A stretch of DNA of 64,000 bases from Flavobacterium limicola (GTDB taxonomy: Bacteria; Bacteroidota; Bacteroidia; Flavobacteriales; Flavobacteriaceae). The stretch lies in the NCBI RefSeq assembly GCF_003634755.1, contig NZ_RBXA01000002.1, forward strand, positions 62,001-126,000, given 5' to 3'. This document shows, in pieces, positions 1 to 64,000 of this stretch (positions are counted from its first letter, which is position 1; every line of letters starts with the position of its first letter). Made by a program: the position numbers and the translations under genes. A model generated the notes under the pieces. That model was not told the DNA's origin. It searched no databases and saw only the letters and a program-made list of their open reading frames with translations.

Positions 1-1625
1 CTTACAAAGTAGTAAAAGGGGACAACAATACTCCACGTGTGGATATTGATGGTCGTTTATACACTGCTCAAGAATTGTCAGCTATGACACTTCAAAAAAT
101 GAAAAAAACAGCTGAAGACTATTTAGGTCAAACTGTTACTGAAGCAGTTATTACTGTTCCAGCTTACTTTAATGATGCACAACGTCAAGCTACGAAAGAA
201 GCGGGTGAAATTGCAGGTCTTAAAGTAATGCGTATTATCAACGAACCAACTGCAGCTGCACTTGCTTACGGTTTAGATAAAAAAGGTAAAGATCAAAAAA
301 TTGCTGTTTACGATTTAGGTGGAGGTACATTTGATATTTCTGTTCTTGAATTAGGAGACGGAGTTTTTGAAGTATTGTCTACAAACGGAGATACTCACTT
401 AGGTGGAGATGATTTTGACCACGAAATTATTGACTGGTTAGCTGACGAATTTAAAGCTGAAGAAGGTATTGACTTACGTCTTGATCCAATGTCATTGCAA
501 CGTTTGAAAGAAGCTGCTGAGAAAGCAAAAATTGAATTGTCTTCTTCTGCTGAAACTGAAATCAACTTGCCATACGTAACTGCTACGGCTTCAGGACCAA
601 AACACTTAGTTAAAAAATTAACTAGAGCTAAATTTGAGCAATTAACTGATTCATTAGTAAAACGTTCTATGGCACCAGTTGCTAAAGCGTTGAAAGATGC
701 AGGTTTAACTGTTTCTGATATTGACGAAGTTATCTTAGTAGGTGGTTCTACTCGTATGCCAAGAATTGCTGAAGAGGTTGAAAAATTCTTTGGTAAAAAA
801 GCGTCTAAAGGAGTTAACCCTGATGAGGTTGTTGCAATTGGAGCAGCTATTCAAGGTGGAGTTCTTTCTGGAGATGTAAAAGATGTATTGTTACTTGACG
901 TTACACCTTTATCTTTAGGTATCGAAACTATGGGTGGTGTTTTGACTAAATTAATTGAGTCTAACACAACTATTCCAACTAAAAAATCTCAAGTTTTCTC
1001 TACAGCTGCAGATTCTCAACCAACAGTTGAAATCCACGTTTTACAAGGAGACAGAGCTATGGCAGTTGACAACAAAACTATCGGTCGTTTCCATTTAGAT
1101 GGTATTCCACCAGCTCCAAGAGGTGTTCCACAAATTGAAGTAACTTTTGATATTGATGCTAATGGTATCATCAAAGTTTCTGCAACTGACAAAGGAACTG
1201 GAAAATCTCACGATATTCGTATCGAAGCTTCTTCTGGATTAACAGCTGAAGAAATCGAAAGAATGAAAAAAGATGCAGAAGCTAATGCTGATTCTGACAA
1301 ACTTTTAAGAGAAAGAGCAGAAAAATTGAACGAAGCTGACGGAATGATCTTCCAAACTGAAACTCAATTGAAAGAATTAGGTTCTAAATTATCTGATGAA
1401 AACAAAGTTGCTGTAGAATATGCATTAACTGAATTGAGAATGGCGCACCAATCTCAAGACATTCCTGCAATTCAAACAGCTCTTGACAACATCAACGCTG
1501 CTTGGAAAAAAGCAACTGAAGCGATGTATGCTCAAGGTGAACAAGGTCAAGGTGAAGCACAACCTCAAGGGGATGCTGCTCAAGGAGACAATGTTGAAGA
1601 CGTTGAATTCGAAGAAGTAAAATAA
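1..1625 (+). CDS. dnaK: Chaperone DnaK (Hsp70), 5' truncated by window edge
   Basis: ATP-dependent Hsp70 chaperone of the cytosol, working with DnaJ and GrpE in folding and heat-shock recovery. The reading frame is already open at base 3, so the true start lies before the window; roughly the first 80-100 residues are missing. Visible are the ATPase-domain motifs [14 protein letters not shown], the phosphate-2 loop [10 protein letters not shown], the adenosine motif [10 protein letters not shown], the linker [19 protein letters not shown], the substrate-binding beta domain and the helical lid. The Gln/Gly-rich tail ends in the acidic EEVK-type terminus. It is followed by a palindromic repeat and a strong terminator. 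Part of its 3' end is duplicated about 1.2 kb downstream. Confidence 0.98.
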
Positions 1626-1630
1626 TTATC

Positions 1631-1660
1631 AGTAGAGATGCATTACGATGCATCCCTACT
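1631..1660. repeat. Palindromic intergenic repeat, copy 1
   Basis: Imperfect palindrome of about 30 bases with arms AGTAGAGATGCAT and ATGCATCCCTACT. It sits between the dnaK stop codon and its terminator. It matches the repeats at 2803-2830 and 4750-4777. Confidence 0.75.
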
Positions 1661-1670
1661 ATTGATTTAG

Positions 1671-1702
1671 AAAACCGTTCGCCATTGGTGAACGGTTTTT
1701 TT
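1671..1702 (+). terminator. dnaK intrinsic terminator
   Basis: Hairpin with arms AAAACCGTTCgCC and GGtGAACGGTTTT followed by a run of T. A near-identical copy sits at 2842-2871. Confidence 0.9.
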
Positions 1703-1791
1703 TGTGGAATTTATTTTTGTTTAAATAGGGATGCGCCTATTTGTATCAAATATTATTGTACTTTTCAATTCCTTTGAAATCGAAAGCAATT

Positions 1792-2391
1792 ATGAAAAAA
1801 ACAATCTTACTTCTTGTTATGGCATTTTGTTGTACGGCTCTTTTCAGTCAGACCAATAAAGCCAAAAAATCAACAGCTTCATCCATTTTTGCAAAATCAG
1901 ACAATGTTTCTGCAGAATTGATTAAGAATAAATTTTATTTGTTTATCACGAATAAAGGAGCCAAAAAAGACACGATTTTATTGAAAATTTTTGAGGTAGA
2001 TAAGTTGCCATTAGAATGTAAAATTGAGCCCTTTACGACCAAAGGAACTACTTTGCATAAAATAACGTGGCAGGAAAAGAAGACTGCGCAAAGCAAATTA
2101 AAAACTGAGGTTGCAGTGACTACCATTTCTGTAATTTGTGACATAGCTTCTAAAATGAAAGTGCTGACGAATGAACAAACAACTACAAAAATAACTGAAA
2201 TACATTTTTTGGATGACAAACAAACGGTTTCTGAAACAATAGACCGAATTAGAAATGAAGGTTTTGAATGTATTGTAAACAAAGCAGGAGATGTGGTATT
2301 GAAAAATAAAGCAAAGGAAAATAAAATGATTTACGTTCCTGCGGATAAAAAGTTTGTATTCGCTTCTGCCGGACCATCTAAGAAAAAATAA
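1792..2391 (+). CDS. Hypothetical secreted protein
   Basis: Unrecognised protein of 199 residues. The ATG at 1792 was chosen because it begins a clean signal peptide (MKKTILLLVMAFCCTALFSQ) ending in the usual Flavobacterium FSQ/T cleavage context; an upstream TTG at 1741 would only add a non-signal-like extension. The mature part is Lys/Thr-rich with no recognisable domain and ends in a basic KKK tail. It is probably periplasmic or outer-membrane associated. It is wedged between dnaK and the duplicated dnaK 3' end, so its presence may be linked to that duplication. No function is proposed. Confidence 0.7.
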   Translation: MKKTILLLVMAFCCTALFSQTNKAKKSTASSIFAKSDNVSAELIKNKFYLFITNKGAKKDTILLKIFEVDKLPLECKIEPFTTKGTTLHKITWQEKKTAQSKLKTEVAVTTISVICDIASKMKVLTNEQTTTKITEIHFLDDKQTVSETIDRIRNEGFECIVNKAGDVVLKNKAKENKMIYVPADKKFVFASAGPSKKK

Positions 2392-2416
2392 TAAGTTAGT
2401 TTTAAAATTTAGCCTG

Positions 2417-2793
2417 TTCGTATCGAAACTTCTTCTTGATTACCAGCTAAAGAAATCGTAAGAATGAAAAAAGATGCAGAAGCTAATGCTGATTCTGACA
2501 AACTTTTAAGAGATAGAGCAGAAAAATGGAACGAAGCTGACGGAATGATCTTCCAAACTGAAACTCAATTGAAAGAAGTAGGTTCTAAATTATCTGATGA
2601 AAACAAAGTTGCTGTAGCATATGCATTGACTGAATTGAGAATGGCGCACCAATCTCAAGACATTTCTGCAATTCAAACTGCTCTTGACAACATCAACGCT
2701 GCTTGGAAAAAAGCAACCGAAGCAATGTATGCTCAAGGTGAACAAGGTCAAGTTGACAATTTTGAAGACGTTAAATTTGAAGAAGTAAAATAA
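2417..2793 (+). pseudogene. Duplicated 3' fragment of dnaK, decayed
   Basis: This stretch is collinear with dnaK 1216-1625 (offset about 1201 bases at its start). In the dnaK frame a TGA at 2437-2439 replaces the Gly codon of the SSGLTAEE motif. Downstream the copy still reads as the DnaK lid ([15 protein letters not shown]...), with substitutions such as Leu to Trp, Glu to Ala, Pro to Ser and Glu to Lys. It has also lost about 12 residues of the Gln/Gly-rich tail. Amino-acid-changing differences (about 7) are at least as many as silent ones (about 5), which fits loss of constraint. A 109-residue open frame from ATG 2464 remains, but it has no promoter or ATPase domain and is probably not a gene. 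Confidence 0.88.
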
Positions 2794-2802
2794 TAATTCT
2801 TT

Positions 2803-2830
2803 GTAGAGATGCACTGCGGTGCATCTCTAC
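2803..2830. repeat. Palindromic intergenic repeat, copy 2 (perfect arms)
   Basis: Perfect 12-base inverted arms GTAGAGATGCAC and GTGCATCTCTAC around a TGCG loop. It lies in the same position relative to the duplicated dnaK tail as copy 1 does to dnaK. Confidence 0.85.
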
Positions 2831-2841
2831 TATTGATTTAG

Positions 2842-2871
2842 AAAACCGTTCACCACAGGTGAACGGTTTTT
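2842..2871. terminator. Bidirectional terminator (duplicated dnaK terminator)
   Basis: Perfect 13-base stem, AAAACCGTTCACC pairing with GGTGAACGGTTTT, flanked by A and T runs on both sides. It also abuts the stop codon of the minus-strand blh gene and can serve both directions. Confidence 0.88.
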
Positions 2872-3774
2872 TTATGCTTCTCTATTTCTTAGTTTTTTGT
2901 CAAACATATTTGTAATCACTACCGCATGCGGAAACGTTATGGCGGCCAAAAAGGAGAAAAACAAAGCATTAAAAAGTTGTTCCTCTTTACACATATAATA
3001 GATCAGTGTAATTCCTATTATAGATATCAACCAATAAATCCCTGCCGCTTTACAATAGTCAACAAAATATTTTATTGAAAACGAACCATTCAAAAATTTA
3101 ATCTGGTCAATTATTGAAGGAATGCTGTGCCATAAAACAAAATAAATGGCAAATCCCCAAATCAGACTGGAAGACTTAAAGAGGATTGCAAAGAGCATTA
3201 AATAAAAGAATTCTAAAATTAGTTTTTTTCTGATATTTTTTGATTTCCAATACAAATAGGTACTTAAACCAATAAAAGTAATTGATGAAATTTGCAAAAG
3301 CAAAACAAAGTATTGACCTGGAATATTGATATTGGCGATGTTTAAAATAATACTTTGTACTTCATCGGAGTGAAACACAAATAGTAATTGTAAGACAATG
3401 AATCCGTATAAAAATTGAAATGCCATTTGGATCCATTTCGGAAAGTTGTCCAATAAATCTTGCCATTGCTGTTCGCCAAAATGATAGGCGCTTACAATAA
3501 TGAACAGTAGCAGTGCAATTTGAGGAATTGTATAGAACAATAAGGCGCCTGTTAAAACCATTACTACATAATATCCTAGTATTTTAAACCAAGAATTGGA
3601 CTGTTTTGTGGTTTTAATATTTTTGATTAGAAGTAAATCGTTTGCACCATGTAATATTCCAAAAGTGAAAATCAAGAAGAAACCCAATATTATTTGGATT
3701 TTTGTCGATAGAAAGGAATCCATCCAAAGTCCGAAAAAGCTTGCTACAATTACAATATTTAAATAATTTTTCAT
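2872..3774 (-). CDS. blh: Beta-carotene 15,15'-dioxygenase, Brp/Blh family
   Basis: Integral membrane iron enzyme that cleaves beta-carotene into two retinal molecules, the chromophore of rhodopsins. The 300-residue protein is strongly hydrophobic, with several membrane segments. It carries the family's conserved histidines: HGANDL (His42), YHFGEQQW (His98), LWHSIPS (His216) and FPHAVV (His283), expected non-haem iron ligands. It is divergent from the rhodopsin gene 111 bases away, the classic blh-rhodopsin neighbourhood, so the product most likely supplies retinal to that protein. Carotenoid synthesis genes are not in this window and must lie elsewhere. Confidence 0.93.
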   Translation of the reverse strand: MKNYLNIVIVASFFGLWMDSFLSTKIQIILGFFLIFTFGILHGANDLLLIKNIKTTKQSNSWFKILGYYVVMVLTGALLFYTIPQIALLLFIIVSAYHFGEQQWQDLLDNFPKWIQMAFQFLYGFIVLQLLFVFHSDEVQSIILNIANINIPGQYFVLLLQISSITFIGLSTYLYWKSKNIRKKLILEFFYLMLFAILFKSSSLIWGFAIYFVLWHSIPSIIDQIKFLNGSFSIKYFVDYCKAAGIYWLISIIGITLIYYMCKEEQLFNALFFSFLAAITFPHAVVITNMFDKKLRNREA

Positions 3775-3846
3775 GAATTTTAATTATCGTTTAAAATTAG
3801 TTAAAAAATATTAAACAAAAATGATTTTTTATTGTTTAACTTTTAC

Positions 3847-3854
3847 TATATTTG
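3847..3854 (+). promoter_or_regulatory. -7 promoter box of the rhodopsin gene
   Basis: TATATTTG matches the Bacteroidota -7 consensus TAnnTTTG, 31 bases before the rhodopsin ATG. No well-spaced -33 TTG was seen. Confidence 0.6.
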
Positions 3855-3885
3855 ATTGAACAAAAAACCATTAAAATAATTATTT

Positions 3886-4611
3886 ATGACAAATTTTATG
3901 TTTATTTCAGGATTAGTTGGGAAAATGTTGCCAACTGATTACGTAGGGTTTACTTTTTTTGTAGGCTGTATGGCTATGATGGCCGCTTCAGCATTTTTCT
4001 TTTTATCCTTAAGCCAGTTTGATAAAAAGTGGCGTACCTCAGTGTTGGTGTCAGGATTAATCACTTTTATTGCTGCTGTACATTATTTCTACATGAGAGA
4101 TTATTGGGCTTCATTTGGTGAGTCACCTACATTCTTTCGTTATGTAGATTGGGTACTTACAGTGCCGTTGATGTGTTTAGAATTTTACCTGATACTTAAA
4201 GTAGCAGGAGCAAAACAATCATTACTGTGGAAAATGATTATTTATTCTGTAATCATGTTAGTAACAGGTTACATTGGTGAAGTTATTGCACCAGAAAGCG
4301 CTGCTTTATGGGGATTCATTTCCGGATTAGCTTACTTTGCAATTGTATACGAGATTTGGTTAGGTGAAGCTGCAAAATTAGCTGCATCAGCTGGTGGCGA
4401 AGTGCAAAAAGCACACAAAATCTTATGTTGGTTTGTTCTTGTTGGATGGTCAATCTATCCATTAGGATATATGATGGGCACATCAGGATGGTACAACGGA
4501 TTTATACCAGCTGGTAATATTGACGTGGCCTACAATATTGCAGATGCGATTAACAAAATTGGTTTTGGATTGGTAATCTACAGTTTAGCTGTAAAATCGT
4601 CTAAAGATTAA
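3886..4611 (+). CDS. Proteorhodopsin-type light-driven proton pump
   Basis: Seven-helix retinal protein of 241 residues. Helix C reads RYVDWVLTVPLMCLEFYLIL: Asp88, Thr92 and Glu99 form the DTE motif of outward proton pumps (proton acceptor Asp88, donor Glu99), unlike the NDQ motif of sodium pumps. Met96 is at the spectral-tuning site (position 105 of green proteorhodopsin) and suggests green absorption. His66 matches the His that pairs with the acceptor Asp. Helix G (DAINKIGFG) supplies Lys224 for the retinal Schiff base and Asp220 as counter-ion. It lies divergent from blh and is followed by its own terminator. The pump should generate proton motive force in light at the inner membrane. Confidence 0.97.
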   Translation: MTNFMFISGLVGKMLPTDYVGFTFFVGCMAMMAASAFFFLSLSQFDKKWRTSVLVSGLITFIAAVHYFYMRDYWASFGESPTFFRYVDWVLTVPLMCLEFYLILKVAGAKQSLLWKMIIYSVIMLVTGYIGEVIAPESAALWGFISGLAYFAIVYEIWLGEAAKLAASAGGEVQKAHKILCWFVLVGWSIYPLGYMMGTSGWYNGFIPAGNIDVAYNIADAINKIGFGLVIYSLAVKSSKD

Positions 4612-4646
4612 TTACTTTTATTATTTTTTTTAATATTTGATTTTAA

Positions 4647-4677
4647 AAACCGGACTAGTGATAGTTCGGTTTTTTTA
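4647..4677 (+). terminator. Rhodopsin gene terminator
   Basis: Stem AAAAACCGgACTA / TAGTtCGGTTTTT with a GTGA loop and T run, shortly after the rhodopsin stop codon. Confidence 0.85.
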
Positions 4678-4692
4678 TGGAATTATAGGAAA

Positions 4693-4731
4693 CAAAATAC
4701 CCAACCTTTTTTTGAAATAAGTCGGGTTTTG
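4693..4731. terminator. Second hairpin, possible terminator
   Basis: Arms CAAAATACCCaAC and GTcGGGTTTTG around a T-rich loop. It could act as a back-up terminator for the rhodopsin transcript. Confidence 0.45.
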
Positions 4732-4749
4732 TTATTACTAATTTATCAC

Positions 4750-4777
4750 GTAGAGATGTGCTGTAGTGCGTCTTTAT
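4750..4777. repeat. Palindromic intergenic repeat, copy 3 (degenerate)
   Basis: GTAGAGATGTGC...TGCGTCTTTAT resembles the repeats at 1631-1660 and 2803-2830, with several mismatches in the right arm. Confidence 0.6.
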
Positions 4778-4800
4778 AATATGTGTTTCTACAATGTGCA

Positions 4801-4827
4801 TTTATAGAACAATGTGTATTCTATAAA
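4801..4827. repeat. Short inverted repeat
   Basis: Perfect 9-base arms TTTATAGAA and TTCTATAAA with a 9-base spacer, in the 300-base gap between the rhodopsin and metalloprotease genes. That gap otherwise holds two hairpins, a degenerate palindromic repeat and the metalloprotease terminator. Role unknown. Confidence 0.5.
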
Positions 4828-4870
4828 TTTTTTTACTATGGTTGCAATCACATCAAACACATCACAAAAA

Positions 4871-4906
4871 AAAAGGGAAAATGTTCAAACAACATTTTCC
4901 CTTTTA
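4871..4906 (-). terminator. Terminator of the metalloprotease gene
   Basis: Perfect 15-base stem AAAAGGGAAAATGTT / AACATTTTCCCTTTT with a 5-base loop, and a T run on the minus strand. Confidence 0.92.
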
Positions 4907-4911
4907 ATTTA

Positions 4912-7485
4912 TTATTTTGGATCTAAAGCTTCACCAATTCTAGAAATCAAATCGAGTACATGATATTTACTCATTCGGTCTGACATCCTGGCGGAAGACA
5001 TTTTTAAATCGTTTTTTAGTGCATTCAATTGGCCTCTTGCAATAGAAGGTAAATCAGTTTGTGCTAAGTTTACTCTTCTGGTATTGAAACCATACGTTAC
5101 TCCAACAGGAACAGATCTTACAGTTGCAGTACCTGGTTTAAGCAATTCAATCAATTTGTCTACATACAATTTTTGAACATTTCTGCGGTACATATCAATA
5201 GAACTATTGCTTTTCAATTCAGAGAAAATTCCTTTGTTCAAATCAGTCATTAATTCGTCTACGGAATAATTGTCTTTACTTGCTGTTGAGGTTTCTAAAA
5301 GGCGAACCATTCTGTCACCTGCCATAAGACTGGACAAAGTTGCATCCTGCATTCCTTTGATAGCTTCAACACCACTTTCCGGGTTTATTTTTGAAAGAAC
5401 ATTTTGATCCAATAACCATTTTGGTGTAGTGAATAATTGTGTATTCAAGAACGCTACAGCATCTTTTTGGATACTTTTTGGTACCACTTGAAATTGATTT
5501 CCAGCCATGTCATAGGTTTTTGGAGAATCATAAATTCCACCCACGTTTTTAGTTACGTGTCCCATATATCTTCTAAATTGTCCTGTAAGTGCGCTGTAAA
5601 GCTCATCTAATTCAGTATAACTTTGACCATCTTCTTTAGTCCATTCTAATAAATTAGGAAGTATTCTTTTCAGGTTTTTAATTCCGTATTCAGAAGCTCT
5701 CATTGCATTATCACCAATGTCTTCCGTTTGATATCTTGGGTCATAAGGACTTGTTTCAGAACCAAACCACAAGCGATTGTTTTTGTATGCTTCCTTAGTC
5801 ATTTCATTCAACAAAGCTTTTTCCTGTGCTTCATTTTTAGTGTCTTCAAAATAAGAATATCCCCATTTGATAGCCCACTTGTCATAATCTCCAATTCTTG
5901 GAAACAAAGCCGTAACACCATCTTCTGGTTGTGCAACGTAGTTGAAACGCGCATAATCCATGATAGATGAAGTGTGTCCGTTTTTCTCTTGGTAGTCCTT
6001 ATCTCTTAGTTTTTCAACCGGAGTTGCAGAACTTGCACCCATATTGTGACGCAATCCTAACGTGTGTCCAACTTCATGAGAAGAAACAAAACGAATTAAT
6101 TCTCCCATTAATTTGTCATCAAACTTTTTAGATCTTGCCGCAGGATCAACCGCTGCAGTTTGAATCAAATACCAGTTTCTTAAAAGACTCATGATATTGT
6201 GATACCAACCAATGTGGCTTTCTAATATTTCACCACTTCTTGGATCGTGAACATTAGGACCATAAGCATTTTGAATCTCAGCTGCGAAGTATCTTAAAAC
6301 AGAAAAACGAGCATCTTCCAAACTCATTGTTGGATCATTTTCTGGCCAATATTCACCACGAATTGCATTTTTCCAACCCGCTGCTTCAAAAGCGATTTGC
6401 CAATCGTCAATACCTTGTTTGATGAATTTTTTCCATTTTTCAGGAGTCGCCGGGTCAATGTAATATACAATTGGTTTCAAAGGCTCAATCAATTCTCCCT
6501 TTTTTTGTTTTTGAGCATCTTCAGGAGATTTAGGTTCTAAACGCCATCTTACCGCAAATACTTTGGTGTCTGATTTTTGAGATTCCTCTTCAAATACACC
6601 ATACTGATTTGCAAAATAACCTACACGCGCATCAAATTCTCTTTTGCGCATCGGATTTTTTGGCAATAAAATCATAGAAGTATTCATTTCCACTGTGATT
6701 ACTCCTGCATCTAAAGCTGAAGGTAAATCAACTCCAATTTTTGGTGTAGGTGAAGTATTGATTTTTGGTGGTGTTGTCGTAAAGGTTTTTACACTTCTAA
6801 TTTCAGTGTTTATTGGAAAACTACTTACTTTAGAGATAAAAGATCTGTCTTTTTGAAACGTCTGAATGTTTAACAGTTGTTTTTTAATTGGATCCAAAGA
6901 AAAAGTTTGAACATCAGCATCGAAAGTAGTAGATAAATCAACTACATAACCTGTGATTTTTCCAGCATCATCTTTTTTGTACGCCAGAACATCATAATTT
7001 CCAATAATTGGATCTGAAGTTGAATTTTTAACTGCTTGAGCCATTGGTTTGTCTTCATCCGGAGACATAATAACGTAGGTAATAGATCTCAATAAGATAT
7101 TATTATTCAAACCTTTTTCCCAACGAACGACTTGTCTGTTGATTTCTTCTCCACCAAAAATTCCTCCTCCGGCCGGAGTTTTAGAATATCGGGTGATGGT
7201 CATCATTTCACTTCCTAAAATAGAATCCGGAATTTCAAAAAGGTATTTGTTGTCTATTTTATGAACATCGATTAATCCTCTTTGTGTAACAGCACTCGAA
7301 TCAATTACTTTTTTGTAAGGTTTGGGTTCTTTTTTGGCATCAGTGGCTTTAGCATCCACTTTGGCAATAGCATCTTTATCTGCTTTTCTTTTTTTTCGGC
7401 TTTGTGCGAATGTGTCTTGGGCAGAAAAAATCAACAGCAATACAATAAATAAGGTTAGTTTTTTTTTGATCATTTGGTTAAACAT
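4912..7485 (-). CDS. Secreted zinc-dependent metalloprotease (DUF5117/DUF5118 type)
   Basis: Exported protein of 857 residues with an N-terminal signal peptide ending near DTFAQ, then a basic Lys-rich stretch. The central zinc site reads HEVGHTLGLRHNMGAS, a metzincin-like HExxHxxGxxH with a downstream Met-containing segment (SSIMDYARFNYVAQPEDG). The flanking regions match the long Bacteroidota zinc-dependent metalloprotease family carrying DUF5117 and DUF5118. Probably periplasmic or surface-exposed; substrate unknown. A second in-frame ATG four codons in (7473) is an equally good start. It is a single-gene unit with its own promoter box and a strong terminator. Confidence 0.9.
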   Translation of the reverse strand: MFNQMIKKKLTLFIVLLLIFSAQDTFAQSRKKRKADKDAIAKVDAKATDAKKEPKPYKKVIDSSAVTQRGLIDVHKIDNKYLFEIPDSILGSEMMTITRYSKTPAGGGIFGGEEINRQVVRWEKGLNNNILLRSITYVIMSPDEDKPMAQAVKNSTSDPIIGNYDVLAYKKDDAGKITGYVVDLSTTFDADVQTFSLDPIKKQLLNIQTFQKDRSFISKVSSFPINTEIRSVKTFTTTPPKINTSPTPKIGVDLPSALDAGVITVEMNTSMILLPKNPMRKREFDARVGYFANQYGVFEEESQKSDTKVFAVRWRLEPKSPEDAQKQKKGELIEPLKPIVYYIDPATPEKWKKFIKQGIDDWQIAFEAAGWKNAIRGEYWPENDPTMSLEDARFSVLRYFAAEIQNAYGPNVHDPRSGEILESHIGWYHNIMSLLRNWYLIQTAAVDPAARSKKFDDKLMGELIRFVSSHEVGHTLGLRHNMGASSATPVEKLRDKDYQEKNGHTSSIMDYARFNYVAQPEDGVTALFPRIGDYDKWAIKWGYSYFEDTKNEAQEKALLNEMTKEAYKNNRLWFGSETSPYDPRYQTEDIGDNAMRASEYGIKNLKRILPNLLEWTKEDGQSYTELDELYSALTGQFRRYMGHVTKNVGGIYDSPKTYDMAGNQFQVVPKSIQKDAVAFLNTQLFTTPKWLLDQNVLSKINPESGVEAIKGMQDATLSSLMAGDRMVRLLETSTASKDNYSVDELMTDLNKGIFSELKSNSSIDMYRRNVQKLYVDKLIELLKPGTATVRSVPVGVTYGFNTRRVNLAQTDLPSIARGQLNALKNDLKMSSARMSDRMSKYHVLDLISRIGEALDPK

Positions 7486-7552
7486 ATAATAGTTAATACT
7501 AAGTTTTTAGTAAATAAATAGAAGAATCTTCCATTTATTCACTATTAATTTT

Positions 7553-7560
7553 CAAATCTA
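7553..7560 (-). promoter_or_regulatory. -7 promoter box of the metalloprotease gene
   Basis: TAGATTTG on the minus strand matches TAnnTTTG, 68 bases before the start codon. Confidence 0.45.
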
Positions 7561-7693
7561 TTGATATATTTTTAAAAACATATTATTTCAAAAAACGATT
7601 TTAAATAATTAACAATAATTAACAATCGTTCATTAATTACAGATTTATAATCCTTACATGATTTTTCTCATAAAAGGGATTGTTATTTCTACC

Positions 7694-7701
7694 TATTTTT
7701 G
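7694..7701 (+). promoter_or_regulatory. -7 promoter box of the corA-like gene
   Basis: TATTTTTG matches TAnnTTTG, 81 bases before the ATG. The rest of the 296-base gap 7486-7781 is AT-rich and shows nothing else. Confidence 0.45.
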
Positions 7702-7781
7702 TTTTTCGAAATGTCAAAAGGCAGAAGGTGCGGTGCTTTTGTAAAACTTTTTCGTAATATTACTCTATAAATGATTTTTGA

Positions 7782-8852
7782 ATGAGAAAAATTAAATACA
7801 AAAAAGGAAGAAAACTCCAACCCAATAATCTGGAATACACGGGAATTCATAAAGAAAACGAATCGGAGATGCAGTTATTTGTATATGATGATTTAAATCT
7901 GACAGAGTATGAAGGTTTTATGGTTTCAGAATTAGATAAATATATGAATTTCCATAGGAATAATTGGCTTAATATTCATGGTTTAAATAATATAGAATTG
8001 ATGAAGTCTATTGGAAGTTATTTCAAAATCGACAATTTCATGTTGGCCGATATTTTGAATACTACAAGAAGAACTAAAGTGGAGGAGTTATCAGATGTTT
8101 TATTTTTCAATATAAAATCACTTTTGCCTTTAGGAGATTCAGATAATATAACAGTCGAGCAAATAAGTTTTTTGATAAAAGATGGGGTTCTAATTTCTTT
8201 TCAGGAAAAAAGGAGTGACTTTTTTACTCACATTCGAGAACGATTAAGAACACATTCTGGTATTGTAAGAACCAAAAAAGCCGACTATCTTTTGTATATT
8301 CTTTTGGATGCCATTATGGAAAATTTTTATATTACCTTGGAAAATGAAGAAGACAAAGTAGAGGAATTGATTAATCTTTCCAAGAAAAGTGCTGACCCAA
8401 TAATTTTGGAAAAAATTGAAAAACACAGGGATAATTTTAACTTTTTGAAGCGTTCCATAATTCCGTTAAGGGAATCTTTGTACAACATAAAAAGTATTAA
8501 AGATGACAATGTTTTTAATGCGATAGAAAGTGAAAATTTTAGCTTTTTTGCACGATTACATCAAAAGAGTTTGGAGCTTTTGGAACAAATTGAATCGGAT
8601 ATGGGGTCATTGGAAAGTGCTTCTAATTTCTTTTTTTCGGCACAAACCCATAAGATGAATGAGATAATGAAAACGCTGACCATTGTGTCGGCAATATTTA
8701 TTCCGTTAACCTTTATTGTTGGGATTTACGGAATGAATTTTGAGAATATGCCAGAACTTAGGCGCGAATATGGCTACCATACGGTAATGGCTATTATGTT
8801 TTTGATAGGAATAGGAATGATTGTCTATTTTAAAAAACGTCGTTGGTTTTAA
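7782..8852 (+). CDS. corA: CorA-family magnesium/cobalt transporter
   Basis: Homopentameric inner-membrane channel for Mg2+ (and Co2+). The 356-residue protein has a long charged cytoplasmic domain with an extended helical region (about residues 130-300), then two C-terminal membrane helices. The diagnostic YGMNF signature follows the first helix (about residue 315) and the chain ends in the basic KKRRWF after the second. Length and order match full CorA. The gene ends 53 bases before pta, with no terminator seen, but a functional link to acetate metabolism is not implied. Confidence 0.94.
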   Translation: MRKIKYKKGRKLQPNNLEYTGIHKENESEMQLFVYDDLNLTEYEGFMVSELDKYMNFHRNNWLNIHGLNNIELMKSIGSYFKIDNFMLADILNTTRRTKVEELSDVLFFNIKSLLPLGDSDNITVEQISFLIKDGVLISFQEKRSDFFTHIRERLRTHSGIVRTKKADYLLYILLDAIMENFYITLENEEDKVEELINLSKKSADPIILEKIEKHRDNFNFLKRSIIPLRESLYNIKSIKDDNVFNAIESENFSFFARLHQKSLELLEQIESDMGSLESASNFFFSAQTHKMNEIMKTLTIVSAIFIPLTFIVGIYGMNFENMPELRREYGYHTVMAIMFLIGIGMIVYFKKRRWF

Positions 8853-8905
8853 TACATAAAAAGCAATACATCCAATTTTTTTTGGAATTAAATAAAAAAT
8901 GAAAA

Positions 8906-10999
8906 ATGAACAAAGCCATTTATATAGCGACAAGCGAAGAAAATAGCGGTAAGTCGATCATCACATTAGGACTGATGAGTATGCTTATTGGCAAAACTGC
9001 CAAAGTGGGGTATTTCAGGCCAATTATTGAGGACACTGAAGAAGGAGGATTTGACAATCATATCGAAACGGTTATTGGTCATTTTGGTTTGGATATCGAG
9101 TTTGAAGATGCGTTTGCCATTACAAAAAGTAAATTAATCAAGAAAAAGAATAAAGGGAAAATAGGGGAAGTTCTCGATTTAATTATTGAAAAATATAAGA
9201 AATTAGAGGAACGTTTTGATTTTGTTTTGGTCGAAGGAACGGGATTCAGTGGGGAAGGAACGGTGATAGAATTAGACATGAATGTTCTGATTGCTAAAAA
9301 TCTGGGAATCCCAACGATTATTGTAGGTTCCGGAGTAGGCAAAACACTGGAAGAATTATTAGACAGTTTGTATCTCGCTTATGATTCGTTCAAAGTGAAG
9401 GATGTAGAGGTATTGGCCGTAATTGCCAACAAAGTGCAACACGAAAATATTGACATAGTAACTACTGGTTTAAGAAAAAGTTTGCCTGAAAGCGTAATGG
9501 TAAACGCGATTCCGTTAATCCATAATTTGAATAATCCAACAGTTCAGGAAATCGTAAACGAGTTGGATGCTAAAGTTTTATTTGGCTCGGCACACTTAAA
9601 CAACCAAACCGGAAATTTTAGCGTTGGCGCCATGCAATTGTGTAATTATTTGTTGCACTTGAAAGAGAATAGCCTAGTGATTACTCCTGGAGATCGTGCC
9701 GATATTATTTTAGGAGCCTTACAAGCTAATGAATCCGTGAATTATCCAACAATTTCAGGCATTGTTTTGACAGGAAATATTTTGCCGGAGATCAGTATTT
9801 TGAAATTGATAGAAGGACTTTCGACAATTGTTCCGATTATTGCCGTGGAAGAAGGGACTTATTTTATTACCAATAAAATAGGTTCTATTAAATCTAAAAT
9901 TTACGCAAACAACAAGCAGAAGATTGAAATTTCGATTACGACTTTCGAAAAATATGTAGACTTAGACAACTTGGCTGAAAAGCTAATTACTTTTGAAGCA
10001 GAAGGAATGACCCCAAAAATGTTTCAGTATAATTTAGTAAAAAGAGCCAGACAACACAGGAAACACATTGTCCTGCCGGAAGGGAATGATGATAGAATTA
10101 TTATGGCGGCATCCCGTTTATTAGAAATGGATGTGGTGGATATTTCGATTATTGGCAACAAGAAACAAATAGAAAGTAAAGTTGCGGAATTGGGTTTGTT
10201 TTTTGATTTTTCCAAAGTACAAATCATTAATCCGATAGAATCTGAGCATTATGATGATTATGTAAACACGTATTACGAGTTGCGTAAAGCGAAAAATGTA
10301 ACGTTAGGAATGGCAAAAGATTTGATGGAAGATGTTTCGTATTTTGGTACGATGATGGTGTACAAAGGTCACGCTGACGGTATGGTTTCCGGTGCAGCGC
10401 ATACTACGCAACATACCATTTTACCGGCGTTGCAATTCATTAAAACAAAACCAAATTCATCAGTAGTTTCATCGGTATTTTTCATGTGTTTAGAGGACAG
10501 AGTTTCAGTTTTTGGAGATTGCGCCATTAACCCAAATCCTACTGCGGAACAGTTGGCAGAAATTGCCATTTCATCTGCGGATTCTAGTTTGGCTTTTGGA
10601 ATTGAACCAAAAATCGCCATGCTTTCCTACTCATCCGGTTCTTCAGGAAAAGGAGATGAAGTAGATAAAGTGCGGACTGCAACTGAAATAGTGAGAAAAA
10701 AACGCCCTGATTTAAAGATTGAAGGTCCTATTCAGTATGATGCTGCGGTTGATATGGCTGTTGGGAAAAGTAAAATGCCAAATTCAGAAGTGGCAGGGCA
10801 AGCCAGCGTTCTAATTTTTCCGGATTTAAATACAGGAAATAATACTTATAAAGCAGTGCAAAGGGAAACTGGTGCATTAGCAATTGGTCCGATGTTACAA
10901 GGATTGAACAAGCCGGTTAATGATTTAAGCCGTGGTTGTACGGTAGATGATATTATAAATACAGTCGTGATTACGGCGATTCAAGCACAAGGATTATAA
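8906..10999 (+). CDS. pta: Phosphate acetyltransferase (long form)
   Basis: Converts acetyl-CoA and phosphate to acetyl phosphate and CoA, the first step of the Pta-AckA acetate pathway. The 697-residue protein is the long form: an N-terminal P-loop-like BioD/CobQ domain (IYIATSEENSGKSIITLG), a central DRTGG domain (about 210-320), and the C-terminal catalytic PTA_PTB domain (about 370-695) with SYSSGSSGKGDEVDKVR and the FPDLNTGNNTYKAVQR signature. The next gene, ackA, begins two bases after its stop codon, so the two are co-transcribed and translationally close. Confidence 0.97.
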   Translation: MNKAIYIATSEENSGKSIITLGLMSMLIGKTAKVGYFRPIIEDTEEGGFDNHIETVIGHFGLDIEFEDAFAITKSKLIKKKNKGKIGEVLDLIIEKYKKLEERFDFVLVEGTGFSGEGTVIELDMNVLIAKNLGIPTIIVGSGVGKTLEELLDSLYLAYDSFKVKDVEVLAVIANKVQHENIDIVTTGLRKSLPESVMVNAIPLIHNLNNPTVQEIVNELDAKVLFGSAHLNNQTGNFSVGAMQLCNYLLHLKENSLVITPGDRADIILGALQANESVNYPTISGIVLTGNILPEISILKLIEGLSTIVPIIAVEEGTYFITNKIGSIKSKIYANNKQKIEISITTFEKYVDLDNLAEKLITFEAEGMTPKMFQYNLVKRARQHRKHIVLPEGNDDRIIMAASRLLEMDVVDISIIGNKKQIESKVAELGLFFDFSKVQIINPIESEHYDDYVNTYYELRKAKNVTLGMAKDLMEDVSYFGTMMVYKGHADGMVSGAAHTTQHTILPALQFIKTKPNSSVVSSVFFMCLEDRVSVFGDCAINPNPTAEQLAEIAISSADSSLAFGIEPKIAMLSYSSGSSGKGDEVDKVRTATEIVRKKRPDLKIEGPIQYDAAVDMAVGKSKMPNSEVAGQASVLIFPDLNTGNNTYKAVQRETGALAIGPMLQGLNKPVNDLSRGCTVDDIINTVVITAIQAQGL

Positions 11000-11000
11000 A

Positions 11001-12200
11001 ATGAAAATAGTAATTATAAACTCAGGGAGTTCCTCCATAAAATACCAATTAATTAACATGCCGGCGAATGAAGTGATTTGTTCGGGGATGATTGATAGAA
11101 TAGGATTGGAAACTTCAAACCTTACTTACGTAACGGATACGACTAAATTAGAAGAAACGTTGCCTATTGCAAACCATAAAATAGGATTAGAAAAGATCGC
11201 TAAGTTGCTGATGGATGAAAAAGTGGGGGTGATTAAAAGCACAGAAGAAATAGAGGCGGTCGGACATCGTGTGGTACATGGCGGAAGCGCTTTTTCCAAT
11301 ACGGTAGTTATTACAACTGAAGTAAAAGACAAAATCAGGCAGCTTTTTGATTTAGCGCCTCTGCATAATCCTGCCAATTTAGAAGGGATAAATGTGGCGG
11401 AAGAAATTTTTAGTTTAGCACAACAAGTGGCCGTTTTTGATACTGCTTTTCATCAAACAATTCCTGTTGTAGCGCATAAATATGCGGTACCAAATTATCT
11501 TTTGACGGAAAATAAGATTCGTGTTTACGGATTTCACGGTACAAGTCACAAATACGTTTCGGAAAATGCGATTCGTTATTTAGAACATAACACGAAGAAT
11601 AAAGGGTCTAAAATTATCACGATACATTTAGGGAACGGTTGCAGTATGACCGCAATAAAAGATGGGAAAAGTATTGATCATACATTGGGTTTTGGTCCAA
11701 TGAACGGATTAATTATGGGTACCCGAAGCGGAGATGTGGATCAATCCGTAATATTTTATTTGGTAAATACTTTGGGTTATTCGCTTGAAGCCGTGAATAC
11801 AATGTTGCAAAAACAAAGCGGAATGCTGGGGCTTACCGGTTACAGCGATTTACGAGATATTGAAGCCAATGCGGAGAATGGAAATGCGGATTGTCAATTG
11901 GCTTTAGCCATGAATGCGTATCGAATTAAGAAATATATTGGTTCTTATTCAGCCGTTTTAAATGGACTCGACGCCATTATTTTTACGGCTGGGATTGGAG
12001 AAAACTCTTCTTATATCCGGAAATTAGTGTGTACGGATATGGATTATTTTGGAATAGCATTGGATGCTTCCAAAAATGAAATTCGCTCGAAAGAAATTAG
12101 AGAAATCAACACAGCAGAATCCAAGACTAAAATATTGGTAATTCCTACCAATGAGGAAATCGAAATTGCCAATCAGGTTCACCATTTGCTGTTGAATTAA
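11001..12200 (+). CDS. ackA: Acetate kinase
   Basis: Transfers phosphate between acetyl phosphate and ADP, yielding acetate and ATP; also runs in reverse. The 399-residue length is typical. Family signatures are present: the N-terminal VIINSGSSSIKY phosphate-binding strand, VGHRVVHGG, the ATP-site segment IITIHLGNGCSMTAI, GFGPMNGLIMGTRSGDVDQS, and FTAGIGENSSYIR near the C-terminus. It is directly downstream of pta (one-base gap), giving a complete acetate fermentation/overflow module. A weak terminator follows. Confidence 0.98.
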   Translation: MKIVIINSGSSSIKYQLINMPANEVICSGMIDRIGLETSNLTYVTDTTKLEETLPIANHKIGLEKIAKLLMDEKVGVIKSTEEIEAVGHRVVHGGSAFSNTVVITTEVKDKIRQLFDLAPLHNPANLEGINVAEEIFSLAQQVAVFDTAFHQTIPVVAHKYAVPNYLLTENKIRVYGFHGTSHKYVSENAIRYLEHNTKNKGSKIITIHLGNGCSMTAIKDGKSIDHTLGFGPMNGLIMGTRSGDVDQSVIFYLVNTLGYSLEAVNTMLQKQSGMLGLTGYSDLRDIEANAENGNADCQLALAMNAYRIKKYIGSYSAVLNGLDAIIFTAGIGENSSYIRKLVCTDMDYFGIALDASKNEIRSKEIREINTAESKTKILVIPTNEEIEIANQVHHLLLN

Positions 12201-12334
12201 AACAAAAGCAATATAATAAGATCTCCTTGATTTAGACTTTTTATATACAGTTAAATTATATTTTAAATAGATATCAATGGGTTAAATTTAATTTTTATTA
12301 AGTTAATTCTTAAAATTAAAAACAATTTATTACC

Positions 12335-12359
12335 ACTACAAGGTTGTAGTTTTTTTTTA
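12335..12359 (+). terminator. Probable ackA terminator
   Basis: Short stem ACTAC / GTAGT (extendable through AA/TT) followed by nine T. The stem is short, so confidence is moderate. Confidence 0.5.
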
Positions 12360-12416
12360 ATAAAATAGTATTAGATTAATAATTAGTTTTGATTTAATAA
12401 ATTAACAAATAACCAG

Positions 12417-14513
12417 ATGAGATATTTATTTTCTGTTTTTTTCGTTTTTGCAACGGGATTACTTCATGCACAAAACGTACAATCTCCCTCGAATAAAATT
12501 GCGGTCAATTTTAAATTATTAGGAAATGGGAAACCTGCATATACGGTAAATTATAAAAACAAAGCAGTCGTTTTAGAAAGCGCTTTAGGTATTAAATTAA
12601 AGGAAAAACTAGCTTTAGACGCAAATTTTGAAATACTGACTTCAAAAACTTCTAGTTTCAACGACTCTTGGAAACCAGTTTTAGGGGAGCAATCCAGTAT
12701 TAAAAATCACTATAATGAACTTAATATTTCGCTTATCAACAAGGAAACTAAGGTAAAAATGAATATCATTTTTAGAGTTTTTGATGAAGGAGTTGCGTTC
12801 AGATACGATTTTCCAAAACAAGCGGAGTTGAATTATTTCATCATTTCTGATGAGGTTACACAATTCAATTTAACCGAAAACAATAAAGTATTCTGGATTC
12901 CAGGAGATTTCGACAGTAATGAGTACGAATACAATGAAACTAAATTTTCTGATATTGATAACAGCAAAATCAATATGAACAACGGAATTGGAGTAAAATC
13001 AATTCCAGGGAAATACATGGTTCAAACGCCGTTAATGATGAAAGCGCCATCAGGTTTGTATCTCAATATTTTTGAGGCTGCAGTTGTCAATTATCCAGTC
13101 ATGCATTTGAATGCTGATGTCACAAATTATAAATTAAAAGCCGAATTAGTTCCGAACGGTATTGGTGACAAAGCTTATTTGCAAACACCCTGCGTATCGC
13201 CTTGGAGAACTATTATGATTAGTGATGATGCCAGAGATATTGTGGCTTCCAAAATGATTTTGAACCTAAACGAACCGTCAAAATTAGAAGATACTTCTTG
13301 GATAAAACCCATGAAATATGTTGGAATTTGGTGGGAAATGCACGTAGGGAAATCTACTTGGGATTATGCCGGTTCTCAAAACGCCACTAATTTTGCAGAT
13401 GCACCAAAAGCATCGGGGAAACACGGTGCTACTACCGAAAATACCAAACGATACATTGATTTTGCTGCAAAAAATGGTTTTGATGGCGTATTGGTAGAGG
13501 GTTGGAATGTAGGTTGGGAGGATTGGAATGGAAACTGGAAAGAGGAAGTTTTTGACTTTACAACACCATATCCGGATTTTGATATTGCAGCTCTTTCGGC
13601 TTATGCCAAAGAAAAAAATGTCAAAATGATTATGCATCATGAAACATCAGGTTCTGTCAGTAATTATGAAAGGCACTTGGATCGCGCTTTTGATTTGATG
13701 AAAAAATACGAATATCCAGCAGTAAAGTCTGGATATGTGGGTAAAATCATTCCGCGTGGCGAATTTCATGACGGACAATCAATGGTGAATCATTTCAATT
13801 TTGTGGTAAAACGCGCTGCGGATTACAAGATCATGATTAACTCTCATGAATCGTCAAGACCAACCGGTTTTGGAAGAACGTATCCTAATTATATCGCTGC
13901 CGAAGCAGCTCGTGGGAATGAATTCAATGCATGGAGCGTTGGAAATCCACCGATGCACGAAACTATTTTGCCTTTTACAAGACAACTGGGTGGGCCTATG
14001 GATTATACGCCGGGAATTTTCGAAATCAAAATGAGTTATTATGATAAAAATAAAACGGAGCAGGTTCATACCACTTTAGCCAAACAACTGGCTTTGTACG
14101 TTACAATGTATTCTCCGTTGCAAATGGCGGCCGATTTATTAGAAAATTACGAGAAATACCCAGATGCGTTTCAGTTTATCAAAGACGTTGAAATGGATTG
14201 GGATGAAAGCAAATATTTAGAAGCGGAACCAGGCGATTATCTTACGGTTGCCCGAAAAACCAAAGGAAAAGAAACTTGGTTTTTAGGAGCAATCACAGAT
14301 GAGAATGCCAGAACATCAGAAATAAAATTAGACTTCCTGACCAAAGGAAAAAAATATAAAGCTATTATTTATGAAGATGCGAAAGATGCCGATTGGAAGA
14401 ACAATCCAATTGCTTATAAAATAAGAACAATGACAGTGACGAGCAAATCAAAAATCAAATTGAATTTGGCTCCGGGTGGAGGAACGGCAATTAGTTTTGA
14501 ACCAATAAATTAA
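12417..14513 (+). CDS. Glycoside hydrolase family 97 (SusB-like alpha-glucosidase)
   Basis: Exported glycosidase of 698 residues with a signal peptide ending at LLHAQ. The order is an N-terminal beta-sandwich (GH97_N, about 25-280), a TIM barrel (about 290-560) with GVLVEGWNVGWEDWNGNW, and a C-terminal beta domain. Glu residues in HHETSG (about 408) and SHESSRPTG (about 477) fit the inverting SusB-type subgroup rather than the retaining alpha-galactosidase subgroup, which uses an Asp nucleophile. Expected to release glucose from alpha-glucans in the periplasm. No susC/susD, regulator or other glycan gene lies beside it, so it is not part of a visible utilisation locus. Confidence 0.92.
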   Translation: MRYLFSVFFVFATGLLHAQNVQSPSNKIAVNFKLLGNGKPAYTVNYKNKAVVLESALGIKLKEKLALDANFEILTSKTSSFNDSWKPVLGEQSSIKNHYNELNISLINKETKVKMNIIFRVFDEGVAFRYDFPKQAELNYFIISDEVTQFNLTENNKVFWIPGDFDSNEYEYNETKFSDIDNSKINMNNGIGVKSIPGKYMVQTPLMMKAPSGLYLNIFEAAVVNYPVMHLNADVTNYKLKAELVPNGIGDKAYLQTPCVSPWRTIMISDDARDIVASKMILNLNEPSKLEDTSWIKPMKYVGIWWEMHVGKSTWDYAGSQNATNFADAPKASGKHGATTENTKRYIDFAAKNGFDGVLVEGWNVGWEDWNGNWKEEVFDFTTPYPDFDIAALSAYAKEKNVKMIMHHETSGSVSNYERHLDRAFDLMKKYEYPAVKSGYVGKIIPRGEFHDGQSMVNHFNFVVKRAADYKIMINSHESSRPTGFGRTYPNYIAAEAARGNEFNAWSVGNPPMHETILPFTRQLGGPMDYTPGIFEIKMSYYDKNKTEQVHTTLAKQLALYVTMYSPLQMAADLLENYEKYPDAFQFIKDVEMDWDESKYLEAEPGDYLTVARKTKGKETWFLGAITDENARTSEIKLDFLTKGKKYKAIIYEDAKDADWKNNPIAYKIRTMTVTSKSKIKLNLAPGGGTAISFEPIN

Positions 14514-14520
14514 TAAGGAT

Positions 14521-14559
14521 ATCCTGCAAGAGCTTTAAACTTGCAGGATTTTTTTTTTG
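14521..14559 (+). terminator. GH97 gene terminator
   Basis: Perfect 10-base stem ATCCTGCAAG / CTTGCAGGAT followed by a long T run. Confidence 0.92.
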
Positions 14560-14655
14560 AATCTAACATAAAATATTCGTTAAGAATTACGAAATTGCGA
14601 CAGCAACCAAAACCAAAATTATAAAGAAGAATATCAAAAAAGACCTCAATTTATT

Positions 14656-16035
14656 ATGAAAAAATCAATTGTTTTAGCAGCACTTTTATTTGGTGGAATC
14701 ACCGTATTCGCGCAAACTAAAGACGAACAAGCGTTAAAAGATATTTACAAATCATCCCTGACCAATGCCAAATGTTATCCTTGGCTGGACCATTTGTCGA
14801 ATACAATCGGATCCCGATTATCAGGTTCCGCAGGAGCTGAAAAAGCGGTTTTGTATGCCAAAGCACAATTGGAAACACTGGGTTTAAACAAAGTCTACCT
14901 TCAGGAAGTAATGGTGCCAAAATGGGTTCGTGGCGAAAAGGAAATCGGGTATTTACAACTGGGAAAACAAAAGATTGATTTCCCAATTTGTGCCTTAGGA
15001 GGTTCTGTAGCAACACCAAAAGCTGGATTGAATGCCAATGTGATAGAAGTAAAAAGTTTAGAAGAATTAGCCGCTCTTGGCGAAGCAAAAGTAAAAGGGA
15101 AAATAGTTTTTTTTAACAGACCCATGAATCCTGAATTTGTAGAAACATTTAAGGCTTACAGTGGTTGCGTGGATCAGAGATCATCAGGAGCCAGAGAAGC
15201 TGGGAAACTGGGCGCTTTGGCAGTGATTGTTCGTTCAATGAACTTAAGATTAGATGATTTCCCGCATACAGGTGCAACTAATTATGGCGACATTGCAAAA
15301 GAACAACGCATTCCAGCAACTGCTATTAGTACCAATGGTGCCGAACTCTTAAGTAAAAGTTTGAGAACCAATCCCAATGCAACTTTTTACTTGAAACAAT
15401 CTTGTGAAACATTTGCTGATGTTTTATCCTATAATGTTGTTGGCGAAATGACCGGTTCTGAGCATCCTGAAAGAATAATGGTCGTTGGTGGGCATCTTGA
15501 TTCTTGGGATCTTGGAGATGGTTCTCACGATGATGGCGCAGGATGTGTCCAAAGTATGGAAGTGTTGAATATCTTCAAAAATATTGGATACAAGCCTAAA
15601 AATACGTTGCGTGTGGTTTTGTTTATGAACGAGGAAAACGGTGTTCGAGGCGGAAAAGAATATGAAAAACAGTCCAATAAAAACAATGAAAATCACATTT
15701 TTGCTTTAGAAAGTGATTCGGGTGGATTTTCTCCAAGAGGTTTTTCAATTGAAGCTGATGAAGCTAATTTTAATAAAATCAGTAGTTGGGCAACATTATT
15801 TGAACCCTATTTAATTCACAAATTTGTAAAAGGACATTCCGGAGTTGATATTGGTCCTTTACAATCCAATCACATCGTAAAAGTGGGATTACAGCCGGAT
15901 TCTCAGCGTTATTTTGATTATCATCATGCTGCAAATGACACTTTTGATGCTGTCAATAAAAGAGAGTTGGAACTTGGAGCGGCAGCAATGACTTCTTTAC
16001 TTTATCTTATGGATCAGAATGATGTAGTAAAATAA
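14656..16035 (+). CDS. M28-family zinc aminopeptidase/carboxypeptidase Q-like
   Basis: Exported peptidase of 459 residues with a signal peptide ending at TVFAQ. A PA-like insertion (about 120-260) precedes the M28 catalytic core. Co-catalytic zinc ligands and catalytic residues are visible in order: GHLDSWDLGDG (His/Asp about 279-281), SHDDGAG (bridging Asp), NEENG (catalytic Glu and ligand, about 325), ESDSGG (about 352) and DYHHA (His about 421). The domain pattern resembles carboxypeptidase Q/PGCP. Likely degrades peptides in the periplasm. It stands as a single gene between two other transcription units. Confidence 0.92.
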   Translation: MKKSIVLAALLFGGITVFAQTKDEQALKDIYKSSLTNAKCYPWLDHLSNTIGSRLSGSAGAEKAVLYAKAQLETLGLNKVYLQEVMVPKWVRGEKEIGYLQLGKQKIDFPICALGGSVATPKAGLNANVIEVKSLEELAALGEAKVKGKIVFFNRPMNPEFVETFKAYSGCVDQRSSGAREAGKLGALAVIVRSMNLRLDDFPHTGATNYGDIAKEQRIPATAISTNGAELLSKSLRTNPNATFYLKQSCETFADVLSYNVVGEMTGSEHPERIMVVGGHLDSWDLGDGSHDDGAGCVQSMEVLNIFKNIGYKPKNTLRVVLFMNEENGVRGGKEYEKQSNKNNENHIFALESDSGGFSPRGFSIEADEANFNKISSWATLFEPYLIHKFVKGHSGVDIGPLQSNHIVKVGLQPDSQRYFDYHHAANDTFDAVNKRELELGAAAMTSLLYLMDQNDVVK

Positions 16036-16071
16036 AAAAACTTTAATTTGAAGTTGCTAAATTCAGTTTTT

Positions 16072-17166
16072 TCAATATTTGAAAGAAATAGTGAATTTAG
16101 CACCTTCATTTATTTTACTCTCCACCGCAATTCTGCCGCCTAGGCTAGTAATATGATTATAAACTAAATAGAGTCCTATGCCGTTACTGTCGCTATTGCT
16201 ATGAAATTTTTCGTACAATCCAAAAATCTTATCCCGCACTTTATCCATATCGAAACCAAGTCCATTATCAGAAAAAATTAATTGATTTACTCCATTGACT
16301 TTTTTTGAGTGGATAGTTATAACTGGTACATGATGTGGTTTTGCATATTTAATAGAATTGGTTACTAAATTCAAAAAAATACTTTTGATATATGCTTTGT
16401 TAAAAGTAACATTTTCAAAAGCTGAAAAGTCAACATTAATTACGGCTTTTGAATCTTGGACTAAAGAACTTATAGAAATTAGGACTTCTTTCAGTGATTC
16501 ATTTAAATTTATTTCTTCTATTTGAGTATTGATACTCTCATTTTCTACTAATTCATCAATGGAATTACTTAATGTTTGTTTTAAATTTTCACTGGTTAAT
16601 TTAAGAATGTTTATCAGTTCTAATGTTTCAGGATCATTGATTTTTGAAACATCAATAAGACTGAAAACAGAAAGTAAGTTGTTAATAGGTGACTTTAAAT
16701 CATGGGATGTTTTATGAGATAAAACGGTAAGTTCTTTATTGATTTGGGTCAAATTTGCAAGGAGTAGATTACGTTCTTCTTCGATTTTTTTTTTATGGGT
16801 GATATTTTTTGCAATTGCGTACACTAATTTTTCGGACTCGACAGGCATTGATGTCCAAGATAACCAAACAATTTCGCCGCTTTTAGTCAAATACCGATTT
16901 TCAAAATTCAAAAGAGGCTTATTTTTATATACTTGTTCCCTAGTTTCGATAGTAATTTTAAGATCTGGAGCATAAACAAAACTGCTTATGGGTTTTGCAT
17001 ACAATTCTTCATCAGTATATCCCAATAATTTTGAGACAGCGGGATTTATTCTTTTGAAATAGCCATCAAATCCTGCAATGCAAATAAAATCTGCTGATAT
17101 ATTAAAGAAATTATCAAAGTGATAGTCCGTTTTTAAAGAAGAAATTGAGGCGTTATTTTCGGTCAT
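16072..17166 (-). CDS. PAS-domain sensor histidine kinase
   Basis: Soluble two-component kinase of 364 residues without clear membrane segments or signal peptide. The N-terminal PAS/PAC domain (about 15-128, FNISADFICIAGFDGYFKRINPAVSKLLGY...) is followed by a HisKA-type dimerisation helix with LSHKTSHDLKSPINNL (phospho-acceptor His155). A HATPase_c domain carries the N box (NLVTNSIKYA), G1 box (FSDNGLGFDMDKV) and GIGLYLVYNHI. The signal is unknown; PAS suggests redox, oxygen or small-ligand sensing. No response regulator is adjacent, so it is an orphan kinase. Confidence 0.93.
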   Translation of the reverse strand: MTENNASISSLKTDYHFDNFFNISADFICIAGFDGYFKRINPAVSKLLGYTDEELYAKPISSFVYAPDLKITIETREQVYKNKPLLNFENRYLTKSGEIVWLSWTSMPVESEKLVYAIAKNITHKKKIEEERNLLLANLTQINKELTVLSHKTSHDLKSPINNLLSVFSLIDVSKINDPETLELINILKLTSENLKQTLSNSIDELVENESINTQIEEINLNESLKEVLISISSLVQDSKAVINVDFSAFENVTFNKAYIKSIFLNLVTNSIKYAKPHHVPVITIHSKKVNGVNQLIFSDNGLGFDMDKVRDKIFGLYEKFHSNSDSNGIGLYLVYNHITSLGGRIAVESKINEGAKFTISFKY

Positions 17167-17380
17167 TTATAATTTTAAAAAATTATTTAGTGCTAAAGAA
17201 ATCCGACTTTAAATAAAAAAGTCTGATGGATAAATTTAGCTAATTATAATTAAAAAAAAGAAAAAAAAGAAAAACAATTCTACTGTTATTGATTCTGTAG
17301 ATTTTGATTATTTTAAATATAAATTCATAAAAAAAAGCCATCATAAATGATAGCTTTGATAATTTTTGATTGAGGATGAA

Positions 17381-18226
17381 TTAAATTCTAAAAATTCCAC
17401 CCAAGGCAATGATTCTCTGAAAAAAGAAAAAATCTTGTGAAGCACTGTCATCTGTACTTTGTGTAGTTCGAATGTCTTGCATATTAATATAGCCACCTTT
17501 AAGCTCTCCTTGAATATAAAAGTGTTTGAAAAAAGTAACATTCAATCCAGCTTTCAAAGAAGTTCCAAAACCCGAAACATGAAAATCATCATGACGTTCT
17601 TTTCCTAATAAGGTTGTGTTCGTTTTTGGATATAAAAGTCCAAAACCAACTCCTTCAGTTAAATTGATTTGAATTTTATCGGTATTTTCAATTTTGAAAA
17701 TAGATGAAATATCATCATGTCGAGAAAACTCTGTATTCACATAATTCAAACCATCGGTATGCTCATACTTTAGAAATTCTTCAGTCAAAAGCACTCGGTT
17801 ATTCGCCAACAATTCATCATAAGATCCCGGATTTGGATAATACCCATTGATGTCAACAGCCTTATTTTGCGACATCACATATTTCATGTGATCCACACCT
17901 ATTGCAACACTATAATGGTCACTTATGAAATACCCCATTCTAAAATTAGTTTGAGGAATAGTCATTCTGGCGGGATTAATATAGTCTACATGCCAACCTT
18001 TTGGTTTGTCATGCGCTTGAACATTTTCTAAAGTAAAATTGTAATCTTTACCTCGAAAAGTAATGTCTGATTTGGAGTAACTCTCTCTGTTTCCTCCCCA
18101 TGAAATAAAAAATTTTCCTTTATTATGAGTGGTATATTTATTTTGAATTTCTGTAGTTTCCTGTGCAATTGTGTTATTGGTAAATAAAATAGTAAGGAAT
18201 GCGGAATATAATAAAAAATGTTTCAA
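17381..18226 (-). CDS. Outer-membrane beta-barrel-like protein
   Basis: Exported protein of 281 residues with signal peptide MKHFLLYSAFLTILFTNNTIAQ. The mature part alternates polar and aromatic residues in short strands and ends in an aromatic/hydrophobic GGIFRI, as in small outer-membrane barrels. No named family was recognised with certainty. The only start giving the signal peptide is a TTG (18224-18226). It lies 18 bases downstream of kdsA on the same strand and is likely co-transcribed with it, which suggests an outer-membrane role but does not prove a link to LPS. Confidence 0.7.
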   Translation of the reverse strand: MKHFLLYSAFLTILFTNNTIAQETTEIQNKYTTHNKGKFFISWGGNRESYSKSDITFRGKDYNFTLENVQAHDKPKGWHVDYINPARMTIPQTNFRMGYFISDHYSVAIGVDHMKYVMSQNKAVDINGYYPNPGSYDELLANNRVLLTEEFLKYEHTDGLNYVNTEFSRHDDISSIFKIENTDKIQINLTEGVGFGLLYPKTNTTLLGKERHDDFHVSGFGTSLKAGLNVTFFKHFYIQGELKGGYINMQDIRTTQSTDDSASQDFFFFQRIIALGGIFRI

Positions 18227-18244
18227 TGAATTTGGGGCCTAAAT

Positions 18245-19063
18245 TTAAAATGTATTAATTGTTTTTCTGATAGCGACTAACTTGGTCATTAAGGATTCGA
18301 AATAATCCAAATGCAACATATTTGCACCATCGCTTTTTGCATTAGCAGGATCAAAATGGGTTTCAATAAAAATTCCATCTACACCTACAGCAATACCAGC
18401 TTTGGCAATTGTTTCAATCATATCAGGTCTTCCGCCAGTTACACCTGCTGTTTGGTTGGGTTGTTGCAGCGAGTGCGTAACATCAAGAACAGTAGTAGCG
18501 TATTGTTGCATCGTAGGAATTCCTCTGAAATCAACAATCATATCTTGGTAACCAAACATGGTTCCTCTATCTGTAATCATCACGTTTTCATTGTGACAAT
18601 CCAATACTTTTTGAACTGCATGTTTCATGCTTTCCGGACTCATAAATTGTCCTTTTTTCAAGTTGACCACTTTCCCGGTATTCGCTGCAGCAACGACTAA
18701 ATCAGTTTGACGCACTAAAAAAGCAGGGATTTGCAATACATCAACATATTGAGCCGCCATATCAGCATCTTCATTCGTATGAATATCCGTAACAGTTGGA
18801 ACGTGAAAAGTCTCTGAAACTTTTCTTAAAATTTTCAATGCTTTTTCATCTCCAATTCCTGAAAAACTGTCAATTCTAGAACGGTTTGCTTTCTTGAACG
18901 AACCCTTAAAAACGAAAGGGATTTGTAAATTATCAGTAATACCAACTAGTTTTTCGGCAATTCGCATCGCCATTTCTTCCCCTTCAATGGCACAAGGCCC
19001 AGCTAATAGGAAGAAATTGCCACTATCAGTATATTTGATTTGTGGAATATGTTGTAGGTTCAT
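18245..19063 (-). CDS. kdsA: 3-deoxy-8-phosphooctulonate (KDO-8-P) synthase
   Basis: Condenses phosphoenolpyruvate with arabinose-5-phosphate to give KDO-8-phosphate for the lipid A inner core. The 272-residue length is normal. Conserved segments are FLLAGPCAIEGE, FVFKGSFKKANRSRIDSFSG, TDIHT, VLQIPAFLVRQTDL, NLKKGQFMSP, MITDRGTMFGY and DVTHSLQQPN, ending with IFIETHFDPANAKSDG. It lacks the Cys typical of the metal-dependent class at the N-terminal metal site (KGSFKKANRS, with Asn before Arg), which fits the metal-independent class. A -7 box lies just upstream. Confidence 0.96.
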   Translation of the reverse strand: MNLQHIPQIKYTDSGNFFLLAGPCAIEGEEMAMRIAEKLVGITDNLQIPFVFKGSFKKANRSRIDSFSGIGDEKALKILRKVSETFHVPTVTDIHTNEDADMAAQYVDVLQIPAFLVRQTDLVVAAANTGKVVNLKKGQFMSPESMKHAVQKVLDCHNENVMITDRGTMFGYQDMIVDFRGIPTMQQYATTVLDVTHSLQQPNQTAGVTGGRPDMIETIAKAGIAVGVDGIFIETHFDPANAKSDGANMLHLDYFESLMTKLVAIRKTINTF

Positions 19064-19083
19064 AGTATGATTTTTTAAAGGTG

Positions 19084-19091
19084 CAAAGGTA
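19084..19091 (-). promoter_or_regulatory. -7 promoter box of kdsA
   Basis: TACCTTTG on the minus strand matches TAnnTTTG exactly, 20 bases before the kdsA ATG. Confidence 0.65.
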
Positions 19092-19152
19092 GTTATGATT
19101 TACGATTTACGATTTACGATTTCCAAATAATTTAGGACATTAACTTTTTTTT

Positions 19153-19234
19153 AGGAGCTGTTTCCTGTCTCGTCATTAGGACGAGATTGCAATCTCCCTG
19201 AAAAACGGGAGGATTTTCACTAGCATCAGGGCTA
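19153..19234. repeat. Dispersed intergenic repeat A, copy 1
   Basis: Begins AGGAGCTGTTTCCTG and ends GGATTTTCACTAGCATCAGGGCTA-like. The same borders occur at 33227-33307 with an unrelated middle. Contains internal inverted segments. Confidence 0.65.
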
Positions 19235-19274
19235 GGGAATTGGTTTGCAAGGACATTTTGGGATTCGAAAAATA

Positions 19275-19724
19275 TTATTTTTTCAATGCAAGTCCTACAG
19301 GAACCATCAAAACTCCTTTTTCATAGATGTTTAAATAAAGTATAACTGGTTTTTTCTGACCCACCCATTTTAATTCATAAACGTCAAGAAACCCGGCACC
19401 CATTTCGCTTCTTTTTGTTGGAAAAGGACAACAGCTTTCTAATTTTGTGTAAGTGATCTTTTCGCCACTTGGTCCTGCTAATGCATTCAAAAACCGACTT
19501 TGATTGATTGTTTCGTTTTTAGTGTTGTTAAAGAAAATATTGATGGGATAATCTTTATCATAACCATATTTTTTGTCTTTGCTGTATGCAGTAATCACAA
19601 AAGTATTGTCTTTTGAAAGGGTAAGGTTTGGAGCATTATCATCGGTGTTTTTCAAAGTAGATTGCGTACTGGAGCAAGAAGCTAAACTAATAAGTAAAGC
19701 AATAAGGAGGATTGATTTGTTCAT
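19275..19724 (-). CDS. Hypothetical lipoprotein
   Basis: Lipoprotein of 149 residues: signal MNKSILLIALLISLASC with a lipobox Cys17. A conserved-looking core holds GPSGEKITYTKLESCCPFPTKRSEMGAGFLDVYELKW, with a double Cys, then a short C-terminal domain ending GVLMVPVGLALKK. No named domain was recognised. Homologous small lipoproteins have sometimes been labelled KDO-8-P aldolase or synthase by proximity to kdsA. The sequence has none of that enzyme's motifs, so that label should not be used. Confidence 0.75.
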   Translation of the reverse strand: MNKSILLIALLISLASCSSTQSTLKNTDDNAPNLTLSKDNTFVITAYSKDKKYGYDKDYPINIFFNNTKNETINQSRFLNALAGPSGEKITYTKLESCCPFPTKRSEMGAGFLDVYELKWVGQKKPVILYLNIYEKGVLMVPVGLALKK

Positions 19725-20148
19725 GTTTTAAAATAAATTTATAGTTTAAATTCGCTTAAGTCTTAAAATAACAGCATTGTGTTGAATACATATTTTTAAA
19801 CATATAAGACAAATAAGTTTTTTAATTTGAATAAAATCGAGTCAAGTTAGTAGTTCATTTAAGCAAAGTCTCTTTATCTTACAAAGAATATTTTTAACTT
19901 ATATTTACTTTTTAACCCTAATTTGACAAACAAATTTTTTTAGCTTTCATGACTTATATGTTTAAAATTAAATGCTTTTCATTTTAGGACATGGCAGTGA
20001 AATTTAAATAGCAATTATAATACCATGCAATTTAAATAATACAAATATAAACAGAACTTTAGACCTTATTGCGTGTTCCTGCAATAATTTGGATTCGTAC
20101 TTTTTTACCGAATTAATCATTTCTTCCAAAATCTCGTAAAATGCTTCT
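19725..20148. other. Intergenic region without recognisable gene
   Basis: About 420 AT-rich bases between the lipoprotein start and the promoter of the next gene. No open frame, hairpin terminator or RNA gene was recognised. Confidence 0.5.
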
Positions 20149-20156
20149 TATCTTTG
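20149..20156 (+). promoter_or_regulatory. -7 promoter box of the YeeE/YedE pair
   Basis: TATCTTTG matches TAnnTTTG, 14 bases before ATG 20171. It overlaps the apparent upstream ATG at 20141, showing that 20141 cannot be the start. Confidence 0.7.
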
Positions 20157-20170
20157 CACAAAAAAACAAT

Positions 20171-20731
20171 ATGGATATTATTTCTCAAACATGGTCCTGG
20201 TATTTTTCTGGGTTTTTAATCGGATTGATTATGTTAGCACTTATATATTTTGGAAAGTCTTTCGGAATGTCTTCTAATTTGCGTTCGCTTTGTTCGATGG
20301 CTGGTTTAGGAAAACGAGTCGCTTTTTTTGATTTTGATTGGAAAGCACAACGATGGAATTTAGTTGTCGTTCTTGGAGCTATGTTAGGAGGTTTTGTTGC
20401 CGTTCATTTTATGAGTGATCCTTCAAATGTGGCTATTAATCCCAAAACAATTGCGCAATTAGCACAATTGGGTATCGAAGCTCCAAACGGAAAATTAGTG
20501 CCGGATGCACTTTTTGGAATCTCTATTTTAGAATCTCCAAAAAGTATTTTTATACTGCTTATTGGTGGTGTTTTGATTGGTTTTGGTTCTCGTTACGCAG
20601 GTGGTTGTACTTCTGGACATGCCATTTCAGGTTTGAGTAATTTACAAATTCCTTCGTTGAAAGCGGTAATTGGATTCTTCATTGGTGGATTAATAATGGC
20701 GCATTTTTTATTGCCATTAATTGTTAAGTAA
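20171..20731 (+). CDS. YeeE/YedE family membrane transporter, N-terminal half type
   Basis: Membrane protein of 186 residues with about four to five helices, from the YeeE/YedE (TsuA-like) sulfur-compound transporter family. The C-terminal GFGSRYAGGCTSGHAISGLSNL carries the Cys-containing signature that contacts the sulfur ligand. The ATG at 20171 was chosen because the promoter box at 20149-20156 falls inside any longer frame. The next gene is the second half-transporter, 35 bases on, and the two probably form one channel for thiosulfate or a related sulfur species. Confidence 0.88.
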   Translation: MDIISQTWSWYFSGFLIGLIMLALIYFGKSFGMSSNLRSLCSMAGLGKRVAFFDFDWKAQRWNLVVVLGAMLGGFVAVHFMSDPSNVAINPKTIAQLAQLGIEAPNGKLVPDALFGISILESPKSIFILLIGGVLIGFGSRYAGGCTSGHAISGLSNLQIPSLKAVIGFFIGGLIMAHFLLPLIVK

Positions 20732-20766
20732 AAAAGAAATAAGCAATCTCATTTAAAATTAAAATC

Positions 20767-21183
20767 ATGAAAAATATACTAAAATATCTATTAGTTGGAT
20801 TTGTTTTCGGAATTGTCTTGACTAAATCAGAAGCCGTTTCTTGGTATCGCATTTATGAAATGTTTCAATTTCAGTCGTTTCACATGTACGGAATTATTTC
20901 TGTGGCTATCTTGACAGGAATTATTGGGATTCAAATCATAAAAAGAAATAACATCAAAGATATCAAAGGAGAATCTATAGAAATTCTGGATAAAGAAAAA
21001 GGATCTGCTCGCTACTGGATTGGCGGTTTATTTTTTGGATTGGGTTGGGCATTGGTAGGTTCTTGTCCGGGTCCAATATTTATTTTGCTTGGAGCGGGTT
21101 TTTGGACTATTTTGATAGTTCTTTTTGGAGCGCTGTTGGGAACTTATTTATATGGATTATTGAAAAATAAATTACCTCATTAA
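20767..21183 (+). CDS. YeeE/YedE family membrane protein, second half (DUF6691 type)
   Basis: Membrane protein of 138 residues with about four helices. The signature FFGLGWALVGSCPGPIFILLGAG contains the conserved Cys of the partner half. It is co-directional with, and 35 bases after, the other YeeE/YedE half. Together they equal one full-length two-repeat transporter. No sulfurtransferase or beta-lactamase-fold dioxygenase lies beside them here, although these often accompany such pairs. Confidence 0.87.
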   Translation: MKNILKYLLVGFVFGIVLTKSEAVSWYRIYEMFQFQSFHMYGIISVAILTGIIGIQIIKRNNIKDIKGESIEILDKEKGSARYWIGGLFFGLGWALVGSCPGPIFILLGAGFWTILIVLFGALLGTYLYGLLKNKLPH

Positions 21184-21206
21184 TCGACAAATAGCTTGCA
21201 TTAAAA

Positions 21207-21239
21207 TAGCATTCTCGTATGAAAATGCTACTTTTTTTT
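21207..21239. terminator. Convergent terminator
   Basis: Stem TAGCATT / AATGCTA followed by a T run on the plus strand, between the convergent YeeE/YedE and YhhN-type genes. Confidence 0.7.
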
Positions 21240-21899
21240 GTTTAATTTTAAAATGCCAATGACAATCAAGTATTGCGCAAGTAAATAGGTTGTCATGATC
21301 AAGAAGGAACCGTATTGCAACGTCGCATAGAATTTATCAAAGGCCAAAATACTGTCAGATGCTACAAAAACAATAGCGCCAATTAGAATGAATATGTTAG
21401 CTGGTTTTTGCCAATTTAAAAAACCTTTCAGTGCAAATAATAGCATAATTGAAATTGTGAGCGCGTAAACAAAAACTGGAATTTTTAGGTCACCCAAACT
21501 TGGTAACAAAATCAGCATCATTACAATTAAATAAAAGGCAATTGCTGTAACTCCTATCCAGAAAATGATTTTACTTTTCTTTAAATAAATCTTCAATTGT
21601 TTGCTAAAAAGGATGATATAAGAAATGTGCGAAAGAAGAAAAGCAATCAACCCTGCTATAAAATACAATTCTCCTTTGTCAGCAAATATCAAAATAATAT
21701 CACCTATCCAAGACAAAGTCAAAGCGGTTAAAAGAATTTTTTTGGTAGTGAATCTTTCGTGAAAATAAACAGCTAAAAGTAAAAATGGCAATAAAAAGGG
21801 TTTCAAAAACCAAACTGTATTTTCATTCCCAAAAAATAGAAACGAAAGATAAACAAGACTAAATCCGATAAAACTATTTAATATTATGTTGCTTTTCAT
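21228..21899 (-). CDS. Lysoplasmalogenase-type membrane protein (YhhN/TMEM86 family)
   Basis: Polytopic membrane protein of 223 residues with about eight helices. It shows the YhhN family hallmarks: HERFTTKKILLTALTLSWIGDIILIF with the conserved Asp, LLSHISYIILF with the conserved His, and ASDSILAFDKF near the C-terminus. Animal TMEM86 members hydrolyse the vinyl-ether bond of lysoplasmalogens. It lies 9 bases downstream of a sterol-desaturase/AGMO-like gene, so the two are almost certainly one operon. Bacterial activity is inferred from family only. Confidence 0.85.
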   Translation of the reverse strand: MKSNIILNSFIGFSLVYLSFLFFGNENTVWFLKPFLLPFLLLAVYFHERFTTKKILLTALTLSWIGDIILIFADKGELYFIAGLIAFLLSHISYIILFSKQLKIYLKKSKIIFWIGVTAIAFYLIVMMLILLPSLGDLKIPVFVYALTISIMLLFALKGFLNWQKPANIFILIGAIVFVASDSILAFDKFYATLQYGSFLIMTTYLLAQYLIVIGILKLNKKK

Positions 21900-21908
21900 A
21901 CGTTATTT

Positions 21909-23180
21909 TTAAGATTGAGCTACAATCATTGTTTCTTTTTCAAAATTACTGTTGACAAAATAAATGGTTACTATCAATGACAAAATAAGATATCCTGCAA
22001 CAACATAACTTGCAAAAGGAAAGAGTTGATCCATTCCAAACCAATCTCCAAAATAGAGAATTAGCCCAATTCCAAATGCAAAGCGAATACTTTCCCAGAA
22101 TACAGAAATTTTCCGAGTATCCATTAATTCCGTGTAACTGTAAACGGTCAGGAAAATGAATGCGCCGTAAATAAATACATTTGGCAAACCTATTATTGCT
22201 ATGGAATTATACATATAACTAATAAGTAACAATGTAATAATAGCTTGAAATAAGGACCAGTACATCAGTTTTTTAGAATATTGAACGCCATATTTTTCAA
22301 AATTATAGACATCGGTGATTTTGGTAACGGGATATTTTTCTTCAAAATTTTCTGGACGCCAGCCTGTTGGTTTAAACCAAATGGTAAACTTATCTTTCCA
22401 GTTTTCGGAACGCCAAGCATCTGTAATCAGCAACCATAAATGCTGAAAATTTATCCGAATGGGATTCCAGGTTCTAGCTGGTCGTGTGATTCCAAAAACA
22501 GGCGGAACAGTTTCTAATTCTGCTTGAAAAGTACCAAACAATTTATCCCAAATAATGAATATTTGTGAATGATTCTTGTCCATATATTCTGGATTTATGG
22601 CGTGATGAACCCTATGGTGAGAAGGAGAAACCAGTATGTTTTCCAGAAAACCAATTTTCTTAATGTGCTTGGTATGATACCAGAATTGGAGGAATAAATG
22701 AATCGGTAAAGTTATTGCAATTACTTTGGAGGGAACTCCTAAAAGAGCCGCCGGAATCAATAAAAAGGTAAACAAATTGACAAAACTGGAAACGGGTTGG
22801 CGTAGGGCACAAGCCAAATTGAATTCCTCACTACTGTGATGAATGGCATGTTTGTTCCATAAAAAATTAATTTGATGAGACAAACGATGGCTCCAATATC
22901 CGTAAAAATCAATAGCAATAAAGCCAATAAAATAGGTGAAAAAGGTTGCTTGAAGATCGAATAAAGCTATTTTAGATACGATCCAATCGTAGGAAACCAG
23001 CGTAATGCTGAGTCCCAAAACATCTTTTAGGGAGTTTACCATTCCGGAGCTTACACTCGAAACGGAATCCATGTTAGGTGATGTATCTTCCCCTTTATAA
23101 TGCCCATAAATTTTCTCGATGATAATCAATATTAAAAAAACGGGCATTACAAAAACTAAAATTTTACCGTATTCTTCCAT
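21909..23180 (-). CDS. Sterol desaturase/alkylglycerol monooxygenase-like di-iron membrane oxygenase
   Basis: Membrane protein of 423 residues of the fatty-acid hydroxylase superfamily. The di-iron His clusters are HRLSH, KHAIHHSSE and SHHRVHH, with an additional His in FWYHTKH. The long C-terminal extension with several membrane helices (about 290-415) resembles alkylglycerol monooxygenase (TMEM195) rather than short sterol desaturases. Likely hydroxylates an alkyl or ether chain at the membrane. Its partner downstream is a lysoplasmalogenase-type protein, which supports an ether-lipid role. A perfect -7 box sits 19 bases upstream of the start. Confidence 0.88.
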   Translation of the reverse strand: MEEYGKILVFVMPVFLILIIIEKIYGHYKGEDTSPNMDSVSSVSSGMVNSLKDVLGLSITLVSYDWIVSKIALFDLQATFFTYFIGFIAIDFYGYWSHRLSHQINFLWNKHAIHHSSEEFNLACALRQPVSSFVNLFTFLLIPAALLGVPSKVIAITLPIHLFLQFWYHTKHIKKIGFLENILVSPSHHRVHHAINPEYMDKNHSQIFIIWDKLFGTFQAELETVPPVFGITRPARTWNPIRINFQHLWLLITDAWRSENWKDKFTIWFKPTGWRPENFEEKYPVTKITDVYNFEKYGVQYSKKLMYWSLFQAIITLLLISYMYNSIAIIGLPNVFIYGAFIFLTVYSYTELMDTRKISVFWESIRFAFGIGLILYFGDWFGMDQLFPFASYVVAGYLILSLIVTIYFVNSNFEKETMIVAQS

Positions 23181-23199
23181 AAAAACACTTTTTTTTATT

Positions 23200-23207
23200 C
23201 AAATATA
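23200..23207 (-). promoter_or_regulatory. -7 promoter box of the ether-lipid-like operon
   Basis: TATATTTG on the minus strand matches TAnnTTTG, 19 bases before the start codon. Confidence 0.6.
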
Positions 23208-23274
23208 GAATAAAAGAGAATGTTTTTGAATTATTCACAGTAATTTATTTTTTAAAGGGAAGTTCTGATTATTT

Positions 23275-23550
23275 TTAAATTATCTCTGCATTTAATCCTG
23301 CTTCTAATAATTGATTGCATTGAGGTTTTAATTTTTCGTAAGGACCTGTTTTCACGGTACACTTTCCATTATAATGTACGATTAACGAACATTGTTCTGC
23401 TTGTTCCGGAGTGTGATTACATACGCGAATCAAAGTTTCAATGACATGATCAAAAGTGTTTACATCATCATTGTAAACGACTATTTCATTGTCTAAACTT
23501 ATAGCTTCCTTAACACTAACTCTTTCTCTTACTTTTTCTTTAGTACTCAT
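23275..23550 (-). CDS. clpS: ATP-dependent Clp protease adaptor ClpS
   Basis: Small adaptor of 91 residues that hands N-degron substrates to the ClpA/ClpC-ClpP protease. Visible are the core EIVVYNDDVNTFDHVIETLIRVCNHTPEQAEQCSLIVHYNGKCTVKTG, including the NDD(V)N(T)F motif that binds the N-terminal residue and the His in IVHYNGK. It lies 45 bases after prmA on the same strand and is probably co-transcribed. The window also encodes a ClpC-type unfoldase at 58076-60622, a possible partner. Confidence 0.96.
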   Translation of the reverse strand: MSTKEKVRERVSVKEAISLDNEIVVYNDDVNTFDHVIETLIRVCNHTPEQAEQCSLIVHYNGKCTVKTGPYEKLKPQCNQLLEAGLNAEII

Positions 23551-23595
23551 TTTGTAGGTTTTTGTACTTTCGTAATTAATAAAAAAACAGTACCA

Positions 23596-24456
23596 CTAAT
23601 TTACATATTTTAAAGACACCCAATTGTTTCTTTCAAATTTTTTAACATACGTTAATCCTTTTTCAGTACAAGAAGCATCTATAAATGGTATATCTTCCTG
23701 ATAAAAACCGCTTAGAAGTAGCGTTCCATTAGGATTTAAACTGTCTACATAACTTTGCATATCGTTCAACAAAATGTTTCTATTGATATTAGCAATAATC
23801 AAATCGTATTTTTTACCTTCTAGTAATGCTGCTTCACCTTCATAAACCGTAATGTGTTTGCAATTATTGCGTTGTGCATTTTCTATAGAATTTAAATAAC
23901 ACCAGTTATCAATATCAATGGCGTCAATTGGTTGGGCTCCTTTCATCTCGGCAAGTATTGCTAAAATGGCAGTTCCGCAGCCCATATCCAATGTTTTCAT
24001 CCCGGTAACATCCATTTCCAATAAATGCTGGATCATCATGTGTGTCGTTTCGTGATGCCCCGTTCCAAAACTCATTTTTGGTTCAATTACAATATCAAAT
24101 TCGGCATCCGTTTTTGGGTGAAAAGGCGCACGTACATGACAATTTCCATCAACATCAATTGCTTCAAAATTCTTTTCCCATTCTTCATTCCAGTTTACTT
24201 GTTCGATTTCTTCAAATGTATAATTGATTGTAAACTCTTCAGATTGTAAAATATGAATATCTTCTAAAATAGTTTCATCCCATAAATCCTTTTGAACAAA
24301 AGCCGAAACACCTGTTTCAGTTTCTGTGAAACTCTCGAATGCTTTTTCTCCTAATTCTGCTATTAATATTTCAGAACCTAATTGCTTCGCTTGTTCGCTA
24401 TTGCTCGAGTCTTTAGGCTCAATAGTAAAATGATACCCAATATAAATGTTTGACAT
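23596..24456 (-). CDS. prmA: Ribosomal protein L11 methyltransferase
   Basis: SAM-dependent methyltransferase that trimethylates ribosomal protein L11. The 286-residue frame starts at the ATG 24454-24456 (MSNIYIGYHF). A perfect -7 promoter box lies at 24471-24478, inside the longer upstream reading, so the longer version cannot be right. Motifs are KMSFGTGHHETTHMM, the SAM-binding LDMGCGTAILAILAEMKGA, and the catalytic-type LIIANINRNILL (motif NxNxxIL). It is followed by clpS. Confidence 0.95.
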   Translation of the reverse strand: MSNIYIGYHFTIEPKDSSNSEQAKQLGSEILIAELGEKAFESFTETETGVSAFVQKDLWDETILEDIHILQSEEFTINYTFEEIEQVNWNEEWEKNFEAIDVDGNCHVRAPFHPKTDAEFDIVIEPKMSFGTGHHETTHMMIQHLLEMDVTGMKTLDMGCGTAILAILAEMKGAQPIDAIDIDNWCYLNSIENAQRNNCKHITVYEGEAALLEGKKYDLIIANINRNILLNDMQSYVDSLNPNGTLLLSGFYQEDIPFIDASCTEKGLTYVKKFERNNWVSLKYVN

Positions 24457-24470
24457 GCTTATTTTTTTTG

Positions 24471-24478
24471 CAAAGGTA
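24471..24478 (-). promoter_or_regulatory. -7 promoter box of prmA-clpS
   Basis: TACCTTTG on the minus strand, 14 bases before the prmA ATG. Exact match to TAnnTTTG; it decides the prmA start. Confidence 0.7.
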
Positions 24479-24515
24479 CTATTTCTCTTTATTCTCATGA
24501 TAAATTTAGCATATA

Positions 24516-24552
24516 AAAAAAGCGATGAAATCAATCATCGCTTTTTTTATAA
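24516..24552. terminator. tpiA terminator
   Basis: Stem AAAAAGCGATGA / TCATCGCTTTTT with an A run before and T run after, between tpiA and prmA. It works in either direction. Confidence 0.88.
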
Positions 24553-24565
24553 TCTAAACTTGAAT

Positions 24566-25318
24566 TTATATAGCATTTATAATTGCTACAAAATCATCGG
24601 CTTTTAGTGCTGCTCCTCCAATAAGACCACCATCTACATCTGGTTTAGAGAATATTTCTTTTGCATTATCAGGTTTTACGCTTCCGCCATAAAGGATGGA
24701 TACATTGTCAGCGATATCATTTCCATATGCTTTTCGAACGGTTTCTCTGATAAATTCATGCATTTCCTGGGCTTGTTCCGGAGAAGCTGTTTCTCCAGTT
24801 CCTATTGCCCAAACTGGCTCATAGGCCAAAACAATATTTTCCCAGTCTTTCGCTTCAATATGAAATAAACCATCTCGTAATTGGTTTTCTACCACATTAA
24901 AATGATTTTTTGATTGGCGATCTTTTAATTCTTCTCCAAAGCAAAAAATAACTCTCATATCATGTTCTAAAGCTGTATTTACTTTATTGGCAATCAAAGC
25001 ATCCGTTTCATGAAAAATAGCTCTGCGTTCTGAGTGACCTAAAATTACAATATCTACACCAATACTTTTTAGCATATCTGCAGAGATTTCACCTGTAAAA
25101 GCACCACCTTCTGCTTCATGAACGTTTTGTGCAGCAACATCAATATTAGTAAATTCTAAATGATCTACAGCGGAAGCTAAGTTCACAAAAGTAGGAGCTA
25201 CAATAACTTGAACAGTTGTGTCTGTTGGAATTTTTGCTATTAATTCATTTAATAAATCCTCTGTTTGCTCTGCATTTTTATGCATTTTCCAGTTTCCGGC
25301 AACAATCTTCTTTCTCAT
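24566..25318 (-). CDS. tpiA: Triosephosphate isomerase
   Basis: Glycolytic enzyme interconverting dihydroxyacetone phosphate and glyceraldehyde-3-phosphate. The 250-residue length is canonical. Catalytic elements are present: VAGNWKMHKN (Asn, Lys), ILGHSERR (catalytic His), VLAYEPVWAIGTGETA (catalytic Glu and the flexible loop), and the phosphate-binding LYGGSVKPDNA and DGGLIGGAAL. A terminator follows directly, so it is separated from prmA-clpS. Confidence 0.98.
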   Translation of the reverse strand: MRKKIVAGNWKMHKNAEQTEDLLNELIAKIPTDTTVQVIVAPTFVNLASAVDHLEFTNIDVAAQNVHEAEGGAFTGEISADMLKSIGVDIVILGHSERRAIFHETDALIANKVNTALEHDMRVIFCFGEELKDRQSKNHFNVVENQLRDGLFHIEAKDWENIVLAYEPVWAIGTGETASPEQAQEMHEFIRETVRKAYGNDIADNVSILYGGSVKPDNAKEIFSKPDVDGGLIGGAALKADDFVAIINAI

Positions 25319-25390
25319 TTTAGTTGTGTATATTTAGTTTTTGGTTTTAATTTTTTTTTTTGAATCAGTCGTAAATGATATAGCGAATGA

Positions 25391-25885
25391 TTATTTCAAA
25401 CTTTTTAAGGTATCGTTAATTTTATCAAAATCAGTTTCAATAGCGCGGTATAATGCTATTTTTCCAGTTTTGTCTACGATGATGTATCTTGGAATCCAAT
25501 CGACATCAACGGCTTTTGCAAATACACCTTTCATTTGGTCATTTGCCATGAAATGGTCCCCTTTCAATTCGTGTTTTTCAATTCCGGCTTTCCATTTATC
25601 GGCGGTTTTATCCATAGAAATAAACAAGTAAGCGACATCGGGATTATTAGCTTGTAATTCTTTTAGTTTGGGCATTGCTTTTACACAATCACCACACCAT
25701 GAAGCCCAAACTTCGATTACCAATGTTTTTCCTTGGTGTTTTTTTAAAATATCCTGAAAAGCAACTTGACTTCCATCAGTGGCTAAAAGGGTTTCGGATA
25801 AAGCTTCTTTGGAGAATTCAGTTTTTTGTGCTTTTGTACAAGAAAATGTTGCAAAAGCAATTAGGAGCAGTATTATTCTTTTCAT
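25391..25885 (-). CDS. Thioredoxin-like TlpA-family lipoprotein
   Basis: Exported thioredoxin-fold protein of 164 residues. The N-terminus MKRIILLLIAFATFSC gives a lipobox Cys16. The active site is WASWCGDCVKAMP, a CxxC with Gly-Asp, followed by the cis-Pro region IPRYIIVD. Probably a membrane-anchored thiol-disulfide oxidoreductase of the TlpA/ResA group acting in the periplasm. A -7 box lies 20 bases upstream. It is co-directional with tpiA but has its own promoter. Confidence 0.9.
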   Translation of the reverse strand: MKRIILLLIAFATFSCTKAQKTEFSKEALSETLLATDGSQVAFQDILKKHQGKTLVIEVWASWCGDCVKAMPKLKELQANNPDVAYLFISMDKTADKWKAGIEKHELKGDHFMANDQMKGVFAKAVDVDWIPRYIIVDKTGKIALYRAIETDFDKINDTLKSLK

Positions 25886-25904
25886 TTTTGAGTTGTTTTT
25901 ATAA

Positions 25905-25912
25905 CAAAGTTA
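25905..25912 (-). promoter_or_regulatory. -7 promoter box of the TlpA-like gene
   Basis: TAACTTTG on the minus strand matches TAnnTTTG, 19 bases before the start codon. Confidence 0.6.
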
Positions 25913-26062
25913 AGCAAACAATTCGAATGAGGTATGTAGAATAGGAAATTTTGAAAGCTTAATTCGAAAATGACAAAGCAATATCGTTATAGTTTGAAAA
26001 TAATCGAATGATTTGGATTCACCAGATTATTTAGAATGTATTTGTTGTTCTTGTTAAGTATT

Positions 26063-26097
26063 AAGTCGTAAAGTTTTCCTGTGAGACTTTACGACTT
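26063..26097 (-). terminator. Hairpin after the BT_3928-like gene
   Basis: Perfect 12-base stem AAGTCGTAAAGT / ACTTTACGACTT, 18 bases past the stop codon. There is no good T run, so terminator function is uncertain. Confidence 0.55.
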
Positions 26098-26114
26098 TGA
26101 ACAGTATGATTTAT

Positions 26115-27215
26115 TTAAAATTTTAAATCTGCAATGTCATTGTGATGTACTTTTTGAATTACAGTTCCTTTTTCAAGTATTACAATACTTGGATTGGCTC
26201 TTTCAATCGTTTTTAAAGTGATGGCGTCACAGAAGTAGAAATCAAATGTCATCCCAAATTGTTTTTTAGCTGCAACTATTTGTTCTGGAGTAGAAGAGGT
26301 CATTCCAATTACTTTATATCCTTTTGCTTTAGCTTCCAGACTCAGTTTTTCCATTTTAGCTAAACCATCTTTATCTGCATTTACTAAATCGTATGCTACA
26401 ATCAACATTACTTTAGACGCTTCTAAAAATTCATCTTTATATTCAGAACCGTCTTTTTCCATTGTAAAATCATGAATAGGAGGAACGTAACCTTCTGTAA
26501 TGACTTTGTCTTTTCGGTCCACAAATACAGCGCCTTCCGGAATTGCCATCAAATCTTTTTCAGTAAATTCTTTATCGACACCGCCCACTTTGTAAATAAA
26601 GACCATTTCCACCACAGATTTTTCTGCTCCATCAGGAATTCGCATTCCTTTTTGAATGTTATTTCCAACTTTGAACGGTCTAAAATCTATTATTGGTAAA
26701 TGGTTTAAAACCCAAACTCCCATAAGCGAGGATAAAACGATACTGGCGTAAATAACTATGTTTTGTACGTTACTGCTAAACAACGGTTTTACTAGTTTTT
26801 GATTGAAAAATAATATCAGAATAAAGAAAAGTAAAACGATATCCTTAGTAAACGATTGCCAAGGCGTAAGTTTTAAAGCGTCTCCAAAACAACCACAATC
26901 TTTTACCACATTGTAATAAGCGGAATAAAAAGTCAGGAAAGTAAATAATACAATCAGGATTAATAAACTCCAAATAGTGAATTTGGTTTTGTAACCAATG
27001 AGTAACATGATACCCAGAACCACTTCCAGAATTACTAAAAACAAAGCGATTCCCAATGCAAATGGAATAAAAAACGGCATGTTAAAAACGGGTTCACTGA
27101 AATACTCCGCTAATTTATAAGAGAACCCAATTGGGTCATTCAGCTTGATTAATCCGGAGATAATGAATAGGATTCCAACGAAAATTCTAGAAAATTGAGT
27201 AATTATATTTTTCAT
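26115..27215 (-). CDS. BT_3928-like membrane protein (DoxX-type domain plus thioredoxin-like tail)
   Basis: Membrane protein of 366 residues. The N-terminal part (about 1-180) has a DoxX/MauE-like set of four to five helices with SRIFVGILFIISGLIKLNDPIGFSYKLAEYF and a DCGCFGD Cys pair. The C-terminal part (about 220-366) is soluble and thioredoxin-like in pattern (VMLIVAYDLVNADKDGLAKMEKL...VIGMTSS). This matches the BT_3928 family conserved across Bacteroidota. The Cys-rich loop and tail suggest a redox or disulfide role at the inner membrane; exact function is unknown. Confidence 0.82.
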   Translation of the reverse strand: MKNIITQFSRIFVGILFIISGLIKLNDPIGFSYKLAEYFSEPVFNMPFFIPFALGIALFLVILEVVLGIMLLIGYKTKFTIWSLLILIVLFTFLTFYSAYYNVVKDCGCFGDALKLTPWQSFTKDIVLLFFILILFFNQKLVKPLFSSNVQNIVIYASIVLSSLMGVWVLNHLPIIDFRPFKVGNNIQKGMRIPDGAEKSVVEMVFIYKVGGVDKEFTEKDLMAIPEGAVFVDRKDKVITEGYVPPIHDFTMEKDGSEYKDEFLEASKVMLIVAYDLVNADKDGLAKMEKLSLEAKAKGYKVIGMTSSTPEQIVAAKKQFGMTFDFYFCDAITLKTIERANPSIVILEKGTVIQKVHHNDIADLKF

Positions 27216-27315
27216 ATGAAGATAATATTTGTTTTTTAATGGAATATGGTATCACCATTCTTGATTCCATTTTGTGATTTTGGAATCCTAGCGATTTCAT
27301 ATTTAGTTATTGCTT

Positions 27316-27864
27316 TTATTGTTTATTTCCAAAACCCATCAAAATTAAAGCAAAAACCGAGTAATTTATCATGTCCTGATAATTAGCGTCGATTCCTTCA
27401 GAAACTAATGTTTTTCCTTTATTGTCTTCAATTTGTTTGACACGAAGTAGTTTTTGTAAAATCAAATCGGTTAGTGAGCTCACGCGCATTTCGCGCCAAG
27501 CTTCCCCATAATCATGATTTTTATCTTCCATTAAATCTTTGGTCAATTTAACTTTGGCATCGTATAATTCAGTTGCTTTTTCGACACTTAAATCAGGTTG
27601 ATCCACAACGCCTAATTCCAATTGAATCAATGCCATAATAGAATAATTGATGATCCCGATGAATTCGCCCGTTTCATCTTCATCAATTTTGCGAACTTCA
27701 TTTTCTTGTAAGCTTCTTATTCTTTGGGCTTTAATGTAGATTTGATCCGTCAATGAAGGCAATCTTAAAATGCGCCAAGCACATCCGTAATCTTTCATTT
27801 TGTTGATAAACAGTGCACGACAAGTCGCAATCACCGTATCATATTCCTTTGAAGTATTCTTCAT
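27316..27864 (-). CDS. DUF1599 domain protein
   Basis: Cytosolic protein of 182 residues built of two similar halves, each with a [KD]DYGxAWRxxRxxSLTDxI motif (MKDYGCAWRILRLPSLTDQI and KNHDYGEAWREMRVSSLTDLI). DUF1599 belongs to a nucleotide-modification-associated group; its biochemical role is not established. The ATG at 27864 was chosen because a TATTTTTG promoter box at 27895-27902 overlaps the longer TTG start. It is divergent from folP, a pairing seen in Bacteroidota. Confidence 0.87.
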   Translation of the reverse strand: MKNTSKEYDTVIATCRALFINKMKDYGCAWRILRLPSLTDQIYIKAQRIRSLQENEVRKIDEDETGEFIGIINYSIMALIQLELGVVDQPDLSVEKATELYDAKVKLTKDLMEDKNHDYGEAWREMRVSSLTDLILQKLLRVKQIEDNKGKTLVSEGIDANYQDMINYSVFALILMGFGNKQ

Positions 27865-27894
27865 TATTGGTGTATATTTGTCTTGAAATTTTTT

Positions 27895-27902
27895 CAAAAA
27901 TA
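27895..27902 (-). promoter_or_regulatory. -7 promoter box of the DUF1599 gene
   Basis: TATTTTTG on the minus strand, 30 bases before ATG 27864; it rules out the alternative TTG start at 27897. Confidence 0.55.
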
Positions 27903-27952
27903 AGATAATTTTTTTGAATGTCGAATTTTGAAGTCTTTAAAACTGTAAACGA

Positions 27953-28777
27953 ATGACTATTAACTGCAAAGGAATACTTGTTGACTTATCAACTCCTAAA
28001 GTAATGGGGATTTTGAATGTGACTCCCAACTCTTTTTTTGATGGAGGAAAGTATAAAAATGAAATAGAAATACTTTCTCAAGTCGAAAAAATGCTCCTTG
28101 ATGGAGCAACTTTTATTGATATTGGCGCTTATTCCAGTAAACCAAATGCAGAATTTGTCTCGGAACAAGAAGAAATTTCGAGAATTGTTCCAGTTGTAAA
28201 TTTGATTTTAAAACATTTTCCAGAAACCATAATCTCAATTGACACCTTTAGAAGTCAAGTAGCCAAAGCTTCGATTGAAAGCGGCGCGGCTATAATCAAT
28301 GATATTTCAGCCGGAAATTTGGATGATAAAATGCTGGAGATAATTGCAAAATACAATGTTCCTTATATTATGATGCACATGCGAGGTAATCCGCAAACGA
28401 TGCAAACACTCACGGATTATGATGATATTGTAAAAGAAATGTTGTTCTATTTTTCGGAGAAAGTGGCTATGGCCAGAAGTTTTGGAATAAATGATTTGAT
28501 TATCGATCCGGGTTTTGGCTTTGCCAAAACAATAACTCAAAATTATGAAGTTTTTCAAAAAATGGAATTATTTAATATATTAGAACTCCCGCTTCTTGTT
28601 GGAATTTCCAGAAAATCCATGATTTATAAAACGCTTGATACTACAATAGAAAATGCATTAAACGGAACTACAGTTTTGAATACTTTGGCATTGACCAAAG
28701 GAGCAAAAATCCTTCGTGTTCACGATGTAAAAGAAGCTATGGAATGCGTTACATTATTCAATAAAATCAATTTATAA
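27953..28777 (+). CDS. folP: Dihydropteroate synthase
   Basis: Joins para-aminobenzoate and hydroxymethyl-dihydropterin diphosphate in folate synthesis; target of sulfonamides. The 274-residue protein has VMGILNVTPNSFFDGGKY (first signature), DIGAYSSKPNAEFVSEQEE (second signature with the PABA loop), ISIDTFRSQVA, INDISAG, MMHMRGNPQTMQ, DPGFGFAKT and VGISRKSMI. It starts an operon with a small lipoprotein gene two bases downstream. Confidence 0.97.
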   Translation: MTINCKGILVDLSTPKVMGILNVTPNSFFDGGKYKNEIEILSQVEKMLLDGATFIDIGAYSSKPNAEFVSEQEEISRIVPVVNLILKHFPETIISIDTFRSQVAKASIESGAAIINDISAGNLDDKMLEIIAKYNVPYIMMHMRGNPQTMQTLTDYDDIVKEMLFYFSEKVAMARSFGINDLIIDPGFGFAKTITQNYEVFQKMELFNILELPLLVGISRKSMIYKTLDTTIENALNGTTVLNTLALTKGAKILRVHDVKEAMECVTLFNKINL

Positions 28778-28779
28778 AG

Positions 28780-29412
28780 ATGAAATATTTTACTCTGATT
28801 GTTCTTTTTGCTTTGTTTTCTTGTGGTAACAAGGAAGACATTTTATTACCAAAAGCCAATATTTCAATTGTCAAAAATGTAAATGATCTTTCACCAATCT
28901 ATATTTTTTTCAGAACAAAAGGGAAGGATACTGTGGCTGAAGTAAACCGGAAAAACAGTATTATTTCTACCAATTGGATTCTAAATGTTGATAAACGTTT
29001 GCAATTACGACTTGCAATTCCAGAAATTATTAAGTTGCAACAAAAGAAGCGCGAAGAAAAAGCACACAAGAATGAAAAAGCCGAAAATTATTATTCGTAC
29101 GCTGATACGATTGGGAAAAACTTAGCCTTTATTCCTTTTACTAATGTGTATTACAAACTAGAAAAACCAAAGTCAGGAGTTGTTGTATTTTTTACCAAAA
29201 ACAATGAAGTTTTAGTGGATGATACTTTGGTAAAACAAGAAGAGTTGCAAACCTATTTGAATAAACTTCCGAGTAGTACATCAAACCAGTATGTTTTTTG
29301 CTTTGATAAAAACACAACTTTTGGAAGTTACATTCAAGATAAAATTTTTATAAATAGTTTAAAGTTGCCATCTTCGGAATTTAATATAAAACAAGAAGAA
29401 TTTATTTACTAA
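28780..29412 (+). CDS. Hypothetical lipoprotein downstream of folP
   Basis: Lipoprotein of 210 residues with signal MKYFTLIVLFALFSC (Cys15 lipobox). The body has a Lys/Glu-rich helix (about 85-110) and a beta-rich C-terminal half (SGVVVFFTKNNEVLVDDTLV...NQYVFCFDKNTTFGSYIQDKI) whose pattern vaguely recalls the periplasmic domain of ExbD-type proteins. That resemblance is weak. The start lies two bases after the folP stop, so the gene is co-transcribed with it. Function unknown. Confidence 0.72.
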   Translation: MKYFTLIVLFALFSCGNKEDILLPKANISIVKNVNDLSPIYIFFRTKGKDTVAEVNRKNSIISTNWILNVDKRLQLRLAIPEIIKLQQKKREEKAHKNEKAENYYSYADTIGKNLAFIPFTNVYYKLEKPKSGVVVFFTKNNEVLVDDTLVKQEELQTYLNKLPSSTSNQYVFCFDKNTTFGSYIQDKIFINSLKLPSSEFNIKQEEFIY

Positions 29413-29444
29413 ACTTTAAACAAAGAAAACTTTAAACAAAATAA

Positions 29445-29918
29445 TTACTGGTGATGATACGGTTCGTTTCTTAAAATGGTAAAGCCGCGATACAATTGTT
29501 CGATAAAAAACAATCGAACCATTTGATGCGAAAAAGTCATTAAAGACAGCGATATTTTTCCTTGTGCTTTAGCATAAACAGTATCCGAAAATCCGTAAGG
29601 ACCGCCAATAACGAAAACTAAAGTCTTTACTCCGGAGTTCATTTTCTTTTGTAATTCTTCTGAAAAGCCTACACTTGAAAAGTTTTTTCCATTTTCGTCC
29701 AACAAAATAAGCTGGTCTGTCGGCGTAATTTTTGCTAAAATCAATTCGCCTTCTTTTTCTTTTTGTTGGCTTTCCGATAAGTTTTTTACGTTTTTGATAT
29801 CAGGAATAATATCTAAATCGAACTTGATATAAAAAGACAAACGTTTGGTATAATCGTCTATTAAAGATTGTAAGGCTTTGTTATCAGTTTTACCGATAGC
29901 AATTAATTTGATGTTCAT
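29445..29918 (-). CDS. rlmH: 23S rRNA (pseudouridine-1915-N3)-methyltransferase
   Basis: SPOUT-fold methyltransferase that methylates pseudouridine 1915 of 23S rRNA in the assembled ribosome. The length, 157 residues, is canonical. The knotted C-terminal region has the SAM-binding VFVIGGPYGFSDTVYAKAQ and the hallmark LSLMTFSHQMVRLFFIEQLYRGFTILRNEPYHH ending. A perfect -7 box is 21 bases upstream. Confidence 0.97.
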   Translation of the reverse strand: MNIKLIAIGKTDNKALQSLIDDYTKRLSFYIKFDLDIIPDIKNVKNLSESQQKEKEGELILAKITPTDQLILLDENGKNFSSVGFSEELQKKMNSGVKTLVFVIGGPYGFSDTVYAKAQGKISLSLMTFSHQMVRLFFIEQLYRGFTILRNEPYHHQ

Positions 29919-29939
29919 TTTTGTTGGATTTCAGAGGCG

Positions 29940-29947
29940 CAAAGATA
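29940..29947 (-). promoter_or_regulatory. -7 promoter box of rlmH
   Basis: TATCTTTG on the minus strand matches TAnnTTTG, 21 bases before the start codon. Confidence 0.65.
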
Positions 29948-30036
29948 GAGAAATTAACAGTTTTAATGTGTCTTTTTCTTTGGTAGAAATTAATAAAATG
30001 ACTTTAAGTTTGTAAAGAAAAAGCTAGAATAATAAT

Positions 30037-30528
30037 TTATTTTACCTCAATATTATCAATTAGCAATCGAAATGTCTCTTCTTTTTTATTACCTATCAGA
30101 AAAGTGATTTCTTCTAAATGAGAACCGTCATAATTAGGCAGATTTAATTTTTGTCCTCTGAATGCAGGATACAATTCCGTGATTGGAATTTCAATCGTTT
30201 GCCAATCTGTGGTAGTTTGAAAAGGAAACACATACGAATGGGAATCAGTTCGATGGGTCTTGACTCTAAATTGATATTGTTTACCATCTCCTTTAAGCCG
30301 AATGCAAAAATGTGTAGCATCTTTTAAAATCAATGGAGCAAAAACATATTTTACAGCACAAAATCCACCATTATTTTCTAAAGAAACTTTGCCTTCAAAA
30401 GTCCCAATTCCATTTGTATTGAGATAAAATTTACTTTCGGATATTCCGCCCATTACAGCGTCATTTACAACTTTCCACTTGCTTAAGTCGCTATTTAAAT
30501 TAAAATCAAAAATTTTTATGGCATTCAT
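30037..30528 (-). CDS. CIA30-family protein (complex I intermediate-associated domain)
   Basis: Soluble 163-residue protein, one CIA30 domain: WKVVNDAVMGGISESKFYLNTNGIGTFEGKVSLENNGGFCAVKY, followed by the carbohydrate-binding-like beta-sandwich with FCIRLKGDGKQYQFRV and a final LLIDNIEVK strand. In eukaryotes the family helps assemble respiratory complex I. In bacteria the role is unproven and no respiratory gene is adjacent. Confidence 0.88.
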   Translation of the reverse strand: MNAIKIFDFNLNSDLSKWKVVNDAVMGGISESKFYLNTNGIGTFEGKVSLENNGGFCAVKYVFAPLILKDATHFCIRLKGDGKQYQFRVKTHRTDSHSYVFPFQTTTDWQTIEIPITELYPAFRGQKLNLPNYDGSHLEEITFLIGNKKEETFRLLIDNIEVK

Positions 30529-30605
30529 TTTTGTAGGGTTTGTAAATTATTTTTTTTCTAGAAAGTTTTTGTTTTATTTTTAAAATAGCATTAGTCCAAA
30601 AAACT

Positions 30606-30644
30606 AAAACTGGCGTAAACTCTTTAGAATTTACGCCAGTTTTT
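30606..30644 (-). terminator. Terminator of the HRCD-repeat lipoprotein
   Basis: Perfect 14-base stem AAAACTGGCGTAAA / TTTACGCCAGTTTT, T-rich on the minus-strand side. Confidence 0.88.
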
Positions 30645-30667
30645 ATTTTGATGAATCATTTCAATTT

Positions 30668-31150
30668 CTATTTCGGTAATGGCGCACCCACGGCTATATC
30701 ACATCGATGATTTTCTTGACCATGTGGCGGATTCATCCCTTCTGGAGTAGGAGTTGTTGGAGCAGTAGTTGCAACAGTTGAGGCAGTAGTCGTTGTAACA
30801 GTAGCAGCGGGGACAGGTTTGTTTTGTTGTGGAGTTGCTGGAGTAGTAGCCGCCGGAGAATTTAATGGTGCTCCAACTGGGATATCACAACGATGCCCAG
30901 ATTGACCATGAGCAGGATTCGTTCCTTTTGCAATTGCACCTGAGGTTGTTACTGCAGTGTTCTGATTTGTAATATTTGCATTTTGCTGAGACTGAGTAGC
31001 GGTCAGAGCTTGTTGATTCTGCATCTGTTTACCAACTTCCGTGAAAGGAACGATATTTGTTGGTGTAGTGTTATTTGGTGTTTCTACTTCTTTTTTACAG
31101 GAAGTCAAAAGTAATGATGATATAAAAAGTAGACCTAAAAAAGATTTCAT
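30668..31150 (-). CDS. Lipoprotein with two HGQxxHRCDIxVGAPL motifs
   Basis: Lipoprotein of 160 residues: signal MKSFLGLLFISSLLLTSC, lipobox Cys18. Low-complexity Thr/Ala/Pro/Gln-rich linkers carry two nearly identical motifs, NPAHGQSGHRCDIPVGAPLN (about 77-96) and NPPHGQENHRCDIAVGAPL (about 139-157). The His and Cys pattern could bind a metal or haem; this is inference. The same short motif is known to recur in Flavobacterium proteins of unknown function. Likely anchored at the outer membrane with the motifs spaced by flexible linkers. Confidence 0.8.
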   Translation of the reverse strand: MKSFLGLLFISSLLLTSCKKEVETPNNTTPTNIVPFTEVGKQMQNQQALTATQSQQNANITNQNTAVTTSGAIAKGTNPAHGQSGHRCDIPVGAPLNSPAATTPATPQQNKPVPAATVTTTTASTVATTAPTTPTPEGMNPPHGQENHRCDIAVGAPLPK

Positions 31151-31175
31151 AAAAAGTGTTTTTAATTACTAAATT

Positions 31176-31183
31176 CAAATATA
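31176..31183 (-). promoter_or_regulatory. -7 promoter box of the HRCD-repeat lipoprotein
   Basis: TATATTTG on the minus strand matches TAnnTTTG, 25 bases before the start codon. Confidence 0.55.
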
Positions 31184-31435
31184 AGATTTTAAATAATAAT
31201 GCCCTAAATAAAACAATTGATTTTTAAATATAGATTTCCGGATAGTATGTAGTCAATGTTTAAAGTTAAAATTGTATTTAAGAACTGAATAATTCTCTGG
31301 ACTTTGATCTTTCAGTTGCAGTTTTTTTTTAATGAAATAGATTTGTTTGCTTCTTTTTTCCAAAGAACCAAGCCTACAAATTTTCAATTACACAAAATAT
31401 ATCTTACTTTAGCATCCTATAAATTTCCTATAAAA

Positions 31436-32293
31436 ATGATCAGCGATATACAGTTTAAAAACGAGTTAGATATACTAATACAAAACGCGATACGAGAAGA
31501 TGTTGGACCAGGCGATTACAGTTCATTAGCTTGCATTCCGGTATCTGCATCAGGAAAAGCAAAATTATTGGTCAAGGAAGACGGTATTATTGCTGGTGTA
31601 GCTTTCGCTAAAATGGTTTTTGAATATGTAGATCCTAATTTGCAAATTGAAACTTTTATTCAGGATGGAACTCCGGTAAAAAAAGGTGACATCGTTTTTC
31701 ATGTATCAGGAAGTTCACAATCCATTTTGAAATCAGAACGTGTAGTTTTGAATTCAATGCAAAGAATGTCAGCGATTGCAACTAAAACTAAGGAATATGT
31801 TCGTTTATTAGAGGGAACAACTACTAAAATTCTAGACACACGCAAAACAACACCAGGATTTAGAGCTTGTGAGAAATGGGCAGTCAAAATTGGCGGAGGC
31901 GAAAACCATAGGTTTGCGTTGTATGACATGATAATGCTCAAGGACAACCATAATGATTTTGCCGGCGGAATCACTTTGGCGATAGCCAAAACAAAAGCAT
32001 ATCTTAAAGAAAATAATCTGGATTTAAAAATCATTGTCGAGGCCAGAAATTTGCATGAGATTGAAGAAATTCTGAAGAGCGAAGGCGTTTTCAGAATTTT
32101 AATAGACAACTTCAATTTTGAGGATACTAAAAAAGCAGTAGCTTTAATTGGTACAAAATGCTTGACAGAATCCTCCGGAAATATTAACGAAAATACGATT
32201 CGGAACTACGCGGAATGTGGTGTAAATTATATTTCTTCGGGCGCGTTGACGCATTCCGTATACAACATGGATTTGAGCTTGAAAGCATTATGA
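31436..32293 (+). CDS. nadC: Nicotinate-nucleotide pyrophosphorylase (carboxylating)
   Basis: Makes nicotinate mononucleotide from quinolinate and PRPP in de novo NAD synthesis. The ATG at 31436 gives 285 residues beginning MISDIQFKNELDILIQNAIREDVGPGDYSS, the usual family N-terminus. The longer frame from 31304 adds about 44 residues of promoter-like sequence. Motifs include REDVGPGDYSS, the ILDTRKTTPGFRACEKWAVKIGGGENHR active-site segment, MLKDNH, VEARNL and the ISSGALTHS C-terminus. It overlaps yihY by four bases (ATGA). Confidence 0.96.
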   Translation: MISDIQFKNELDILIQNAIREDVGPGDYSSLACIPVSASGKAKLLVKEDGIIAGVAFAKMVFEYVDPNLQIETFIQDGTPVKKGDIVFHVSGSSQSILKSERVVLNSMQRMSAIATKTKEYVRLLEGTTTKILDTRKTTPGFRACEKWAVKIGGGENHRFALYDMIMLKDNHNDFAGGITLAIAKTKAYLKENNLDLKIIVEARNLHEIEEILKSEGVFRILIDNFNFEDTKKAVALIGTKCLTESSGNINENTIRNYAECGVNYISSGALTHSVYNMDLSLKAL

Positions 32294-33198
32294 GTAAAGA
32301 AATTGAATTGAAACTACGAAGAATTCCAATTATACGGAATCTTATGTTTGGTTTAAAAAAGATAAAACTACCTTGGTTACAAGGCTTGTCTTTGTATGAT
32401 TTAATTGAAATATATGGCTTAGGAATAGTAGAAAGCGCCTTAACCTATCACGCCAGTGCTATAGCATTTAGTTTTTTCATGGCATTATTTCCATTTGCCT
32501 TATTCATTCTAAATTTAATTCCATTCATCCCTATTGAAGGTTTTCAAGAAGATTTTTTGTTATTTGTCAAGGACGGAGTGCCGCCAAATACCTACGATGC
32601 TATTTACAAAATCATCAGTGATATTCTGAATAATAGTGATTCCGGATTATTGTCCTCGGGATTTATATTATCGATTTTCCTGATGGCTAATGGTTTAAAT
32701 GGAATTTTAGGAGGTTTTGAAACCTCTCGTCATGTGCTTATCAAAAGAGGTTTTGTGCGTCAATATGTAGTTGCCTTGGGAATGTCGTTATTACTGTCCT
32801 TACTGTTATTAGTGACAGTGGCAATAATCGTAGTTTTTGAGGTTTTGATTCAAAAAACAGTTTTTAGTGATCAAATTCAATTAATCGTAATTGGCCGTTA
32901 TGCTTTTGTTATTTTGATGATTCTGATGACCACTTCGATACTTTTCAAATTTGGTACAAAACACGACAAAAACCGCGCATTTATCTCGATAGGTTCAGTT
33001 TTCACAACCATTTTGATTATTTTGGATTCATATTTTTTTGGTATTTGGGTCACAAAATTTTCACAATACAATGAATTATATGGATCAATAGGCACATTAT
33101 TGATTCTGATGTTTTACATTTGGATCAACTGTATGATATTGCTGTTGGGGTTTGAATTGAACGCCACTGTAAATAAACTAAAAATTAAAAAAGAGTAA
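32290..33198 (+). CDS. YihY/virulence factor BrkB family membrane protein
   Basis: Inner-membrane protein of 302 residues with about six helices. The family pattern includes ASAIAFSFFMALFPFALFILNLIPFIP near the N-terminus and GSIGTLLILMFYIWINCMILLLGFELNA at the C-terminus. The start overlaps the nadC stop (ATGA at 32290-32293), so the two are translationally coupled. An earlier frame from 32215 would lie inside nadC and was rejected. Once mis-labelled ribonuclease BN; true function is unknown. Confidence 0.92.
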   Translation: MSKEIELKLRRIPIIRNLMFGLKKIKLPWLQGLSLYDLIEIYGLGIVESALTYHASAIAFSFFMALFPFALFILNLIPFIPIEGFQEDFLLFVKDGVPPNTYDAIYKIISDILNNSDSGLLSSGFILSIFLMANGLNGILGGFETSRHVLIKRGFVRQYVVALGMSLLLSLLLLVTVAIIVVFEVLIQKTVFSDQIQLIVIGRYAFVILMILMTTSILFKFGTKHDKNRAFISIGSVFTTILIILDSYFFGIWVTKFSQYNELYGSIGTLLILMFYIWINCMILLLGFELNATVNKLKIKKE

Positions 33199-33226
33199 AT
33201 TATTAAATTAAAATAGTTTCAGAATT

Positions 33227-33307
33227 AGGAGCTATTTCCTGCTATTCGTTACAATCTTTTCTTTTTTAAAGAAATAAAGAAAAGGATTTCCACTACTATC
33301 AGGGCTA
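33227..33307. repeat. Dispersed intergenic repeat A, copy 2
   Basis: Begins AGGAGCTATTTCCTG and ends in CACTACTATCAGGGCTA, matching the ends of 19153-19234. The middle carries inverted arms rich in CTTTTC / GAAAAG. Confidence 0.65.
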
Positions 33308-33318
33308 AAACAAAAACT

Positions 33319-33747
33319 ATGAAAAAAAGTATTACTATTCTGTCCTTATTTATTTCAATGGCTTTTTATGGTCAAAATCAAACTGTTTTCGGGAAGTGGA
33401 AAACGATTGACGATGAGACAGGCAAAGCCAAATCAATTGTTGAAATTTATGAGCGTTCCGGAAAAGTTTATGGAAAAATAATTGACATAATAGATGTTGA
33501 AAAGAAAAAAAGCTTGTGTACTGCATGTTCAGGTGAGGAAAAAAACAAACCGGTTATGGGACTTGTTATCATCAAAGGATTAAAAAAAGATGGTAAAGAG
33601 TACAACTCAGGAAAAATTCTTGACCCAACTACGGGGAAACAATACAAATGCTTTTTAGCTTTGGACGGAAATGACAAACTCAATGTTCGAGGGTATATTG
33701 GCGTAGCTTTATTTGGAAGAACTCAAACCTGGAATAGAGTAAAATAA
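33319..33747 (+). CDS. DUF2147 domain secreted protein
   Basis: Exported protein of 142 residues with signal peptide ending at AFYGQ. The mature DUF2147 domain starts VFGKWKTIDDETGKAKSIVEIYE and contains SLCTACSGEEKNKPVMGLVII (Cys pair), GGKILDP-like SGKILDPTTGKQYKC and the VRGYIGVALFGRTQTWNRV ending typical of the family. Function not established; small lipocalin-like beta fold is expected. Confidence 0.92.
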   Translation: MKKSITILSLFISMAFYGQNQTVFGKWKTIDDETGKAKSIVEIYERSGKVYGKIIDIIDVEKKKSLCTACSGEEKNKPVMGLVIIKGLKKDGKEYNSGKILDPTTGKQYKCFLALDGNDKLNVRGYIGVALFGRTQTWNRVK

Positions 33748-33759
33748 TTATAAATTAAG

Positions 33760-33817
33760 AGTTATGAGTTCAAAGTAAAAAACTAAGCATAGCTCACAAC
33801 TCATAACTCTTAATTAC
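33760..33817. repeat. Long inverted repeat
   Basis: Arms ATTAAGAGTTATGAGTT and AACTCATAACTCTTAAT, separated by about 22 bases, just before priA. It lies 12 bases after the DUF2147 gene and could terminate transcription, although no T run follows. Confidence 0.75.
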
Positions 33818-33823
33818 GATTAA

Positions 33824-36289
33824 ATGTATTTCGTCGAAGTAATTTTACCACTTTCCCTAGCCAAAACCTTTACCTATAGTGTTTCCGAAACGGAATTTCA
33901 TTACATCAAAAAAGGAATGCGGGTGGCGGTTCCTTTTGGGAAAAGTAAAATTTATACGGCTTTAGTTATTGAAATTCATCAAAACAAACCCGCATTATAC
34001 GAAGCCAAGGAAATTCATCAAATTCTGGATGAAAGACCCATTGTAACTGAAATCCAAATTGCACATTGGCAATGGATTGCTTCTTATTATATGTGTGCCA
34101 TTGGGGATGTGTATCGTGGCGCCATGCCAAGTACACTTTTGCTGGAAAGCGAAACCCTTATTTCTCAAAAAACCGATTCATTTATTGATACCAGTATTCT
34201 TTCTGATGATGAGTTTCTGGTTTATGAAGCCTTGCAGCAGCAAAGTTCTCTAAAAGTCCAAGATATTATTGCTATTTTAAACAAGAAAAATATCTTTCCT
34301 GTTATTCAAAAACTGGTCGATAAGAATATTTTGGTACTTCAGGAGGAAATACAAGAAAGCTATAAACCTAAGTTAGTTCGATACGTAAGGTTACATCCTA
34401 AATATGAATCCAATCAAGGCTTAGGCGAGTTATTGGAAATATTAAAAAATGCTACTAAGCAAAAGGAAATCGTAATGCGTTATTTCCAATTGTGCGCTAC
34501 AGAAAAGACTCAAGGCGTAGCTAAACCCATAACCGTAAAAAAACTAATTGAGGAAGCTAATTCTTCTGCTGCGATTGTAAAAGCGTTAATCGAAAAAGAA
34601 ATATTCGAGGATTATTTTCTTCAGGAAGACCGAGTAAATTTCAATGGGAAAATTATCGAAGGTGAACTGCGATTAAGCCCGGATCAGCAAAACGCTTTTG
34701 ACGAGATTAAAGAAAGTTTCGCTCAAAAAGAAGTGTGTTTGTTGCATGGCGTAACTTCCAGCGGAAAGACCGAGATTTATATCAAACTCATTGAAGAATA
34801 TTTGGAAACAGGAAAACAAATCCTGTATTTACTACCTGAAATCGCTTTGACGACTCAATTAGTGGGGCGTTTAAGGGCGTATTTTGGAAATAAAGTGGCT
34901 GTTTTTCATTCGAAATACAATAATAATGAACGTATCGAGGTTTGGAATCAAGTCTTGCAAAAATCGGAGAAAGCACAAGTGGTAATAGGAGCGAGGTCCG
35001 CTTTATTTTTGCCATTTCATGATTTGGGATTCATAATTATAGACGAAGAGCACGAACAAACCTTCAAGCAAGTAGATCCGGCTCCAAGATATCATGCACG
35101 AGATGCGGCTATAGTTTTGGCACATTCGCACAAGGCAAAAGTGCTTTTGGGTTCAGCTACGCCAAGTATAGAAACGTATTTTAATGCCAAATCTGATAAA
35201 TTTGGTCTGGTGGAAATTTCCAAGCGTTTTGGTAACGTAATGATGCCCAATATCGAATTGGTGGATTTGAAAGACAAATACTTCCGTAAAAAAATGACCG
35301 GACATTTCAGCGATGTTTTAATCGAAGAAATTACAAACGCATTGTCTTTAGGAGAACAAGTAATTTTATTTCAAAACCGTAGAGGATATTCACCAGTTGT
35401 AGAGTGTATCACTTGCGGTCACATACCACAATGCCAGCAATGCGATGTAAGTTTGACGTATCACAAACATAAAAACCAGTTGCGTTGTCATTATTGTGGG
35501 TACACCATGGCAAAACCTACGCATTGTCACGCGTGTTCGAGTATTGATTTGACTACCAAAGGCTTTGGAACGGAACAAATCGAACAAGAATTGATTTCTA
35601 TTTTTCCAAATTCAAAAATAGGGAGAATGGATCAGGATACGACACGAGGAAAATTTGGTTTCGAAAAAATCATTGATAGTTTCAAAAACAGAGTAATGGA
35701 TATTCTCGTGGGTACTCAAATGCTTGCTAAAGGATTAGACTTTGATAATGTGAGTTTAGTAGGAATTATGAATGCGGATAATATGTTGTACCATCCTGAT
35801 TTCAGGGCTTTTGAGAGAAGTTTCCAAATGATGACTCAAGTTGCCGGAAGAGCGGGGCGTTCAGAAAAACAAGGAAAAGTAATCATACAAACCTATAATC
35901 CGAATCACAATACCATACAACAAGTCACTAATAATGATTATTTAGGAATGTATAAGGAACAATTGTATGACCGACAAATATATAAATACCCTCCGTATTT
36001 CAGAATCATAAAGCTGACTTTGAAACAGCGTGATTATGATAAGTTGAAAGAAGGTTCCATGTGGTTGTACCAAGTGATGAGCCAGAACTTGGATATGCCA
36101 GTTTTAGGACCTGAAGAACCGGCAATCAGCAGAATTAGAAATGAATATATCCGTACGATTATTATCAAAATTCCTCAAAATGTGTCTATTGGAAACACAA
36201 AAAAAACTATTCAGAAAATGCTGAATAGTTTTGAAGCGGTTGCTAAGTACAGAGCTATAAAAGTTACTTTGAATGTAGATTTCTATTGA
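33824..36289 (+). CDS. priA: Primosomal protein N' (PriA helicase)
   Basis: 3'-5' DNA helicase that restarts stalled replication forks. The 821-residue protein has an N-terminal DNA-binding domain, then a helicase core with Walker A GVTSSGKTEIY (about 308), the DEEH box (IIIDEEHEQTFKQ, about 406), SATPS, and the C-terminal motifs VGTQMLAKGLDFDNV and QVAGRAGR. The eight-Cys zinc-binding insert (CITCGHIPQCQQC...CHYCG...CHAC, about 527-572) is intact. All are typical for PriA. Confidence 0.98.
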   Translation: MYFVEVILPLSLAKTFTYSVSETEFHYIKKGMRVAVPFGKSKIYTALVIEIHQNKPALYEAKEIHQILDERPIVTEIQIAHWQWIASYYMCAIGDVYRGAMPSTLLLESETLISQKTDSFIDTSILSDDEFLVYEALQQQSSLKVQDIIAILNKKNIFPVIQKLVDKNILVLQEEIQESYKPKLVRYVRLHPKYESNQGLGELLEILKNATKQKEIVMRYFQLCATEKTQGVAKPITVKKLIEEANSSAAIVKALIEKEIFEDYFLQEDRVNFNGKIIEGELRLSPDQQNAFDEIKESFAQKEVCLLHGVTSSGKTEIYIKLIEEYLETGKQILYLLPEIALTTQLVGRLRAYFGNKVAVFHSKYNNNERIEVWNQVLQKSEKAQVVIGARSALFLPFHDLGFIIIDEEHEQTFKQVDPAPRYHARDAAIVLAHSHKAKVLLGSATPSIETYFNAKSDKFGLVEISKRFGNVMMPNIELVDLKDKYFRKKMTGHFSDVLIEEITNALSLGEQVILFQNRRGYSPVVECITCGHIPQCQQCDVSLTYHKHKNQLRCHYCGYTMAKPTHCHACSSIDLTTKGFGTEQIEQELISIFPNSKIGRMDQDTTRGKFGFEKIIDSFKNRVMDILVGTQMLAKGLDFDNVSLVGIMNADNMLYHPDFRAFERSFQMMTQVAGRAGRSEKQGKVIIQTYNPNHNTIQQVTNNDYLGMYKEQLYDRQIYKYPPYFRIIKLTLKQRDYDKLKEGSMWLYQVMSQNLDMPVLGPEEPAISRIRNEYIRTIIIKIPQNVSIGNTKKTIQKMLNSFEAVAKYRAIKVTLNVDFY

Positions 36290-36373
36290 GAAATTATGTC
36301 TTGGATAAGAAAAGAATCAAACGGAATTTCTATTTGAGATTTTAAATTCGTAATTTTAAACAAACAAATTTCC

Positions 36374-37228
36374 ATGACAAATCCAATTTACATTGACCAA
36401 AACGAAATCCTGAAACGCTATAAACAACCTGATAAACATACGCATAAAGGAATTCAAGGACATGCTTTAATCATTGGCGGAAGTTATGGCAAAATAGGAG
36501 CAGTAAGTTTATCTTCCAAAGCTTGTTTGAAAACTGGTTGCGGATTGGTCACTGTTTTTATTCCAAGATGTGGGTACAGTATACTGCAAACCGCGATTCC
36601 TGAAGTCATGGTTTTCACGGATGTCAATGAGGGAATAATCTCCAATATTACTTTCGACATTACACCGCAAGCTATCGGAATTGGTCCTGGACTAGGTCAG
36701 GCAGTAGAAACCCAAAATGCTTTGTATCAATTTTTGAAAAGGAATAGAATTCCTTTAGTAATAGATGCTGATGCATTGAATATAATCTCTAAAAATAAAA
36801 AATTATTAGCTTTAGTACAACCCAAAACGATTATCACGCCACATCCTAAAGAACTGGAACGATTAATAGGAAAATGGGATTCCGAAGAAGAGAAAATGAG
36901 TAAAGCAATCTCTTTCTCCAAACAGTATGAAATTATAATAGTAATGAAAGGCGCACCCACCCGAATCATCGATGGCGAAACCGTTTATGAAAACGCCACC
37001 GGAAACGCTGCGCTTGCTACTGCGGGAACTGGCGATGTTTTGACTGGAATGATTACGAGTTTGTTAGCGCAATCCTATGAACCCATCAGCGCTGCAATTC
37101 TTGGCATGTATCTTCACGGATTAACCGCTGATATCGCGCTACCGGAAACTGGTTATCAATCGTTCATCGCTTCAGATGTGATTGCGAATATTGGGAAAGC
37201 CTTTCTGAGTTTAGAAAAATTGGAGTAA
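36374..37228 (+). CDS. nnrD: ADP-dependent NAD(P)H-hydrate dehydratase
   Basis: Repairs hydrated NAD(P)H in metabolite damage control. The 284-residue protein is the stand-alone YjeF C-terminal (ribokinase-like) domain, with no epimerase half. Motifs: [71 protein letters not shown] and the nucleotide/anion-hole [21 protein letters not shown]. The epimerase half, if present, is elsewhere in the genome. Confidence 0.96.
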
Positions 37229-37305
37229 ATAGCGCTCCTAAATGAATTTTACACCACTTATTTGTAAGTTTGTATCCAAGCAAAATTGCTTTATCCAATT
37301 CGATT

Positions 37306-38100
37306 ATGGAAAAAACACCCCATCTTAGAACCGTAAATGTTACGCGATACATCACTCCTTTGCGGGAAGGCGGTTCTTTGCCTGCGCTCGCTGAAGCCGA
37401 TGATGATTTTAAATATGTCTTGAAATTCAAAGGTGCCGGACACGGTGTAAAAGCCTTAATTGCAGAATTAATAGGCGGAGAAATTGCCCGTGTTTTAAAT
37501 CTGAAAATGCCCGAACTCGTTTTTGCGAATCTTGACGAAGCTTTTGGACGCAGTGAAGCCGACGAAGAAATTCAGGACTTGCTTCAAGGGAGTCAAGGAC
37601 TGAATTTGGCTTTACATTATTTATCGGGAGCTATCAATTTTGATCCAGTTGTTACTGTGGTTGATCCAAAATTGGCTTCCCAAATTGTTTGGTTAGATGC
37701 TTTTATTACAAACGTGGACAGAACGTTTAGAAACACCAATATGTTGATTTGGCATAAAGAATTATGGCTTATCGATCATGGAGCAAGTTTTTATTTTCAT
37801 CATTCTTGGACCAATTGGGAAAAGCACGCACAAAGCCCTTTTGCATTGATAAAAGACCATGTATTGTTGCCTCAAGCTTCTTTGTTGCCAGAAACAGACG
37901 CAAATTTCAAAAAAATATTATCTGAGGATATATTGCAGAATATCGTAAATCTGATTCCGGAAGTATGGCTTCATTGGGAAGATACCGATGAAACTCCCGA
38001 AGCCATTCGGGAAGTCTATTTTCAGTTTTTATCCACACGTTTAAATCATTCCGAAATTTTTATAAACGAAGCACAAAATGCAAGAGAAGCACTTATATGA
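37306..38100 (+). CDS. HipA-like kinase family protein
   Basis: Kinase-like protein of 264 residues. The start ATG at 37306 (MEKTPHLRTVNVTRYI) is preferred over a longer upstream reading. An ATP-grip segment FKYVLKFKGAGHGVKALIAELIGGEIARVLNLKMPELVF precedes the HipA-type catalytic loop LDAFITNVDRTFRNTNML (Asp/Asn/Asp residues about 164-176) and the metal-binding LIDHGASF. It lacks the N-terminal HipA subdomain and any HipB partner. The gene overlaps the DUF3037 gene downstream by 23 bases, showing tight translational coupling. Target unknown. Confidence 0.88.
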   Translation: MEKTPHLRTVNVTRYITPLREGGSLPALAEADDDFKYVLKFKGAGHGVKALIAELIGGEIARVLNLKMPELVFANLDEAFGRSEADEEIQDLLQGSQGLNLALHYLSGAINFDPVVTVVDPKLASQIVWLDAFITNVDRTFRNTNMLIWHKELWLIDHGASFYFHHSWTNWEKHAQSPFALIKDHVLLPQASLLPETDANFKKILSEDILQNIVNLIPEVWLHWEDTDETPEAIREVYFQFLSTRLNHSEIFINEAQNAREALI

Positions 38101-38461
38101 GTATGCCGTAATCCGTGTTGTGCCAAGGGTGGAACGCGAAGAATTCCTCAATGTGGGTATTATTCTTTTTTGTAAAAAAGCAAAGTTTATTAAGGTTTTA
38201 CATTCGGTTAATGATTCCAAACTCCAACTTTTTTCTGATGATTTGGATGTGGAACAACTGCATTTAAATGTACAGGCATTTGCAAAAGTGGCGCATGGAG
38301 AAAAATCTGGTGGACCCATAGGGCAATTTGACATTCCATCGCGTTTCCGTTGGTTGACAGCGCTTCGCAGCTCTGCCATTCAAACCTCAAGACCACATCC
38401 GGGATTGTGTGATGATCTGGAACAAACCACACAACGCTTGTTTGAAGAAATGGTATTGTAA
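38078..38461 (+). CDS. DUF3037 domain protein
   Basis: Small protein of 127 residues: LYEYAVIRVVPRVEREEFLNVGIILFCKKAKFIKV is the DUF3037 signature, ending with SRFRWLTALRSSAIQTSRPHPGLC. It overlaps the HipA-like kinase gene by 23 bases. The same two-gene order recurs in other bacteria, so the pair is probably a functional unit. Whether it is a substrate, regulator or antidote of the kinase is unknown. Confidence 0.9.
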   Translation: MQEKHLYEYAVIRVVPRVEREEFLNVGIILFCKKAKFIKVLHSVNDSKLQLFSDDLDVEQLHLNVQAFAKVAHGEKSGGPIGQFDIPSRFRWLTALRSSAIQTSRPHPGLCDDLEQTTQRLFEEMVL

Positions 38462-38539
38462 ATAAATTTTAAAAACTGTTGGAAAGTCATTTCTCAAAAA
38501 CAGAATACTTTTTTGCAGTCGACAATAGAATATAAAAAA

Positions 38540-39730
38540 TTAAGGAACTTTATTCAGGTGACGCGCAAGATGCATGCCCATACTAAAGCAAGCCTGCAGC
38601 AAATAACCACCGGTAGGCGCATCCCAGTCAAGCATTTCACCAATACAATAATTACTTTTTTTATTTTTTAGTTGGAAATTTTCATCCACAGCACTCAGTT
38701 GAATACCGCCTGTTGTGGATATGGCATCGTTCAAAAGGCTAGTATCGGTAATTTCAATAGGTAGTTTTTTTATGTTTTGAGCCAATAACTGCGGATTCAA
38801 ATAAGTTTCTTTGGAAAGGTATTTTTTCAAAAGTCCAATCTGTGCAGGACTCAATTTTACTTCTTTCTGTAATGTTTCACTGGTCTTTTTAAAAGTTGAT
38901 TTTTTAATCTTTTGAAGCAAATCTTCATAACGCAAGGTTGGTTTCAGGTCTAGGAAAATTGTAGCTTTTTGCTGGCTCTCCAATTCTTGACGAATTTGTG
39001 GACTAAGCGCATAAATAGCATTGCCTTCTAAACCGAAACGTGTGATGACCGCTTCGCCTTTTTGCTTTTTATTCAAACAGCTAATCGCAATGTTTTTAAG
39101 CGGACTGCCTTCATGTTCCAAGATAAAATCTTCCGGCCAGTTCACGCGATACGCACAATTCGAAGATTGAAAAGGAAATATAGGAATACTTTCGCTTTCG
39201 AATAAATTAAGCCAAGAACCGTCTGAACCGGTGACTTTCCAGCTCCCGCCGCCCATCGCAAAAATGGTGTAGTCGGATTTTATTGTTGTATCGGTATTGA
39301 AAACAATGTCATTTTCATTCGTCCAACCTTTCCAAGTCTGTTGGTATTCAATCGCGACACCTTGCTTATCCAGAACATTTAGAATTGCGTTGAGAACAGT
39401 AATAGGTTTGATACCACTTTCAGGATACACGCGTTTGCTACTGCCGATGTAGGTTGGAATACCAATCGAATCAATCCACTGTCTAAAGTCTTCGTTGTCA
39501 AAATCAAGGAGTGCTTTTTCCAGAAAATGAGGTGGTGTATAGCGTGCAATCAGTTCTCTAATTGGTTCTGAATGCGTTAGATTAAATCCTCCTTTTCCGG
39601 CCACCAGAAATTTTCTCCCCAGTGTTTTGTTTTTCTCGTAGATGGTAACCTTGAATTTATTACAATCCAATAATGCAGCAAGTATAAGTGCTGCGGGTCC
39701 TCCTCCAATAATTGAAACTGATTTTTTCAC
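38540..39730 (-). CDS. HI0933/BaiN-like FAD-dependent flavoprotein (TIGR03862 type)
   Basis: FAD-binding oxidoreductase-like protein of 396 residues. The dinucleotide-binding fold SVSIIGGGPAALILAALL leads to GRKFLVAGKGGFNLTHSEP, then YTIFAMGGGSWKVTGSDGSW and, at the C-terminus, CIGEMLDWDAPTGGYLLQACFSMG. This matches the HI0933 group, TIGR03862 branch; substrate unknown. The apparent start is GTG (39728-39730), with a -7 box (39735-39742) only four bases before it, so the mRNA may be leaderless. Confidence 0.9.
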   Translation of the reverse strand: MKKSVSIIGGGPAALILAALLDCNKFKVTIYEKNKTLGRKFLVAGKGGFNLTHSEPIRELIARYTPPHFLEKALLDFDNEDFRQWIDSIGIPTYIGSSKRVYPESGIKPITVLNAILNVLDKQGVAIEYQQTWKGWTNENDIVFNTDTTIKSDYTIFAMGGGSWKVTGSDGSWLNLFESESIPIFPFQSSNCAYRVNWPEDFILEHEGSPLKNIAISCLNKKQKGEAVITRFGLEGNAIYALSPQIRQELESQQKATIFLDLKPTLRYEDLLQKIKKSTFKKTSETLQKEVKLSPAQIGLLKKYLSKETYLNPQLLAQNIKKLPIEITDTSLLNDAISTTGGIQLSAVDENFQLKNKKSNYCIGEMLDWDAPTGGYLLQACFSMGMHLARHLNKVP

Positions 39731-39734
39731 AGCA

Positions 39735-39742
39735 CAAAAATA
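39735..39742 (-). promoter_or_regulatory. -7 promoter box at the flavoprotein start
   Basis: TATTTTTG on the minus strand, four bases upstream of the GTG start; implies little or no 5' leader. Confidence 0.45.
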
Positions 39743-39783
39743 GGTTTTGTTTTACCCATATTCCCTGATATTGGATTTTATAT

Positions 39784-39930
39784 TAGGGATTGGGCGTAAC
39801 CCCAAAGCAGAAAATTCCTTTTTCCATTTACGTATCTGCAGCTTTGGGGTCGGGCTTTTGGCTGTATCTTTATTTTTTTAAAGAAAAAAAATAAAGGATG
39901 CCGCCACAATCCCTTACGCGAGCCGCCCGA
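39784..39930. repeat. Complex intergenic inverted-repeat element
   Basis: Multi-arm element: CCCCAAAGC (39800) pairs with GCTTTGGGG (39841). An ATCTTTATTTTTTT stretch pairs with AAAAAAAATAAAGGAT around 39866-39900. The outer parts TAGGGATTGGGCGTAA and AATCCCTTACGC are related. The pattern resembles dispersed flavobacterial repeats. No protein is encoded. Confidence 0.6.
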
Positions 39931-39967
39931 AGAAACTTAGAAATCTATATCTTCTCATAGAAGATTG

Positions 39968-40471
39968 TTATATTTTATTTTCTAGAAATAACGTTTCCAA
40001 TTGCTCAAGACAAGCGGTAATACCTTGTTCAAAACCCATTTCAATCATGGTTTCAATCTCTTTTTCATTGGAATAAAACATCTTGAATTCCACCAAAGTG
40101 CCCGATGCTGTTGGTGTAAAAACAATAGTTCCTGTAGCAACCGGCAACGAAGAATTTACGTTTCCTTCTTCATCACAAAAACTATCTTTAATTTCAAAAC
40201 TCAAATGCGGTGTTATGGCAGTGTAGTCCATGCGTCCCCAATGTTTTTCATTTTCAGGACCCACCATGGCATACAGCCAATGACCGCCAACCGAAAATTG
40301 CATCGTTTTGGTTTCAGCTTTCCAAGGTTTTGGTGCCCACCATTGTTCTAATAATTCACTTTCCGTATAGGCACGCCAAACTTTTTCTAGCGGTGCAGAA
40401 AATGTTCTGGAAACCAAAATTGATTTTTCTTCTAAATCTTTTATAACAAGTGTTTTGGGAGTAGTTGCCAT
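39968..40471 (-). CDS. SRPBCC/AHSA1 domain protein
   Basis: Soluble 167-residue protein of the START-like SRPBCC superfamily, AHSA1 type: VSRTFSAPLEKVWRAYTESELLEQWWAPKPWKAETKTMQFSVGGHWLYAMVGPENEKHWGRMDYTAI, then PTASGTLVEFKMFY and a C-terminal helix GFEQGITACLEQLETLF. Such proteins bind hydrophobic ligands or act as Hsp90-co-chaperone-like domains; the ligand is unknown. Single gene. Confidence 0.92.
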   Translation of the reverse strand: MATTPKTLVIKDLEEKSILVSRTFSAPLEKVWRAYTESELLEQWWAPKPWKAETKTMQFSVGGHWLYAMVGPENEKHWGRMDYTAITPHLSFEIKDSFCDEEGNVNSSLPVATGTIVFTPTASGTLVEFKMFYSNEKEIETMIEMGFEQGITACLEQLETLFLENKI

Positions 40472-40611
40472 CTTATTTTGATTTAAGATTTATAAATTGA
40501 TAATAGGAATACTAATAGATTGAAGTTATTATTGTTTTTTTGTTGGGAACGAAAATGAATTAATAAAGTTAATTAATTTTATTTCAAAAAACATAATCGA
40601 CTATAAATCAA

Positions 40612-41130
40612 TTATTTAAAATCAATAAATACTTTTTCCATAACAATAAATTCCAAAGACTCTTCCGTAATTGGAATATGAACATCACTTGCCGGAAAGG
40701 GTTCTCTTGCGCCAGTATCGATATAACCGTTGCGTTTGTACCAAGCAATTAATTCCTCCCGAACGGAAATTACAGTCATAACAATTTTTGGTAATCCTAA
40801 TGCTTGAGCATGAAGTTCTGCCTGTTGCAATAATTGTTTCCCTACGCCACTGTTTTGCAATTCCGGGGAAACGGTCAGCATGCCAAGGTATAATTGCTGC
40901 TCTTTTTCTACCAATAATACGCAACCTATAATGCGGTTATTGTCCGTAAATTTTAGAATCGTATTTTTAGGGTCTTGAAGAACTTCAGTCAGTTCTTGTT
41001 CAGTAGTTCGGAGTCCTTCCAAAATGTTCGCCTCAGTAGTCCATCCTTTTTTAGAAGATTCCCCGCGGTAGGCTGAATTGATTAAGGTGTTTAATTGTGA
41101 AATGTTCTCCAGTATTGCTTTTGTAATCAT
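40612..41130 (-). CDS. GNAT-family N-acetyltransferase
   Basis: Acetyl-CoA-dependent acetyltransferase of 172 residues. Core motif A is YLGMLTVSPELQNSGVGKQLLQQAELHAQALG with the Q/RxxGxG/A-type loop, followed by IVMTVISVREELIAWYKRNGYIDTG. Substrate unknown. A perfect -7 box lies 29 bases upstream. Confidence 0.9.
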   Translation of the reverse strand: MITKAILENISQLNTLINSAYRGESSKKGWTTEANILEGLRTTEQELTEVLQDPKNTILKFTDNNRIIGCVLLVEKEQQLYLGMLTVSPELQNSGVGKQLLQQAELHAQALGLPKIVMTVISVREELIAWYKRNGYIDTGAREPFPASDVHIPITEESLEFIVMEKVFIDFK

Positions 41131-41159
41131 GCGAATTTGTCTTGTGTTTTTGTCTTTTT

Positions 41160-41167
41160 CAAAGGTA
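41160..41167 (-). promoter_or_regulatory. -7 promoter box of the GNAT gene
   Basis: TACCTTTG on the minus strand matches TAnnTTTG, 29 bases before the start codon. Confidence 0.6.
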
Positions 41168-41317
41168 GAAAAAAGGAATACACCATAGCATTTCTATCTG
41201 GTTCTTGTTTCGGTCTAAATTGTCATAGAAACAAGTAGCGTTTGCGTTAGGATTTAATTTTAATTATAAATAAAATACTGATAATCAATATTATATGGTT
41301 TTAATGATAATTTTTTT

Positions 41318-41325
41318 TAACTTTG
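41318..41325 (+). promoter_or_regulatory. -7 promoter box of the SYLF gene
   Basis: TAACTTTG matches TAnnTTTG, 38 bases before the start codon. Confidence 0.6.
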
Positions 41326-41363
41326 GATATAGAAATTAAACAAACAATTTAATAGGTATAATT

Positions 41364-41903
41364 ATGAAAAATTTAAATAATATTTGGGTAATAGTTTTGG
41401 CTTGTTTATTAAGCATAGCGCCAATGTATGGGCAATCGACTGCCAAAAAGAATAAAATTATTGCGGACAGCCAGACTGCAAAGGCTGAGTTCATTAAAAG
41501 TGACCCGCTGATGAAAGCACTTTTTGATAAGGCCTACGGTTATGTTATTTTTCCTAATGTAGGCAAGGGAGGATTGGGTATTGGAGGAGCGGCTGGTAAC
41601 GGAGTAGCCTACGAACAGAACAAGAGAGTGGGCATGGCCAAGTTGTCGCAAGTGAGTATAGGATTTCAGGCCGGTGGACAAGCGTATCGGGAGGTCATAT
41701 TTTTTGAAACAAAAAATGAAATGGACCGGTTTAAAGAAAGCCGATTCGAGTTTTCCGCACAAGCTTCCGCAGTAGCGGTAACCGAGGGCGCCTCCGCAAA
41801 TGTAAAATACACGGATGGCGTGATGGTGTTTACCATGCAAAAAGGCGGACTCATGTACGAGGCATCAGTTGGCGGACAAAAGTTTAAGTTTAATAAATTG
41901 TGA
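41364..41903 (+). CDS. SYLF/YSC84-domain lipid-binding protein
   Basis: Exported protein of 179 residues with signal peptide ending at APMYGQ. The SYLF (YSC84) domain spans about 45-179: ALFDKAYGYVIFPNVGKGGLGIGGAAGNGVAYEQ, SQVSIGFQAGGQAYREVIFFE, then SAQASAVAVTEGASANVKYTDGVMVFTMQKGGLMYEASVGGQKFKF. In eukaryotes the domain binds phosphoinositides; in bacteria the lipid target is unknown. A strong terminator follows. Confidence 0.92.
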   Translation: MKNLNNIWVIVLACLLSIAPMYGQSTAKKNKIIADSQTAKAEFIKSDPLMKALFDKAYGYVIFPNVGKGGLGIGGAAGNGVAYEQNKRVGMAKLSQVSIGFQAGGQAYREVIFFETKNEMDRFKESRFEFSAQASAVAVTEGASANVKYTDGVMVFTMQKGGLMYEASVGGQKFKFNKL

Positions 41904-41905
41904 TA

Positions 41906-41949
41906 AAAACCAAAACGGCTGAAAAATTTTTTCAGCCGTTTTGGTTTTT
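41906..41949 (+). terminator. SYLF gene terminator
   Basis: Very long stem, AAAACCAAAACGGCTGAAAA pairing with its complement on the right arm, ending in a T run. Confidence 0.93.
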
Positions 41950-42275
41950 AATAGGTATATTGAAATGCTACAATGATTTCTTCTTAGTTTCGAATAAAAT
42001 GTATTTTTTGAATACATATTTCCAAGCCATAAGAGGATTTGTGTTCTAGAATATACCTTTAAATCCAATACCAAAAACACTTTCAATTCCTTCTAAATCT
42101 TAACTTCTACACTCCCTTTATCCTAAGGCTAAATAGTACTCCTTATTGCTGTTTGGTGCTATTGTTTGCTAGAATTAGTTTAAAAAAAATCTAAAAAATA
42201 ATGGTTTACTGTGATGCTTTCTTGGTTGTTTTTTAGTATTTTGGCAGTAGAATCATGTATAATTAACTGATTAGT
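41950..42275. other. Intergenic region without recognisable gene
   Basis: About 325 AT-rich bases between the SYLF terminator and the SH3 protein. No exact promoter box, hairpin or RNA gene was recognised. Confidence 0.5.
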
Positions 42276-43184
42276 ATGAAATATAGAGTCGCTACTCCGT
42301 CATTAAATCTCAGAGATTTTCCGGCAACGCAGGATAATTCCAAAATTTTAATACAAATACCTTTTAGACATACCGTTAAATTAATTGAGAAAACAGCCTC
42401 AGATTGGTGGAAAGTAAAACTTTTAAACACTGAAAAAGAGGGTTTTGTGTTTTCAAAAGATATCGAGCTTGTTGATGAAACGAATCAAAAAAATATGGAT
42501 ATTGAAGTGCCCAATTTTGAACCGGGTACAAAAGCAAGTCTGGACAGTAAAGAGGAAACATACAAACCTATTGGCGATCCTTCAATTCCGTTTAGAGATT
42601 TAACGAGTCTGGAGTCTAAACTTACGTCAATTCAAAACATCATCAAGGCGCTAGATGTTTCAAAAAGTTTCCGATATCAGAAAGACGCGTCGGATACCTA
42701 CTGTAATATTTATACTTTTGATTATTGTTTTTTTGCCAAGGTCTATATCCCCAGATTGAGATGGACTGATACCGCAATCGAGCAACTGGAGAAAGGGAAC
42801 GAAGTAGCATTGGTTTTTGATGAAACGGTAAGGCCTTTTTATTCCAATTATATCTATGATTGGTTTTTACAATCGGGGAGTGATTTTGGTTGGGAAAGAA
42901 TCGAGGATGTTGATGAACTTCAAAAGAAAGTAAATGCTACTGGAGGGGTAGGAATCATCTGTGCCAAAAGATTTATCCTGAATAAATCAGGACATATTGT
43001 AGTGGTTGTTCCGGAAACGGATACTGATAAAGCCTTCAGGAAAGACGGCAAAGTCATTTATCCGTTGCAGTCCCAAGCAGGAGCGGATAATTATAATTAT
43101 TTCTCAGAAATCAGAAAAGATTGGTGGGACAATAAAGATCCGGAAAAAGGATATGCGGCTGCTATCTTTTATTACCATGAGTAG
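42276..43184 (+). CDS. SH3b protein with probable papain-like (NlpC/CHAP-type) amidase domain
   Basis: Protein of 302 residues with no signal peptide or membrane helix. Residues 1-70 form a bacterial SH3 domain (YRVATPSLNLRDFPATQDNSKILIQIPFRHTVKLIEKTASDWWKVKLL). After a linker, the C-terminal part shows the layout of papain-like peptidoglycan amidases: TYCNIYTFDY (candidate nucleophile Cys143, followed by Asn), then SGHIVVVVPE (candidate His240) and QSQAGADNYNYF. The three-part pattern is a personal reading, not a database hit. Without a signal it may be cytosolic, released by another route, or act on a non-wall substrate. It is convergent with a probable amidoligase gene. Confidence 0.62.
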   Translation: MKYRVATPSLNLRDFPATQDNSKILIQIPFRHTVKLIEKTASDWWKVKLLNTEKEGFVFSKDIELVDETNQKNMDIEVPNFEPGTKASLDSKEETYKPIGDPSIPFRDLTSLESKLTSIQNIIKALDVSKSFRYQKDASDTYCNIYTFDYCFFAKVYIPRLRWTDTAIEQLEKGNEVALVFDETVRPFYSNYIYDWFLQSGSDFGWERIEDVDELQKKVNATGGVGIICAKRFILNKSGHIVVVVPETDTDKAFRKDGKVIYPLQSQAGADNYNYFSEIRKDWWDNKDPEKGYAAAIFYYHE

Positions 43185-43204
43185 TAAAAAAACATATAAA
43201 TAAA

Positions 43205-43240
43205 TACCCTTCTTGCGGGCTACTGTCAACAAGAAGGGTA
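43205..43240. terminator. Convergent hairpin terminator
   Basis: Perfect 11-base stem TACCCTTCTTG / CAAGAAGGGTA between the two convergent genes. T runs are weak. Confidence 0.65.
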
Positions 43241-43289
43241 ATTATATAGCGGTTATTCTAAAAAGACACCTTGCATTTGTGATGCATGC

Positions 43290-44699
43290 TTATTTTTTAA
43301 TTAGTAAAGAACTACAAAAGCCTTTTTCATAATAGGTAGCGTGTAAACTGCTGAATATTTGATCGTAAATTTCTAAAGGATCATTTGATTCTATCGTAAT
43401 AGACAATATGTTTTCTAAAAGGCTGATGAATTTTGATGGTACCTGCGTTTCTTTGCCGTGGATAATAGATTCGTACACAAAATTATTCCATTCCAAATCG
43501 CAAATCGGATTTTCGATTTCGTTTAATAAGGCATGATCCATAATAAAAACGAGAAAATTTAAAACCTCTTGCAGGTATTTTTCGTCGAAATAATCAAATA
43601 TTCGAAACTCAATGCCATGATTTTTGTGCTTGTGAAAATTGATGTCAAGCCCAATTTTATCAATTTTTTCATAATCCGATATTTCAGAATAACGGTTCAC
43701 CCACCACATTGGATTCTCATGCATCGGATGTTCGTCAAAATTCATCTGGACGATTTTTCCGGTTTTCATCACATTGGTGTCATACGTTCCTACCCCAATG
43801 TATCTTGACATGGCACATCGTTGTGATGCTTTTGTTAAATTGACGCTGCTGTCATTATGCGATAAATAATCAGAAGAACCGAATTTTATCATAAATAATG
43901 GACTCAACCATTGGAATAATCGAATGGCTCTCTGGTGTTTTTTTATAAAACCTATTTTGTCCTTAATTTCACCTTCCTTATTTAACTCAGTAGGAATAGT
44001 TAAATTGAAGTGATAGGTCATATTATTAAAAACAGAATAGTTAGTGTTGTTTGAAATAAATATGGCAAAAGGATGGTTTTTAGAACATATTTTTATGGCG
44101 CCATATTCCGTAAAGATTTTATCTTTATCAAAGGCGCTTTGTAAGTTGTTTATGAAACCTTGTTTTATTGTTGCTAGTTCAGCAATGGCCGAGTCAATAT
44201 CTGTTTTGTAAAATTTTTGCGTAACAAATTCAACTGTGTCACCGTCAAAAATGAATTCTTTTTGAAGCTCGTCTATAAAATAAGGATTGTTTTTTTGTAA
44301 TATTTCAAAGATACTTTCCCCTGAATATTCAGGATTTGGCTCATTGTCTATCGGGTCAAAAGTCTTGTGCTGGTTGTTGATGTCCGTTTTTGTAAACGAA
44401 TGGGAGTTCATCAATACCGGCAAATAATATTCTTTATCGGATAATATTTTTAGTAATGAATTCTGATATATGTTTTCTTTGTAATTCTTAAAATGATTGA
44501 CACTATACTTTTCATGAAGTCCTTTAGTCAGCAAAAAATCTTTGTCTACCACACGATGGTTTTCAAACTCTAAATAACATTCATTCTCGATTCCTACGCC
44601 CCAATACAAATCATTTGACTTATATTGATTCCTGTAATCTTTGTGCTTATCTAACAATTCAATTTCAAAACTAACAGCATTCATGCTATGATCCGTCAT
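43290..44699 (-). CDS. Probable glutamine-synthetase-fold amidoligase
   Basis: Protein of 469 residues. The start of the catalytic sheet reads YWGVGIENECYLEFE (Gly36, Glu38, Glu40, Glu44), the G-x-E-x-E metal/ATP-binding pattern of glutamate-cysteine ligase and glutamine synthetase-like COOH-NH2 ligases. It is followed by DTVEFVT (Glu157), TYHFNLTIP (His230) and HGIEFRIFDYF (about 361-371, conserved Arg). This fold makes amide bonds using ATP. The substrate is unknown and no named family was assigned with certainty. A clear Shine-Dalgarno-like AGAAGGAG is ten bases upstream of the ATG, unlike most genes here. An internal ATG at codon 6 is a second possible start. It is convergent with the SH3/amidase gene. 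Confidence 0.58.
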   Translation of the reverse strand: MTDHSMNAVSFEIELLDKHKDYRNQYKSNDLYWGVGIENECYLEFENHRVVDKDFLLTKGLHEKYSVNHFKNYKENIYQNSLLKILSDKEYYLPVLMNSHSFTKTDINNQHKTFDPIDNEPNPEYSGESIFEILQKNNPYFIDELQKEFIFDGDTVEFVTQKFYKTDIDSAIAELATIKQGFINNLQSAFDKDKIFTEYGAIKICSKNHPFAIFISNNTNYSVFNNMTYHFNLTIPTELNKEGEIKDKIGFIKKHQRAIRLFQWLSPLFMIKFGSSDYLSHNDSSVNLTKASQRCAMSRYIGVGTYDTNVMKTGKIVQMNFDEHPMHENPMWWVNRYSEISDYEKIDKIGLDINFHKHKNHGIEFRIFDYFDEKYLQEVLNFLVFIMDHALLNEIENPICDLEWNNFVYESIIHGKETQVPSKFISLLENILSITIESNDPLEIYDQIFSSLHATYYEKGFCSSLLIKK

Positions 44700-45100
44700 A
44701 AACTTTTTTCTCCTTCTTTTAATAAATTATGTTGATATGGGAAGCTACTTTATCAGGTAGTTTTTTTGAAGTATTTTTTAATCTGTTGATTTTAGTTAAG
44801 ATTCAAACAGTTTCTTAAATACTTAGTTGTTTTTTTAATGGGGTTCAGGTTTGTTTTTTCACTCGCAAAAGACCTGAATAGAGATAACTCAATTTTTTTG
44901 CAAAACTAGGTATAATTTAAATCATATTCAAGCTATATTTTCAGATATGGAATTTTATTTTTTTGTGATAGAATTTATTGTTTTGCTTCTCTGTAAAATA
45001 CTCATAATTATATATTTAAAATGGAAGTCTAAAATGCGTAGAATTGTTTTTTTGTTCCAAAATACAAGTTTAGAACTACTTTATAAATAGACTAATTACT
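44700..45100. other. Intergenic region without recognisable gene
   Basis: About 400 AT-rich bases upstream of the amidoligase gene and downstream of thrC. Except for the Shine-Dalgarno-like AGAAGGAG near 44711-44718 (minus strand) nothing was recognised. Confidence 0.5.
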
Positions 45101-45103
45101 CAC

Positions 45104-45139
45104 AAAAAACCGACTAAAAATCACTTCTCAGTCGGTTTG
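45104..45139 (-). terminator. Terminator of the threonine operon
   Basis: Stem AACCGACT / AGTCGGTT with a T run on the minus strand, 25 bases after the thrC stop codon. Confidence 0.88.
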
Positions 45140-45163
45140 TATATTAAAAAATGCAGTTAATTT

Positions 45164-46453
45164 TTATGCTAAATACGCTTTCAAATCCTCATACGTTTTA
45201 ATTTTTACTCTTACTTTTTCCTTTCCTAATACGCTTTCAATTTGTGTTGGAATCGGCAGTTTTACGTTTAATGTTGGTTCAACCGTATCCAAAAACTTTA
45301 TTGGGTGGGCAGTTTCCAAGAAAATACCAATCGCATTTGTATGGTTTTGCAATTCTTTTTTCAAACCCAGATATCCAACTGCTCCGTGAGGTTCAGCAAT
45401 GTAGCCATCGGTATTGTAAATGGTTTTCATGGCTTCAATCGTTTCTGCATCAGAGAACGTAAACGAAGAAAAATCTTTTTTGAATTGCTCTAAATCATTG
45501 TGGTACATTTCCTGAATTCGGATAAAATTACTTGGATTTCCCACATCCATCGCATTCGAAATTGTCGCTTTGGAAGGTTTTGGGTCATAAATTCCGTTTT
45601 CTAAAAACCGTGGAACTGTATCATTCACATTTGTGGAAGCTACAAAATGTTCGATTGGCAATCCCATCTTTTTGGCAATGATACCCGCGCAAATATTTCC
45701 AAAATTCCCACTCGGGCAAGAGAAAACTAACAGTTTGTTTTGTTTCTTTAATGCTTTGTACGCAAAGAAGAAATAAAACATTTGTGGCAACCAACGCGCA
45801 ATATTTATCGAATTCGCCGAAGTCAGGTTTTTATGTTTTAAACTTTCGTCCAAGAACGCTTTTTTGACCATATCCTGACAATCATCAAAAACGCCGTCTA
45901 CTTCAAGCGCTTTAATATTCTGACCTAAAGTGGTCAATTGTCGTTCCTGAATATCGCTCACTTTTCCGGATGGATATAGGATTATCACTTCCACGCCTTT
46001 TACACCAAGGAAACCGCTGGCTACAGCACCGCCAGTATCGCCGGAAGTCGCTACCAAAACCGTGTTTTTACTATTGGCGTTATCTTTATTAAAGTAACCC
46101 AAACAACGCGACATGAATCGCGCGCCTACGTCCTTGAAAGCCATCGTTGGGCCATGAAACAATTCAAGGGAATAAATGTCCTTTTCGACTTCCACGACAG
46201 GAAAATCAAAACATAACGTTTCGGCAATGATTTGTTTTAAAGTGTCTGCTGGAATTTTGTCTCCCACAAATTGTTGAATCGCCTCAAAAGCAATTTCTTC
46301 GTTGTTTAAATTTTCGATGTTGTCAAAAAAAGCAGGAGGTAAAGGCGTTATGGTTTCCGGAAAATACAAACCTTTATCAGTAGCTAATCCCTGTATTACG
46401 GCTTCTTTAAAAGAAACTTTGGGTGCGTTATGGTTTAAACTGTAATATTTCAT
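45164..46453 (-). CDS. thrC: Threonine synthase
   Basis: PLP enzyme converting O-phosphohomoserine to threonine. The 429-residue protein has the N-terminal YYSLNHNAPKVSFKEAVIQGLATDKGLYFPE, the PLP-lysine region ELFHGPTMAFKDVGARFMSR (Lys in FKD), VATSGDTGGAVASGFLG, and SCPSGNFGNICAG. It is last in the thrA-thrB-thrC operon and followed by a terminator. It is separated from thrB by 117 bases containing repeat-like sequence. Confidence 0.97.
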   Translation of the reverse strand: MKYYSLNHNAPKVSFKEAVIQGLATDKGLYFPETITPLPPAFFDNIENLNNEEIAFEAIQQFVGDKIPADTLKQIIAETLCFDFPVVEVEKDIYSLELFHGPTMAFKDVGARFMSRCLGYFNKDNANSKNTVLVATSGDTGGAVASGFLGVKGVEVIILYPSGKVSDIQERQLTTLGQNIKALEVDGVFDDCQDMVKKAFLDESLKHKNLTSANSINIARWLPQMFYFFFAYKALKKQNKLLVFSCPSGNFGNICAGIIAKKMGLPIEHFVASTNVNDTVPRFLENGIYDPKPSKATISNAMDVGNPSNFIRIQEMYHNDLEQFKKDFSSFTFSDAETIEAMKTIYNTDGYIAEPHGAVGYLGLKKELQNHTNAIGIFLETAHPIKFLDTVEPTLNVKLPIPTQIESVLGKEKVRVKIKTYEDLKAYLA

Positions 46454-46517
46454 TATGATTTTTGATTAAAGATTAACGATTTTTGATTTAAGATTTCCGC
46501 AACAGAAGTTACATTAG

Positions 46518-46555
46518 AAATGCTACGCCAGTTCGCTGACGCTCGGGTCAAAAAT
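46518..46555. repeat. Short dispersed repeat-like segment
   Basis: GCTACGCCAGTTCGCTGACGC followed by TCGGGTC in the thrC-thrB spacer. GC-rich against its surroundings and similar to short repeats common between flavobacterial genes. Only one copy is seen here. Confidence 0.35.
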
Positions 46556-46570
46556 CATTAATCATAATTC

Positions 46571-47491
46571 TTAAATAATTTTCATCCCTTCATCATTCAC
46601 TTTTGAAACGTGAATTTCATAGGGTAAATTCATTTCGTCGTACACGACGCTCATGGCTTTTGCAATTTTATCAGCGGTTTCCTTTCCTTTGCTTAAGGCA
46701 AAAATAGAAGGACCTGAGCCCGAAATCCCGGAACCTAAAGCCCCGTTTTCTAAAGCCGTTTGCTTGATTAAATCAAATCCGGGAATCAAAACACTTCGCA
46801 ACGGTTCCACAATTTCATCATGTAATGAACGCCCGATTAAGTCATAATCTTTGGTATACAATCCGGCAATTAGTCCGGCCACATTTCCCCATTGCGTAAT
46901 CGCACTTTTCAAGGAAACTGTTTGCTTCAACACCGAACGTGCATCCGAAGTTTTCAACTCAATTTGAGGATGAACCACCGTAGCATACAATTCAGATGGA
47001 CTTTCTATTTTGATAATGTCCAAAGGATTCGAACTTCTCACCAACGTAAATCCACCCAAAAGGGCAGGAGCAACGTTATCGGCATGAGCGTTTCCACTGG
47101 CTAATTTTTCGCCTTGCATAGCAAATAAAACCAATTCTTTTCGTGTAAATGGTCGTCCGAGTAATTCATTGATTCCAAAAACAGCTCCCGCTGAACTTGC
47201 GGCACTGCTTCCAATTCCGCTTCCGGCTTTGATGTGTTTGTAGATTTCGATTTCGAATCCAAATTCCGTTTCAATGGCTTCCAACATCGCCAAAGCTGAT
47301 ACTCCAGCCACATTTTTTTCGGTTTCCAAAGGCAAGTCGGCACCCACAATTTTAGTGATGCGAATCCCTTTCACATCTGATTTCCGAATAATCATTTCGT
47401 CACCAGCAGTTTCTAAACACAGTCCAAGTACATCAAATCCGCAGGAAAGATTAGCGATTGTGGCGGGGCAAAATATTTTTATTTCGTTCAT
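46571..47491 (-). CDS. thrB: Homoserine kinase
   Basis: GHMP kinase phosphorylating L-homoserine with ATP. The 306-residue protein has FCPATIANLSCGFDVLGLCLE at the N-terminus, the ATP loop KAGSGIGSSAASSAGAVFGINELLG, and the C-terminal GALGSGISGSGPSIFAL. It is the middle gene of thrABC, 74 bases after thrA and 117 bases before thrC. Confidence 0.97.
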   Translation of the reverse strand: MNEIKIFCPATIANLSCGFDVLGLCLETAGDEMIIRKSDVKGIRITKIVGADLPLETEKNVAGVSALAMLEAIETEFGFEIEIYKHIKAGSGIGSSAASSAGAVFGINELLGRPFTRKELVLFAMQGEKLASGNAHADNVAPALLGGFTLVRSSNPLDIIKIESPSELYATVVHPQIELKTSDARSVLKQTVSLKSAITQWGNVAGLIAGLYTKDYDLIGRSLHDEIVEPLRSVLIPGFDLIKQTALENGALGSGISGSGPSIFALSKGKETADKIAKAMSVVYDEMNLPYEIHVSKVNDEGMKII

Positions 47492-47565
47492 TTTTTTTGT
47501 TTCAGGTTTGAAGTTTCAGGTTTAAAGTTGTTTCCAGTTGTAGAACTTAAAACTTTAAACTATTT

Positions 47566-50013
47566 TTATACGTTTCCAATTCTAATTACATCAGCAAATA
47601 TTCCTGAAGCGGTAACCGCAGCTCCGGCACCGGCACCTTTTATTAATAGAGGTTGGTCTACATAACGATCTGTGAAGAATAATACGATATTGTCTTTTCC
47701 TTCCAAATTGTAAAAAGGATGATCTTTAGGAATGAATCTTAAACCAACATTTGCTTTTCCGTTTTCGAATTGCGCTACGTATTTCAAACGAGATTCTTTG
47801 CTTAACGCTTCTTTATAAATAGTTTCAAAATGAGCGGCATGTGTCTGTAAAGATTCGAAAAATGCTTCATTTGAAGTCGTATTCAAACACTCTGCAGGCA
47901 TAAACGATTCGTTTGTAATTTCGTCAATTTCCATTTTATAGCCACTTTCACGAATCAAGATTAATATCTTTCTGGCAACGTCAATTCCGCTTAAATCAAT
48001 CTTAGGATCCGGTTCTGTAAATCCTTGTACTCCTGCTTCTTTTACGACATCATGAAAAGTATTTTTTTCGTCAAAATTATTGAAGATAAAGTTCAAACTT
48101 CCGGATAAAACCGCTTGAATTTTATTCACTTTATCACCTGAGGCAATTAGGTTTTTTACGGTATCAATAATTGGTAATCCCGCACCCACATTAGTTTCAA
48201 ATAGGAAAGGTGCATTGAACTGTCTGGATAATTTTTTTAGTTTTTTGTAATTGTCGTACTCAGAAGCACAAGCAATTTTATTACAAGTTACTACGGCAAT
48301 ATTGCGTTTCAAATACTGTTCGTAGGTTTTAGAGATGCTTTCATTTGCAGTGATATCCACAAAAATACTGTTGCGTAAATTGAGTTCTTTTACATTAGAA
48401 ATAAACTTTTCTTTGTCAGCTGGCTCTCCAGTTTCTAATAAGAACTGCCATTCTTTTAAAGCGATTCCATCTTCATCAAAGTACATTTTTCTGGAATTGG
48501 ACAATGCAATAACGCGCAGGTTTATTTTTAGATTTTCTTTTAGGAATTTCTTTTGTTGGTGAATTTGCTCGATGAATTTCTCTCCCACATTTCCAACGCC
48601 CATCACATATAAGTTCAACTGTTTGGTATTTTCTTCAAAGAAGTTTTCGTGTAAAGTGTTTAATGCTTTTTTAACATCTCTTTCGTTGATTACTGCCGAA
48701 ATATTTCTTTCGGAAGCACCTTGTGCAATCGCTCGGATGTTGACGTTGTTTTTACCTAAAGTGCTGAACATTCTACCGCTCAAACCTTGATGATTTTTCA
48801 TATTTTCGCCTACCAAAGCAATAATGCATAAGTTTTTTTCAACAATACAAGGTTCTATTTTATTTTGTGAAATTTCCACTTCAAAAGCTTTGTTGATGGC
48901 CTCTTCCGCCACATCAGCATCAGAATTTAGAATTCCAATACAAATAGAATGCTCTGATGAGGCTTGAGTGATGAAAATTACGTTGATGTTTTTGTTGGAT
49001 AAAACTTCAAAAAGCCTTTTGGAAGAACCGGAAACACCAATCATTCCAGAGCCTTCAAGCGTAATCAATGTGATTGCATCAATATGTGTAATTCCTTTTA
49101 CGGGATTAGATTGCGCAAAAACCTCATTGGAAATATACGTTCCTTCAGCTGCTGGTTCAAAAGTATTTTTGATCAGAATTGGAATATTTTTTCTCAATAC
49201 TGGTTGGATTGTTGGCGGATATAAAACTTTGGCACCAAAATGAGACAACTCCATCGCTTCCTGATAGGAAATGTAAGCGATAGGCTGCGCTTGTTTTACA
49301 ATTTTTGGATTTGCAGTAAACATTCCGTTGACATCAGTCCAGATTTCCAAGTCATTTGCATCAAGAGCGCCTGCAATAATAGCGGCTGTGTAATCCGATC
49401 CACCGCGACCTAAAGTAGTATTGATACCGTCAAGCGAAGCAGCAATAAATCCCGGCATCACTACCACCTGATTCTCATTCGAAGCAAAAAAGTCTACAAT
49501 TAATTCATTGGAAACATCAAAATTCACGATAGCTTTTCCAAAATGATTATTGGTTTTGATCAATTCACGACTGTCTTTATAACTGCTGTTTTTTAGATTT
49601 TGTTTTAAAGCTTCTGCGATGATATACGAAGACAGTAATTCGCCAAAACTCAAAATTGTGTCTGAAGTTCTGGAAGATAACTCACCCAAAAGATAACATC
49701 CATCCAATAAGGTTTCCAGGTGATTGACGATTCTTTTGATGTGGCTCAAAAGACTGCTTTGTTCGCTTACAGGAATTAGTTCTTTTAAGGCATCTAGGTG
49801 TTTTTTCTCGATTTCGGCAAGAATATCTTTGAAGCTTTCGTCTCCGGCAGCCGCTTTTTGCGAAGCAAGTTGAAGCAAATCAGTAATTTTGCTAAAAGCG
49901 GAAACCACAACGATTAATTTTTCTTCTCTTGCTTTATCGCTAACGATTGCTAAAACCAGTTTTATATTTTGTGCATTGGCAACGGAAGTTCCGCCAAATT
50001 TTAATACTTTCAT
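47566..50013 (-). CDS. thrA: Bifunctional aspartokinase/homoserine dehydrogenase
   Basis: Fusion enzyme catalysing the first and third steps of the aspartate-to-threonine pathway. The start ATG (50011-50013) gives 815 residues beginning MKVLKFGGTSVANAQNIKL; 13 extra upstream residues were rejected. The aspartokinase domain (about 1-300) has KFGGTSVAN, GRGGSDYTAAII and the ACT regulatory domains (about 310-455). The homoserine dehydrogenase domain (about 460-815) has NAD-binding VMGVGNVGEKF, VDITAN, TNVGAGLPII and GFTEPDPKIDLSG. It leads the thrABC operon and is preceded by a Thr-rich leader peptide. ACT domains suggest feedback by threonine. Confidence 0.97.
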   Translation of the reverse strand: MKVLKFGGTSVANAQNIKLVLAIVSDKAREEKLIVVVSAFSKITDLLQLASQKAAAGDESFKDILAEIEKKHLDALKELIPVSEQSSLLSHIKRIVNHLETLLDGCYLLGELSSRTSDTILSFGELLSSYIIAEALKQNLKNSSYKDSRELIKTNNHFGKAIVNFDVSNELIVDFFASNENQVVVMPGFIAASLDGINTTLGRGGSDYTAAIIAGALDANDLEIWTDVNGMFTANPKIVKQAQPIAYISYQEAMELSHFGAKVLYPPTIQPVLRKNIPILIKNTFEPAAEGTYISNEVFAQSNPVKGITHIDAITLITLEGSGMIGVSGSSKRLFEVLSNKNINVIFITQASSEHSICIGILNSDADVAEEAINKAFEVEISQNKIEPCIVEKNLCIIALVGENMKNHQGLSGRMFSTLGKNNVNIRAIAQGASERNISAVINERDVKKALNTLHENFFEENTKQLNLYVMGVGNVGEKFIEQIHQQKKFLKENLKINLRVIALSNSRKMYFDEDGIALKEWQFLLETGEPADKEKFISNVKELNLRNSIFVDITANESISKTYEQYLKRNIAVVTCNKIACASEYDNYKKLKKLSRQFNAPFLFETNVGAGLPIIDTVKNLIASGDKVNKIQAVLSGSLNFIFNNFDEKNTFHDVVKEAGVQGFTEPDPKIDLSGIDVARKILILIRESGYKMEIDEITNESFMPAECLNTTSNEAFFESLQTHAAHFETIYKEALSKESRLKYVAQFENGKANVGLRFIPKDHPFYNLEGKDNIVLFFTDRYVDQPLLIKGAGAGAAVTASGIFADVIRIGNV

Positions 50014-50185
50014 AACGAAGTTATTTGTTTTAATGTAATAGGAAATTGCCATTTTCTAGATTAATGGAATGTGGGCGATGTAATGATGTGTGCTGTTTTT
50101 TTGAAAAATGTAATGTTTATTATATACCCAAGTACTTTCTTTTCTTGAGAAAAAAATATAATAAATAGGATTATATGTAGAATGT

Positions 50186-50290
50186 TTACCCCAAAGGGGT
50201 AGTTGTAGTTGTTGTAGTAAACGTAACAGCAGTGCCAACCCAGATTTGAGTTGTTATCGAAGAGTGATATGTAGCTTTATTGTTTACCAT
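50186..50290 (-). CDS. Threonine-rich leader peptide of the thr operon
   Basis: Minus-strand frame of 34 codons, ATG at 50290 to TAA at 50186. Twelve of 34 residues are Thr, including seven consecutive Thr codons in TAVTFTTTTTTTPLG, directly before the stop. It also has Ile codons and one Trp. It lies 173 bases upstream of thrA, in the same orientation, with a perfect TACTTTTG -7 box ten bases before the ATG. This matches the logic of E. coli thrL, where ribosome stalling at Thr/Ile codons controls operon transcription. It shares no sequence with thrL. A terminator/antiterminator was not clearly resolved. Confidence 0.85.
   Translation of the reverse strand: MVNNKATYHSSITTQIWVGTAVTFTTTTTTTPLG
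50188..50200 (-). promoter_or_regulatory. Small hairpin at the end of the thr leader
   Basis: Stem ACCCC / GGGGT with a TTT loop covers the last Pro-Leu-Gly codons and touches the stop codon. No T run follows, so it may be a pause or part of an alternative structure rather than a terminator. Confidence 0.45.
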
Positions 50291-50300
50291 TTTGATATTC

Positions 50301-50308
50301 CAAAAGTA
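50301..50308 (-). promoter_or_regulatory. -7 promoter box of the thr leader and thrABC
   Basis: TACTTTTG on the minus strand matches TAnnTTTG exactly, ten bases before the leader ATG. Confidence 0.65.
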
Positions 50309-50714
50309 CAGTTTTTTATAAAAAAATAAAGCGTTCAATAGCGTTTTTACGAATATTTGAAAATAGTAGAGGCTATTTGCGGATTATGAAATATTGTATG
50401 GTATATCAAGTCTCTAATAAAGCTATTCGTAATATTCGCTAAATTTTTCAAATAATTATAAGTATTGAAGTATAATTTTAGCAGGTATGAATGATGTAAT
50501 TCGTTAATAATCAAATTAAAATTGTGTAGAATAAGTTTGTTTTGGTACGTAAAAGATTTGTTTACTTATAAAGAGAACAAATATGATAATTACAAATAAA
50601 GTATTGTAAGCGTATAAGAATATTTGCATGAAATCTAATTTTTGGTTTTGTTTAACGAGTAAGTTTAAATTATTAGCAATAAATGTTGTGTAATTATAAA
50701 GATTTATTCAATTT
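50309..50714. other. Divergent intergenic region, thr leader to hutH
   Basis: AT-rich gap of about 400 bases between two divergent promoters. No gene, RNA or clear operator was recognised. Confidence 0.5.
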
Positions 50715-50722
50715 TACCTTTT
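50715..50722 (+). promoter_or_regulatory. Possible -7 promoter box of hutH
   Basis: TACCTTTT is one base off TAnnTTTG, 13 bases before the hutH ATG. Confidence 0.4.
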
Positions 50723-50735
50723 AAACACTATCAAA

Positions 50736-52250
50736 ATGGATAATACGCATTATATTAGTACTGAATTACTTAGTCTGGAAATACTGGAGGAAATTGTTTC
50801 TCATAATAAATCATTGGCTTTGTCTGATGAGGCGAAAATAAATATTCAAAAATGTCGTGATTATTTAGACAAAAAAATGGCTTCGCATTCGGATCCTATT
50901 TATGGTATAAATACAGGTTTCGGATCACTTTGTAATGTAAAAATATCCAACGAGAATCTATCAAAACTTCAGGAAAATTTAGTGAAATCGCATTCTTGCG
51001 GTACGGGAGAGGAAGTACCAATCGAAATTGTGAAACTGATGTTGTTGCTTAAAATCCAGTCACTCAGTTATGGACATTCCGGAATTCAATTGCAAACAGT
51101 GGAACGTTTGATTGCATTTTATAATAATGACATTCTGCCGGTAATTTACACGCAAGGTTCACTGGGAGCTTCGGGAGATTTAGCACCTTTGGCACATTTA
51201 TCATTACCTTTATTAGGAGAAGGCGAGGTGTATTTTGAAGGGAAAAAAGTGCATTCCAGCGAAATTTTGAAACATTTTGATTGGGAACCGATTGTTTTGC
51301 AGTCAAAAGAAGGATTGGCTTTGTTGAACGGAACGCAGTTTATGAGTGCTTATGGAGCGCATATTTTGATGAAAGTCAGCAAATTTTCTTATTTGGCTGA
51401 TTTGATAGGAACAATTTCACTTGAAGGTTTTGATGGAAGAATTGAACCTTTCAATGAATTGATCCATTTTATACGACCTCACAAAGGACAAATTGTAACA
51501 GCCAACCGCATAAAAGGATTTTTGGAAGGTAGTGAAATTATCGAACAGCCAAAAAACCACGTTCAGGATCCGTATTCGTTCCGATGTATGCCACAAGTAC
51601 ATGGCGCCTCAAAAGATGCGATTGATTATGTCAAAAAAGTGTTTAAGACTGAAATCAATTCAGTTACAGATAATCCTAATATTTTTATTGAAAGTGACCA
51701 AATCATTTCCGGAGGGAATTTTCACGGACAACCTTTGGCTTTAGCCTTAGATTTTATGGCCATTGCTTTAGCTGAATTGGGAAGTATTTCGGAGCGAAGA
51801 ACCTATCAATTGATTTCAGGAACAAGAAATCTTCCGGCATTTTTAGTAGATAATCCAGGATTGAATTCTGGTTTGATGATTCCACAATACACAGCTGCTA
51901 GTATTGCCAGCCAAAATAAACAACTGGCAACTCCCGCCAGCGTTGATAGTATTGTTTCCAGTAACGGGCAGGAAGATCATGTAAGTATGGGCGCAAATGC
52001 CGCTACGAAAGCATTACGTGTTTTGGATAATTTGGAACGAATTTTAGCAATCGAATTAATGAATGCTTCTCAAGCCATTGAATACAGACGACCATTGCAG
52101 TCCAGTGATTTTATTGAAATGTTTTTAAATGCGTATCGAAAAGAAGTTCCTTTGATTAAAGAGGACCGAATTTTGCATTATGATATTGAAAAGACAGTTT
52201 CTTTTTTAAACAGTTTTCAAATCGAAGACGATTTGTTAACAATAGCTTAA
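50736..52250 (+). CDS. hutH: Histidine ammonia-lyase
   Basis: MIO-dependent lyase deaminating L-histidine to urocanate. The 504-residue protein contains YGINTGFGSLCN, the selectivity region VKSHSCGTG (His86, typical for histidine rather than tyrosine or phenylalanine substrates), and GSLGASGDLAPLAH, where Ala145-Ser146-Gly147 form the MIO cofactor. Further conserved are TDNPNIF and QDPYSFRCMPQVHG. The other hut genes (hutU, hutI, hutG) are not adjacent, so degradation genes must be elsewhere or the enzyme acts alone. Confidence 0.93.
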   Translation: MDNTHYISTELLSLEILEEIVSHNKSLALSDEAKINIQKCRDYLDKKMASHSDPIYGINTGFGSLCNVKISNENLSKLQENLVKSHSCGTGEEVPIEIVKLMLLLKIQSLSYGHSGIQLQTVERLIAFYNNDILPVIYTQGSLGASGDLAPLAHLSLPLLGEGEVYFEGKKVHSSEILKHFDWEPIVLQSKEGLALLNGTQFMSAYGAHILMKVSKFSYLADLIGTISLEGFDGRIEPFNELIHFIRPHKGQIVTANRIKGFLEGSEIIEQPKNHVQDPYSFRCMPQVHGASKDAIDYVKKVFKTEINSVTDNPNIFIESDQIISGGNFHGQPLALALDFMAIALAELGSISERRTYQLISGTRNLPAFLVDNPGLNSGLMIPQYTAASIASQNKQLATPASVDSIVSSNGQEDHVSMGANAATKALRVLDNLERILAIELMNASQAIEYRRPLQSSDFIEMFLNAYRKEVPLIKEDRILHYDIEKTVSFLNSFQIEDDLLTIA

Positions 52251-52271
52251 CATTAGCGTAAAATAATGAAC

Positions 52272-52279
52272 TAATTTTG
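52272..52279 (+). promoter_or_regulatory. -7 promoter box of the DUF47-pit pair
   Basis: TAATTTTG matches TAnnTTTG, 21 bases before the DUF47 start codon. Confidence 0.6.
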
Positions 52280-52300
52280 CACTTCTAAATTTAAAATAAA

Positions 52301-52945
52301 ATGAACATAAATAATTTTTTCCAATTTTTGGTTCCTAAAGACAAAAAGTTCTTTCCACTTTTTGAAGAAGCATCAAGCAACTTAATTGATATTGCAACAA
52401 ATTTGCACGAAGCTGTAAATCTTCCTTTAAAGGAACGTGAGGCTCTTTTTCAAAAAATTGATGTCTTAGAACAAAAAGGGGAGGATATAGCTCGTCAGAC
52501 TAATCTTGAATTGAGTAGAAATTTTATTACTCCGTTTGATAGAGAAGATATTTACTCATTAATAACGTCAATAGATAATGTTGCCGGTAATCTTCATGGT
52601 GCTGCGAGTAGAATGAGATTGTATCAAGTGGATAAAATTACAAAATCTATCAGAAAACTGACCGAAATTAATCTTGAAGCTTGCCAGAACATTGATGTTG
52701 CGGTAAGAGAATTGAGAGATTTGAAAAAAATGAAGAACATCACAGATGCTTGTCTTCGAATTAATAAGTTAGAAAATAAATCAGATAATGTTTATGATAA
52801 AGCAGTTCTTGATTTATTTGAAAATGAAACGGATGCCAAAAACATTATCAAATACAAAGAAGTATTGTCAGTTTTAGAAACTGCAACGGATAAATGTAAA
52901 AGTGTGGCCAGTGTTTTAGAATCAATTTCTGTAAAACACTCTTAA
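52301..52945 (+). CDS. DUF47 (PhoU-like) phosphate transport regulator
   Basis: Helical cytoplasmic protein of 214 residues with PhoU-like repeats: FFPLFEEASSNLIDIATNLHEAVNLP, EQKGEDIARQTNLELSRNFITPFDREDIYSLITSIDNVAG and KYKEVLSVLETATDKCKSVASVLESISVKHS. The conserved E/DKKED-type metal-binding pattern is recognisable. It lies 31 bases upstream of a Pit phosphate transporter, the standard arrangement. It likely modulates that transporter. Confidence 0.93.
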   Translation: MNINNFFQFLVPKDKKFFPLFEEASSNLIDIATNLHEAVNLPLKEREALFQKIDVLEQKGEDIARQTNLELSRNFITPFDREDIYSLITSIDNVAGNLHGAASRMRLYQVDKITKSIRKLTEINLEACQNIDVAVRELRDLKKMKNITDACLRINKLENKSDNVYDKAVLDLFENETDAKNIIKYKEVLSVLETATDKCKSVASVLESISVKHS

Positions 52946-52976
52946 TTTAATCCATTTCATTCTGAAATTATAATTT

Positions 52977-54260
52977 ATGGAATTTACTCTGCTTATAGTT
53001 ATTATAGTTCTAGCCTTAATTTTTGATTACATTAATGGTTTTCATGATGCAGCCAATGCTATAGCAACCGTTGTTGCCACAAAAGTATTAAGTCCTTTTC
53101 AAGCAGTAGTTTGGGCAGCGTTTTTTAACTTTTTGGCCTATTGGGTTTTTGGTTTTGGTGTGGCAGATACTGTTGCAAAAACGGCTAACACAATGGATAT
53201 TAATTTAGTTGTAATCCTTGCAGGTGTAATCGCTGCAATTATTTGGAATTTATTTACTTGGTGGCAAGGAATTCCTTCCAGTTCCTCTCATACCTTAATT
53301 GGTGGTTTTGCCGGAGCAGCAATTGCTCATGCAGGTTTTGGCGTAGTTTCTTGGTATAAAGCAGGAAAAGATGGTGGAATGCCTTCAGGGGTTTTAATCA
53401 TTGTTGCTTTTATTATATTGGCACCATTGTTAGGAGCTTTGATATCTTACTTGATGTCGATATGGCTTCTTAATGCCTCTAAAAAGAGTATTTATCCAAA
53501 GATTTTTACTGCTTCTTTGATGGTATTGACTGTTTGGTTTGTAGAAAGCCAAATGATTTATTACGATCAAATTGAAAAACCACGTTTTGACTCCCATTTT
53601 TGGAGTGTTGCTTTTGAAGCACACAATATTAAATGGTTTTTGGTAGCATTCATTGTTCTTTCCATAAGCACATTCTGTTTGATATTTAGTAGTTTAAATT
53701 TAAATCAAGCTACGGCATGGTTGAAAAAAATGCAATTATTATCTTCTGCAGCCTTTAGTTTAGGACACGGTGGAAACGACTCTCAAAAAGTTATGGGTAT
53801 TATTGCAGCAGCTGTTGCAGTTTATATTAACACTAGTGGTGTAGCTCAAGAATCTTTACCGGCTTGGTTAGATGTAGTGTTACCTAATGATGAAGGTGCA
53901 TTCAAAATGCCGGCTTGGATTCCTTTAGCATGTTATTCTGCTATTGCAGCTGGAACCTTAAGCGGAGGATGGAAAATCGTAAAAACAATGGGATCAAAAA
54001 TCACGAAAGTGACTTCTTTTGAAGGTGTTGCCGCAGAAACTGCTGGAGCATTGACATTATATTTTACAGAGCATTTTAAAGTGCCTGTAAGTACAACGCA
54101 TACAATTACTGGATCTATCATTGGAGTTGGACTTACTAAAAGAGTTTCAGCCGTACGATGGGGAATGACCGTAAGTTTATTATGGGCTTGGGTTTTAACC
54201 ATTCCAATTTCAGCAATATTAGCAGCAATCATTTACTATTTCTTTAGTATTTTTATTTAA
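52977..54260 (+). CDS. pit: Inorganic phosphate transporter, Pit family
   Basis: Proton-coupled low-affinity phosphate (metal-phosphate) importer in the inner membrane. The 427-residue protein has about ten helices and the duplicated Pit signatures: DYINGFHDAANAIATVV and LGHGGNDSQKVMGI, plus SSSHTLIGGFAGAAIAH and STTHTITGSIIGVGLTKR. It is co-transcribed with the DUF47 gene upstream and followed by a terminator. Confidence 0.96.
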   Translation: MEFTLLIVIIVLALIFDYINGFHDAANAIATVVATKVLSPFQAVVWAAFFNFLAYWVFGFGVADTVAKTANTMDINLVVILAGVIAAIIWNLFTWWQGIPSSSSHTLIGGFAGAAIAHAGFGVVSWYKAGKDGGMPSGVLIIVAFIILAPLLGALISYLMSIWLLNASKKSIYPKIFTASLMVLTVWFVESQMIYYDQIEKPRFDSHFWSVAFEAHNIKWFLVAFIVLSISTFCLIFSSLNLNQATAWLKKMQLLSSAAFSLGHGGNDSQKVMGIIAAAVAVYINTSGVAQESLPAWLDVVLPNDEGAFKMPAWIPLACYSAIAAGTLSGGWKIVKTMGSKITKVTSFEGVAAETAGALTLYFTEHFKVPVSTTHTITGSIIGVGLTKRVSAVRWGMTVSLLWAWVLTIPISAILAAIIYYFFSIFI

Positions 54261-54278
54261 TGCTAAAATCAAAATCAT

Positions 54279-54309
54279 AAAAAAACCATTGTAAGAATGG
54301 TTTTTTTTA
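54279..54309. terminator. pit terminator
   Basis: Stem AAAAAACCATT / AATGGTTTTTT with a short loop and T run, 19 bases after the pit stop. The minus-strand GNAT gene ends on the other side, so it can serve both. Confidence 0.88.
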
Positions 54310-54330
54310 TGCTCCAAAATTTCTATTTAT

Positions 54331-54612
54331 TTAAAACAATAAATCTTGTGTTTCTTTAGTTTTATCAAATACGCTTTTCGCAAAAGGACATAAAGGTAAA
54401 ATTTTAAGATTGTTTTCTCTTGCATATTGTACGGCTTCCAAGACCATTTTTTTGCCCACGCTTTGTCCGGCAAAATCAGGGTTTACTTCGGTATGGTCAA
54501 TAATAAATTTATCAGTTCCTGCCCAAGTGTAGGTCATTCTTCCGGCTTCAATTTCATTAGCAATTGCTTTAAAATGACCTTTTTTTGTTTCGTTGAAATG
54601 TTCAATTGTCAT
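54331..54612 (-). CDS. Small GNAT-type N-acetyltransferase (YidJ-like)
   Basis: Compact acetyltransferase of 93 residues, of the short GNAT group (Acetyltransf_CG type): AGRMTYTWAGTDKFIIDHTEVNPDFAGQSVGKKMVLEAVQYARENNLKILPLCPFAKSVFDK. The QSVGKK segment is the acetyl-CoA loop. It lies seven bases after the OsmC pseudogene and is part of the minus-strand pirin-OsmC-GNAT cluster. Substrate unknown. Confidence 0.9.
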   Translation of the reverse strand: MTIEHFNETKKGHFKAIANEIEAGRMTYTWAGTDKFIIDHTEVNPDFAGQSVGKKMVLEAVQYARENNLKILPLCPFAKSVFDKTKETQDLLF

Positions 54613-54618
54613 AGCTTT

Positions 54619-55011
54619 CTAGTTTATTGCGGTTGTTATTTCGATAGGATTGGTTAAAATTTTGTGTATCGGACATTTATCTGCAATGTTTACTAATCGG
54701 GCTTTTTGATAAGTGTCTAAAGCTCCGACTAATTGAATGTTGTGAATTATTTTGAATTTGTTTTCCACTGAATCAGTATCAAAAGTGACTTCAACTTTTA
54801 CATCGGTTAAATTCCATCCTTTTCAGTTGGCATACATGCGCAAAGTAATATACGTGCAAGCGGCTAGGGAAGAAGCCAGTAGTTCTTTTGGCTCAAAGCC
54901 TAAATCTTTTCCTCCGCTACTTTCAGGTTCATCAGAAATGATCAAATTTGTTTCGGATTCTATTTCCGTTTTGTAAAGTTCAGTACCAATGCTTGCTGTT
55001 ATCTTACCCAT
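54619..55011 (-). pseudogene. OsmC-family peroxiredoxin interrupted by an in-frame TGA
   Basis: The frame MGKITASIGTELYKTEIESE...ASSLAACTYITLRMYAN reads 62 codons, then TGA at 54823-54825. It continues in the same frame KGWNLTDVKVEVTFDTDS...YQKARLVNIADKCPIHKILTNPIEITTAIN to a TAG at 54619, 130 residues in all. Both OsmC cysteines, Cys52 (AACTY) and Cys113 (CPIH), are kept. The interrupted codon sits where CGA (Arg) is expected. One C-to-T change explains it, either a real inactivating mutation or a sequence error. Pirin overlaps its start by one base. Confidence 0.85.
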
Positions 55012-55898
55012 TATTTATATTTTTTATTTTGCTCCGGAAGTGGAACAAATTCAGTTTCGCCAGGAACTTTATCAAACGTTTGTAACAACCATTTTTCTTT
55101 GGCTTGTTCAATCAATTCTTTGGTTGAAGCGACAAAATTCCAATAGATAATTCGTTCTTCTGGAAAGGGTTCTCCTCCAAAAATATAAATTGTGGTGTTT
55201 GCTGCCATGTCAAAAGTACAGAGTTTACTGTCTTTGGCAATCAGAATTTGCTTTGGACCAAAAACATTTCCTTCACTTTCGATGCTGCCTTCTAAAATAT
55301 ACAAAGCGCTTTCGCCATATAAATGTTCGCCAATTATTACCGTTTGTGGCGTGGTGCTTTTTAATTCTAAGAGGTAAAGCGGACTGTAAACAGGGACAGG
55401 AGATTTTTTGCTAAGTATTTCTCCCGCAATCAGTTTACAAGCGATGTTGTCTATTTCCCATTCTGGAATTTGGTTTTCAGGAACGTGAAAAAACGAAGGT
55501 TCCATTTCTTCCAGCTCTTTTGGTAATGCCACCCAAATTTGAAGTCCGTGCAACATTTTATCAGAACTTCGCAAATACTCCGGAGTTCGTTCTGAGTGGA
55601 CGATTCCTTTTCCTGCAGTCATCCAATTGATTTGTCCGGGTTTAATTTCCATTTCCGTTCCCAAACTATCTCGGTGCATAATGCTTCCTTCAAACAGATA
55701 TGTCAACGTGGAAAGCCCAATGTGCGGATGCGGCGGAACATCTAAATTTTCGTATTCGCTCATGCAAGAAGGTCCCATGTGATCAATAAAGGCAAATGGC
55801 CCAACCATTCTTTTTTCTCGAAAGGGAAGCAATCGCCCAACCATAAAGTTGCCAATATTACTCGGGCGCTCTTCTATTATTAGTTTTATATTCGACAT
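55011..55898 (-). CDS. Pirin family protein
   Basis: Cupin-fold protein of 295 residues. The start ATG (55896-55898, MSNIKLIIEERPSNIGNF) was chosen because homologues begin there. Pirin motifs: PFAFIDHMGPS, the metal site DVPPHPHIGLSTLTYLFEG (His-x-His), HSERTPE, and QINWMTAGKGIVHSE. Some pirins are quercetinases, others regulators; none can be assigned here. Its stop overlaps the start of the OsmC frame (TAATG). Confidence 0.92.
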   Translation of the reverse strand: MSNIKLIIEERPSNIGNFMVGRLLPFREKRMVGPFAFIDHMGPSCMSEYENLDVPPHPHIGLSTLTYLFEGSIMHRDSLGTEMEIKPGQINWMTAGKGIVHSERTPEYLRSSDKMLHGLQIWVALPKELEEMEPSFFHVPENQIPEWEIDNIACKLIAGEILSKKSPVPVYSPLYLLELKSTTPQTVIIGEHLYGESALYILEGSIESEGNVFGPKQILIAKDSKLCTFDMAANTTIYIFGGEPFPEERIIYWNFVASTKELIEQAKEKWLLQTFDKVPGETEFVPLPEQNKKYK

Positions 55899-55954
55899 AT
55901 TAAGTGTTTTTAAATCTAAAAATAACGAAAATTGATCTGAGATCACTATTTCCT

Positions 55955-56470
55955 TTAGTTTATCCCGCTTAAACTTTTGTGGATGTGTTTGCGCTTGTGA
56001 TAGGTTTGTTTTAAATTTTGATTGCCCGAAATGATGCTGATATTTCCATCAATTTCTAACATTGCGAGTTTTACATCTTTAAAATATTCGATTCCATGTT
56101 CGCGCATGGCTTCTTTCAATTCATCAGATGTGATATTTAATTTGCTTAAAGTTTTAAAATCAAGATTTCCATCGTGTATCAGGATTTCTGGTTTTTCTTG
56201 CATGAAATCGCTAAATTTAGGATATTTAAACATTAATTTTTTTAAAATAAAATTAATAGTAAAAAGGACTGAAGCCGCCGCTAAGCCTCCCCATAAACTG
56301 GTATCATTTCCTACCATTGCATTTTGAACGGAGTTGCTGATGAGCAGAATTAATATTACATCAGCAGTGTTCAGTTGAGACAATTCTTTCTTGCCAAAAA
56401 GTCGCAAAGCGATAACCATAAAAAAATAAACGGCACTACTGCGAAGAATTATAGCAAAGTACTCGTTCAT
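55955..56470 (-). CDS. DUF421 (YetF-like) membrane protein
   Basis: Protein of 171 residues. The N-terminal third has three membrane helices (YFAIILRSSAVYFFMVIALRLFGKKELSQL, DVILILLISNSVQNAMVG), followed by a cytoplasmic YetF domain with PEILIHDGNLDFKTLSKLNITSDELKEAMREHGIEYFKDVKLAMLEIDGNISII. This is the DUF421/YetF family, with roles in spore or envelope biology in other bacteria but unknown here. It lies 57 bases upstream of the pirin gene on the same strand. Confidence 0.92.
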   Translation of the reverse strand: MNEYFAIILRSSAVYFFMVIALRLFGKKELSQLNTADVILILLISNSVQNAMVGNDTSLWGGLAAASVLFTINFILKKLMFKYPKFSDFMQEKPEILIHDGNLDFKTLSKLNITSDELKEAMREHGIEYFKDVKLAMLEIDGNISIISGNQNLKQTYHKRKHIHKSLSGIN

Positions 56471-56555
56471 TTTTTTAGGTTTACTATTTTGTTTTTAAAT
56501 TCAACAATAACCAAAACTTCGGTAAGTTTTTTACAAATTAAAGGTTAGCATAATG

Positions 56556-57938
56556 CTATTTTAAATCTGTTTTTTGTTTGAAGTTTTTTTCAATTGCTTT
56601 GATCATTTCGCCGGCAATATCTTTATTGGTAGCTCCTTCAATTCCTTCTAATCCTGGTGATGAATTTACTTCAAGCAATAATGGCCCTTTAGAAGAACGA
56701 ATGATGTCAACACCTGCTACTTTCAAATCCATAGCTTTCGTAGCTTTTATGGCAATACGTTTTTCCTCTGCGGTTACTTTTATAACTGATGCAGTACCTC
56801 CAAGATGGATGTTGGCTCTAAATTCGCCTGGCATTGCTTCACGCTGAATAGCGGCAACAACTTTTCCATCAATTACAAAACAACGAATGTCTTTTCCGTT
56901 AGCTTCTTTGATAAATTCTTGAACTAATATATTGGCATTTAAGCTTTTGAAAGCATTTATTACACTTTCTGCTGCCTTTTTCGTTTCAGCTAATACGACT
57001 CCTTTTCCCTGGGTTCCTTCGAGTAATTTTACGATTAAAGGAGAACCTCCAACCATTTTTATCAAGTCATCAGTATCTAAAGGAGAATTAGCGAAACCAG
57101 TCGTAGGAATTTCTACACCGTGGTTTAATAACAATTGCAATGAATACAATTTATCGCGTGATTGTGTAATGGCATTCGATGAATTCAAACAATACACTTT
57201 TAAGGCTTCAAATTGTCGTGTCAATGCGCATCCGTAAAAAGTGATGCTAGGCCTTATTCTAGGTATGATGGCGTCAAATTGATTTAGTATTTTTCCGCCA
57301 CGATAATGAATTTCTGGTGTTTTTGCATCCAGTTTCATGTAGCATTCCTTGATGTTCAGGAAGTGCATTTCGTGACCACGCATTTCACCAGCTTCCATGA
57401 TACGCTTGTTGCTGTATAATTCAGGATTACTGGCTAAAAGTCCGATTCGTAAACCAGAACTCGCTTTTTCCGAATTTTTATATAATTCTTTTAATGTGTC
57501 AGTTGTAGGTTGCCCCAAAAGATATTTTTGTTCGGGATCAACTAGAACTCTTCCACTCATAGCTTCACGACCTAAAAGCATTCTGAAACCCATAGAATCT
57601 CGATTGGTCAATGTCATTTCTATTGGCCACTGAGAACTTCCAATTTGTAGATTTGTTTGAATTACATAGCGTTGTTCTCTAAAACCACTGGAACTTTTAA
57701 CAATTCGTTTATCAATTAAAGGCGCTTCACAATGAATTACCGTTTTTAAATTATTTTGAATCGGGTTAATGTCAAATTTTACCCAATTGCTTTCATTTTT
57801 AATGAATGGAGCAATGTTTATAGCATGTAGAGCAGATGTTTTTGCACCCGAATCCACTCGGGCTTTAATAGTAGGAATTCCTAATTCTGGAAAAGAACAC
57901 CATTCTTCACTACCTAGAATAACTTTGTTATCTGACAT
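56556..57938 (-). CDS. rimK: RimB-RimK fusion: retropepsin-like peptidase plus ATP-grasp ligase
   Basis: Two-domain protein of 460 residues. Residues about 1-150 are the RimB/ATP-dependent zinc protease-type aspartic peptidase domain: [32 protein letters not shown] (DSGA active site) and [11 protein letters not shown]. Residues about 160-455 are RimK: a RimK N-domain, then an ATP-grasp fold with [23 protein letters not shown] and [23 protein letters not shown]. RimK adds glutamates to ribosomal protein S6 in other bacteria, and RimB removes them. Here both are one polypeptide. Perfect -7 box upstream. Confidence 0.93.
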
Positions 57939-57971
57939 AAATTAATTTTATTAAATCTTTTTTTTAAAACT

Positions 57972-57979
57972 CAAATGTA
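57972..57979 (-). promoter_or_regulatory. -7 promoter box of the RimB-RimK fusion gene
   Basis: TACATTTG on the minus strand matches TAnnTTTG, 33 bases before the start codon. Confidence 0.5.
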
Positions 57980-58019
57980 AATATTTGTTTTTAAAAAAAG
58001 GGTATTTGCTGTAAAGAAT

Positions 58020-58053
58020 AAACCCGTTATGTTATAAAAACGTAACGGGTTTA
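58020..58053 (-). terminator. clpC terminator
   Basis: Stem AAACCCGTTA / TAACGGGTTT, 23 bases after the clpC stop codon. Confidence 0.8.
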
Positions 58054-58075
58054 TTACACGATAATTGCTTAATAA

Positions 58076-60622
58076 TTATAGGTTTGTTGGTTCTCCTGCC
58101 TTATGAACTTGCACAGTTAATTCTTGAGCGCCATCTTCAATATCCATGAAAATCTCATCTCCAGAACTAATTTTCGAAGTGATGATTTCTTCGGCAAGCG
58201 CATCTTCAACATATTTCTGAATGGCTCTTTTTAGTGGTCTTGCGCCAAATTGTCTATCGAAACCTTTCTCTGCAATAAAAGCTTTTGCTTTATCAGAAAG
58301 ATTCAATTGGTAGCCTAATTCAGCAACACGTGCAAATAATTTTTTCAATTCGATTTCGATAATCAAATCGATATCATGTTTTTCTAAAGCATTGAAAACA
58401 ATTACATCATCAATTCTATTTAAGAATTCAGGAGCAAAAGTTTTTTTCAATGCGTTTTCAATGATGCTTTTCGAATTATCGTCAGCTTGAGCTACTTTGG
58501 CAGCAGTTCCAAAACCAACACCTTGTCCAAAATCTTTTAATTGTCTGGCTCCAACATTTGAAGTCATGATAATTATAGTGTTTTTGAAATCAATTTTTCG
58601 ACCTAAACTGTCTGTCAAATAACCGTCATCCAAAACTTGCAATAGCATATTGAAAACATCAGGATGCGCTTTTTCAATCTCATCCAATAAAACAACACAA
58701 TATGGTTTTCTACGAACTTTTTCTGTTAATTGACCACCTTCTTCATATCCTACATATCCCGGAGGAGCTCCAACTAAACGAGAAATCGCAAATTTCTCCA
58801 TGTACTCACTCATGTCAATACGAATCAATGCATCTTCAGAATCGAATAATTCTTTAGCCAAAACTTTAGCCAATTGGGTTTTACCAACACCAGTTTGTCC
58901 TAAGAATATAAAAGAACCAATTGGACGATTCGGATCTTTTAATCCGGCACGATTTCTTTGGATAGAACGAGCAATTTTCATTACCGCTTCTTTTTGTCCA
59001 ATAACTTTTCCTTCAATTAGTTCTGGAAGTTTAGCCAGTTTGTTGCTTTCTGTTTGCGCAATACGATTAACAGGAATTCCGCTCATCATAGAAACAACAT
59101 CAGCAACATTATCCTCGGTAACTTCAATTCGGTTATTTTTAGCGTCTTCTTCCCATTGTTCTTGGGCGATAGCTAAGTCTTTTTCAATACGCTTTTCGTC
59201 ATCACGAAGTTTGGCAGCCTCTTCGTATTTTTGTTTTTTCACTACAACATTTTTCAATTCCCGTACATCCTCTAGTTGACGTTCGAGATCTAAAATTTGT
59301 TTAGGAACTTCAATATTGGTAATGTGAACTCTTGAACCTGCTTCGTCTAACGCATCAATAGCTTTGTCCGGCAAGAAACGTTCAGACATATATCTATCCG
59401 TTAATTTTACACAAGCCTCAATTGCTTCTTGTGAATAGGTAACATTATGATGGTCTTCGTATTTGTTTTTGATATTATTCAAAATTGTAATTGTTTCGGA
59501 AACTGATGTAGGTTCCACAATTATTTTTTGAAAACGTCTTTCTAATGCACCATCTTTTTCTATGTATTGTCTGTATTCGTCTAATGTAGTTGCACCAATA
59601 CATTGAATCTCTCCACGAGCTAATGCTGGTTTAAACATATTAGAAGCATCAAGAGAACCTGTTGCGCCACCGGCACCAACAATAGTGTGAATTTCGTCTA
59701 TGAAAAGAATGATATCATCATTTTTTTCTAATTCGTTCATAACTGCCTTCATGCGTTCTTCAAATTGTCCGCGGTATTTTGTACCGGCAACCAGACTCGC
59801 CAAATCCAAAGTTACGACACGTTTATTGAATAAAGTACGAGATACTTTCTTCTGAATAATTCGTAACGCTAAACCTTCGGCAATAGCTGATTTTCCCACT
59901 CCAGGTTCTCCAATAAGTAATGGATTGTTCTTTTTTCTACGGCTCAAAATTTGAGAAACGCGTTCAATTTCTTTCTCGCGTCCTACAACAGGGTCTAGTT
60001 TTCCTTCTTCGGCCATTTCTGTTAAATCTCTACCAAAATTATCTAAAACTGGTGTTTTAGATTTTTTATTTGATTTATTGGCTGGATTGTTAAAAGTTCC
60101 TTCTTTGAGACTGTCATCTTGTCCTGAATCGTCATTATACGATTCGTTTCGTGGCAAGTTTTCTATAAAATCTTCTTCGTTTGGAGTCATGTTTAGATAT
60201 TGTTCTTTGGCTACGTCGTAATCAATTTTAAGTTTATTCAATAGCTTGGTTGTTGGATCGTTTTCGTTTCTTAATATGCACAACAATAGATGTGCAGTAC
60301 TGATGGAAGAACTTTGAAATACTTTAGCTTCCAGGAAAGTAGTTTTCAAGGCTCTTTCTGCTTGTCTTGTCAAGTGTAGGTTTTTCTTTTCGATATTTAC
60401 TTCTAAGCTTGGACTGGCAGGGCTTAGGATTTCCACTTTTCTACGTAAGTGGTCTAAATCAACATCCAGATTATTCAATATTTGAATTGCTTTACCATTT
60501 CCGTCTCTTAAAATACCCAACATTAAGTGTTCTGTTCCTATAAAGTCATGCCCTAATCGCAAAGCTTCTTCCTTGCTGTAAGTAATAACGTCTTTTACTC
60601 TTGGTGAAAAATTATCATCCAT
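58076..60622 (-). CDS. clpC: ATP-dependent Clp protease ATP-binding subunit ClpC
   Basis: AAA+ unfoldase of 848 residues that feeds substrates to ClpP. Order: N-domain double repeat (about 1-150), first AAA domain with GEPGVGKSA (about 236) and DEIHTIVGAGG, the middle UVR-type region with EEAAKLRDDEKRIEKDL (about 420-450), second AAA domain with GQTGVGKTQLAK (about 572) and LLDEIEKAHPD, then C-terminal D2-small domain. The UVR motif and N-repeat mark ClpC rather than ClpB. It is divergent from gyrA; a clpS gene elsewhere in the window may be its adaptor. Confidence 0.96.
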   Translation of the reverse strand: MDDNFSPRVKDVITYSKEEALRLGHDFIGTEHLMLGILRDGNGKAIQILNNLDVDLDHLRRKVEILSPASPSLEVNIEKKNLHLTRQAERALKTTFLEAKVFQSSSISTAHLLLCILRNENDPTTKLLNKLKIDYDVAKEQYLNMTPNEEDFIENLPRNESYNDDSGQDDSLKEGTFNNPANKSNKKSKTPVLDNFGRDLTEMAEEGKLDPVVGREKEIERVSQILSRRKKNNPLLIGEPGVGKSAIAEGLALRIIQKKVSRTLFNKRVVTLDLASLVAGTKYRGQFEERMKAVMNELEKNDDIILFIDEIHTIVGAGGATGSLDASNMFKPALARGEIQCIGATTLDEYRQYIEKDGALERRFQKIIVEPTSVSETITILNNIKNKYEDHHNVTYSQEAIEACVKLTDRYMSERFLPDKAIDALDEAGSRVHITNIEVPKQILDLERQLEDVRELKNVVVKKQKYEEAAKLRDDEKRIEKDLAIAQEQWEEDAKNNRIEVTEDNVADVVSMMSGIPVNRIAQTESNKLAKLPELIEGKVIGQKEAVMKIARSIQRNRAGLKDPNRPIGSFIFLGQTGVGKTQLAKVLAKELFDSEDALIRIDMSEYMEKFAISRLVGAPPGYVGYEEGGQLTEKVRRKPYCVVLLDEIEKAHPDVFNMLLQVLDDGYLTDSLGRKIDFKNTIIIMTSNVGARQLKDFGQGVGFGTAAKVAQADDNSKSIIENALKKTFAPEFLNRIDDVIVFNALEKHDIDLIIEIELKKLFARVAELGYQLNLSDKAKAFIAEKGFDRQFGARPLKRAIQKYVEDALAEEIITSKISSGDEIFMDIEDGAQELTVQVHKAGEPTNL

Positions 60623-60707
60623 AATATATATTTGATATCGTAAATTTAGTGAATTAGTGATAGAAAAACAAAAACCATTCCTATAAGAAGTCGTGTCAGC
60701 TAAGAGA

Positions 60708-60715
60708 CAAAAATA
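60708..60715 (-). promoter_or_regulatory. Possible -7 promoter box of clpC
   Basis: TATTTTTG on the minus strand, 85 bases before the clpC ATG. Confidence 0.4.
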
Positions 60716-60805
60716 ATCATAATATTAAAGTTAAATTTACCTTAAATTATTAACGAAAAACTAAGTTTAATTTGTTAATAAATCATTGAAATAAGTGTTT
60801 TAAAA

Positions 60806-60838
60806 TTGGTTTTAAAATTTCAAAAAAGCGTATATTGG
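60806..60838 (+). promoter_or_regulatory. gyrA promoter (-33 TTG and -7 box)
   Basis: TTG at 60806-60808 and TATATTGG at 60831-60838 (one base off TAnnTTTG), 22 bases apart, 40 bases before the gyrA ATG. Confidence 0.5.
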
Positions 60839-60878
60839 CACGTTTTGAAACTAATATAATTATTTAATATAACAACTT

Positions 60879-63521
60879 ATGTCTGAAGGAGAAAAGTTAA
60901 TTCCTATTAACATTGAAGATGAAATGAAAACGGCTTACATTGATTATTCGATGTCAGTAATTGTATCAAGAGCGCTTCCAGATGTTAGAGATGGCTTGAA
61001 ACCAGTACATCGAAGAGTACTATTTGGAATGCATGATTTAGGAGTTAACTCTAGATCAGCCCACAAAAAGTCCGCAAGAATTGTTGGGGAAGTTCTTGGT
61101 AAATATCACCCTCACGGTGACACCTCAGTTTATGATGCCATGGTTCGTATGGCTCAGGAATGGAGTATGCGTTATTTATTAATAGATGGTCAGGGTAACT
61201 TTGGTTCTGTGGATGGCGATAGTCCTGCAGCAATGCGTTATACAGAGGCTAGAATGCGTAAGATTTCGGAAGAAATATTGGCAGATATAGATAAAGAAAC
61301 GGTTGATTTTAAATTAAATTTTGATGATACGTTAGAAGAGCCAACTGTTATGCCAACGCGTGTTCCTACCTTATTAATAAATGGGGCAACGGGAATTGCA
61401 GTAGGTATGGCGACTAATATGCCACCTCACAATTTAACTGAGGTAATCAACGGTACGTTAGCTTTCATGGATAATAATGATATTGAGGTTGACGAGTTGA
61501 TGACGCATATTAAAGCCCCGGATTTTCCTACTGGTGGAATAATATATGGATATGAAGGCGTTCGTGAAGCATTCAAAACAGGTAGAGGGCGTATTGTGAT
61601 GCGTGCCAAAGTTGGTTTTGAAGAAGTTGATGGTCGTGAGTGCATCATTGTTACCGAAATTCCGTATCAAGTCAATAAAGCTGACATGATCAAGCGTACA
61701 GCTGATTTAGTAAATGACAAAAAAATTGATGGAATTGCGAATATTCGTGATGAATCGGATAGAAACGGGATGCGTATCGTTTATATTTTAAAACGTGATG
61801 CTACGCCAAACGTAGTTTTGAATACACTTTATAAATTTACACAATTACAATCTTCGTTTAGTGTAAATAATATTGCCATCGTAAAAGGGCGTCCGCAAAT
61901 GTTGAATCTGAAAGATTTGATTCATTATTTTATCGAACACCGTCACGATGTAGTGACTCGCAGAACGCAATTTGAATTGAAAAAAGCGGAAGCAAGAGCA
62001 CATATATTAGAAGGTTTGATCATTGCTTCGGATAATATTGATGAAGTAATTGCTTTAATAAAAGCTTCGAAAAGTACTGAAGAGGCAAGAGAAAAATTAA
62101 TCGAAAGATTCAAATTATCAGATATTCAATCTCGTGCTATTGTAGAAATGCGTTTGCGTCAATTAACAGGTCTTGAACAAGATAAGTTAAGAACAGAATA
62201 CGACGAAATCATGAAGTTAATAGAGCATTTGAAAGCTTTATTAGCGGATGTAAACTTGAGAATTGCTTTAATTAAGGAAGAATTGACTGAAATTCGTGAT
62301 AAATACGGTGATGAGCGTCGTTCTCAAATTGAATATTCTGGTGGTGATGTAAGTATCGAAGATTTGATTGCCGATGAAAATGTAGTAATTACTATTTCAC
62401 ATGCTGGTTATATCAAACGTACTAATCTTACGGAATACAAAACTCAGAATAGAGGTGGAGTTGGACAAAAAAGTGCAGGAACAAGAGATCAAGATTTCTT
62501 AGAGCACATGTTTGTGGCAACGAATCATCAATATATGATGTTCTTTACCCAAAAAGGAAAATGTTTCTGGATGCGTGTTTATGAAATACCAGAGGGAAGT
62601 AAAACAGCCAAAGGAAGAGCAATTCAAAACTTGGTAAATATTGAAAGTGATGATAAAGTAAAAGCATTTATCTGTACGCAAGATTTAAAAGATCAAGATT
62701 ACATAAAAAGCCATAACCTTATTATGGTAACTAAAAAAGGTCAGGTTAAGAAAACATCTTTAGAGAAATATTCTAAACCTAGAGTAAATGGAGTTGCTGC
62801 AATCACTATTAAGGAAGGCGATGAATTATTGGAAGCGAAATTAACTAATGGGGAAAGTCAAATTATTTTGGCCGTAAAATCTGGAAAACTAGTTCGTTTT
62901 GAAGAAACTAAAACCCGTCCGATGGGAAGAACAGCTTCCGGAGTTCGTGGAATTACACTTAAGGATGATAGTGATGAAGTAATTGGCATGGTTACTGTTG
63001 ATAAGGAAAATATTAATGATTCACAAATTTTAGTAGTAACTGAAAATGGATATGGTAAACGTACCAAATTAGTTGATGAAGATGGTGAAGATGTTTATAG
63101 AATTACTAATCGTGGAGGAAAGGGTGTAAAAACACTTAATATAACAGAAAAAACCGGAAAACTTATTTCGATAAATGCAGTTACTGATGCTGATGATTTA
63201 ATGATTATTAATAAATCTGGATTAACAATCAGAATGGCTATTGAAGATTTACGTGTAATGGGACGTGCTACCCAAGGGGTTAAATTGATAAATCTGAAAG
63301 GTAAAGATTCAATTGCAGCAGTTACCAAAGTAATGAAAGACGATGTAGCAGAAGTAGTTGTTGACGAAGATGGAAATGTTATCGAAACGGAAGCTATTGA
63401 AAGAGTGAAGCCAGTCTTAGAAGTTCTTGAGGACGAAGGTACGGAAGAGGATGAAGACGATTCTGAAGAGGATGAAATTGACGAGGACACTGAAGAGGAT
63501 GATTCTGATGATGAAGCATAA
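60879..63521 (+). CDS. gyrA: DNA gyrase subunit A
   Basis: Type II topoisomerase subunit that cuts and rejoins DNA, acting with GyrB to supercoil DNA. The 880-residue protein has the winged-helix breakage domain with catalytic Tyr121 (RYTEAR), the quinolone region [16 protein letters not shown], the tower and coiled coil, and six C-terminal beta-pinwheel blades including the GyrA box [10 protein letters not shown]. In that quinolone region Thr82 replaces the E. coli Ser83 and Asp86 matches Asp87. It ends in an unusually acidic tail of about 35 residues ([20 protein letters not shown]). Followed by a secreted repeat protein gene, 45 bases on. Confidence 0.98.
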
Positions 63522-63566
63522 ATAAAAAAGAGAACAAGAATAATTATTAAACAAACATAGAATATT

Positions 63567-64000
63567 ATGAAAAGTAAATATGTATTACTAGCATCAGTAT
63601 TATTGATATCAGTAGCTACTTTTGCTCAAAAAGATCAAATAAAAGCGGCTGAAAAAGCGTTGAAAGGTGGTAAATCTCAAGAAGCAGTGACCATTTTGAT
63701 GGAAGCGGAGTCTTTAATAACTAATGCAACAGATGCTGAGAAAGCACAGTTTTTCTTTGTAAAAGGAAATGCTTTATTGGATTTGGCAAATAAAAATGTT
63801 GATACTGATACGAATCTTTCTCTTGCTGCAAAAGCATATCAAGATTTAATTGGTGCTGAGAAAGCTTCTGGAAAATCTAAATTCTCAACTCAGGCAGCAG
63901 CTTCAATTACAGATATTAAATTCAAATTGATAAACGGTGCAATTGCAGATTCAAAAATTGATAAACACTCTGATAGTGCTAAAAAATTATATGATGCTTA
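63567..64000 (+). CDS. Exported helical (TPR-like) repeat protein, 3' truncated
   Basis: Start of an exported protein with signal peptide MKSKYVLLASVLLISVATFAQ and a helical, Ala/Lys-rich mature part (KDQIKAAEKALKGGKSQEAVTILMEAESL..., then AEKAQFFFVKGNALLDLA). The spacing of small and large residues is like tetratricopeptide repeats. The frame is open at the window end after 144 codons, so the C-terminus is missing. It begins 45 bases after gyrA and may be co-transcribed. Confidence 0.85.
   Translation, partial: MKSKYVLLASVLLISVATFAQKDQIKAAEKALKGGKSQEAVTILMEAESLITNATDAEKAQFFFVKGNALLDLANKNVDTDTNLSLAAKAYQDLIGAEKASGKSKFSTQAAASITDIKFKLINGAIADSKIDKHSDSAKKLYDA

Follow-up and report, generated by a model that had tools for sequence, protein, structure and literature searches.

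Attenuation is taught as the combination of a leader peptide with an intrinsic terminator. For Flavobacterium psychrophilum, clues for leader-peptide attenuation before amino-acid operons have been presented, and the pheA, hisG and other elements are present in other genera as well, as far as the main text of PMC9723704 goes; thrA, the thr operon, threonine and homoserine are absent from that main text. The first-pass annotation of the locus described here had called its threonine leader little-described. This holds for the thr element within the open papers searched, but leader-peptide attenuation as a general idea has already been published for Flavobacterium (PMC9723704). Parts of PMC7366714 mention short ORFs in Bacteroides that are reminiscent of leader peptides, parts of PMC4833913 name Bacteroidetes and do not name threonine, PMC2965389 contains none of six thr/Bacteroidetes terms, and a Rho-dependent leader-ORF switch of the topAI type is reportedly the subject of PMC12121999. 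In the titles and abstract openings of the open literature searched, we found no thr leader of Bacteroidota. Vitreschak et al. (2004) reportedly predicted threonine attenuators, and some of the attenuators of that study are said to lie in Bacteroidetes/Chlorobi; Lopatovskaya et al. (2010) may also predict a thr leader in Bacteroidota. Since the attenuation idea has been printed for Flavobacterium and the 2004 and 2010 papers may predict a thr leader, any novelty of the present locus is limited to its architecture, and to the literature that could be searched.

The window, that is, the whole stretch of DNA analysed, comprises 64,000 nucleotides of the genome of Flavobacterium limicola. The thr locus within it consists of the following features:

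50301..50308, minus strand: -7 promoter box TACTTTTG of the leader transcript, a perfect match to the Bacteroidota TAnnTTTG that ends 10 bases 5' of the leader ATG
50186..50290, minus strand: Thr-rich leader ORF of 34 codons (ATG 50290-50288, TAA 50188-50186)
50198..50218, minus strand: run of seven Thr codons, the putative regulatory codons, read from the sequence; among relatives, codons -1 to -3 before the hairpin H1 (see below) are Thr in 51-52 of 54 genus loci
47566..50013, minus strand: thrA, bifunctional aspartate kinase/homoserine dehydrogenase I (NF006959, 1052 bits, cut-off 726)
46571..47491, minus strand: thrB, homoserine kinase (TIGR00191 and NF002288 above cut-off)
45164..46453, minus strand: thrC, threonine synthase (TIGR00260 above cut-off)

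All three genes reach NCBIfam equivalog cut-offs and follow the leader in the order thrA-thrB-thrC. The closest named match to thrA among those listed comes from Flavobacterium sinopsychrotolerans (98%), in a scan of bacterial genomes that possibly did not contain the own genome. The leader peptide, MVNNKATYHSSITTQIWVGTAVTFTTTTTTTPLG, has 12 Thr among 34 residues, seven of them consecutive, and then ends in Pro-Leu-Gly and the stop. Sequence and translation therefore bear out the 34-codon frame with 12 Thr and seven in a row that had been noticed at first sight, but the run does not lie directly before the stop, since Pro-Leu-Gly intervenes. The leader was also correctly placed upstream of thrA in the same orientation; however, 172 and not 173 bases separate the leader stop from the thrA ATG (50013). 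The perfect -7 box ten bases before the leader start was confirmed at 50308-50301, and it is the single TAnnTTTG in the 500 bases 5' of thrA in the window.

No Rfam covariance model, Thr_leader included, matched the leader region at its gathering score, and at E-values up to 1 the region gave one snoRNA match far under its cut-off. Elsewhere in the window, the minus strand carries two matches to the Flavo-1 RNA (Rfam RF01705, a motif of unknown function) at 33231-33310 and 39844-39924, with 81.7 and 52.8 bits. A plus-strand ORF of 504 residues (window 50736-52250), which by eye looks like a histidine ammonia-lyase, is divergent from the thr leader, so that the stretch 50309-50735 is upstream of both.

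The comparison with relatives is based on three sets of thrA upstream regions. The same-genus set stems from 60 of the 119 other genomes with a match, chosen by us and mostly with full-length matches; two of its loci (L060, L061) belong to a paralogue with 38% identity and are the sole two controls. The second genus set is made up of the 80 named Flavobacterium loci that were retained from 332 matches, and it overlaps with the first, as 14 of the 80 are identical to a same-genus locus over 120 bases around H1. The other-genus set holds 68 loci of the family, namely the 28 best-scoring matches and 40 hand-picked ones, drawn from 146 genomes that gave a match.

The alignment of Flavobacterium thrA upstream regions, proposed by the first-pass annotation as a check, showed the Thr-codon frame to be kept. 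A frame with at least six Thr lies upstream of thrA in 54 of the 58 same-genus orthologues, next to that in the window, and in neither of the two paralogue controls. A strict scripted test, defined as Thr/Ile codons running into an ACCC-loop-GGG hairpin, was passed by the window and by 53 of the 60 same-genus loci (the seven failures include both paralogue controls), by all 80 named Flavobacterium loci and by 57 of the 68 loci from other genera of the family. Four of the loci that failed it (L058, L102, L224, L230) nevertheless possess Thr and/or Ile leaders by eye. A covariance model (R1) found 22 of 299 family genomes at E 0.001, including the own and one same-genus genome; since this is far below the scripted 57 of 68, R1 was used as a finder only and not as a census. 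In six loci (L225, L233, L236 and, from outside the family, L282, L284, L286) no Thr leader was seen and thrA lies directly behind another gene, the end of which looks by eye like that of a threonine dehydratase.

In the other genera, codon -1 before the hairpin is Thr in 31 of 57 loci and Ile in 19, with other residues also occurring, and over codons -1 to -6 Ile is the commonest replacement of Thr. Since all four Thr codons are used across the loci and Thr and Ile share the same places, it is the amino acids that are conserved and not a DNA repeat. The promoter box is kept as well: all 54 same-genus loci, all 80 named ones and 49 of the 57 from other genera have TAnnTTTG 2-30 bases ahead of an in-frame leader ATG, with 2.0, 2.2 and 3.3 loci expected after shuffling, and the median spacing of the box to the ATG is 10, 10 and 18 bases, respectively. 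Between H1 and thrA, such a box was found in 3/54, 1/80 and 10/57 loci. The conserved frame, its Thr codons, the promoter box and the position together strongly support the prediction of a Thr-sensing leader peptide for thrABC. That the frame might be a chance reading of a repeat without function is extremely improbable, given its conservation despite synonymous codon change, the promoter box in place and its absence before the two paralogue loci.

Downstream of the Thr run, four RNA segments have to be considered:

50187..50201, minus strand: hairpin H1, UACCCC-UUU-GGGGUA, which spans the end of the leader frame into its stop codon (mean pair probability of the G-run with the 5' arm 0.86-0.97)
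50168..50178, minus strand: segment 3, the conserved linear element ACAUAUAAUCC, defined by conservation among relatives
50137..50156, minus strand: hairpin H2, U-rich/A-rich, without a U-tract after it in the window, taken from the minimum-energy fold of the window
50121..50132, minus strand: segment 4 (UUGGGUAUAUAA), which can pair with segment 3 around H2 and was recognised by eye in one Flavobacterium clade

The position of H1 at the leader stop codon is well kept, as an in-frame stop follows 6-18 bases after the H1 start in 52/54 genus, 80/80 named and 51/57 other-genus loci and the remaining frames run on only slightly. The loop has 3-4 bases and the stem mostly 5-6 pairs, with variants in the stem sequence, although the search pattern predetermines the inner pairs in part. 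Most members of one other-genus clade have CAACCC..GGGUUG instead, and outside the family H1 is flipped by eye to ACGGGG-stop-CCCGU in three loci (L283, L287, L291). With the leader RNA intact, the G-run is predicted to pair with the 5' arm at probabilities of 0.97 in clade A, 0.96 in clade B and 0.86 in the other genera.

The CAUAUAAUCC / CATATAATCC core of segment 3 is exact in 38 of 54 genus loci, and elsewhere AUAUCAUCC-, AUAUCGCC- or UAUAUUCUUCCG-like variants were recognised by eye. The exact ACATATAATCC has five copies in the own genome, of which by eye only the thr copy follows a leader; the other four lie in coding or unrelated sequence, and the idea of a regulon-wide signal was dropped. 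In two genus loci (L014, L038) the leader frame passes through the hairpin and stops inside CATATAATCC, which means that the leader stop can shift without displacing the RNA element.

In the folding predictions, segment 3 is unpaired when H1 forms with probabilities of 0.63 (clade A), 0.70 (clade B) and 0.84 (other genera, where the six bases richest in pyrimidines were taken as segment 3). Masking of the 5' arm lets the G-run pair with segment 3 at mean probabilities of 0.33, 0.24 and 0.20, respectively, these values being given without a shuffled control, and the probability exceeds 0.3 in 17/34, 7/20 and 15/57 loci. In the flipped loci L283, L287 and L291 segment 2 is C-rich, so the 2:3 helix is not kept there. 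The masked-arm folding would thus fit a switch in which H1 exposes segment 3 and stalling hides it, but the predicted pairing is no more than moderate and the flipped loci lack it.

It is also possible that H1 acts mainly as a pause hairpin. Pause geometry is known from enterobacterial his and trp leaders; here, polymerase would halt about 11 bases downstream, at the start of the AU-rich element, which would then act inside the paused polymerase. The short and similar spacing between hairpin and element agrees with such a role, as does a conservation that concerns the linear sequence and not a partner; yet a pause alone gives no regulation, and we regard this explanation as unlikely. It overlaps with the switch that we prefer, so the chances given to the two are not exclusive.

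The first-pass annotation had envisaged a transcription attenuator like those of enterobacteria and had asked which hairpins form its terminator and antiterminator. A terminator scan (stem of at least 5 pairs, at least 3 of them GC, and at least 5 T in 7; simple shuffles; his leaders as the positive control) found no canonical hairpin with U-tract between leader and thrA in the window. Among the relatives it was positive in 4/54 same-genus, 8/80 named and 4/57 other-genus thr regions (16 of 191 in all), which exceeds the 0.3, 0.3 and 0.5 expected in shuffles. However, H1 itself, followed by a few Ts, accounts for 13 of these 16 matches; in the remaining three (L008, L136, L114) it is H2 that carries a T-run, L008 and L136 lying on contigs of equal length and sharing one match. 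By eye, a T-run also follows H2 in L291, outside the family, and some H2s may be real terminators.

Of 27 his leader regions from the genus, 25 were positive in the same scan, and by eye all 27 have a CCCG..CGGG hairpin and then a T-run, with the terminator form CCCGTTTGAGTACATCAAACGGG-TTTTTT. This his set comprises the own genome (L067) and L240-L265, hisG having been found in 27 of the 41 genomes examined. Intrinsic terminators thus do occur in an amino-acid leader of this genus, a pattern that the thr leader does not follow. With no canonical terminator in the window, as compared to 25 of 27 his regions, the data do not support an attenuator laid out as in enterobacteria, and the earlier question of which hairpin is the terminator finds no canonical candidate there.

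The classical his leader of the own genome, MFTNQLHHHHFHYCSQAMC (L067 1174-1351), has its intrinsic terminator before hisG. In many his loci, both the terminator loop and the hisG start ATGAGTACA have their complement in a downstream TTTGTACTCA, which hints at a masking of the start codon.

Even so, classical attenuation could rely on a weak or unusual, A+U-rich intrinsic terminator, formed by segments 3:4 around H2 or by H2 alone, with 2:3 as the antiterminator. The order 1:2 / 2:3 / 3:4 is that of the textbook, the minimum-energy fold of the window contains the 3:4 pairing, 17 of the 34 loci in the segment-4 clade have segment 3 paired with downstream sequence above 0.3, and H2 is followed by a T-run in the few loci named above. 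However, the window lacks a U-tract after segment 4, and by eye neither the other Flavobacterium clade nor the other genera show a segment 4; pairing of segment 3 with downstream sequence exceeds 0.3 there in only 6/20 and 5/57 loci. Moreover, segment 4 changes from GGAT to GAAT, GAGT and CACA with no matching change in segment 3. Segments 3:4 were therefore rejected as a universal terminator, as segment 4 is confined by eye to the one clade, and we consider classical attenuation improbable.

Compared with dinucleotide shuffles, the H2 region reaches a mean z of -1.40 both in 54 genus and in 57 other-genus loci, and z is below -1 in 32/54 and 37/57 of them. In an alignment of 12 sequences from one other-genus clade, H2 shows two-sided changes at 3 pairs. 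Over the whole structure, which was drawn from the same sequences as those tested, 7 cells are changed on both sides, a value reached by 0 of 500 shuffles; the number of pairs with two-sided change is unexceptional alone (95 of 500 shuffles). The compensatory changes that the first-pass annotation had proposed to look for are hence present in H2, in one other-genus clade, but H1 has no two-sided change in that 12-sequence alignment and the segment 4 variants are uncompensated. A complementarity of one H2 arm to the thrA start, noticed by eye, is not kept in relatives and was discarded.

Outside the family we inspected 61 loci (L273-L313 and L314-L333, with one genome twice and L300 left out), which were read by eye and unscored. 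Fourteen of them have a leader with H1 at the stop (L274, L276, L277, L278, L280, L283, L287, L291, L314, L318, L325, L327, L328, L329), although in L325, L327, L328 and L329 no clear AUAUCAUCC-like element was seen by eye. Five others (L288, L290, L296, L320, L331) combine, by eye, a Thr or Thr/Ile leader with a canonical terminator, and within the Flavobacteriaceae a Thr-rich leader is joined in L230 by a hairpin with T-run. L326, with a terminator and no clear leader, was kept out of the counts. In the remaining outside-family loci no clear leader was seen by eye, and in some of them thrA follows another gene. The set of H1, element and H2 and the canonical terminator therefore seem interchangeable, which suggests that the former does the job of the latter.

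Another possibility is a control at the level of translation, where the leader ribosome would alter the folding near the thrA start or reinitiate there and transcription would not be stopped. In favour of such control, no more than 125 bases separate the start of H1 from the thrA ATG in 51 of 57 other-genus loci, with H2 shortly upstream of thrA there, and a canonical terminator was not found. On the other hand, H1 and thrA are 187 bases apart in the window, and as many as 276-285 in other loci with the core kept, and L230, L288, L290, L296, L320 and L331 do have an intrinsic terminator between leader and thrA. We therefore judge translational control to be quite unlikely.

The reading that we prefer, and that we judge slightly more probable than not, is that stalling at the Thr/Ile codons decides on the formation of H1 and that the output is not an intrinsic terminator but possibly Rho-dependent. 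As judged from the -7 box and its spacing of 10, the thrABC transcript would begin just a few bases 5' of the leader ATG, and a ribosome would translate the leader at once after transcription start. With enough charged Thr-tRNA (plus Ile-tRNA in related genera) this ribosome would reach the stop codon and leave, whereupon H1 (ACCCC:GGGGU) would form at the stop codon and CAUAUAAUCC would stay single-stranded, corresponding to the OFF state. Under Thr shortage, it would stall on the Thr run and cover the 5' arm of H1, and in this putative ON state the freed G-run would pair with CAUAUAAUCC or otherwise prevent its use. The identity of the output step is the part that we word most cautiously. 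As an intrinsic terminator is lacking, the most likely reader of the OFF state would be a factor, Rho being the first candidate, or else a pause-based mechanism.

The own genome codes for Rho (NF006886 631 bits, TIGR00767 592 bits, both above cut-off). Between H1 and thrA, C exceeds G in the same-genus set (0.142 vs 0.100; in 43 of 54 loci) and among the named Flavobacterium loci (0.131 vs 0.105; 61 of 80), as compared to 0.135 vs 0.111 (19 of 31) in 5' regions of the window that served as a composition control; the other genera have 0.177 vs 0.077 (56 of 57), without a matched control. The C-over-G excess of a Rho loading site is thus weak in Flavobacterium and clear in the other genera, for which a matched control is lacking. 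Because Rho is encoded and the composition favours C over G, we hold Rho as the first candidate rather than name it as the factor. However, Rho is not known to require a linear motif this long, which counts against a reading by Rho, and its role as the output factor is, in our estimation, conceivable but more doubtful than probable. The own-genome Rho (L334 1468-3114) contains, by eye, a long low-complexity insertion after its N-terminal domain, at about residues 60-230 of the frame.

The locus is a real, conserved threonine leader, which would be attenuator-like as a sensor, but its membership among the classical attenuators fails on the terminator. The sensor is kept across the family and seen beyond it, and the canonical terminator is mostly absent, in a genus whose his leaders follow the textbook. 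This provides a defined and testable case of how Bacteroidota may couple leader translation to operon expression, and it adds a conserved RNA word of 10-11 bases as well as a short gene and an element, neither of which has a counterpart among the Rfam families. As a wider proposal, which we put forward tentatively and think somewhat more apt to be revised than to stand, much of the phylum might use a threonine attenuator without intrinsic terminator, in which a hairpin at the stop codon exposes or hides a AUAUCAUCC-like RNA word read by Rho or another RNA-binding partner; other Bacteroidota would use an ordinary terminator, and the two designs would have replaced each other under one leader peptide.

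Compared to the described systems, the locus resembles the enterobacterial thrL attenuator in its Thr-rich leader (plus Ile in related genera) just upstream of thrABC and in the same direction. Unlike thrL, the element in the window has no U-tract terminator, a short GC hairpin at the leader stop, a conserved linear element and no Rfam match. With the his leaders of its own genus it shares a leader with an amino-acid run directly upstream of the operon, but differs from them in that the his leaders have the standard terminator. The 5' elements of F. psychrophilum come from the same genus and, in the part of PMC9723704 that concerns amino-acid operons, were likewise proposed to act by leader-peptide attenuation upstream of them. 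Finally, the Rho-dependent leader-ORF switches tnaC, mgtL and topAI differ in their regulatory codons, which in the thr leader are plain Thr/Ile runs, and a role of Rho is putative in the present case; nevertheless, these switches resemble the thr leader in having a short leader ORF, no intrinsic terminator and Rho as a candidate for the output.
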